Below are positions 1-27,415 of a DNA stretch of 27,415 nucleotides, piece by piece. Below the pieces are notes generated by a model, which was not told the origin of the DNA, made no database searches, and saw only the letters and a list, made by a program, of their open reading frames with translations. Numbering within the stretch: the first letter of the stretch is position 1; every line of letters starts with the position of its first letter. The translations under genes were made by a program, and so were the position numbers. Origin of the DNA: a virus; the IMG/VR virus record IMGVR_UViG_3300009149_006176, positions 1 through 27,415 of that record; one strand, given 5' to 3'.

Positions 1-74
1 CACCCTTTTGACACAGGACTCGAAGGACACCTAATCGCCATAGCAAACCTATAATCTGCAGCTTATGATATTAT

Positions 75-147
75 GGGCCGTTAGCTCAGTTGGCAGAGCA
101 CCTGACTTTTAATCAGGGTGTCGGGAGTTCGAGTCTCCCACGGCCTA
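75..147 (+). tRNA. tRNA-Lys (anticodon UUU)
   Basis: A complete cloverleaf can be folded by eye. The 7-bp acceptor stem (GGGCCGT with ACGGCCT, first pair G-T) is followed by TA, a D-arm, an anticodon stem CCTGA/TCAGG around loop CTTTTAA (anticodon TTT), and a T-arm GGGAG-TTCGAGT-CTCCC. The discriminator base is A147 and no CCA is encoded. A TATAAT box at 50-55 could serve as its -10, but I see no good -35. Its last three bases are shared with the stop codon of the minus-strand helix-turn-helix gene. It is either phage-borne or a host tRNA used as an integration site; the sequence does not settle which. Confidence 0.95.
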
Positions 148-348
148 TTTCCTGAGTCTTTCAACTTCATCCTCCGCTATTCTCCAATGTCCTTCAATGC
201 GCCTAGCTGATTTAGCCATCCTAGTATAAATCCAGCTGTAGATGGTCTGTCTAGGGATTTTGAATTTTTCACTAGCATCTCGAACCGATAAGAAAAGTTT
301 ATCAGAGCCCCAAAGTTTTGTCAAGTGCCTCTTTATTAGATTATTCAT
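145..348 (-). CDS. Excisionase-like helix-turn-helix DNA-binding protein (67 aa)
   Basis: A small MerR/excisionase-type winged helix-turn-helix (HTH_17-like). The core runs from about residue 20 to 66: LSVRDASEKFKIPRQTIYSW is the helix-turn-helix, followed by a basic wing (KSARRIEGHWRI) and the typical C-terminal EDEVERLRK helix. Such proteins bind DNA next to phage attachment sites or act as small regulators. Its TAG stop lies in the last bases of the convergent tRNA-Lys gene, the position expected of an excisionase beside a tRNA attachment site, but no integrase is present in the window. It has its own consensus promoter just upstream and only a very short leader. A second, shorter helix-turn-helix gene with the same C-terminal signature lies at 26239-26403. 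Confidence 0.75.
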   Translation of the reverse strand: MNNLIKRHLTKLWGSDKLFLSVRDASEKFKIPRQTIYSWIYTRMAKSARRIEGHWRIAEDEVERLRK

Positions 349-363
349 AATTCTCTGATAATA

Positions 364-392
364 AGTATAAACCTGTTAGTTTTCTTTGTCAA
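364..392 (-). promoter_or_regulatory. Sigma-70-type promoter for the excisionase-like gene
   Basis: On the minus strand TTGACA (392-387) is followed by a 17-base spacer and TATACT (369-364). The predicted start is near 357, leaving a leader of only about 8 bases before the ATG at 348. Two CTAAC repeats, one just upstream of the -35 and one within the spacer, could be operator half-sites; that is speculative. Confidence 0.75.
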
Positions 393-460
393 GTTAGCTT
401 TGGAAACAGTTAATTTGCCAGGTAAACAATTATTACTGAAACTGGTGCTGTAAAGTAAAC

Positions 461-500
461 AAAAAAAATAGGGGGAGTCATATTTCTACAACTCCCCTTA
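461..500 (-). terminator. Intrinsic terminator of the structured RNA
   Basis: Read on the minus strand, TAAGGGGAGT (500-491) pairs with ACTCCCCCTA (478-469) across a 12-base loop. This 10-bp stem with one G-T pair is followed by a run of eight T (468-461), a textbook rho-independent terminator. It has no gene immediately upstream, which is why I assign it to the RNA. Confidence 0.92.
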
Positions 501-838
501 TTTGACCTCCTAAACTATCCTTTCGGAAGTACCCCACAGGTACATTCATTAAGGAGGAACCTTTCGCTTGCCTGAGCCTACTCCAACCCTTAACTTTGTA
601 TCTTTACCCATCTTGAATGTATACAAACCTCGGCTCAGGCTAGGAATTGCCCAACCATTCCCTATTTACCTTTCCGATAACATTGAAACCGTTAGCAAGG
701 CAATTCCCTACTTGCCAGCTAGGGACTTACACCCTAGATTGTCCTTCTGTTAGTCTAACCCTCATGGGTTATACTGAGGTCTTGGGCGAATTGTGCATTT
801 TTGCACAATCGCCTGCGTATTTTTCCGCCACTGGCAAG
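461..838 (-). ncRNA. Putative independent structured non-coding RNA, about 375 nt
   Basis: This stretch has no credible gene but has a promoter at one end, a terminator at the other, and nested inverted repeats throughout. The helices, in RNA order, are as follows. P1 is 838-831 with 718-711 (8 bp), enclosing a 12-bp hairpin with an AAAA loop (813-810/809-802 with 797-790/788-785), a 6-bp hairpin (771-766/761-756) and a 6-bp hairpin (737-732/724-719). P2 is 710-699 with 651-641 (11 bp, one bulge). P3 is 640-632 with 578-570 (9 bp), enclosing 627-621/601-595 (7 bp). P4 is 557-552 with 511-506 (6 bp), enclosing 543-539/533-529 and a GAAA-loop hairpin. Last comes the terminator hairpin. P1/P2 and P2/P3 are directly adjacent, as in coaxial stacks. 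I do not recognise a known family: it lacks a tRNA-like end pairing as in tmRNA, RNase P signatures, or group I core sequences. Large phage RNAs such as GOLLD or ROOL are a loose analogy only. Confidence 0.8.
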
Positions 839-840
839 TC

Positions 841-937
841 TTATTATATCATTGTTAAAGTAACTTATCAAATCACCTTGGTCCCGTTGGCATTTATTAT
901 TCATCCTATTGTTATTATATCATAGTTAAATAAACTT
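841..937 (-). repeat. Duplicated 26-bp promoter-like element
   Basis: Positions 841-866 and 912-937 match at 23 of 26 bases, 71 bases apart. Each copy carries ATGATATAATAA on the minus strand. The inner copy overlaps the -10 and spacer of the structured-RNA promoter. The outer copy has the same TATAAT but no recognisable -35 (GGGAAA). It may be a second weak start or a duplicated regulatory site. Confidence 0.65.
843..871 (-). promoter_or_regulatory. Promoter of the structured RNA
   Basis: On the minus strand TTGATA (871-866) is separated by exactly 17 bases from a perfect TATAAT (848-843). The predicted start at 838-835 coincides with the 5' strand of the first long-range helix, so the RNA would begin with its own P1 stem. 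No start codon with a ribosome-binding site follows. Confidence 0.75.
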
Positions 938-971
938 TTCCCTTATTAAAGGAAACCTTGAAATACTTTAA

Positions 972-1253
972 TTACCACCAACCAAAATGCTCCGCAAGGG
1001 CTATGACAATCCCTGCAAGGATACTACCCAATATGACAAAAGCACCACCTTTTCCAACTGCATCAACAAACCTGGTCACAGGGGATTTCGTTGGCATACA
1101 AGCTGGTCTACCTTCCAGTTTGCCTAATCGGGTCTCATGCTTTAGTAGAGTGCCATTGATTTTAACCAGGTGTTCGCTTATATCATTGACAGTTTGTGCT
1201 GTCATTACCAATAAATCTCTGTCTGATTGTGCCTCAAAGTTAATACGAGCCAT
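972..1253 (-). CDS. XhlA-like small membrane protein, probable lysis/holin accessory (93 aa)
   Basis: The first 50 or so residues are hydrophilic and predicted helical (LLVMTAQTVNDISEHLVKIN, then LLKHETRLGKLEGR), followed by a linker and one C-terminal transmembrane segment (FVILGSILAGIVIALAEHF, about residues 72-90). A coiled coil followed by a C-terminal membrane anchor is the plan of XhlA-type haemolysin/lysis proteins, which act with holins. It is the last of three tandem small membrane protein genes at the end of the late operon, where lysis genes are expected. No endolysin accompanies it. The lysis role is inferred from architecture and position. Confidence 0.6.
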   Translation of the reverse strand: MARINFEAQSDRDLLVMTAQTVNDISEHLVKINGTLLKHETRLGKLEGRPACMPTKSPVTRFVDAVGKGGAFVILGSILAGIVIALAEHFGWW

Positions 1254-1257
1254 TGCT

Positions 1258-1485
1258 TTATCCCCCTAGAAATTTTATTACTCCTAGAATTATTCCAAGC
1301 CAGGTAAATACGCCTAATGCCAGCCCGAATTTATAGTAGTGCCATTCGCCAGCAAGCATCTTCTTTACACTTTCAGGTTTCTCTTGTGCTGCAAAGATTA
1401 GGTTTATAGCCTCGCTCCAGCCCACTACGAAAGAATGAATCTCTTCGTCAGTGTTTAAGAATTCCCTTAAAGGTATTATTTTCAT
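1258..1485 (-). CDS. Small single-span membrane protein in the lysis cassette (75 aa)
   Basis: The N-terminal 50 residues are soluble-looking and acidic (NTDEEIHSFVVGWSEAINL). The C-terminus is a hydrophobic segment (FGLALGVFTWLGIILGVIKF, about residues 53-72). The start codon overlaps the stop of the upstream gene by four bases (ATGA), so translation is probably coupled. I do not recognise the family. Position between two other small membrane genes suggests a holin-associated or spanin-like role, but this is only inference. Confidence 0.6.
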   Translation of the reverse strand: MKIIPLREFLNTDEEIHSFVVGWSEAINLIFAAQEKPESVKKMLAGEWHYYKFGLALGVFTWLGIILGVIKFLGG

Positions 1486-1679
1486 TTTTGCTCTGCCTTT
1501 CCCTTAATGTGCATCACTGTTCTTTCACCAAACCACCATGTTATTACCGGTATAGCCATCGCCAGAAACCAATCAGGAGCGTCAATGCCTTGCGTAACAA
1601 CTTGGGCAATAACGCAGGCGAAGATAATAGTTACAATAGGTCTGGTAGCTTTCCTAAATGCCTCTCCGACTATGTTCAT
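1482..1679 (-). CDS. Holin-like two-span membrane protein (65 aa)
   Basis: I chose the internal ATG at 1679 because AAGGAGG sits 6-7 bases upstream; an in-frame start nine codons earlier has no such site. The protein (MNIVGEAFRKATRPIVTIIF at the start) has a basic amphipathic N-terminus and two hydrophobic stretches (about residues 13-30 and 37-52, the second ending WWFGERTVMHIK), then a charged tail. Size, two spans and charged tail fit a small class II-type phage holin that permeabilises the cytoplasmic membrane at lysis. It heads a three-gene membrane cassette. The 100 bases upstream contain no strong promoter or terminator. Confidence 0.65.
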   Translation of the reverse strand: MNIVGEAFRKATRPIVTIIFACVIAQVVTQGIDAPDWFLAMAIPVITWWFGERTVMHIKGKAEQK

Positions 1680-1787
1680 AATGCCTCCTTTATGTCTGAT
1701 TCTCACGAGTGGGATTTAACGAAAATAAGGGGTATAATGATTTAGCCTAGTAATCCTTCAAGTGATTAGAAATAGTGATGCCGTTCC

Positions 1788-1985
1788 CTATGTTTTAGGG
1801 GGTTGTTGGTTACCCTCCAGTTTGTCGCTCATTTTCTGGAGTCTGTGCACAATACTTTGAGCTTTACCCCTGAGGACTTCGTGGCAGAGTTGAATGATTT
1901 TACCGTTATGGAGCTTAATCTCTGCCACCACTTCTCGCTTGTTGTGGACATCACATACCCCAATCCTTATTTCTCTTCCTTGCAT
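1788..1985 (-). CDS. Small protein of unknown function (65 aa)
   Basis: Begins MQGREIRIGVCDVHNKREVV and is rich in charged residues, with a likely short beta region followed by a helix (EVLRGKAQSIVHRLQKMSDK). It overlaps the 3' end of the upstream HNH gene by 19 bases and has a GAGAGG site before its ATG. Its first residues (MQG, then four residues, then IG) resemble those of the HNH gene just upstream (MQGSGVKIGI). This may mark a shared origin of the two starts or be chance. No family recognised. Confidence 0.55.
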   Translation of the reverse strand: MQGREIRIGVCDVHNKREVVAEIKLHNGKIIQLCHEVLRGKAQSIVHRLQKMSDKLEGNQQPPKT

Positions 1986-2539
1986 ATTGCCTCTCTTAAT
2001 GTTTGGATTTGCTCTCGTAAATTGTTAATCACTTGAGCCTGCCTGTTTATTTTACTTTCCAGAATAGTAATCTGCTTATGCCTGTCATCGCTTACTAACT
2101 GGAGGTTTTCTATCCTATTGTCGTCTCTAATGTGGTTCCTGTGATGCACGATTTCCCACGATTGCAAGCAACGCCCAAGATATTTTGCCATAATAAGGCG
2201 ATGCTCATAAATATACCCATTATGAGTCATTGTGTAAAAGAAATTGCTAGGTTGTAGTCTAATCTCAATATATCCCGTGCTTGAGTATATCCGCCCGCCT
2301 TTCCAATTAAAACTCCCCTTATCCCTTCGTGTATAATTAATTTTAGCAGCACAACTTCTACATCTGTTGCTTTGGGGGCTTCCATTTCGTAACATAACCC
2401 AATTGCATTTGCCACAATCTGGGCAGGCATGGTAAATCCAACTTCCTGAGCCTATGTGGCCAAGCTCTCTAGCTTTTCTGATTTCCCCTATAGCAGGTTC
2501 TGCTATATCTATCCCTATCTTTACTCCACTGCCTTGCAT
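1967..2539 (-). CDS. HNH homing-type endonuclease with N-terminal zinc ribbon (190 aa)
   Basis: A zinc ribbon (C39-x2-C42 and C60-x2-C63) precedes an HNH_3-type core: YEHRLIMAKYLGRCLQSWEI, then VHHRNHIRDDNRIENLQL. The catalytic/metal-binding pair is H132-H133, with N141 and N145 following. The C-terminus (about 155-188) is a predicted coiled coil. Free-standing HNH endonucleases of this type make site-specific cuts that spread their own gene among phages. The start ATG directly follows the stop of the propeller tail gene (TAA-ATG), and its ribosome-binding site lies inside that gene's last codons. It is a clear paralogue of the HNH gene at 4887-5474, on the other side of the same tail gene. 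Confidence 0.88.
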   Translation of the reverse strand: MQGSGVKIGIDIAEPAIGEIRKARELGHIGSGSWIYHACPDCGKCNWVMLRNGSPQSNRCRSCAAKINYTRRDKGSFNWKGGRIYSSTGYIEIRLQPSNFFYTMTHNGYIYEHRLIMAKYLGRCLQSWEIVHHRNHIRDDNRIENLQLVSDDRHKQITILESKINRQAQVINNLREQIQTLREAICKEEK

Positions 2540-4897
2540 TTATACCTCCTTCAGCCGGCAAGTTATCCATATCTCCGTATTACGCCCAGACTCATCAATG
2601 TAGGCTCTCTGCTCTGTGCCTACTGGCTCAAATCTTGCGGTATACCAGGTATTATCGCACCCCATAATCTTGAAGGGGTTATTGGTTTTATTTAGCGTTT
2701 CTATTTCCTTAACAATGCTGGCTATTGTAGAGTGAGTTGTTATGCCAGAAGCATTTTGCAGGTTATCGCCAGCCCTAACTATCATCTCGATTGTTTTCTT
2801 CTTGGTTGATTCGTCTGCCATACTAGGCATAAGGCAGCAATCCACGGAATAACGCAAGAGGATAGGAGATAGCTTTTCCTCTGTCGTGGTCAGGTCGAAC
2901 TTGAACCAAACCCAGTCGCTAACAATGCCTATATCCTTCTTATCTGTTATCTCATCAGGATAGGTAAAGCTCCAGGGAGTTACTACAGAGGTATAATCGC
3001 CCTCAGTACAATAACCTAAACTTGTCCAATCGCTGTCTCCCCTTTTCTTATAAGAGACTTTAATCGTGGTTTTATCTTTGAAGTTCTGGCTGGTTACCAT
3101 TATATAATTCCAGAGCTTGTCCATTGTGGGGAAGTTAGTTCTGAGTTTAGGGGTGTAGAATGTTCCCGATGCCTCTACCTTGTGCCCCGATTCTTTTAAC
3201 ACATCGGAGTAAGAAACAGGGACTACAAAGTTGGGGATGCCGTCCGTGTAGGTGTTCGTGCCTAAGTATAATCGGTTATAACCACTAAGGTTTGAGATTA
3301 AGGCGCAGGTAACATCATTGCTGGTTTTCTCATATATCGGATGCCACACCCAAGTTGTGGCGCCACCGATTGTCTCCCAATGCCCCGCCAGAAGCTCATA
3401 TTTAGTGCCATTGTCTATTACAAGGTATAAATAACGGCTATCAGTTGTTAAGGCTAATAAACTACCGTCATGGTCTGTATCCCCCCTGGCATACTGCATT
3501 GGTGAGAGGTCTGTTACAATGCCATCATCATACTCATAGAGGGAATTAACCCCCGCAGGTATGTATATCCTGCCCTGCCAGATATAAAGACCGTAACTAT
3601 AGGTCGTGCTTGCCTCAGAACTTAATGCAGGGATTAAGGGATATACATTTGCGCCAGAGAGATAATATGTCTGGTCTTGCTTGCGAGCATAAACTACAGC
3701 ACTATCTTGATTGCTAAGTAAGCCCGTGATGCTGTAAGATGAGTTAGGTAGTGCATAGACAGTGGAGAACGCCCCCCCTCCGTTAATCGGGTTAGCACTA
3801 TCTCTCATTGTGTTAGCTGTGTCCGAAATCCAGAACTGCGTGTCCTGAACGTTAGACATATATTTAGCTGTAGTATCGTCTAGTGTGCAATGTATAAAGC
3901 TGGATAAATCAGAGGTGTAATAATATTTAACACCATAACCCAGTGCTATGTATAAGCGGTTTTGGTAAACACATAAGTCGGTGATGGTGGCAGGGAAGCC
4001 ATAGCAATATACCCAGCTACCAGCACTTAGTTTGTAAAGCATTTGCCCATAAGCTACGCATAAAGTTGAGCCAAAGTTAATTAGCTTTTTGGGTGCACCA
4101 GCGATATTACCATTAACAAGAGAAGTATCATCAAACCAAACATTTGTACCAGTGCCAAGATAACTAGCGCTATAATCAATAATTACCCGCAACACACTGG
4201 CGTTGCTTGCTAATTTTTTTTCTACCTGAATTTGTGTCCAGGTATTGGTTTGATGTTTTGCGCTGTAGGTTGTGCCTGCACCATCATATATACTAACTCT
4301 TACCCAATTATTTGCGTCACTCTCCCTTGCCACTTTAGCCCAAGCCTTGAAAATGAAAACTTTACCCTTATAAGCATCGTTCCACGTTAAGTTCTGGTAA
4401 ATCGAACCAGTAATAGTTGTCTCAGTGGCCACGTAAGCACCATAAGTTCCACTGTGTACTGTCCCAGTCCTCGTAACCCCACTGCCTGTTTCAGTCCAGC
4501 TTGTTAAATTAGTGGTGGTTGCCCAATCCTCTAGGTCAGCGTCAGTAATAGAAACACTAGGCGCACTGGCCTCAAGTGCCAGAGCCGTTAATTCCTTTGG
4601 GGATAGCATAAACCTGCCCTTGAACCTGCCATCGCAGTTAGCGGTCTTATAGTATTTCTTGGCAGTCTCAAAGACTTCGTCCTGAAAACCCCTTCTCCAG
4701 TCGTCAGCTTCTAATAAAATCTTGTCCTCTGGCGCCAGGTTAGAGTAAGAGGCTTCACCCGTAATCAGGGACATAGGTAGCATAGCCGTGTCCGTGACTT
4801 TCCAGTGCTTTTGCCCGCCCTCTGCTGCCAACATGAAGCCATGGGGCTTCCCTTTACTATCTACAATTTCTACATCGTGACTTTTCTTAAGAGACAT
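2540..4897 (-). CDS. Propeller-type tail protein with carbohydrate-binding-like domain (785 aa)
   Basis: The N-terminal 110 residues (including LAPEDKILLEADDWRRGFQD) form a platform of a kind seen in phage tail proteins. Residues about 115-265 look like a jelly-roll carbohydrate-binding module (LTSWTETGSGVTRTGTVHSG, ending NVWFDDTSL). Residues about 275-535 contain repeated beta-blade-like strands (LCVYQNRLYIALGYGVKYYY, YGLYIWQGRIYIP, SRYLYLVIDNGTKYELL), suggesting a beta-propeller. The C-terminal beta region ends RNTEIWITCRLKEV. The length is close to podovirus nozzle proteins (T7 gp12 is 794 aa), which also carry a propeller, but I claim no homology. I prefer the ATG at 4897 (GAGGG upstream); a GTG at 4909 would add four residues. 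It lies between two HNH genes. Confidence 0.72.
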   Translation of the reverse strand: MSLKKSHDVEIVDSKGKPHGFMLAAEGGQKHWKVTDTAMLPMSLITGEASYSNLAPEDKILLEADDWRRGFQDEVFETAKKYYKTANCDGRFKGRFMLSPKELTALALEASAPSVSITDADLEDWATTTNLTSWTETGSGVTRTGTVHSGTYGAYVATETTITGSIYQNLTWNDAYKGKVFIFKAWAKVARESDANNWVRVSIYDGAGTTYSAKHQTNTWTQIQVEKKLASNASVLRVIIDYSASYLGTGTNVWFDDTSLVNGNIAGAPKKLINFGSTLCVAYGQMLYKLSAGSWVYCYGFPATITDLCVYQNRLYIALGYGVKYYYTSDLSSFIHCTLDDTTAKYMSNVQDTQFWISDTANTMRDSANPINGGGAFSTVYALPNSSYSITGLLSNQDSAVVYARKQDQTYYLSGANVYPLIPALSSEASTTYSYGLYIWQGRIYIPAGVNSLYEYDDGIVTDLSPMQYARGDTDHDGSLLALTTDSRYLYLVIDNGTKYELLAGHWETIGGATTWVWHPIYEKTSNDVTCALISNLSGYNRLYLGTNTYTDGIPNFVVPVSYSDVLKESGHKVEASGTFYTPKLRTNFPTMDKLWNYIMVTSQNFKDKTTIKVSYKKRGDSDWTSLGYCTEGDYTSVVTPWSFTYPDEITDKKDIGIVSDWVWFKFDLTTTEEKLSPILLRYSVDCCLMPSMADESTKKKTIEMIVRAGDNLQNASGITTHSTIASIVKEIETLNKTNNPFKIMGCDNTWYTARFEPVGTEQRAYIDESGRNTEIWITCRLKEV

Positions 4898-5474
4898 TGC
4901 AGCCCTCACTCAAATATTCTTTCAGTTGCCATTGCAATAATTTCATTTCTTGCTTTAATTCTTTAATTTGAGCATCCCTACCATCTATTAAGCCTTGTTG
5001 ATAGCCATCCTTATAGCCCTTATTGTGCTCTACAATATGGCTACCAAGAGTAGTTAATTCTAGATTCTCAATTCTATTGTCATCCTTGACACCATTCTTG
5101 TGATGAACCACTTCCCAGGGCTGCAGACATCTACCTAAATGCTTTGCCATAACCAAGCGATGCTCGAAAACATACCCATCCCTGGCTGCCATAGGATAAA
5201 AGAAATCATCTGGTAAAAGTTTGATTCCAATATATCCGCCGTCCCTTGTTTTCCCACCTCGCCAATGGGGGCTATTCTCTCCTGTCATCCGTGCCTTAGG
5301 AAGCTTTCCTACTTGTGAGCCAGAACAATGTGGGCAGGTTTTGCTACTTGGCTTTCCTTTAATTAGCCTTACCCACCTCTCTTTGCCACAAGTTTCACAA
5401 GCAATCCAGATATATTTACTATAAGGGAATAAGCCCAGTTCCTTACTATTAACAATATCACCTATCTTGGGCAT
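4887..5474 (-). CDS. HNH homing-type endonuclease with N-terminal zinc ribbon (195 aa)
   Basis: The layout matches the HNH gene at 1967-2539: zinc ribbon (C26-x2-C29, C47-x2-C50), a WRGGKTRDGGYIGIK segment, then EHRLVMAKHLGRCLQPWEVV, with H124-H125 and the DDNRIENLEL motif. The C-terminus is a coiled coil (about residues 155-188). The strong conservation of the EHRL to IENL block against its paralogue shows a recent common ancestor. It overlaps the start of the propeller tail gene and probably couples to it. It likely acts as a selfish nicking or cutting enzyme rather than a virion component; role inferred from the family. Confidence 0.88.
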   Translation of the reverse strand: MPKIGDIVNSKELGLFPYSKYIWIACETCGKERWVRLIKGKPSSKTCPHCSGSQVGKLPKARMTGENSPHWRGGKTRDGGYIGIKLLPDDFFYPMAARDGYVFEHRLVMAKHLGRCLQPWEVVHHKNGVKDDNRIENLELTTLGSHIVEHNKGYKDGYQQGLIDGRDAQIKELKQEMKLLQWQLKEYLSEGCNVS

Positions 5475-5475
5475 C

Positions 5476-5727
5476 CTAGTGCCCCCTAAAATGTATTGGT
5501 GGCATTTGGACTTCAGTTGGAAATAGAGATTTCATTGTTTTCTCATACTCGTCATAGTCCTCACCCTCCGCTTCTACAACATTTTTTAGAGCTAGTTTTT
5601 CTTTGCTGTTTAACTTATCAAAGTCTTGCTGGGATAAAGGGCGAAGTCTGTCTTTACACTTAACCTTTTCTTTTATCTTGTCTTTCAGCTTTTCTTCTTT
5701 GGTCTTTTCTATAATTTCATCAACCAT
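5476..5727 (-). CDS. Small highly charged protein of unknown function (83 aa)
   Basis: The first 25 residues are almost all K, E, D or I (EKTKEEKLKDKIKEKVKCKD), followed by a helical acidic stretch (QDFDKLNSKEKLALKNVVEA, then EGEDYDEYEKTMKSLFP) and a short C-terminus (MPPIHFRGH). It overlaps the end of the adaptor-like gene by 8 bases and abuts the HNH gene start, so it belongs to the operon. A small charged protein between adaptor and tail genes could be a chaperone or minor connector. No family recognised. Confidence 0.55.
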   Translation of the reverse strand: MVDEIIEKTKEEKLKDKIKEKVKCKDRLRPLSQQDFDKLNSKEKLALKNVVEAEGEDYDEYEKTMKSLFPTEVQMPPIHFRGH

Positions 5728-6778
5728 TTAACCAACTCCAATCTAGGGAAGGCCGTAAAAGTGCCGGCATACCACCAACAACTTTCAGTTCGTCAAACCT
5801 ATCCTTGCGTTTAGTTGCTAACGCCTCAAACCGCCCCGAATCCTGTGCATCGGCTTTACTGGAATACATCTCATAAAGTCCAGAAGCAGCCAGGTAACAG
5901 ACTATCCTTGCCTGTGCTGTGCTTAATTCAGTAAGGGAAGCGTCAGTAGTGAATTGAGTCAGATATGCTTTGCCCACCAATCCTAGTATGTAATCCTCAG
6001 AGATAGAGGCGTAGAATTGGTATGACCCTGTGGGAGCTTGCTCGACTACTGTATAATCGTAGAATGGCTTAGGCTTTTTGTCTGGCCTAGCAATAACATA
6101 TTCATCGCCTACCGCCCAGGTATTTGTTCCCCCTGCCAATGTAGCCGTAACCGTTGTGGAAGTATTAGCCGTAACTGTTCCTGAGCTAGCATCAGTCTTG
6201 TTATAAAGCGTTGAGTCAACAAGCTCATTTACGATAAAGTTTCTGCTACTATCGGTTAAAGCCGCTGCCCCTGCAGCACCGTCATGCTCTCCCGTGTAAG
6301 CCTCAAACAACCACATTGCATCGGGGAACTGGATAAACTCGGAGGGCACGGTGTAGAGGAGTTTATTAAACTCATTCGGATCTTCACCATAGGCGTTCTG
6401 CCCATATAGCGCGGTGCTGTAATTCGGGTTGTAGAAATAAGGGTAGGAATCATACAGGGCATCATTTAGTTTAATCAGCTTATCAGCGATGCTAAAGCGT
6501 TGGAGACGATATGCCTTAGCTGTGGCAACCAGGGCTGAGAAAGCAGTATTAACTACTAATGTGCCGCTGGGAGACAGGAATTCCTTAACAGCCCTTTCCT
6601 CTGCTGCTACAGTCATATAGAGAAACCAATCCTTGAAGTAACCATCGGGGTATTGAGCCAGGTTAGAATCTATGGCAGTCGTAGCATCGGCAGAACCCGC
6701 CGAGTCCGTAATTCCGGTCACTATCCCCCCTAAGATGTTATCTAGTATTATCCGTGTATTTGCTAAACTTATTGCCAT
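5720..6778 (-). CDS. Head-tail adaptor-like virion protein (352 aa)
   Basis: Starts MAISLANTRIILDNILGGIV, then has small beta modules alternating with helices. One module (about residues 20-95) contains YPDGYFKDWFLYMTV; a second (about 180-240) contains DSSRNFIVNELVDSTLYNKT and AGGTNTWAVGDEYVIARP. These two share the 'transition then duration then value' beta-barrel pattern common in phage fibre proteins. The C-terminal helix-rich part (AQARIVCYLAASGLYEMYSS and beyond) resembles helical connector domains. Location between the adhesin and the propeller tail protein, and the absence of other connectors, suggests an adaptor or tubular tail role. The assignment is tentative. Confidence 0.5.
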   Translation of the reverse strand: MAISLANTRIILDNILGGIVTGITDSAGSADATTAIDSNLAQYPDGYFKDWFLYMTVAAEERAVKEFLSPSGTLVVNTAFSALVATAKAYRLQRFSIADKLIKLNDALYDSYPYFYNPNYSTALYGQNAYGEDPNEFNKLLYTVPSEFIQFPDAMWLFEAYTGEHDGAAGAAALTDSSRNFIVNELVDSTLYNKTDASSGTVTANTSTTVTATLAGGTNTWAVGDEYVIARPDKKPKPFYDYTVVEQAPTGSYQFYASISEDYILGLVGKAYLTQFTTDASLTELSTAQARIVCYLAASGLYEMYSSKADAQDSGRFEALATKRKDRFDELKVVGGMPALLRPSLDWSWLNG

Positions 6779-6800
6779 TTATTTCGCCTCCTAATTGTCA

Positions 6801-7100
6801 TTATCCTATCTTTTTCTCCACAGTGAAGTTAATTGTGCCTTCTTTGTTGATGTCGCTTCCGTTAGTGAAAGTTGCCTGAGCGGTGTAAACTCCTGTCTTG
6901 GCTGCGGCATCTATGGCGTAGCCGTATTGGTATTTGCCAGTAGTCCCTGTGCCTGGCAAAGCGGTTGTAGCAGCTATCACGACCTGTCCAGAGGAATCTT
7001 CAATGGCTATCTTTGCCGATGTAGTGGCATCAACTAAAGCTCCGCTATCACGGTGTTCGAAATAGAGACTGACTACCTCTCCAGTATAATATTGTTCCAT
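6801..7100 (-). CDS. Small Ig-like beta-sandwich virion protein (99 aa)
   Basis: Alternating hydrophobic/polar strands (EVVSLYFEHRDSGALVDATT, AKIAIEDSSGQVVIAATTAL, YTAQATFTNGSDINKEGTIN, ending FTVEKKIG) describe a single Ig-like or BppU-type beta-sandwich with no signal peptide. Such domains decorate tails, baseplates and fibres. Its ATG overlaps the TAA of the adhesin gene, with GGAG upstream, so the two are translationally coupled. This suggests it is an adhesin partner or connector. Confidence 0.55.
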   Translation of the reverse strand: MEQYYTGEVVSLYFEHRDSGALVDATTSAKIAIEDSSGQVVIAATTALPGTGTTGKYQYGYAIDAAAKTGVYTAQATFTNGSDINKEGTINFTVEKKIG

Positions 7101-9976
7101 TATTTTGCTTCTCCTGTAACATCAAATTTGCGTGTTGCCTTGCCCGTAACTGTATATCTGTGTCTCGCTTCCATTATAACTTCATACTTGCGATTAGCCT
7201 GGCTTTTAACAGTATATTTGTGCCGAGTGAACCCCAAAATATCATAAGCTCGCCGTGCCCAACCTTTAACACTGGTATGGAAAAGATTAGTCCAAGCACC
7301 ACTAACTTTGATTCCCATCTTAACTGTGGTTTCTCTTATGCGAGTTAGAGAGACAATAGTTTTTATTCCCACCTTGACTGTAGCAGTGCGGAGAAGAGTC
7401 CTGAGTCTAGTTGCTGTGACTTTCACCCCCACCTTAACCGTAGCAGTCCGAATAAGAGAACGAAGCCTCGTGGAAGTAACCTTCACCCCAATCTTGACTG
7501 TAGTGGTTCGGATAAAAGAACTGAGCTTAGTAGCACTAACCTTGACTCCGACTTTTACTGTGGTGGTTTGAAAGAAGATTTTGAACTTGATTGCTGTTAC
7601 TTTAGTGCCTACTTTAATAGTGGTGCTTCTTATGCGGGTCAGGGAAACAGTAACCTTTGTTCCAACTTTAACAGTAGCAGAGCGAATAAAAGAACAATGC
7701 CTTGAAGATGTAACTTTGGCACCAACCTTAACCGTTGCAATTCGTATAGTTTCTTGCACCCCCCAAACTCCCCAAGTTGGCTCTGGGTCAGCATACTTCG
7801 CCATAAAGATATAATCAAAATAAATATCCTCAGTTCGAGCACTTGTAATCCTTACACTTGTAAAGGCGGGAAGCCAATCATAGGTGTCAGTATCTACTGA
7901 TATTCCATCTACTAGATATATCCAAAGCCCCGCAGCATTTTTGGTAGCTTCTAGACTATGCCAATCAGTGTCTGGCACAATATCTACAGAAGCCAAACTT
8001 ACTATAGTCTCGCCATTCCTTAAATAGAAGCGAACAAAACCAGCTTGTTCTAGATACTGCACAAAGACATAATAGGTAGCACTTTGATAAACAATATAGT
8101 CGTAGCATTGACCGCTAGGAGCTGTGCCGCCTGTCTGCAACCGCTGTCTAACAATCCATCTGAAAGCATCTCCAATGATACTTCCATAATCCCTATGAAG
8201 CGTATCACCATTCTTAACTGTTAGAATACCATCTGACACGCTTGGAGTTCCTGCATCAGTAGTCCAATCAGCAATACTATCAAAATCCTCAAAGAAATCA
8301 GGAAAAGTGTTTGCTCCGTTACTTCCTGACTCAGCATCCGCTTTACCATAGTAAATATAGAAAGTGGCTGAATCTGGGTCAGCAGGAATGCTATCAAATT
8401 CTACCCAGTAAGTAGCTTTATCCATTCCCTGGATTATTGTCTTTACAATGTTGTCGCTACCTGCGGGATTCCCTCTTTCGGCAAACCACATCACATCTTC
8501 ATTTGGCTCTTTTCCTAATCCCTGAATGTTATCTACTGCAATGGGTATAGTGTAAGTATCGATTAGCTCAAATTCAGAACCCGTCCAGTGATAACAACGA
8601 CATTCTTTTGCAGTATGTCTAGTTACATAGATATAATCGTTTAACCAGCAAATCCCCTGATTGTATGCTGAATATCTTAAAGGATAATCAGCTTGATGCT
8701 CCCAACTTGTGTTGTATTTAGAAACATAATTGTAATCATGATAGACAACCCACCAAGCATCATCGTAATAGGCACAGCCCTCACACCAGTGGTCTAAAAC
8801 TTGATGCTCTTCCACATAAGATAAATCACTACAGTTGAAGACCTTGATGTATCCTACTGGAGGCGTTGCATTATAGTTATTTGCTCCGAGATATAACTTA
8901 TCTCCATGAACATGAAGAGAGTTGACTTGCGCCATATCTGTGCCATCAGTATTAGCGTGGTCATTGCTGGTAACTAAAGTTCCATTCTTCTGGCGTTTCT
9001 GAATTACGCCTGACGAACAGGTATAGAGGTATGCCCCATCTGAGGCGACACCTTGGGTAGCATGCATATCACTCAGTCTGCTATCAAAGGAGAAGGAGGA
9101 GGCAAAATCTCCGTTATTAAGTAAAGTCTCATAGTAGAGTATAATCTCATTCAACTGGCAGTAATTATCACTACCGTATGTGCTAGTAACATATACCCTG
9201 TAGTATCTATAAGCAATAGAATTACTGAGTAGCCATTCCTGCCAATCTGGAGTATTAGCAGCAGTAGTCGATAGGATGTCAGTCCAGTCAGAATCATTGT
9301 TTGAACCTTGTAGTATGAAGGCATTGACCGTGCTACCAGTTCCCCTATCACGAGCTTGGAAACGGAGCTTCTTGGTAACTCGTGTTATGCCTTCACCTAG
9401 GTCATACTTCACCCAGTGTGGAAACGCTGTGTTTGTGCTTGACCAATAGATGGGTCCCTTATCAAAAGCCTTGGCAGCATTACGAGCCTCATCATATTCA
9501 GAATCAGCACTTGCTATCCCATCAAAAAGAAAATCAACATATACAGTAACACTTTGTCTTTCTCGCCAAGGGTCTAAAAGGGATATACCATCAGCTTTAG
9601 TAAAGCGAACATCATTGAAGTCATCACGACAATGATTACTGAGATAGACAACATCTTCAAGGTCAGCACCAACTCCCCTATGAACAGTTAATTTCTTCTG
9701 GTAGTTAATGTGCCTACAGTCATAGGTTTCCCCAGAGGTGGTAGAACCTGGATAGACTATACTGATTGCTAAATGAGTAGCATCAGTTACGCCTTCTATG
9801 GTATACCAATTATCATCTGGCAGTTGAATCTGGTCTCCAACTGCCCATTCCAAAAAAGCAGTGCCATCGCCAACAACATCTTTTGAAGCCTCGGTAACTG
9901 CTATAGTGCCAGCAATAGAACCAGCACCATTGATGGTTATTTGTTTGCGATAGTTATATCCTGATAGCCAAGCCAT
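7100..9976 (-). CDS. Multidomain adhesin/receptor-binding tail protein with DUF2341 and discoidin-like domains (958 aa)
   Basis: I start at the ATG at 9976 because GAGGAG lies 6-7 bases upstream. DUF2341 begins at residues 1-15 (WLSGYNYRKQITI) and 85-137 (FNDVRFTKADGISLLDPWRE) and resumes at about 515-570 (ATYWVEFDSIPADPDSATFY, then IYYGKADAES). Between the halves are an F5/8 type C (discoidin) domain (about 150-282, FPHWVKYDLGEGITRVTKKL ... YYRVYV) and a propeller-like region (about 295-510). A concanavalin/LamG-like sandwich follows (about 565-745). Then come eight basic repeats of 18-20 residues (747-895, consensus TVKVGxKVT) and a tail of shorter RKYxV/RHRYTV repeats. These sugar- and surface-binding modules point to host attachment. 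An in-frame hydrophobic extension upstream is listed separately. Confidence 0.8.
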   Translation of the reverse strand: MAWLSGYNYRKQITINGAGSIAGTIAVTEASKDVVGDGTAFLEWAVGDQIQLPDDNWYTIEGVTDATHLAISIVYPGSTTSGETYDCRHINYQKKLTVHRGVGADLEDVVYLSNHCRDDFNDVRFTKADGISLLDPWRERQSVTVYVDFLFDGIASADSEYDEARNAAKAFDKGPIYWSSTNTAFPHWVKYDLGEGITRVTKKLRFQARDRGTGSTVNAFILQGSNNDSDWTDILSTTAANTPDWQEWLLSNSIAYRYYRVYVTSTYGSDNYCQLNEIILYYETLLNNGDFASSFSFDSRLSDMHATQGVASDGAYLYTCSSGVIQKRQKNGTLVTSNDHANTDGTDMAQVNSLHVHGDKLYLGANNYNATPPVGYIKVFNCSDLSYVEEHQVLDHWCEGCAYYDDAWWVVYHDYNYVSKYNTSWEHQADYPLRYSAYNQGICWLNDYIYVTRHTAKECRCYHWTGSEFELIDTYTIPIAVDNIQGLGKEPNEDVMWFAERGNPAGSDNIVKTIIQGMDKATYWVEFDSIPADPDSATFYIYYGKADAESGSNGANTFPDFFEDFDSIADWTTDAGTPSVSDGILTVKNGDTLHRDYGSIIGDAFRWIVRQRLQTGGTAPSGQCYDYIVYQSATYYVFVQYLEQAGFVRFYLRNGETIVSLASVDIVPDTDWHSLEATKNAAGLWIYLVDGISVDTDTYDWLPAFTSVRITSARTEDIYFDYIFMAKYADPEPTWGVWGVQETIRIATVKVGAKVTSSRHCSFIRSATVKVGTKVTVSLTRIRSTTIKVGTKVTAIKFKIFFQTTTVKVGVKVSATKLSSFIRTTTVKIGVKVTSTRLRSLIRTATVKVGVKVTATRLRTLLRTATVKVGIKTIVSLTRIRETTVKMGIKVSGAWTNLFHTSVKGWARRAYDILGFTRHKYTVKSQANRKYEVIMEARHRYTVTGKATRKFDVTGEAK
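7292..7738 (-). repeat. Coding tandem repeat, eight units of 54-60 bp
   Basis: Eight consecutive units encode variants of ATVKVGxKVTxxxxxxxIRT: six full units of 20 or 18 residues are easy to align, a seventh of 18 residues is the same length as the second (both contain VSLTRIR), and the eighth is truncated at VSGAW. The units are strongly basic and carry no acidic residue except E in the seventh. A second short-period array (about 10 residues: HKYTVKSQANR, KYEVIMEARH, RYTVTGKATR, KFDVTGEAK) follows before the stop. Confidence 0.85.
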
Positions 9977-10078
9977 AGTTTTCTCCTCGTGAATTATTGG
10001 GAGGCAAGATGTAGCTAATAATACAAGGCATATCAGAATTAGATTGCCTTTGCGAATCATGCCAATAGTATAACCCAA
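9977..10078 (-). other. In-frame signal-peptide-like extension upstream of the adhesin gene
   Basis: The adhesin reading frame stays open for 34 codons above its preferred start. The extension reads MIRKGNLILICLVLLATSCL from an ATG at 10060: a basic N-terminus, a hydrophobic core and ATSC, a poor-to-fair lipobox. There is no ribosome-binding site, but TATACT lies six bases before this ATG. It may be a relic of a secreted ancestor, an alternative start or chance. Confidence 0.35.
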
Positions 10079-10100
10079 AATAGAGCTTCATTTAGCCTTC

Positions 10101-10499
10101 CTATGCCCCTACTTCATATTCGCAGTTTATAACCTCTTGTAGCTTCTCGTTGATAGCTAACACAACATCAGCCGCATACCTATGCCACGCCAATACATTA
10201 TTGGTTGGATTAACAGCGCAACTGATTTCAGCACCTTTTAATGTAGCTGCCGCTCCCGCAGTCCAGGTATAATCTGCTGTGGCTGTAGCTGTAGCAACTG
10301 TCATTTCATCGCCAGTTAGCTCGTGAATTGTTAAGCCTGTCTTTGTGCATAGTGTGGTTGGTGAAACGCTAGCCGCAGTAAACGCACTCATATCCCCCTC
10401 GTCAAGACAGATATGAGTTAGCTTGGTTGCCGCATCACCTGTTAGAAGATTAGCTGATACACTATAGAGTTTTACCGTTGGGGAACTTCCCTCTGCCAT
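10101..10499 (-). CDS. Beta-rich virion-type protein of unknown function (132 aa)
   Basis: Low in charge and rich in A, T and S, with alternating strands (SPTVKLYSVSANLLTGDAAT, KLTHICLDEGDMSAFTAASV, CTKTGLTIHELTGDEMTVAT) and a short C-terminal helix (LAWHRYAADVVLAINEKLQE). No signal peptide or membrane segment. This composition fits a phage tail or capsid accessory protein, and it sits directly upstream of the adhesin gene with a strong GGAGG site. I do not recognise the family; a fibre-attachment or tail-end role is a guess from position. Confidence 0.55.
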   Translation of the reverse strand: MAEGSSPTVKLYSVSANLLTGDAATKLTHICLDEGDMSAFTAASVSPTTLCTKTGLTIHELTGDEMTVATATATADYTWTAGAAATLKGAEISCAVNPTNNVLAWHRYAADVVLAINEKLQEVINCEYEVGA

Positions 10500-10504
10500 T
10501 TTGT

Positions 10505-10735
10505 TTACCTCCTATATCTAAAATAAATTATCATCGCCCTAAGTAAGGTCAACGGAGTTAAGTCTCCGTTCCTAAAGCTGTAGGGCAAGTCGTCATTCTT
10601 GTGTGCCTGGCAGCATTTTATCCGCCAACTTTCGTATCGCACAAAGGGGTTATCGCTCCTGAATTGCACAATGAGTTTATCGTCTTTGGTATAACACCTA
10701 ACCTGGGAGGTAATTCTTGCCCCTATTCCTGCCAT
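10505..10735 (-). CDS. Small basic protein of unknown function (76 aa)
   Basis: Begins MAGIGARITSQVRCYTKDDK and contains predicted beta strands (LIVQFRSDNPFVRYESWRIK), two adjacent Cys (KCCQAH) and a basic C-terminus (RAMIIYFRYRR). Its ATG directly follows the TAA of the 59-residue gene upstream, so it is operonic. The family is not recognised. A tail-completion or connector role would be consistent with position but is unsupported by motif. Confidence 0.5.
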   Translation of the reverse strand: MAGIGARITSQVRCYTKDDKLIVQFRSDNPFVRYESWRIKCCQAHKNDDLPYSFRNGDLTPLTLLRAMIIYFRYRR

Positions 10736-10915
10736 TTAACCCTTCTTGGCTAATCCCTTGCCAGTCTTTTTCCTTGCCATCTCGTAGCAAATAGCTGCCG
10801 CCTGGTCTGGCTCTCGCCCGCCTCTCCTCTCTATGCGAATACAGGCACTAATAGCAGCTTCAATCTGTGCATCTGAGCTTTTCTTTGTTAAATTATCAAT
10901 CATTGGTATTGGCAT
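10736..10915 (-). CDS. Small helical basic protein (59 aa)
   Basis: An AAAGGAGGG site precedes ATG 10915. The product starts MPIPMIDNLTKKSSDAQIEA, continues as one helix (AISACIRIERRGGREPDQAA, AICYEMARKKTG) and ends KGLAKKG. The REPDQAAAICYEM segment is a motif I associate with short phage/host proteins of unknown role that sit among head and tail genes. Tightly linked on both sides. Confidence 0.6.
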   Translation of the reverse strand: MPIPMIDNLTKKSSDAQIEAAISACIRIERRGGREPDQAAAICYEMARKKTGKGLAKKG

Positions 10916-10927
10916 ACCTTCCCTCCT

Positions 10928-11104
10928 TTATGTTCCTTCCTCTTCGGACAAAAGCTCCAATAAACCTCTAAACCGCCATGAACATACTGAAAACCTTTTC
11001 TCTATGTCTTTACTGCCACATTTGGGGCACTTCACTTCACCTTCGGGGTTCAACTCCTCAAAGGTGTTGTGGCATCTATCGCACTGGAATTCCCTTATTG
11101 GCAT
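10928..11104 (-). CDS. FmdB-type zinc-ribbon protein (58 aa)
   Basis: MPIREFQCDRCHNTFEELNP followed by a CPKCG knuckle (C8-x2-C11 and C26-x2-C29, with the run SKDIEKRFS) matches the FmdB/CxxC small zinc-ribbon family. FmdB-type ribbons usually begin MPIYEYxCxxCG and end near KxxxxS, as this does, and are thought to be regulatory or nucleic-acid-associated. The rest is a short helical tail (SWRFRGLLELLSEEEG). Its ATG overlaps the stop of the upstream gene. Its role inside a virion operon is unclear. Confidence 0.75.
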   Translation of the reverse strand: MPIREFQCDRCHNTFEELNPEGEVKCPKCGSKDIEKRFSVCSWRFRGLLELLSEEEGT

Positions 11105-11286
11105 TATTTCCCTCGCGCTAAGTCAATCTGGGAAGCTTGCCCTACTATCCTCTGCTTCATTAGCTCTATTGCCCCTACCATCACAAAGGCCACATGTTCG
11201 CCATCGGATACTATTTCAAAGCATCCGCCATCCTTGATTTCCTTAGCTGTTAGTTGCTTAACTTGTGTAATTGAAACTTGTTTCAT
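11104..11286 (-). CDS. Phd/YefM-like small protein (60 aa)
   Basis: The order strand-helix-strand-strand (SITQVKQL, TAKEIKDG, GCFEIVSDGEHVAFVMVGAI, ELMKQRIVGQ) is that of the N-terminal DNA-binding domain of Phd/YefM antitoxins, where a 'xFxIxxxGxxVAxVxxxxxxE' pattern is usual. No toxin gene is adjacent: the neighbours are a zinc ribbon downstream and the decoration-like gene upstream. It may be an orphan regulator or a structural protein of similar fold. AGGAGG precedes the ATG. Confidence 0.5.
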   Translation of the reverse strand: MKQVSITQVKQLTAKEIKDGGCFEIVSDGEHVAFVMVGAIELMKQRIVGQASQIDLARGK

Positions 11287-11302
11287 AAGCCCTCCTAATA
11301 GA

Positions 11303-11327
11303 AGGGGGTTTAAGCCTACAACCCCCT
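11303..11327 (-). terminator. Hairpin after the decoration-like gene (weak terminator or processing site)
   Basis: An 8-bp perfect stem (AGGGGGTT/AACCCCCT, 11303-11310 with 11320-11327) with a 9-base loop lies just below the stop codon of the 294-residue gene. The minus-strand sequence after it (TCTATT) has few T, so strong intrinsic termination is unlikely. It may attenuate or stabilise the capsid mRNA 3' end. Confidence 0.5.
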
Positions 11328-11340
11328 AAAGCCATTTAGG

Positions 11341-12225
11341 TTACACCCACTCCATCAACATTGTGACCACACCATCAACATAACCAGTTCCTGTAGCAGC
11401 AGTCAGAATCAACCGCAACTCATCACTAGCAGCCAAAGTAGCTCCTGCTCCTCCCGCTGTTGCTATGGACACTGGCGTGTTTACAGTGCTAGTCATATCC
11501 CAACCAGAAGCATTAAGCACAACATCTCCAGCCCCAGGAGCTTCTCCTGTAGTACACTTCTCCACATTCAGCGTGCCAGTAGCAGATGATATTGTGCCAT
11601 GCGCCTCGTATGCACTGACAACCTTACAAGCTGCTGGAGCAACCCAGAAGCCCTTAGCTACATCAGCAAGAGCAATGTCATTATAGGTAACTGCGAAGCG
11701 TTGACCTTTGATGATTTGCGAAGCGACTCCAGCAGTTAAGGTAGCTATTCCAGTCAGAGTTGTTGTAGTACCAACCTGAAGAGTACCAGCCAGATTAAGG
11801 TTCGTGTCTGTTAGATAGTTCATTGGAAGAACCATAACTCTACCTACAGCCAATACCCACCCAGCATGTTGCTTGAGAGTGCCAACAGCAGAACTTATCT
11901 TACCAGCATCGCCAACATAGATAGCATCACTGATTTCAGTCGCAGCAGCCACGAAACTTCCTGCCGTAACCACACCGCCTACTGCTATGGTAGGTGAAGC
12001 CTTTAACTCAACAGCTAAAGCACAGGTGATAGTATCGCCAGCAGTTCCGTTCTCACAAGCAACGGCACGCGCAGCTATAGAAGTAGTGGTATTAGCCAAT
12101 ATCATTCCATCATTAGCAGTATCGAGAGCTAGCAAGTCTCCAACTACACAATCAGCAAAGAGCAAAGCCCTGAACCTTCCCCAGCTATGCAGAATTATTT
12201 TTCCGCCTACATCTGTAAAAGCCAT
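11341..12225 (-). CDS. Capsid decoration/head-fibre-like protein (294 aa)
   Basis: The N-terminal half is rich in small residues with short strands (VVGDLLALDTANDGMILANT, AARAVACENGTAGDTITCAL, then SDAIYVGDAGKISSAVG) and resembles the DUF2190 / capsid-fibre decoration fold. The C-terminal half (about 165-294) is a separate beta-sandwich (IIKGQRFAVTYNDIALADVA ... LAASDELRLILTAATGTG). It immediately follows the major capsid gene, where decoration and head-fibre proteins usually sit. It would coat the outside of the head. No signal peptide. The two-domain layout is unusual for a minimal DUF2190 protein. Confidence 0.6.
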   Translation of the reverse strand: MAFTDVGGKIILHSWGRFRALLFADCVVGDLLALDTANDGMILANTTTSIAARAVACENGTAGDTITCALAVELKASPTIAVGGVVTAGSFVAAATEISDAIYVGDAGKISSAVGTLKQHAGWVLAVGRVMVLPMNYLTDTNLNLAGTLQVGTTTTLTGIATLTAGVASQIIKGQRFAVTYNDIALADVAKGFWVAPAACKVVSAYEAHGTISSATGTLNVEKCTTGEAPGAGDVVLNASGWDMTSTVNTPVSIATAGGAGATLAASDELRLILTAATGTGYVDGVVTMLMEWV

Positions 12226-12322
12226 TTATTTATTCTCCTTTTTATTATTTCTGGTTACTTTTGTCGGCGTAGCCAGTAAAGCCTTCGGTCACCCGATTTC
12301 TCGACCTAATCAAGAACCCCTA

Positions 12323-13297
12323 CTATGCAGCAGCAGATACGTTCTCAATGCCGCATATCTTCGAACAGGATAAAAGATTCTGGAGCATCATGCTCACATA
12401 CCATTTAATCCTGAAACGACTGGCATCCTTTAACTCCAGGTCTCCTAACGGAACGGTTGTCATTGCTCCGTTCTGGATGCCGCAACAACCCTTGGGGTCA
12501 AAGCTCAAGACAAAGATAGTTGTAGCATACTCGCCAGCTACACTGGGAGCAGTCCAACTTATGCCTTCATCGTGGTCTTGACCATACTTCCCACCATACG
12601 ATTCATTGCAGTTCTCAGCATCGCTAATGTAATCACTCACTCCAACAGGAATAGCGAAAACCGTTTGAACACGCTTGTTAGCAAGGTCACCATAAGTAAT
12701 CCCACCAGCAGTCCGCAGATAGGTATTGATGTTCCGCCTCATTTGTTTTGACATCATCATAATGTCAGGAGTGAAGCCCTTAATCATGTCTATCGTAGCT
12801 TCCAGCTTGGTCATACTTAGTGCCTCAGCAGCATCCACGGCTGAACCCATCGCCTGCGTGTTATAAGTAGCACTACTAATCAGGTAATGAAGTCCGCTAA
12901 AAGCCTTCAAGTCTACGCCTGAATAGCCGTAGTAAAACTGTGTCATAAAAGCCTTTTTAACAGCCTTTACCTTGGCAGCTATCGCTTCAGCCTTAAGGTC
13001 ATTTACGTTAGACCTTGTGGCTTTCAGGAAGTTGTCAACATCAGCATCTCCACCCAGGATAGCTAATACTGCAGTCGCAGGAGTAACGGTAGGAGTAGAT
13101 TCTACCCAGTCATCACCCACACCATAGAACCGAGCCGTAGCTTCGGTTAATTCCGTGTTATAGGTTAAACCGTTACCCACAATGGTAATAAAAGGCAATC
13201 GCTCCAGAATGGGGTCATCTTTGATAAACTTTTCAATTACGCCGGCTTGCAAAATATCGTTAGATAGTTTCGCAGCCTCGTCTAATGTATAAGCCAT
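12323..13297 (-). CDS. Major capsid protein, HK97 fold (324 aa)
   Basis: The N-terminus (MAYTLDEAAKLSNDILQAGV, then IEKFIKDDPILERLPFITIV, GNGLTYNTEL) is the hallmark of a widespread HK97-fold capsid family whose members open with a helix before the 'LPF..V.GN...Y' element. The body has a long spine helix (about 90-120, VNDLKAEAIAAKVKAVKKAF), a P-domain with MSMTKLEATIDMIKG-like helices and TPDIMMMSKQMRRNINTYLR, and a C-terminal strand (ASRFRIKWYVSMMLQN). It lies directly after the scaffold gene and before the decoration-like gene. There is no N-terminal delta domain, consistent with the separate scaffold. Confidence 0.92.
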   Translation of the reverse strand: MAYTLDEAAKLSNDILQAGVIEKFIKDDPILERLPFITIVGNGLTYNTELTEATARFYGVGDDWVESTPTVTPATAVLAILGGDADVDNFLKATRSNVNDLKAEAIAAKVKAVKKAFMTQFYYGYSGVDLKAFSGLHYLISSATYNTQAMGSAVDAAEALSMTKLEATIDMIKGFTPDIMMMSKQMRRNINTYLRTAGGITYGDLANKRVQTVFAIPVGVSDYISDAENCNESYGGKYGQDHDEGISWTAPSVAGEYATTIFVLSFDPKGCCGIQNGAMTTVPLGDLELKDASRFRIKWYVSMMLQNLLSCSKICGIENVSAAA

Positions 13298-13315
13298 TTA
13301 ATTCACCTTTTTTGT

Positions 13316-14026
13316 TTATTTTTGCCCTTTCGTTAGGGCATGAAGGATTTTTCCATCAGCAGATAAGTCTCGCCAATTTCCCGATGGCGCACTTGGTCCG
13401 CCAGCACTAGGACTGCTTAAACCTTGTTTCTTCAGTTCCTGCTCAAGTAAGACTTTGGCGTTTTCCTTAACTTGCTTCTGCGTCTCTTCCTTTTGCTTTG
13501 CTTCAACCTTGCCCCTGAGATATTTCAAAGCCTCGCTGGGGCTTCGGTCTTCAGCAACAGCTTCCTTTATAAGAGGGGCATCCGGGTCAAGTCCCTGGAA
13601 GTCCATATAAGCCACAAACCTTGACACATCCGGGTCAGTAACAATCTCTGGTTTTGCCAGCGTTGCCCTTCGCTGTGCCAATTCGTCCCTGTGGCTAAGT
13701 TTATGGGGCTTGACTTCCTCTACAGATTCGCCACGCAATTCCTCTATGTAATCCAGAGTTATTGCCTGAGTCTCCTGCATCTCCCCTATTATCTGTTTCA
13801 ACCCAGCTATTTCCTGGGCTGGCATCCCACGCCTTTCATCGCTCTTGAGTATTCCCTGAAGTCTCTTGATTTCGCCTTCCTTGCGTTCAAGTTCCGTTCT
13901 TAGGCTTTCTATTTCTTGTGGTGCTACAACCTGCTCAGTCTGTCCCTCCGCTTCGGGTGTTTCCTGCACCTCTGTTTCGATTACTTCCTGAGTGTCCTGC
14001 AATACCTCGTTTTCTTTTTCAGCCAT
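13316..14026 (-). CDS. Scaffolding protein (236 aa)
   Basis: Very acidic, Glu/Gln-rich and helical: an unstructured N-terminus (QEVIETEVQETPEAEGQTEQ), a coiled coil (about residues 38-95, IESLRTELERKEGEIKRLQG), and a second helix (VEAKQKEETQKQVKENAKVL, then LLEQELKKQG). A flexible Gly/Ser/Pro patch (SSPSAGGPSAPSGNWRDLS) precedes a short basic C-terminal helix (ILHALTKGQK), the usual capsid-binding end of scaffolds. It sits directly upstream of the major capsid gene with a strong AAAGGAGG site. It would be lost or cleaved during head maturation. Two terminators lie just upstream of its start. Confidence 0.85.
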   Translation of the reverse strand: MAEKENEVLQDTQEVIETEVQETPEAEGQTEQVVAPQEIESLRTELERKEGEIKRLQGILKSDERRGMPAQEIAGLKQIIGEMQETQAITLDYIEELRGESVEEVKPHKLSHRDELAQRRATLAKPEIVTDPDVSRFVAYMDFQGLDPDAPLIKEAVAEDRSPSEALKYLRGKVEAKQKEETQKQVKENAKVLLEQELKKQGLSSPSAGGPSAPSGNWRDLSADGKILHALTKGQK

Positions 14027-14076
14027 TCTAAATCCTCCTTTTTCTGTCCATCGCTCTATGGCGATTCACAGTTAAT

Positions 14077-14099
14077 AAAAAACCCACCGAGAGGTGGGT
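14077..14099 (-). terminator. Intrinsic terminator (second of a tandem pair)
   Basis: On the minus strand ACCCACC-TCTC-GGTGGGT (14099-14082) is a 7-bp perfect stem with a 4-base loop, followed by a run of T (14082-14077). It ends about 50 bases before the scaffold start codon. Confidence 0.85.
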
Positions 14100-14102
14100 A
14101 TT

Positions 14103-14131
14103 AAAAAGCCCGCATCGACCTTTTGGCGGGC
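14103..14131 (-). terminator. Intrinsic terminator (first of a tandem pair)
   Basis: GCCCGC (14131-14126) pairs with GCGGGC (14113-14108) on the minus strand across a 12-base loop, followed by five T (14107-14103). It is directly followed by a second terminator, so minus-strand transcripts coming from the 1557-codon gene meet two stops in 55 bases. Confidence 0.82.
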
Positions 14132-14304
14132 ATTCTTAATCAAATGTAAGCGCCTAAAATTGGCGGTTAGAATTCCAGATGTGATAAAGTTATTGGGAAA
14201 AGTCCGTTACCCCCCATTTTCGGCAAATCACAGACACAAGAATTTGACATTGGGGGCTTTCAAGATGTTGTGGTTTAATGGTAAAACCTACAAGATGTGG
14301 GGTA

Positions 14305-14332
14305 TTGACAAATATTGGTAAGAGTTTAGAAT
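14305..14332 (+). promoter_or_regulatory. Candidate plus-strand promoter upstream of the repeat element
   Basis: TTGACA (14305-14310), a 16-base spacer and TAGAAT (14327-14332). A transcript starting near 14339 would carry the whole 76-bp repeat pair in its leader and then the small membrane gene. The 140 bases between the terminators and this site hold no recognisable gene; an 18-codon reading frame at 14265 has no convincing ribosome site. Confidence 0.45.
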
Positions 14333-14344
14333 ATTAAATGAGGC

Positions 14345-14481
14345 ATGCATGCGAAAGGGCGAACTGAGTGAGCTCACCCAGCGAACCTATACCAGACATG
14401 CATGTCTCACCCATGGGGGTATGCATGCGAGTGAGGGGACCGAGGTGGCCACTTCGGAGAACTTTTACCAGGTATGCATGC
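14345..14481. repeat. Two tandem copies of a 76-bp palindromic element with ATGCATGC ends
   Basis: ATGCAT occurs at 14345, 14398, 14421 and 14474, so spacing is 53, 23, 53: two units with a 76-bp period. Both units share ATGCATGCGA at the left, and GAACYTWTACCAGRYATGCATG-like ends at the right (40 of 60 bases identical overall). The centres are 18-base inverted repeats: CTGAGTGAGCTCACCCAG (14364-14381) and CCGAGGTGGCCACTTCGG (14440-14457). Four of nine base pairs differ between units yet stay paired. 14394-14407 is itself a perfect 14-bp palindrome. The function is unknown: protein-binding, recombination or an RNA element are possible. Confidence 0.85.
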
Positions 14482-14487
14482 CCCCAC

Positions 14488-14515
14488 TTGACAGAATTTT
14501 TTCAGGGTGTAAAAT
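14488..14515 (+). promoter_or_regulatory. Promoter of the small membrane gene (leaderless arrangement)
   Basis: TTGACA (14488-14493), 16-base spacer, TAAAAT (14510-14515). The ATG at 14522 falls exactly at the expected start of transcription, seven bases past the -10, so the mRNA would have no 5' leader. Confidence 0.75.
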
Positions 14516-14521
14516 AGAAGT

Positions 14522-14701
14522 ATGAAACGGTATCTTGTATGGTTGGAAGGCTTTGCCTTAATCGGGCTTGTTTCCAGTTTTATGTGGCTAGGTCTTATGG
14601 TCGATGTAGGTTGGAATCTGACGGTATTTTTGATTGGTATATCCGTGCTTTCCACTTCAGCCTTAGCCCTAACCATAATTGACAGGAAAAGGGGATACTA
14701 A
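14522..14701 (+). CDS. Small two-span membrane protein, moron-like (59 aa)
   Basis: MKRYLVWLEGFALIGLVSSF starts a first transmembrane segment (about residues 6-26); the second spans about 32-52 (LTVFLIGISVLSTSALALTI), and the tail is basic (DRKRGY). It is the only plus-strand gene inside the late operon. Its stop codon overlaps that of the convergent 1557-codon gene. It has its own consensus promoter, no Shine-Dalgarno site and a probable leaderless start. An independently promoted small membrane gene inserted among virion genes is the classic layout of a moron, often acting in the lysogen (for example in superinfection exclusion). The role here is inference; no family is recognised. Confidence 0.7.
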   Translation: MKRYLVWLEGFALIGLVSSFMWLGLMVDVGWNLTVFLIGISVLSTSALALTIIDRKRGY

Positions 14702-17700
14702 TCCTTTAATCCCTTAATGTATTCCTTTCTTGCCTGTTCCTCTGTTGGTTCTTCAGGTTCCTCGGGTTCTGTTCCATAGAGGAATAAAGACTTTAATGGC
14801 TTCTCACCTGACCAGACAGCATCCCAATCCTGCCAGGCTCCTGACCCTGGGATAAATGCCTTCCAAGAATATTTCATCGTGGTTTCTGCTTTCTTTCTTT
14901 GATAGTCATTATCAGCAGCAATATAATTGACCATACCAAGCATTAACTGGCCTGCTGGTGATAGAAAATGAGGCAGAACACCAATTAAGAAAGACTGTTC
15001 ATAACCCATCTCTTTGAGTATTGTTCCACCCAGAATTAAATATCTTAAATATCCCAAACGCCTGCTCCATGGCAATTTAGCACCATAACCCGTTTCTCCT
15101 TTAAGTCCCCTGGTTACAGCTTCCCTACTAAACTTAAAAACGTAATTCATCCACCAGCTTTGTAGCCGTGTTAATGGGATAAGGGCTTTATGCCTGAAAA
15201 CTTCGGGCATACCTAAGGGAATATATTGAAACTGTGTGCAACCAGCCCCGAACTCCATTTCCTTTAGTAACTTATCTTCCTCACTATCATACAGAACACC
15301 CTTGGCTTCTTGATATGTTCTTGCAGGGTCAGCCCAGCCATATTTGGCATATTTTGGATTAGTAATCAAGTCTAATGTATCCCAGTATGCCGCCTTCATC
15401 GCTGTCTTAGCGTTGAATGCCGCAGTTCTCCCATACGGAAGAAGCCAAGCTTTCTCTATTTTCCCCATAAGCTCAGCAGGTAATTCCTCATAGCCTGTAT
15501 AGCTTTTATAAAATAAGCTTTTATCTATTAACGCCTGGATTTGCTCATTGGCTGGCAGAAAGGCTTTAAGACAAGGCTTGACACCATAAAGAGCAAGGTT
15601 CTGTGTATTCTGAAATAGGTTTCTGATAAGCTGCTTCGGTTTACCGGCACCCATTACACCCGATATTACCAATCTGCCTGAGATTTGGGCGGCGTGGGTA
15701 ACAGGGCGTGCTCCCACAGTTCGCCCAAAAGGTTTTAAGACCTTATTAAATAATCCCTTTAATCCTGTTTCAGTAACTAGTCTGTTTACCCCCGCATCTG
15801 TTTCTGTTTGTTGTCCCTTAATTACTGTATTCACGTAATCAATGACCCACCTTTTAGTAGATGCTGGCATTACAGACACACCCCTGATTGCCTCCAACTC
15901 TTCGGGACTCATGCCTTCATATCTGGGTAAGTCCTTAGATAATGCCCCCATCTGCTCAGTAAAGACTCGCAGGGGCTGTGATAGGTGAATTTCCTTCAGG
16001 CCAGTCCACAACATAGAGTTAGTGGCATACTTCAAATCCTTGGTAAATAATTCCCCTAAATCCTTAGCTAACTTCCTCTGCAATTCCATCGGATTGAAAA
16101 TCTTTTTGCCTACAACCTTTTCTGACCAATATTTCAATCCTTCAGGGAAGGGATATTTACCTAAAAGTATATCTTGTGCCATACCATCTGCTACATGCCG
16201 AACATAGGCCTTACGATAGGGAATTGGGTCTATGTCCAATAATGCCCTGACCTTATTTTCGCCCTCGAGCATGGTTTTGTTGAGGTTCCTAAACCAGGTG
16301 AATACCTCTCTTTCGTCTTTAGTTAGAAATTCAGGAGGGTCTTCATACTTATCAAGCAAATCCCGCATTCTCGCCACAGCCCTGGTGGGTTCGTTCGCCC
16401 TTTTAGCACTTAACTTTTCCATAAATGAGGTTTTGCCTAGTTTATCTATTTGCCCTATTTTTACAGCAACCTCTTTTGAGAGTGCCCGATATTCAAGGTC
16501 AAATCGCATCTTCCCTAATTCTAGGGGTTCGACGAGTGGCTTAACGCCCAGCTTCTCAGCATAATAGGTTTGAGAAGTTAAAAACCTAACTGGCGTAGGC
16601 TCTCCAAACTTAAGCCCAAAGAAGTTTTCTGCCGTGACTTTCTTACTAATGGGAATTGAGGGAGGAATAACCTTGCCGCCCCGAATAGTAGGCTCTGGTA
16701 ATTTCCCCAGGGCTTCTATGAACTGACTAGCCTCCCCACGGGTCATTTCCTTAGCGCTTGTTTTGCCAGTTATGCTTTTAGCAAGTCGGCGATATTGTGG
16801 CTTCATCAGCCCTTTGGTAGTAATATATTTCTTGCTGGCTGCTATGGCATGTATTTTCTTGATTTGCTCTGGCGTAGCTTTCCCAACTTCAGGTGCTACC
16901 TTCATGGCCTCAAACTCTTCCGTGGAAGTAATCCAATCCTCTGTAGCGCCAGTAGTAGCTTCCCACTCTGTAGGTGTGCCTGTTTCAACCCCAGCAACCG
17001 CAGTAGTTTCAGGGGCTTTGGGGATTGCAGCAGGTTTCGCATAATAATCATTAACAACCTTTTCTAATTCCACGAAGGATACTTTTGTTGCCCCCACCAA
17101 TTCACTATCATTAGCATCAACTATGCTGTATGTTACTTTCTTCCCAATAGTTAAGTTCTTAATTTGCTTCATTTGTGCAATGGTAGGAGTTCTATCAGCA
17201 ATGAAATCAACATTAACTTCTTCTGGAGCTACCCGCAACCTTAAACCTCCAGTTTCCCTCCCAAAGTCATTTACCATCAACTCTCTATGCCCAGCATCAT
17301 CTAAGTCAAGTAGTCCCCCATCTTTAAGTATATAAGACCCTTGATACGGAGATAATTTTCCCACTACACCATAAGTCTTTATCGCATATCGTTCAAGTTC
17401 TGTAACCTCAGGGGTAACAGGTGCTTCAGGTATTGCAGTAATTTCTGCCTCAACCGCAGTAGGTTTTACTGCTTCAACTGGCTCATACCAGGCCTTTTCT
17501 GCTTGATTATACTTCCAACCCTTAGCAAATAAAGCCTTTGGTTGTTCGGTTATTGCTTCTGTAACCTTAACTAGCCCACCAGCCTTTACTGCTTGCTCGG
17601 CTGCTACCTTGCCAGCTTCGGCAGTAACTCCTGTGCCAGAAAGAATACCCCAAGCTATTGCAGGTGTCATTTGAGCTACTACCTCAGAACTATAACCCAT

Positions 17701-19371
17701 TGTGTGTAAAGTATTTTGCATGGCAGTGGTTATCATTGTGGGCACGCCTGTTGGTGCTGAAGGAGTCGCAGCCATTGCTGGGATAGAAGGAGTGGCAGCA
17801 ACAGGAGGCATTGTAGGTGGAGTATAAGGCACTATCTCTGCACCAGGCTTAACACCCAAACCTAAAGATGAAAGGCGGCGAAGCTCATCTAATATTTGTT
17901 CACTTAGCTTGGTATTCCCTTCGGTTTGAGCTTGATAAGCATGGAAAAGTTTTGCATCGATTGTTTTATAAGCATTACCTTTAATTCCACCCCCCTGGTA
18001 AGCCTTTTGTAATTGACTATAGATGTTTGTTCTCTGATAAGCCTTGTATGCTTCCGCTTGTCCTACAGTCCCGACTAAACTCTTTGGAGGTATGGGATAA
18101 TTCTTGGGTAATGTTTTGTAGGCTTGCTCAAATAAATGACTAGCCTTATAAAAATTAATAATGTTCGCAAGTGATTGGTATGCACCATAACCCATATAGG
18201 CTACAGAACCCACCATCCCTATTACACCCAATATATCAGGAACAGACCAGAATCTACCACCTGCCGTTACCCTGGGTTCTTCCATAAATTCCTTATACTT
18301 TTGGAACGCTGATTTCGGCTCAGGGGGCTTGGGTTGCTCAAGGGGCAATGTAGAAGTTTCATTTTCGCCATATACTTCTGGAAGGTCATTTCTCAAAACC
18401 CATATTGTCCATAAATCTACTCGCTGTTGTTGTTCAATGGGGTCTATATCGCCCCAATTAGTTCCCTGCTGTGCCGCCTGGTGTTTAGCTCGTTCCTCAG
18501 CCCATTTTTTGGCATTTACTTCATCTTGTGTGCTAAAATCTATTGTTTTTGAAGGCGCTTTTATTTCTGGCGCTTTACTAGGAGGAAGTCCCCCCATTAC
18601 TCTCCCTTGAAGTGCCTCTGTGTCTGGCACTCTGGGTTGTTGAGCCACTACTTCGGGTTGTGCAGTTTCTCCAGCCCTACCAGTCAATGTTCTCCCAGCA
18701 AGTGCCAGATTAGATGGAGAAAAAGCCTTCCTCCAACCCTCTTTTGTCCTCATTTTTTGGTATGGTGACAACTTAGCAAACTCACTCTGCTCTATCCCCT
18801 CTGTAATGGCATCTTCTTGTGATTTATAATATCTAGCAGACTCATAATCCTCTGCTTTTAATGCTTCTAAATAATTCTCATGAGCCATGCCAGCCTGTAT
18901 AAAAGACTCCACATCTTCGGGCTTAGTCTCACTTGTTATACCACCTTGACTAATAAGAGAAGTAACAACCTTTTTCCGAACCTTAGCCTGTGCTTCGGAT
19001 TGCGCTTGCTCTACCGCTTGCTTCCCCCAGGTATAGCCAGATGCTTGTTGGGCCCGAATAGCCGCCTTGGTAGGTTCTATGCCGAGGTCGGCTAATTGTT
19101 GGCCTGCGGTAAGGCGCCTTTGCAGGTCTTCTTGCTCTCGTACCTTTTTCTGTTCAATGAGAGCTTGGTCGATACGCTGTTGATTAGCCCTTATCCAGGA
19201 TTGCTGTTCTCTAGCCCTTGCTGCTTCCCTCTCTGCCTCTTTTTGGGCACGCTCAGCCCCACGCTGGCGCTCCATTTCCTGTAAATAATCAAAAGCAGTT
19301 CGGGCTTTAGTAGCAACCTTACTAGCTTCAGAGCTGACTATATTTTCCGTCTCCCACCACTTCAGGCTCAT
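14698..19371 (-). CDS. Giant virion protein, probable internal/ejection-type (1557 aa)
   Basis: N-terminal 130 residues are a coiled coil rich in A, E, R and Q (AQKEAEREAARAREQQSWIR). A hydrophobic segment (about 378-408, ILGVIGMVGSVAYMGYGAYQ) is followed by a long Pro/Ala/Val/Thr-rich linker region (about 520-660 and 780-830). The C-terminal 700 residues are ordered and helical, with PKQLIRNLFQNTQNLALYG and FRHKALIPLTRLQSWWMNYV and a second hydrophobic stretch near 1490. The C-terminal block resembles helical regions found in phage large polyvalent proteins, but I cannot assign a domain. Placement between portal/head genes and the scaffold, and the absence of a tape measure, suggest an internal protein ejected with the DNA. 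No catalytic motif is visible. A GGAGA site precedes the ATG. Confidence 0.6.
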   Translation of the reverse strand: MSLKWWETENIVSSEASKVATKARTAFDYLQEMERQRGAERAQKEAEREAARAREQQSWIRANQQRIDQALIEQKKVREQEDLQRRLTAGQQLADLGIEPTKAAIRAQQASGYTWGKQAVEQAQSEAQAKVRKKVVTSLISQGGITSETKPEDVESFIQAGMAHENYLEALKAEDYESARYYKSQEDAITEGIEQSEFAKLSPYQKMRTKEGWRKAFSPSNLALAGRTLTGRAGETAQPEVVAQQPRVPDTEALQGRVMGGLPPSKAPEIKAPSKTIDFSTQDEVNAKKWAEERAKHQAAQQGTNWGDIDPIEQQQRVDLWTIWVLRNDLPEVYGENETSTLPLEQPKPPEPKSAFQKYKEFMEEPRVTAGGRFWSVPDILGVIGMVGSVAYMGYGAYQSLANIINFYKASHLFEQAYKTLPKNYPIPPKSLVGTVGQAEAYKAYQRTNIYSQLQKAYQGGGIKGNAYKTIDAKLFHAYQAQTEGNTKLSEQILDELRRLSSLGLGVKPGAEIVPYTPPTMPPVAATPSIPAMAATPSAPTGVPTMITTAMQNTLHTMGYSSEVVAQMTPAIAWGILSGTGVTAEAGKVAAEQAVKAGGLVKVTEAITEQPKALFAKGWKYNQAEKAWYEPVEAVKPTAVEAEITAIPEAPVTPEVTELERYAIKTYGVVGKLSPYQGSYILKDGGLLDLDDAGHRELMVNDFGRETGGLRLRVAPEEVNVDFIADRTPTIAQMKQIKNLTIGKKVTYSIVDANDSELVGATKVSFVELEKVVNDYYAKPAAIPKAPETTAVAGVETGTPTEWEATTGATEDWITSTEEFEAMKVAPEVGKATPEQIKKIHAIAASKKYITTKGLMKPQYRRLAKSITGKTSAKEMTRGEASQFIEALGKLPEPTIRGGKVIPPSIPISKKVTAENFFGLKFGEPTPVRFLTSQTYYAEKLGVKPLVEPLELGKMRFDLEYRALSKEVAVKIGQIDKLGKTSFMEKLSAKRANEPTRAVARMRDLLDKYEDPPEFLTKDEREVFTWFRNLNKTMLEGENKVRALLDIDPIPYRKAYVRHVADGMAQDILLGKYPFPEGLKYWSEKVVGKKIFNPMELQRKLAKDLGELFTKDLKYATNSMLWTGLKEIHLSQPLRVFTEQMGALSKDLPRYEGMSPEELEAIRGVSVMPASTKRWVIDYVNTVIKGQQTETDAGVNRLVTETGLKGLFNKVLKPFGRTVGARPVTHAAQISGRLVISGVMGAGKPKQLIRNLFQNTQNLALYGVKPCLKAFLPANEQIQALIDKSLFYKSYTGYEELPAELMGKIEKAWLLPYGRTAAFNAKTAMKAAYWDTLDLITNPKYAKYGWADPARTYQEAKGVLYDSEEDKLLKEMEFGAGCTQFQYIPLGMPEVFRHKALIPLTRLQSWWMNYVFKFSREAVTRGLKGETGYGAKLPWSRRLGYLRYLILGGTILKEMGYEQSFLIGVLPHFLSPAGQLMLGMVNYIAADNDYQRKKAETTMKYSWKAFIPGSGAWQDWDAVWSGEKPLKSLFLYGTEPEEPEEPTEEQARKEYIKGLKD

Positions 19372-19384
19372 TCTTTTATCTCCA

Positions 19385-20365
19385 TTATTGCGCCATCGCT
19401 CGCCATTGGGGTTTAGGCATACTCACTGTTGCGGGGAATAGCTTTTGGCTTTGCTTAACATATTCTTGCCACCAATCAGGCAAGTTTTCCATTTGCCTTA
19501 GATAACCTTCGCTAAACTCTAATGGTGCTCCAGCCTTTCCCCAGCCAAGATAACCTGTCATTTGCCCTAATTTCTCAGTGCTTAATTCTTCTTGTGCTCC
19601 TAATGGTCTCATGGTATAAGCTCCCCTGCTTCGAAGGTCACCACCATTAGCTCCCCCATAAGCACTACTGGCTGCCCCAGCACCACGAACTTGTCCTCCC
19701 ACACCCGCAGGTCCCATAGATGACTCCAGGTATCCCCTTAGCCAGTCAGGGATAGGTAAACTTGTGGGTGCTTCATAGCCCACTCTCTCTTCTGGAGTTC
19801 CGCGAACTCTTTGGGGGGCAGGCATCATCTGTGGCGTACCACCGATCCAAATAGATTCCCCCCCAGGTTCAGATTTGAGTTCATAAGCAGTGGATGGAGT
19901 CCCAGGTGCAGGTAACATCTCGGGTGGGTTCAAGCCTTGCATCTGAACACTTAACTTCCTTATGTTATTATCTATCAACCATCTAGTAATCCAATCAGCA
20001 TTCCCATAGAAATAAGACTTTTTTAACTCTTTCAATTCGCCAATCTGGGCTCCTAATTGAGCAAGTTTATCCTGAAATGCCCCTACTGCTTTAGTTCGTC
20101 CTATCGATGCCTCCCTATAAGCTGCTAGGGATGGGTTAAGCTTATCCATCCAATTCTGGACTAAACCCTGCTGGGAGATAGTATATGCATAGCCGTCTCC
20201 CCTGGTCAGCCGTGGGGCTGTGTTACCAGCACTGAGTTCCTTTCTTGCCTGTTGTTGTGCCCAATCATCTGAGCCAATAGGCGCCACGGCCACTCCAGAA
20301 TCCCCTCCATTCCCGCCTTCCTTTGCCCCCTGCATTGCCTGATATTGTTCATACCATCCAGCCAT
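19385..20365 (-). CDS. Virion-associated protein of unknown function (326 aa)
   Basis: Begins MAGWYEQYQAMQGAKEGGNG and is rich in Gly, Ala, Pro and Gln. It has a predicted coiled coil (about 90-135, FQDKLAQLGAQIGELKELKK), a disordered middle (about 140-235) with AGVGGQVRGAGAASSAYGG, and a C-terminal segment ending LPDWWQEYVKQSQKLFPATV. No enzyme motif, signal peptide or membrane span. It sits between a small gene after the portal and the giant virion protein, tightly spaced, with AAGGAGG before its ATG. Its disordered, coiled-coil nature fits an internal core or portal-associated protein; this is inference. Confidence 0.5.
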   Translation of the reverse strand: MAGWYEQYQAMQGAKEGGNGGDSGVAVAPIGSDDWAQQQARKELSAGNTAPRLTRGDGYAYTISQQGLVQNWMDKLNPSLAAYREASIGRTKAVGAFQDKLAQLGAQIGELKELKKSYFYGNADWITRWLIDNNIRKLSVQMQGLNPPEMLPAPGTPSTAYELKSEPGGESIWIGGTPQMMPAPQRVRGTPEERVGYEAPTSLPIPDWLRGYLESSMGPAGVGGQVRGAGAASSAYGGANGGDLRSRGAYTMRPLGAQEELSTEKLGQMTGYLGWGKAGAPLEFSEGYLRQMENLPDWWQEYVKQSQKLFPATVSMPKPQWRAMAQ

Positions 20366-20366
20366 G

Positions 20367-20606
20367 TTATTGCACCTCCTTCATAAACTTACCCAGCCAC
20401 TTATTTACACTTTCTTCCCCATATTGGTTGCGTAAATCCATCAACCCTTCTGGGGTAAGGTTTTCATACCTCTGCCTTTGCTCGGTCGGTGTCATCTTCC
20501 TCACACCGTAGGGCATATCTCCGCCGTAATCCTTTAATTTGGCGTCGACTCGCTTGTAAATGTCAGTCATTTTGTTCTGGACTACCGTCATTAAATTCTT
20601 AGCCAA
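20367..20606 (-). CDS. Small helical protein downstream of the portal (79 aa)
   Basis: I prefer the TTG at 20606 because AGGAGG lies five bases upstream; a GTG two codons earlier overlaps that site. The product (MAKNLMTVVQNKMTDIYKRV at the start) is helical and basic (DAKLKDYGGDMPYGVRKMTP, TEQRQRYENLTPEGLMDLRN, QYGEESVNKWLGKFMKEVQ). It overlaps the portal stop by 8 bases. A small helical gene in this place could be a portal-binding or head-completion protein. No family recognised. Confidence 0.55.
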   Translation of the reverse strand: MAKNLMTVVQNKMTDIYKRVDAKLKDYGGDMPYGVRKMTPTEQRQRYENLTPEGLMDLRNQYGEESVNKWLGKFMKEVQ

Positions 20607-22323
20607 GGCCACCTCCTAGTGCTGTTTCTCGTGGAGTTACTCCAGCTTCTAATCCAGGGGGCACTCTCCCCTGCTTTGGCACTGACTCATAGCCAGTTGG
20701 CATGGTCTCAGGGACATTGCGTGGTGGCGGGAAATGAGAAGCCTTCTTCGCTTCGTCAATCTCTTTTAACTGCTGGTCCATTCCTAATCTCATCAGCGCA
20801 TCACGGGTAGTGCCCTCTAAGGCTCCTGGTTGGCTCATGGCCTGCTCTGCAATAAGCTCGGCTTGTTCATCCAGTGCTTCTTCCTTTGACATATCGTGGT
20901 ATTTTGTGAGTTCTGTTATAAGGCTGATACTTCCACCCTTTCGCAGGTTAGCGCCGAGCGTCTTCCTCATATCTGTAGCTTCTGGCGGTTCTGCTAATAA
21001 CTGGACTTCACAATCATAATGCTCATCCACATCTTCAGGCTTTAATTCTCCATTAGGGAAAGCTATGGGATGCTGATAAACTTTCTCAATTATCCTTGCA
21101 CCCATCCCCATCACAACACCCAAAGCATCTTCATAGTTCTTAAACACATCCTTGTAGATTGGCTTGGCAGAGGCCATTAGGCTTTCTTGGTGCTGTCCAC
21201 TATATACGCCCGTGGGTCGCATTCCAGACAAAACCTGCGGAGGCTGCGCATAAGCCGATACCACTGCTAATTCTTGAAAGATACCAGGAGGCGGGCTATC
21301 ACCCTTCAGGATTTCAACCTTCACCTGGTCTGTCTCTAAAATTGGCTCATCGGGGTTTGTTGAAACCTTAAGGTCGGGATATACCTGCTTTATTACATCC
21401 AGACTTGGCCCTTGTAGTTTATATCTCTCCCACGCATATCGGCCCACAAGTGTATCTGTTTGCGAGAGAACCCTTGACTCTAGCTTTAGCATATCCTGCT
21501 TGCCGTAGAGGATTGAGCGATAAAGATATTCTGGCTTTCCCTCATAGCTTGTTTGCCCCCAACCAGCCGCTGCGTGAACATAGGGGCAAAAATCGAGGAA
21601 GTTAGACTGCACTGGAGGGTCAAGAACGGGCTCCTTATCAATTAGAAAACAACGGTGTTTATCACTAAAGTAGCTTGTCCATTCAACCGTGTCGCTCTCT
21701 TTTTTATTAGTCTTCCACTTCCACCCTCTCATCTCACATAAATTCAAGGCTTCAGCAACCGTCATATTGTAGGATTCAATAACATCCACAGGTCGCAAGC
21801 CATTATGTGCTGGCGAAGCATAAACGTTTATAGGGTCAACAACCGTTACTATCAATGGGAAGTGAAATAACCTCCTTTCCTCAAACCTCTCCTTTTCCTT
21901 TTCCCCCATCTTCTCCAAATCAACCCCATAATAAGTGTCATCTAGTTCTACCTTTATAAATACCTCGCCCCTTAATGGCAACTTCTTGGCTCCATCCTTT
22001 ATTTGCAGGATTATCGTTTTAAGCCAATAGTTATAAAATGATTCCAGGATAGCGTCTCTCTTTCTGGCTGCCTCGCTATGTCCTCGTTGTGGGACTTTGG
22101 CTCTGGGGTTATCTAATGTGAAATTCCGTACCCCAATATCTATCCACTCCCTGGCAGTCGGAGGCGTTACCTGGCTATAGATTTTGGGCACACCAGCCTT
22201 AAAGGTCAGTTCATAATATTCATCAATATCCTTTTGCTGCTTATGCAATTCGCCATAATAGGCTTTCCTTTGCCCCAGTTTAGCTAGGATTTTATCTATC
22301 GTTAATGTCTCTTTTTCCATCAT
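20599..22323 (-). CDS. Portal protein (574 aa)
   Basis: Forms the dodecameric DNA gate at one capsid vertex. The order and size are typical: N-terminal region with YYELTFKAGVPKIYSQVTPP and RKRDAILESFYNYWLKTIIL, then the clip/stem region (YRSILYGKQDMLKLESRVLS), then the wing/crown-like segment with YAQPPQVLSGMRPTGVYSGQ and a long helix (KPIYKDVFKNYEDALGVVMG, MGARIIEKVYQH). The C-terminus (about 525-574) is Pro/Gly-rich and likely disordered. Its start overlaps the terminase stop by four bases (ATGA), the standard terminase-portal layout. Confidence 0.88.
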   Translation of the reverse strand: MMEKETLTIDKILAKLGQRKAYYGELHKQQKDIDEYYELTFKAGVPKIYSQVTPPTAREWIDIGVRNFTLDNPRAKVPQRGHSEAARKRDAILESFYNYWLKTIILQIKDGAKKLPLRGEVFIKVELDDTYYGVDLEKMGEKEKERFEERRLFHFPLIVTVVDPINVYASPAHNGLRPVDVIESYNMTVAEALNLCEMRGWKWKTNKKESDTVEWTSYFSDKHRCFLIDKEPVLDPPVQSNFLDFCPYVHAAAGWGQTSYEGKPEYLYRSILYGKQDMLKLESRVLSQTDTLVGRYAWERYKLQGPSLDVIKQVYPDLKVSTNPDEPILETDQVKVEILKGDSPPPGIFQELAVVSAYAQPPQVLSGMRPTGVYSGQHQESLMASAKPIYKDVFKNYEDALGVVMGMGARIIEKVYQHPIAFPNGELKPEDVDEHYDCEVQLLAEPPEATDMRKTLGANLRKGGSISLITELTKYHDMSKEEALDEQAELIAEQAMSQPGALEGTTRDALMRLGMDQQLKEIDEAKKASHFPPPRNVPETMPTGYESVPKQGRVPPGLEAGVTPRETALGGGLG

Positions 22324-23732
22324 GTCCTCACGAATGTCATAGGTGGCACATTCCTCACTATTTTTATTTTGCCTGCCATTGGTGTTGATTCCCTCCCTAA
22401 ATATCCAAATTTATTTATCAGGTAGTAAATTACAGCTTTGGTTGCGTGATTATTTCTATCTATTGCCTTGAGCGTGTTTGGTTCTCTCATCCACATGCCC
22501 ATACCATCTATAGGAGACTTGCCTCCACCACACTCAGCTATGAAACCCTTGCAGGAGGAATTCACTAATATTCCAGGCGCACCTGTAACTGGGTGCTGTT
22601 TTAGATATACCCTTAATAGGTCTATCCCATCCTCGACATTGGTTACTTTCTTAGTTCGTAGCCATATATTAGCTCCACCCTTTCCCCTGGGGGCACCCCA
22701 AATGTCTATTACGGGTTCTTCACCTTGATGCTGTGTGGCTGCTATATCAATCGCTCCGCCAATAACAGCATTCCACCAAGGTTTTTTAGTAGCCATAAGG
22801 ATAACGTCTTTATGACCAAGCCCCTGCACATAAATCTCATCAATAAGGACAATCTGCTCTCCCCACTTCTGTATCGCTACAACTGCATAAGCCCAACGCC
22901 AGCCAGGGTCTACCGCTATTTCTACGGGTAGCTCAGGGTCAAACGGATAATGCCCAACATGAATCTCATTGCTGAATTCCTTAATAACACGCCCTGTGGG
23001 TGGGCAGGGAACGCCCCCATATCTCTCAGCAAACCTCTCAGGTGTTTCCCTTAGCTCTGCCCTTATAATTTCAGGGTCTTGCCTGCCACCTGGGAATATT
23101 ACTGTATTGCTCCAGGTAGGTAGTGAAAAGGACTTTGCGCCTTCTTCGTTATATGCCTGCCACCTGGTAAACAACTCTGGATACCATCCCAGCGATCCTT
23201 CAAATGTTCCCGCCATACAGAGCCAGCCCCTCTTCTCCGCTAACCTTTCCTTAGCCCTTAAATAAATCTCATAATCTACCTGCGCTGCTTCACAAATCAG
23301 AATCCCGTCAGGTGCTACTGTGGCGATCTTCTCGGGATACATAGCTGATTTGGTAACTATCCTTGTCCCATCCTTCAACAGCATCAACCCAGGGTCAATG
23401 TTCTTTGTGGGAGGACTTGCCAACATCGCCAGCTTCTTGAAATCCTCCACAAGATGCTCCCACTCCCCCCGAGTGCCTTCATAATCTTTACCCAATAGCC
23501 AATAAAGCTTATTAGGCTTATCTATATTACAAAACCAATCAGTTACTAACTCCCTTACATTAACTAGCGACTTGCCTCCACGTATCCCACCGGCTATTAG
23601 CTTAAGCCTACTTATAAAACGATGGATAGCCCACTCTGCGGTCGTTGGTTCATACCCTAAAATCTTAAATAACTTAGCTTGATTTATATCCCAGAACCTC
23701 TTAGCTTCTACTTCTGTTAAGTCATTAACCAT
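22320..23732 (-). CDS. Terminase large subunit (470 aa)
   Basis: The DNA-packaging motor. N-terminal ATPase: Walker A GGIRGGKS (about 48-55) and Walker B GILICE (143-148, catalytic E148), with a coupling motif AGTFE (174-178). C-terminal RNase H-like nuclease: acidic residues at AVDPG (D275), LIDE (D298/E299) and AIDIAA (D329). The C-terminal HATKAVIYYLI segment is common in these proteins. It overlaps the small Cys-rich gene upstream by 16 bases and the portal downstream by four. Length is usual for the family. Confidence 0.93.
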   Translation of the reverse strand: MVNDLTEVEAKRFWDINQAKLFKILGYEPTTAEWAIHRFISRLKLIAGGIRGGKSLVNVRELVTDWFCNIDKPNKLYWLLGKDYEGTRGEWEHLVEDFKKLAMLASPPTKNIDPGLMLLKDGTRIVTKSAMYPEKIATVAPDGILICEAAQVDYEIYLRAKERLAEKRGWLCMAGTFEGSLGWYPELFTRWQAYNEEGAKSFSLPTWSNTVIFPGGRQDPEIIRAELRETPERFAERYGGVPCPPTGRVIKEFSNEIHVGHYPFDPELPVEIAVDPGWRWAYAVVAIQKWGEQIVLIDEIYVQGLGHKDVILMATKKPWWNAVIGGAIDIAATQHQGEEPVIDIWGAPRGKGGANIWLRTKKVTNVEDGIDLLRVYLKQHPVTGAPGILVNSSCKGFIAECGGGKSPIDGMGMWMREPNTLKAIDRNNHATKAVIYYLINKFGYLGRESTPMAGKIKIVRNVPPMTFVRT

Positions 23733-23911
23733 TCTTCTTCAGCCTTTTTATCCTCTAATGCATAACCTTTCCTGCGATAAAAGGCAGCACACTCCTGGCA
23801 ATAAAGACCATAACAAAGGCATTTCTTCAAATCGCCCGTGTATTCCTTTATAGTCAGCTCCGCGCCGTCTTTTATGTCTTCAAGTGTATGTCCGCAAACT
23901 GCTATTATCAT
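23717..23911 (-). CDS. Small Cys-rich, probably zinc-binding protein (64 aa)
   Basis: C6 and H8 with a later CLCYGLYCQECAAFYRR cluster (five Cys, including CxC and CxxC spacing) suggest one zinc site. The rest is charged (KKAEEEWLMT). It is the first gene of the tightly overlapped late operon, with AAAGGA before its ATG, and overlaps the terminase start. Small zinc-binding proteins beside terminase genes sometimes modulate packaging or transcription; no specific role can be assigned. Confidence 0.55.
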   Translation of the reverse strand: MIIAVCGHTLEDIKDGAELTIKEYTGDLKKCLCYGLYCQECAAFYRRKGYALEDKKAEEEWLMT

Positions 23912-23958
23912 TACAATTCCTTTAGATTAACCTTTGATAGCCCACCCCTTACCCTTAA

Positions 23959-23984
23959 CCAGCTTATTTATGATTTCAAGCTGG
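23959..23984. repeat. Perfect 7-bp inverted repeat above the late operon
   Basis: CCAGCTT (23959-23965) and AAGCTGG (23978-23984) flank a 12-base AT-rich spacer. It lies between the terminator of the 117-residue gene and the first late gene, where a late promoter or operator is expected. I see no convincing -35/-10 pair beside it, so a late-regulator binding site or an mRNA hairpin are alternatives. Confidence 0.5.
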
Positions 23985-24005
23985 AAGCCTAAATTTCTTG
24001 ATAAT

Positions 24006-24032
24006 AAAAAACGGAGCCTAAAAAAGCTCCGT
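24006..24032 (-). terminator. Intrinsic terminator of the 117-residue gene
   Basis: ACGGAGC (24032-24026) pairs with GCTCCGT (24017-24011) on the minus strand across an 8-base loop, followed by T-rich sequence (24011-24006, then TATTATC). It ends 24 bases below the stop codon of the 24056-24409 gene and isolates it from the late operon. Confidence 0.88.
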
Positions 24033-24055
24033 CCTAATCTAAACTAAATAATATA

Positions 24056-24409
24056 TCAGCTAGAGTCTATCCAATCTTCTCCAGACCATATCTTTTTGTA
24101 TTTCTCTTTCATTACAACTTGAATGCCAGCTTGCTCTTTAGTTTCCGCATACACACCGCAGCGATTATCAGTCGCAATACAATATTCATCAAAAACCCAC
24201 CAATCCAATCCACTCATCCCCTGCAAATCACCCTGCGTGGGTAGCCAGACAATACCCTCTGGTGCATCAACCCAAAGATGACCTGCGGCATCCCTGTTTA
24301 TCTCGTATTCACCATTTAGACTATAGCACCCAAAACTGTTCTTTGGAGCGCTTGCTTGTATCTCCACCGCCTTCTCAAGCATCTTTATGTTTAATTCACT
24401 CTTGTCCAT
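24056..24409 (-). CDS. Independently transcribed small protein of unknown function (117 aa)
   Basis: MDKSELNIKMLEKAVEIQAS leads into a mixed alpha/beta body with conserved-looking aromatic residues (GHLWVDAPEGIVWLPTQGDL, MSGLDWWVFDEYCIATDNRC) and ends KKIWSGEDWIDSS. No membrane segment or signal peptide. It is a single-gene unit: a perfect TATAAT and 17-base spacer upstream, an intrinsic terminator downstream, and no ribosome-binding site because the ATG lies at the expected transcript start. A stand-alone, strongly promoted gene among packaging genes suggests an early or lysogenic accessory product. No family recognised. Confidence 0.65.
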   Translation of the reverse strand: MDKSELNIKMLEKAVEIQASAPKNSFGCYSLNGEYEINRDAAGHLWVDAPEGIVWLPTQGDLQGMSGLDWWVFDEYCIATDNRCGVYAETKEQAGIQVVMKEKYKKIWSGEDWIDSS

Positions 24410-24415
24410 ATCTTC

Positions 24416-24444
24416 ATTATACCACGGGATTTATTATGTTTCAA
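24416..24444 (-). promoter_or_regulatory. Near-consensus promoter of the 117-residue gene (leaderless)
   Basis: TTGAAA (24444-24439), 17-base spacer, TATAAT (24421-24416) on the minus strand. Exactly six bases separate the -10 from the ATG at 24409, so transcription should start at or next to the start codon. An additional TTGACA lies upstream at the wrong distance. Confidence 0.82.
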
Positions 24445-24710
24445 GATGTTATGTCAATAAGCCTAAAACTCATTTTGCAGAGAGACGGGTATCATTAAAT
24501 AATATAGGGGCAGTGCCTTGGGTTTGGGCGATGGACTGGCCCACTACCTGCCTACCTACCCCCCTATGCCCACTCTGCCAGCATATCCCTGCCTGCCCTG
24601 TTAGCTTGACTACCTCTCTTTGGGAATGGGTGTTCTAATGAAATATTGTCAAAGTGTTCTAATCGTAGCTAATCTATGTCGCAAAATGTGTGTTGTGCGA
24701 AGTGGCAAAG
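24445..24710. other. Intergenic stretch with a pyrimidine-rich tract and a 10-bp direct repeat
   Basis: No gene is supported here. 24540-24605 is strongly C/T-rich on the plus strand with repeated CTGCC/CTACC words. GTGTTCTAAT occurs at 24630-24639 and 24654-24663 (24-base period), flanking ATTGTCAAA, which on the minus strand contains TTGACA. The copies could be operator sites, but no -10 box lies at the right spacing. Confidence 0.4.
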
Positions 24711-24995
24711 CTAAACAAAGCTAGCAGTAGCCTGTAAGAGACCAGGCATATTGCCAAAGCATACCTGACCCATGAAGATGCCATGGATATACTCAGGGTA
24801 ATGCGAGTCGGCGAATGCATCGCATATCCCCTGTAACTTCTTCCTCTTGACAGGGTCTAACAACATCGCAACCAGGTGCTTCTCTGGCGCTGTTAGACCC
24901 TGGCTTTTTACACCCTCAGCTGTTAGACCCTGTGCTCGCTTACGTTTCATATACTCCCGCTGGTATTCTGTCTTGTTAGACCCCTTCAACGACAT
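24711..24995 (-). CDS. Small basic protein of unknown function (94 aa)
   Basis: MSLKGSNKTEYQREYMKRKR is a strongly basic helical start, followed by two GLTA-type repeats (AQGLTAEG, SQGLTAPEK) and a helical C-terminus (VAMLLDPVKRKKLQGICDAF). N-terminal TEYQREYMKRKR segments followed by GLT repeats recur in phage proteins of unknown function, as far as I know. The repeats come from a repeated DNA word, GGTCTAACA, discussed separately. It overlaps the HNH gene upstream by 20 bases and has a GAGGAGGG site, so it belongs to the small-terminase operon. A DNA-binding role is plausible but unproven. Confidence 0.6.
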   Translation of the reverse strand: MSLKGSNKTEYQREYMKRKRAQGLTAEGVKSQGLTAPEKHLVAMLLDPVKRKKLQGICDAFADSHYPEYIHGIFMGQVCFGNMPGLLQATASFV

Positions 24996-25077
24996 AGTCG
25001 CCCTCCTCTAATAGTTCGTTCAAAGAGGCTAGCCTGCGTGTTACCAAAGCGTGGCAATTAGGGCAAAGGTCTAACAA
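24851..25077. repeat. Five copies of a GGTCTAACA word in both orientations
   Basis: CAGGGTCTAACA is at 24851-24862 (plus); its exact reverse complement is at 24891-24902 and 24921-24932; a ten-base match TGTTAGACCC is at 24974-24983 and GGTCTAACA at 25069-25077 (plus). The copies run through two genes between the small and large terminase genes, a usual place for packaging-site (pac or cos) DNA or HNH targets. Confidence 0.7.
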
Positions 25078-25257
25078 GTTAGTTTCCTCATCATTATCGT
25101 GATTGCCATCCAAGTGATGCCCATCTACCACACGAGAATATCCACAAACATGGCAATAACGCCCTTTATATATGTTCCTATATTCCTTTATAGATACAGG
25201 CCTACCTATTCGCCATAGCCTCATATATTCCCTGTGTGCTTCTTTACTTTGTGGCAT
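24976..25257 (-). CDS. Small HNH endonuclease of the terminase region (93 aa)
   Basis: After a basic N-terminus (REYMRLWRIGRP) comes a zinc knuckle (C35-x2-C38), then the core DGHHLDGNHDNDEETNLLDL (H47-H48, N60) and a second knuckle CPNCH (C65, C68, H69). Compact HNH proteins beside terminase genes (for example HK97 gp74) take part in cos cleavage and DNA packaging, so this one probably acts in packaging rather than homing. It differs from the two larger HNH paralogues in the tail region. GGGAGGG precedes the ATG. Confidence 0.85.
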   Translation of the reverse strand: MPQSKEAHREYMRLWRIGRPVSIKEYRNIYKGRYCHVCGYSRVVDGHHLDGNHDNDEETNLLDLCPNCHALVTRRLASLNELLEEGDYVVEGV

Positions 25258-25287
25258 TAACCCTCCCTTTATTTACATTTAAAGTGC

Positions 25288-25746
25288 TCACTCGATACTT
25301 ACATCAAGTTCTTTGTTATACCCCCCATTTTCAGCCTCTAATAGCTTAGGGGATTCAGCTTCGGCCAGGCTTGCGTTCTTTATCTCAGTGAGTAATCGGA
25401 CAACATTGCTCTCATCTACTCCTAACTCTATTCTCCGTCCCCATTCTTTGGGATATTTTCGCTCTAACAACCAGGCAGCTGCTTGCCATTCCTTCTTCGC
25501 AGCTTCCCCTATAAGAGCTACATTCTTAGCTATGGAATCAGACTCTGCCTTTTTTATATCACCACGGAATGAACGATATATACTCTCTACGCCTTGGCCT
25601 TCATCAGCTTCACCACGCCTGAGCCAGTCATCATAAGTTGTTCTACCTATACCGACGGCCTGGCAGGCCCTAATAGTATAGTTACCAGCACCGATAAGCT
25701 TAACGATAGCATCATATCTTTCTTTAGTTAGTTTAGTTTTAGCCAT
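25288..25746 (-). CDS. Terminase small subunit (152 aa)
   Basis: N-terminal helix-turn-helix (about residues 8-45: ERYDAIVKLIGAGNYTIRAC, then VGIGRTTYDDWLRRGEADEG), a helical oligomerisation core (SFRGDIKKAESDSIAKNVAL, AAKKEWQAAAWLLERKYPKE) and an acidic C-terminal tail (LLEAENGGYNKELDVSIE). The RKYPKEWG motif is common in small terminases. It would recognise the packaging site and load the large subunit. I take ATG 25746 as the start; a TTG at 25761 would add five residues, and neither has a clear ribosome site. AAAGTGCTCA occurs at both ends of the gene (25281, 25780). Confidence 0.85.
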   Translation of the reverse strand: MAKTKLTKERYDAIVKLIGAGNYTIRACQAVGIGRTTYDDWLRRGEADEGQGVESIYRSFRGDIKKAESDSIAKNVALIGEAAKKEWQAAAWLLERKYPKEWGRRIELGVDESNVVRLLTEIKNASLAEAESPKLLEAENGGYNKELDVSIE

Positions 25747-25805
25747 TTTTCTTGGTCTCAAAGCTAGAGAAAATGATAAAAAGTGCTCAAACAGCCCTTA
25801 GGCTA

Positions 25806-25835
25806 TTGACAAGTTTAATATGATTGTTTTATAAT
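25806..25835 (+). promoter_or_regulatory. Strong plus-strand promoter of the right-end gene block
   Basis: TTGACA (25806-25811), an 18-base spacer and TATAAT (25830-25835): both boxes are perfect. Transcription would start near 25842, divergent from the small terminase gene whose start is only about 60 bases away. AGCC-CTTA-GGCT just upstream (25793-25804) is a possible operator. Confidence 0.85.
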
Positions 25836-25851
25836 AAGGTTATCAAGTTAA

Positions 25852-25988
25852 AGCACCTTAGCAGCTGAATACTGGGTAGGAGTAGTCGAGATAAGCGGAC
25901 AGGCGATGATGCAGAGCTTCCTTGAAAAAGAGGATAGGCAACCCCCGAAAAGCAAAGCTTCTCCGCTCCTGCTCAGTCATCAGGTGTT
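25852..25988 (+). ncRNA. Structured leader or small RNA (about 140 nt)
   Basis: Nested helices span the whole leader: AGCACCT/AGGTGTT (25852-25858 with 25982-25988, one G-T), CTGA/TCAG (25865-25868 with 25973-25976), GTAGGAG/CTCCTGC (25876-25882 with 25966-25972, one G-T), CGGA/TCCG (25896-25899 with 25962-25965), AGCTT/AAGCT (25915-25919 with 25955-25959) and a hairpin 25920-25923/25930-25933. The unpaired CCCCC at 25942-25946 could meet GGG in the 25874-25876 bulge. It may be a cis-acting riboswitch-like leader or a stand-alone RNA; no terminator is visible, which favours a leader. A 29-codon frame at 25906 is an alternative reading. Confidence 0.55.
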
Positions 25989-26017
25989 AAGGTAAATAAA
26001 GTTAAGGAGGGAAGGAA

Positions 26018-26242
26018 ATGACAAAAGAGGAAAAGTGGATACAAGGAGTAGCGTTCTATGCCAAGCCTTACATATTAGCTGGTATGGACATCAAAGAAGC
26101 CGTCCTTAAGGCTCACCAAGATTGTGAGGCACGCTGGGTTGAACTTTACGACAGAAGAACAGACGCATCCGAGAACTTTCGTAAGGTAGCTTCAGACAGA
26201 ATATATACCGCTATAAAGGAAAGTATAAAGGAGGTAAAATGA
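26018..26242 (+). CDS. Small helical protein, first gene after the structured leader (74 aa)
   Basis: MTKEEKWIQGVAFYAKPYIL, then a helix-rich body (GMDIKEAVLKAHQDCEARWV, ELYDRRTDASENFRKVASDR, IYTAIKESIKEVK). Predicted entirely helical and charged; no membrane or signal segment. AAGGAGGGAAGG precedes the ATG and its end overlaps the start of the helix-turn-helix gene by four bases. The gene is early-type by position. No family recognised. Confidence 0.65.
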   Translation: MTKEEKWIQGVAFYAKPYILAGMDIKEAVLKAHQDCEARWVELYDRRTDASENFRKVASDRIYTAIKESIKEVK

Positions 26243-26403
26243 AAACAGTAGCACAAGTAGCTCATATCTTCGGAGTAACTAAACAGACGGTTCACTACTG
26301 GATGCTCCGAGGAACGCTCAAAGCCAAGAGAGTTGGCTGGTATTTCATTATTGAAGATGATGAGGTTGAGAGGTTAAAGAAGATAAGGGAGGAGATAAAA
26401 TAA
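26239..26403 (+). CDS. Short excisionase/MerR-type helix-turn-helix protein (54 aa)
   Basis: MKTVAQVAHIFGVTKQTVHY is a helix-turn-helix, followed by a basic wing (RGTLKAKRVGWYFII) and the C-terminal DDEVERLKKIREEIK helix. The size and layout match minimal excisionase or Cox-like regulators. It ends with the same DEVERL signature as the protein at 145-348, so the two are distant relatives. Its start overlaps the upstream gene's stop (ATGA) and AGGAGG precedes it. It probably controls early or attachment-site functions; target unknown. Confidence 0.8.
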   Translation: MKTVAQVAHIFGVTKQTVHYWMLRGTLKAKRVGWYFIIEDDEVERLKKIREEIK

Positions 26404-26404
26404 A

Positions 26405-26734
26405 ATGTTTACTAAAGGGGAATGGATAGCAAGTTTTAACCCTAGTGTAACTGGACCCACAACGCCAACTATTACACCTGTTTGCGGTGGTAGGAATTGG
26501 CCTTATAGAACTATCAATATTGGAGAAGAAACCATTGCCATTATACCAGCCCCAGATAAAAACAAGGCACATATACCCGACATTGGTGAAATGGAAGCCA
26601 ATGCCTACCTTATAGCCTCAGCCCCGGACTTGTATGAGGCATTGAAAGCGATTGTTGCTTTACCAGACTTTGCGATACCAGGCAAGTCATTTGTTCAAAT
26701 ATTTAATGCAATCGCCAAAGCAGAGGGTAAGTAG
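26405..26734 (+). CDS. Phage early-type protein with an ANAYLIASAPDLYEALK motif (109 aa)
   Basis: MFTKGEWIASFNPSVTGPTT, a beta-rich middle (YRTINIGEETIAIIPAPDKN) and then MEANAYLIASAPDLYEALKA, a helix typical of a widespread family of phage proteins of unknown function (variants of 'EANARLIAAAPELLEALK'). The C-terminus (FVQIFNAIAKAEGK) is helical. Its ATG lies two bases beyond the stop of the helix-turn-helix gene, so translation is coupled. I know no established function for the family. Confidence 0.75.
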   Translation: MFTKGEWIASFNPSVTGPTTPTITPVCGGRNWPYRTINIGEETIAIIPAPDKNKAHIPDIGEMEANAYLIASAPDLYEALKAIVALPDFAIPGKSFVQIFNAIAKAEGK

Positions 26735-26742
26735 ATACCTAT

Positions 26743-26771
26743 TGAGGTTGAGAGATTAAAGAAGATAAGGG
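26743..26771 (+). repeat. Stray copy of the 3' end of the helix-turn-helix gene
   Basis: 28 of 29 bases match 26361-26389, the stretch encoding EVERLKKIR. It lies 8 bases after the stop of the 109-residue gene and is not in a usable gene. It looks like the remnant of a duplicated helix-turn-helix gene, or a short recombination tract. Confidence 0.7.
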
Positions 26772-26786
26772 GTTGTAGTGCCACAA

Positions 26787-27008
26787 CTAGCCAAGAGTAG
26801 TATTCTCAGGCTCAGGAGGGCTTACATTCTCATCATTCAGGAGTGGATTGGCTTGACAATATATATCTAATAATAACTGTGCTCCAACGTATATGTCCTC
26901 TAGCTCAGTATGTATCAACTCATCCCGCCCATTTTCTAGGATAAGCAAAGCAATCTCACTTCGGTTTTTATTTGTCTCTAGTCTCTCTTTTAGCCAATCA
27001 TTTTCCAT
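26787..27008 (-). CDS. Small acidic protein of unknown function (73 aa)
   Basis: MENDWLKERLETNKNRSEIA and ILENGRDELIHTELEDIYVG indicate a mostly helical acidic protein with a Pro-rich tail (SPPEPENTTLG). It overlaps the end of the phosphoesterase-like gene upstream by 11 bases and converges on the plus-strand early block. No terminator separates the two; GTTGT-AGTGCC-ACAAC (26771-26786) is a short hairpin between them without a T tract. No family recognised. Confidence 0.5.
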   Translation of the reverse strand: MENDWLKERLETNKNRSEIALLILENGRDELIHTELEDIYVGAQLLLDIYCQANPLLNDENVSPPEPENTTLG

Positions 27009-27415
27009 TTCTTACCGCCCGAAGATAAGTTATTGCATCGTATAGGTCCTTAAATCCCACTAGTTTATCTTCGTTAGGATATAAAACAACGGTCGGGTTA
27101 CATACATGGCTCCCAAAGAAGCCGTTTTGTTGAGCATAATCATCATAAACTGCATAGGTTCCAGTCCTGATAGCCACGCATTCCTGGTCATTATAGCGAT
27201 ACTGTTCCATTGCCGCTATGTGCTGATGTTCCACAACTGTTATCCTAGACCCAGAGCAATACATCCTTTGATATTGCTTACAGCTATGAGTTAAATTAAA
27301 GCTGGAACTGAAGCGGCCTTTGTGCTGCCGCAGTATCGGATAAAGCATCTTCCCTACCTTGAGGTTCACAATCCCCCCATGCTTTGTATAAACGAGCCTT
27401 AACCTATGGGCTAAC
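26998..27415 (-). CDS. Partial gene, C-terminal part of a calcineurin-like phosphoesterase (5' end beyond the window)
   Basis: The reading frame stays open from the right edge to 26998 (139 codons), so the GTG at 27369 or ATG at 27348 need not be real starts. The edge residues (LRLVYTKHGGIVNLKVGK) carry a KHG that matches the conserved (T)HG of metallophosphoesterases. The later ITVVEHQHIAAMEQ matches the C-terminal metal-binding GHxH box with E in place of G, and IRTGTYAVYDDYAQQNGFFG, CNPTVVLYPNEDKLVGF follows the usual end of phage members. Such enzymes hydrolyse phosphoester bonds with two metal ions. The N-terminal motifs are outside the window, so activity cannot be judged. Assignment is by motif only. 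Confidence 0.5.
   Translation of the reverse strand, partial: LAHRLRLVYTKHGGIVNLKVGKMLYPILRQHKGRFSSSFNLTHSCKQYQRMYCSGSRITVVEHQHIAAMEQYRYNDQECVAIRTGTYAVYDDYAQQNGFFGSHVCNPTVVLYPNEDKLVGFKDLYDAITYLRAVRNGK

Follow-up and report, generated by a model that had tools for sequence, protein, structure and literature searches.

A modular structured RNA family of phages with a member set between a promoter and a terminator beside a probable tRNA-Lys attachment site

Introduction

Near the left end of a virus record taken to be a prophage (IMG/VR IMGVR_UViG_3300009149_006176; the window hereafter, that is, the whole stretch of 27,415 nt, 27.4 kb, that was analysed), a gene-free region raises the question of whether it encodes an RNA, from which strand, to which family such an RNA belongs and what it might do. 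The region lies between two minus-strand genes, a small HTH gene that is excisionase-like (348-145) and the last small late gene (1253-972). The tRNA-Lys gene at the end of the window is a likely attachment site, because part of this tRNA recurs, as an attP-like piece, next to a tyrosine integrase in a related phage of 44,975 bp (G001). The G001 piece, on the opposite strand, adjoins the integrase gene (L026:2587-2628 and 2662-3483, respectively) and is probably attP, near the G001 copy of the RNA. The features of the locus are as follows.

74 to 148, plus strand: tRNA-Lys(TTT), at the left end of the window
461 to 838, minus strand: the whole RNA, about 375 nt, non-coding, 5' end about 838 and 3' end about 461; fold z -5.6 to -6.4
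843 to 871, minus strand: sigma-70-type promoter TTGATA-17-TATAAT, 11 of 12 positions matching, TG before the -10, from a sequence scan
711 to 838, minus strand: module A, with an 8-bp closing helix CUUGCCAG/CUGGCAAG, a UG...AG signature and a tRNA-like cloverleaf interior
815 to 828, minus strand: D-arm-like small hairpin GCG...CGC of module A, from the fold
785 to 813, minus strand: 12-bp hairpin of module A, from the fold; its sequence is not conserved by relatives
757 to 770, minus strand: hairpin AACCC-AUGA-GGGUU of module A, from the fold
719 to 737, minus strand: T-arm-like hairpin (CUAGGG-UGUAAGU-CCCUAG), whose 7-nt loop is of the T-loop type, stacked directly on the closing helix
642 to 710, minus strand: second module, occupying the position of B and closed by GGGAAUUGCC/GGCAAUUCC, from the fold; its sequence differs from the B consensus of relatives
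570 to 640, minus strand: module C, GCCUGAGCC-GAGG ... GUA-GGCUCAGGC, common to 12 other records
506 to 557, minus strand: fourth helix CCUCC...GGAGG with two inner hairpins, from the fold; a close counterpart was not found in relatives
466 to 503, minus strand: intrinsic terminator, 11-bp stem core at 497-472, then a U-run

Promoter, terminator and fold

An earlier note on this DNA had described a highly structured RNA with directly adjacent long helices, bounded by its own promoter and intrinsic terminator, and all of these parts were recovered. The promoter-like site is present on the minus strand at 871-843, the 11-bp stem and U-run of the terminator at 497-472, and the adjacent long helices were found in the fold of the minus-strand segment 440-860 (838/711, 710/642, 640/570 and 557/506, followed by the terminator). 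This segment folded at -144.8 kcal/mol, compared with -109.9 ± 5.4 kcal/mol for 100 dinucleotide shuffles (z = -6.4, with 0 of 100 as good), and the exact segment 461-838 gave a z of -5.6. The start expected from the promoter (about 836-838) lies no more than 2-3 nt from position 838, where the first helix begins. Promoter-like matches in this stretch numbered 6, against 4.4 ± 2.0 in shuffles, which is not above chance. The plus strand folded almost equally well by z (-6.3), so that the strand cannot be chosen from fold energy alone. Both the strand and the reality of the RNA are settled by the homologues, and not by the fold or promoter scans.

Two observations concern the neighbouring sequence. 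A strong promoter-like TTGACA-17-TATACT lies at 392-364 on the minus strand, before the HTH gene and downstream of the terminator of the RNA. A second copy of the leader and -10 sequence TTTAAC(T/A)ATGATATAATAA (TTTAACTATGATATAATAA) was found at 912-930 on the minus strand, 71 bp upstream of the copy at 841-859 and without a good -35; the pattern has 2 matches where 0.06 were expected. Ahead of module A, four relatives (L031, L036, L037 and L038) have a related leader, TAACAAYTGAATA, as do L045 and L047 in altered form; in L046 this leader occurs inside the element.

Search for relatives

Homologues were found in at least 13 environmental phage records besides the window, partly through terminase relatives and partly by scanning IMG/VR for exact patterns, for which three anchors were used in turn. 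As single queries, the tail protein and the terminase gave no or few relatives, and a two-row terminase alignment led to 13 related loci. Among these, G001 showed weak collinear blastn pieces to the RNA and proved to carry a genuine relative in the corresponding place, flanked by the last late genes on one side and attP/integrase on the other, with the sequence CTTGCCAGTGGCG ... CTAGGG ... CCCTAGCTGGCAAG. This member was reached via shared phage genes and is independent of the RNA pattern. A gapped pattern from the window and G001 yielded L031, which has the third helix of the window (AGCCTGAGCCGAGG ... AGTAGGCTCAGGC); this helix as an anchor yielded L036-L039, and its relaxed form L040-L042 and L044-L047. 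The pattern matches in L030, L032, L033, L034, L043 and L013 were judged to be due to chance on inspection, most of them lying apparently within coding sequence. An exact 27-mer of the RNA had no match in viral contigs, blastn of the RNA against INPHARED phages gave none, blastn of the relatives gave chance-level short matches only (none in plasmids), and a pattern search of genome-species contigs returned chance matches only.

Modular architecture

The RNA of the window and its relatives almost certainly form a real structured RNA family. Each module consists of a conserved closing helix of 8-10 bp and a highly variable domain, and the modules stand in a row, directly adjacent to one another. 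The usual order is A-B-C-D (L036, L037, L038, L040 and L047). The smallest form, in G001, is module A plus a terminator-like hairpin only (about 200 nt), L031 and L042 have modules A and C, and G019 has the order A-B-B-C-D-D in 503 nt. In L045 module C is doubled, in L044 it is accompanied by D-type modules, in L039 it is near a terminator-like hairpin that lies downstream, and in L046 it comes first, followed by A and B and a terminator-like hairpin at the end (about 560 nt). The members measured cover about 200-503 nt, and L046 about 560 nt. Membership of a modular family, the simpler form made of module A and a terminator, and the tRNA-likeness of module A in a subset of members are features that go beyond the earlier note.

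A covariance model of module C (R1) gave an E value of 4e-21 for the window, whose own sequence is in the model, and found one match per record, with two in L045. The same model had no match in G001, G003, G007, G009, G010 and G011, and thus the element is accessory; a match in G008 (E = 0.06) was not credible. At the inner end of the helix, 15 of 19 A and D modules, including the window, show a UG/AG signature (UG after the 5' strand, AG before the 3' strand) despite domains of 56-169 nt, so that A and D are one module type by this measure. Conserved bases combined with hypervariable interiors suggest that a shared function is carried by the bases of the modules and their junctions. Folds that were weak relative to shuffles were obtained in some members (L042, z = -0.9; L045, z = -0.8; L047, z = -1.5).

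Covariation

Five members with the order A-B-C-D were aligned by MAFFT without guidance and folded by RNAalifold. The consensus contained exactly four long-range helices, one closing each of the modules A to D, and 89.1% of the cells pair in this structure, compared with 24-44% when the partner was slid by 1-3 columns. Nine pairs change on both sides, a number reached by 0 of 500 shuffles; an alignment of five is small, and relatedness by itself can lift an alignment above its shuffles even where there is no structure. Compensatory changes in module A extend across 11 members, where 7 of the 8 pairs of the closing helix change on both sides and cognate pairing exceeds reassigned pairing (p = 5e-5). 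In the closing helix of D (7 members) the corresponding figures are 6 of 9 pairs and p = 5e-4, and module B alone gave weak covariation (p = 0.08). This cognate-strand test is weaker than the RNAalifold and shuffle test, since the strands were read from folds, which favours pairing, and the core of module C cannot show covariation because its helix was fixed by the search pattern. The family, its structure and its modularity, as well as the orientation described below, are shown by computation. The check for homologues and covariation proposed in the earlier note was thereby answered in its favour, homologues with compensatory changes being at hand.

Strand and transcription units

In 12 of 12 members tested, more of the surrounding ORF sequence is on the strand of the element than on the opposite one, whereas the z-scores of the two strands did not separate them. 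The promoter of G001 (TTGACA-17-TAGAAT) stands in the same arrangement to the first helix as that of the window, with the expected start at this helix. The window, L046 and G001 each have a terminator-like hairpin after the RNA; that of G001, with a U-run, comes after the first domain and was missing from the terminator scan list, probably because the loop is too large for that scan. From these sequence signals, the RNA of the window and that of G001 look like a discrete transcript beside a probable tRNA-Lys attachment site. The absence of any Rfam match, the compensatory changes among homologues and the common promoter-to-helix layout of G001 support the proposal of an undescribed, discrete structured RNA.

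The possibility that the conserved feature is DNA, such as a replication origin or a packaging or recombination site with hairpins acting in single-stranded form, was considered because several phages carry the element near genes for single-strand annealing, nuclease and ATPase functions and both strands fold well. It is very improbable, given that the orientation tracks transcription in 12 of 12 members and that the copy in the window is flanked by a promoter and a terminator. The helices that close A, B and D also contain more G-U than A-C (8 versus 3), a weak excess in the direction of RNA.

Most relatives have no evident promoter, and the RNA lies inside an early operon on the coding strand, which counts against a discrete RNA acting in trans and would be compatible with a cis role in those phages. 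The RNA could accordingly be an intercistronic structure for the processing, stability or translation of its neighbours that later became separate in the window and in G001, each time with a promoter of its own. The position between early-operon genes in L031, L036, L037, L038 and L040, in several of them near the next ribosome binding site, is consistent with this, and a tRNA-like module A (window, G001 and L031) could be cut by tRNA-processing enzymes. Such a cis element is nevertheless unlikely as the general explanation: the downstream genes vary between phages, up to six modules would be unusual, and the copies in the window and G001 come with a separate promoter, a 3' end that is terminator-like and a predicted transcript that contains no gene.

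tRNA-like features of module A

Three members (the window, G001 and L031) have a module A with a cloverleaf-like topology, composed of the closing helix, UG, a D-arm-like hairpin, more hairpins and a T-loop-type hairpin that stacks without a gap on the closing helix. At the sequence level, the loop of this hairpin follows the 7-nt form U-N-N-A-A-N-U closed by G-C (UGUAAGU in the window and UGCAAAU in L031). The hairpin is kept in G001 (with an insert of 7 nt in the loop), in L031 and, with a changed stem, in L046, where the loop is UUUAAGU and the hairpin is not directly stacked on the closing helix. At the position of the D-arm-like hairpin, L031 has GGCGAAATAGGTAGCCGC, which we take to be close to a common tRNA-Leu D-arm.

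These likenesses raise the possibility that module A is a former tRNA-Leu-like gene, kept as a mimic or degenerate tRNA that is a decoy for tRNA-targeting enzymes, the other modules being accessory. The T-loop-type loop on a stacked stem, the UG linker and the GGCG start of the D-arm-like hairpin in the window, G001 and L031 argue for it, as do GGCGGAAGAGAGACGC in L037 and the T-loop hairpin of L046. The same modules differ from tRNA-Leu and from tRNA-like structures in several respects: neither ARAGORN in its normal mode nor the Rfam tRNA model (RF00005) recognised a tRNA in module A, the window has neither a CCA after the closing helix nor a 7-nt anticodon loop or clear anticodon arm, and the stack in the window has 8+6 bp instead of the 7+5 bp of a normal tRNA. 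With relaxed settings, ARAGORN called numerous spurious tRNAs, and these calls were left out of the evidence. In addition, a covariance model built from module A of the window, G001 and L031 (R2) found no further member, which indicates that most members are without the tRNA-like form; in G001, R2 also gave a match of low score (2786-2849, E = 0.08), which was attributed to chance. The tRNA origin is quite improbable as an account of the family.

Comparison with known RNAs

Rfam 15 scans of the window and 12 other loci gave no match at the gathering score except tRNA-Lys. For the RNA itself, for which a scan had been proposed, none of 4227 models reached the gathering threshold and none was credible at E values up to 10. 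Scans with permissive thresholds, applied to the RNA of the window, L031, G001 and G019, returned chance-level matches or none, with only E values of 1 or worse for the region in the window. Among open-licence papers, no description of the family was found beyond the papers on ROOL and GOLLD.

ROOL and GOLLD are large structured phage or prophage RNAs found near tRNAs, ROOL often near tRNA islands, whose function is unknown (PMC12286853). The ROOL solved in that work has 659 nt, and GOLLD, made of a conserved and a variable part, is reported to rise during lysis (PMC12286853). By analogy, these RNAs appear nearest to the present family in kind, and not in sequence or model score. Like ROOL, the family is large, structured, phage- or prophage-borne and without a known protein, with a tRNA close by in the window; unlike ROOL, it has repeatable and permutable modules without an Rfam match, some members have one or two modules, and the members measured have about 200-503 nt. 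With GOLLD it shares the phage location, the structure, the conserved and variable parts and, in the window, the position near a tRNA, but it is shorter, has no Rfam match and carries its conserved parts at the base of every module, whereas those of GOLLD form one 3' region. A phage location applies to all members; a tRNA close by was seen in the window alone, where it is the probable attachment site, and no tRNA genes occurred in the scanned stretches of the relatives.

The analogy suggests an RNA-only assembly of the ROOL or GOLLD sort, that is, a homo-oligomeric particle in which the conserved helix bases would be intermolecular contacts and the variable arms would point outward or inward. 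Size, phage location and the tRNA-adjacent position in the window are shared with ROOL and GOLLD (PMC12286853). Strongly conserved helix bases and junctions with hypervariable interiors would fit assembly contacts. This assembly is a doubtful explanation, as no member scanned matched ROOL or GOLLD in Rfam, and the loss, doubling and permutation of modules are hard to square with one fixed quaternary structure.

A likeness in the way of working only is offered by the sponge RNAs of the CsrB/CsrC type, which are built from repeated binding units, short GGA hairpins, in a number that varies between members. The present family likewise has repeated units whose number varies between members, but these are helical domains of 56-169 nt and not short GGA hairpins.

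Possible function

The best explanation overall, to which a probability of about 0.5 is assigned, is that of an undescribed modular phage RNA family acting in trans as a multivalent RNA, most likely as a decoy. We infer both the transcription and the multivalency of the RNA. The RNA of the window would probably be transcribed alone from its own promoter beside the attachment site and stop at its own terminator, each module would be an independent binding unit, and the RNA would act in trans as a multivalent platform. Modules that are gained, lost and rearranged while their bases stay the same are easier to understand as separate binding units than as parts of one rigid machine. Together with the promoters that the window and G001 have next to the attachment site, this favours a multivalent RNA acting in trans, for which a decoy is the simplest role. 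Such a decoy (sponge) would most likely titrate a host RNA-binding factor or an RNA-targeting defence protein, in lysogeny or early infection; the promoters of the window and G001 would permit expression in a prophage, and elsewhere the RNA would come with the early genes. The decoy role itself is tentative, rated below even odds, and is speculative, as is the partner, multivalency being the one feature that points to it. A broader proposal, which falls somewhat short of an even chance, is that of a new class of phage RNA machines with interchangeable modules A-D and a tRNA-like head in one branch, which might either disarm or recruit a host RNA-binding system in a multivalent manner or form an RNA particle, and whose modules would evolve by duplication and shuffling in the way of protein domains.

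Large structured phage RNAs of unknown function, such as GOLLD and ROOL, are few, and the family adds an unrelated one with covariation support. The short natural version in G001 (about 200 nt) offers a compact entry to studies of structure and phenotype and to pull-down experiments. Duplication and rearrangement by modules are seldom seen in a structured RNA, and they turn the number of modules into a natural variable.

Other observations

Several further features were observed around the RNA and in the window. A protein family of unknown function (about 220-250 aa) is encoded just upstream of the RNA in L038 (5124-5867) and L040 (7511-8308) and three genes upstream of it in L031 (1025-1684). 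The window has two HNH_3 endonuclease genes on the minus strand (1967-2539 and 4887-5474), on either side of a large tail-region gene (2540-4909), and a homologue that is 50-57% identical lies immediately downstream of the RNA in L042 (11216-11674). A protein of 992 aa, encoded at 7100-10078 on the minus strand, combines discoidin-like (F5/F8 type C) and DUF2341 domains with a run of TVKVGxKVT-like repeats near its C-terminus. Finally, a 29-bp stretch of the window (26743-26771) recurs off the collinear register near the end of a contig that is otherwise 99.97% identical to the window (L003, 68-96), which suggests a repeat in that region.
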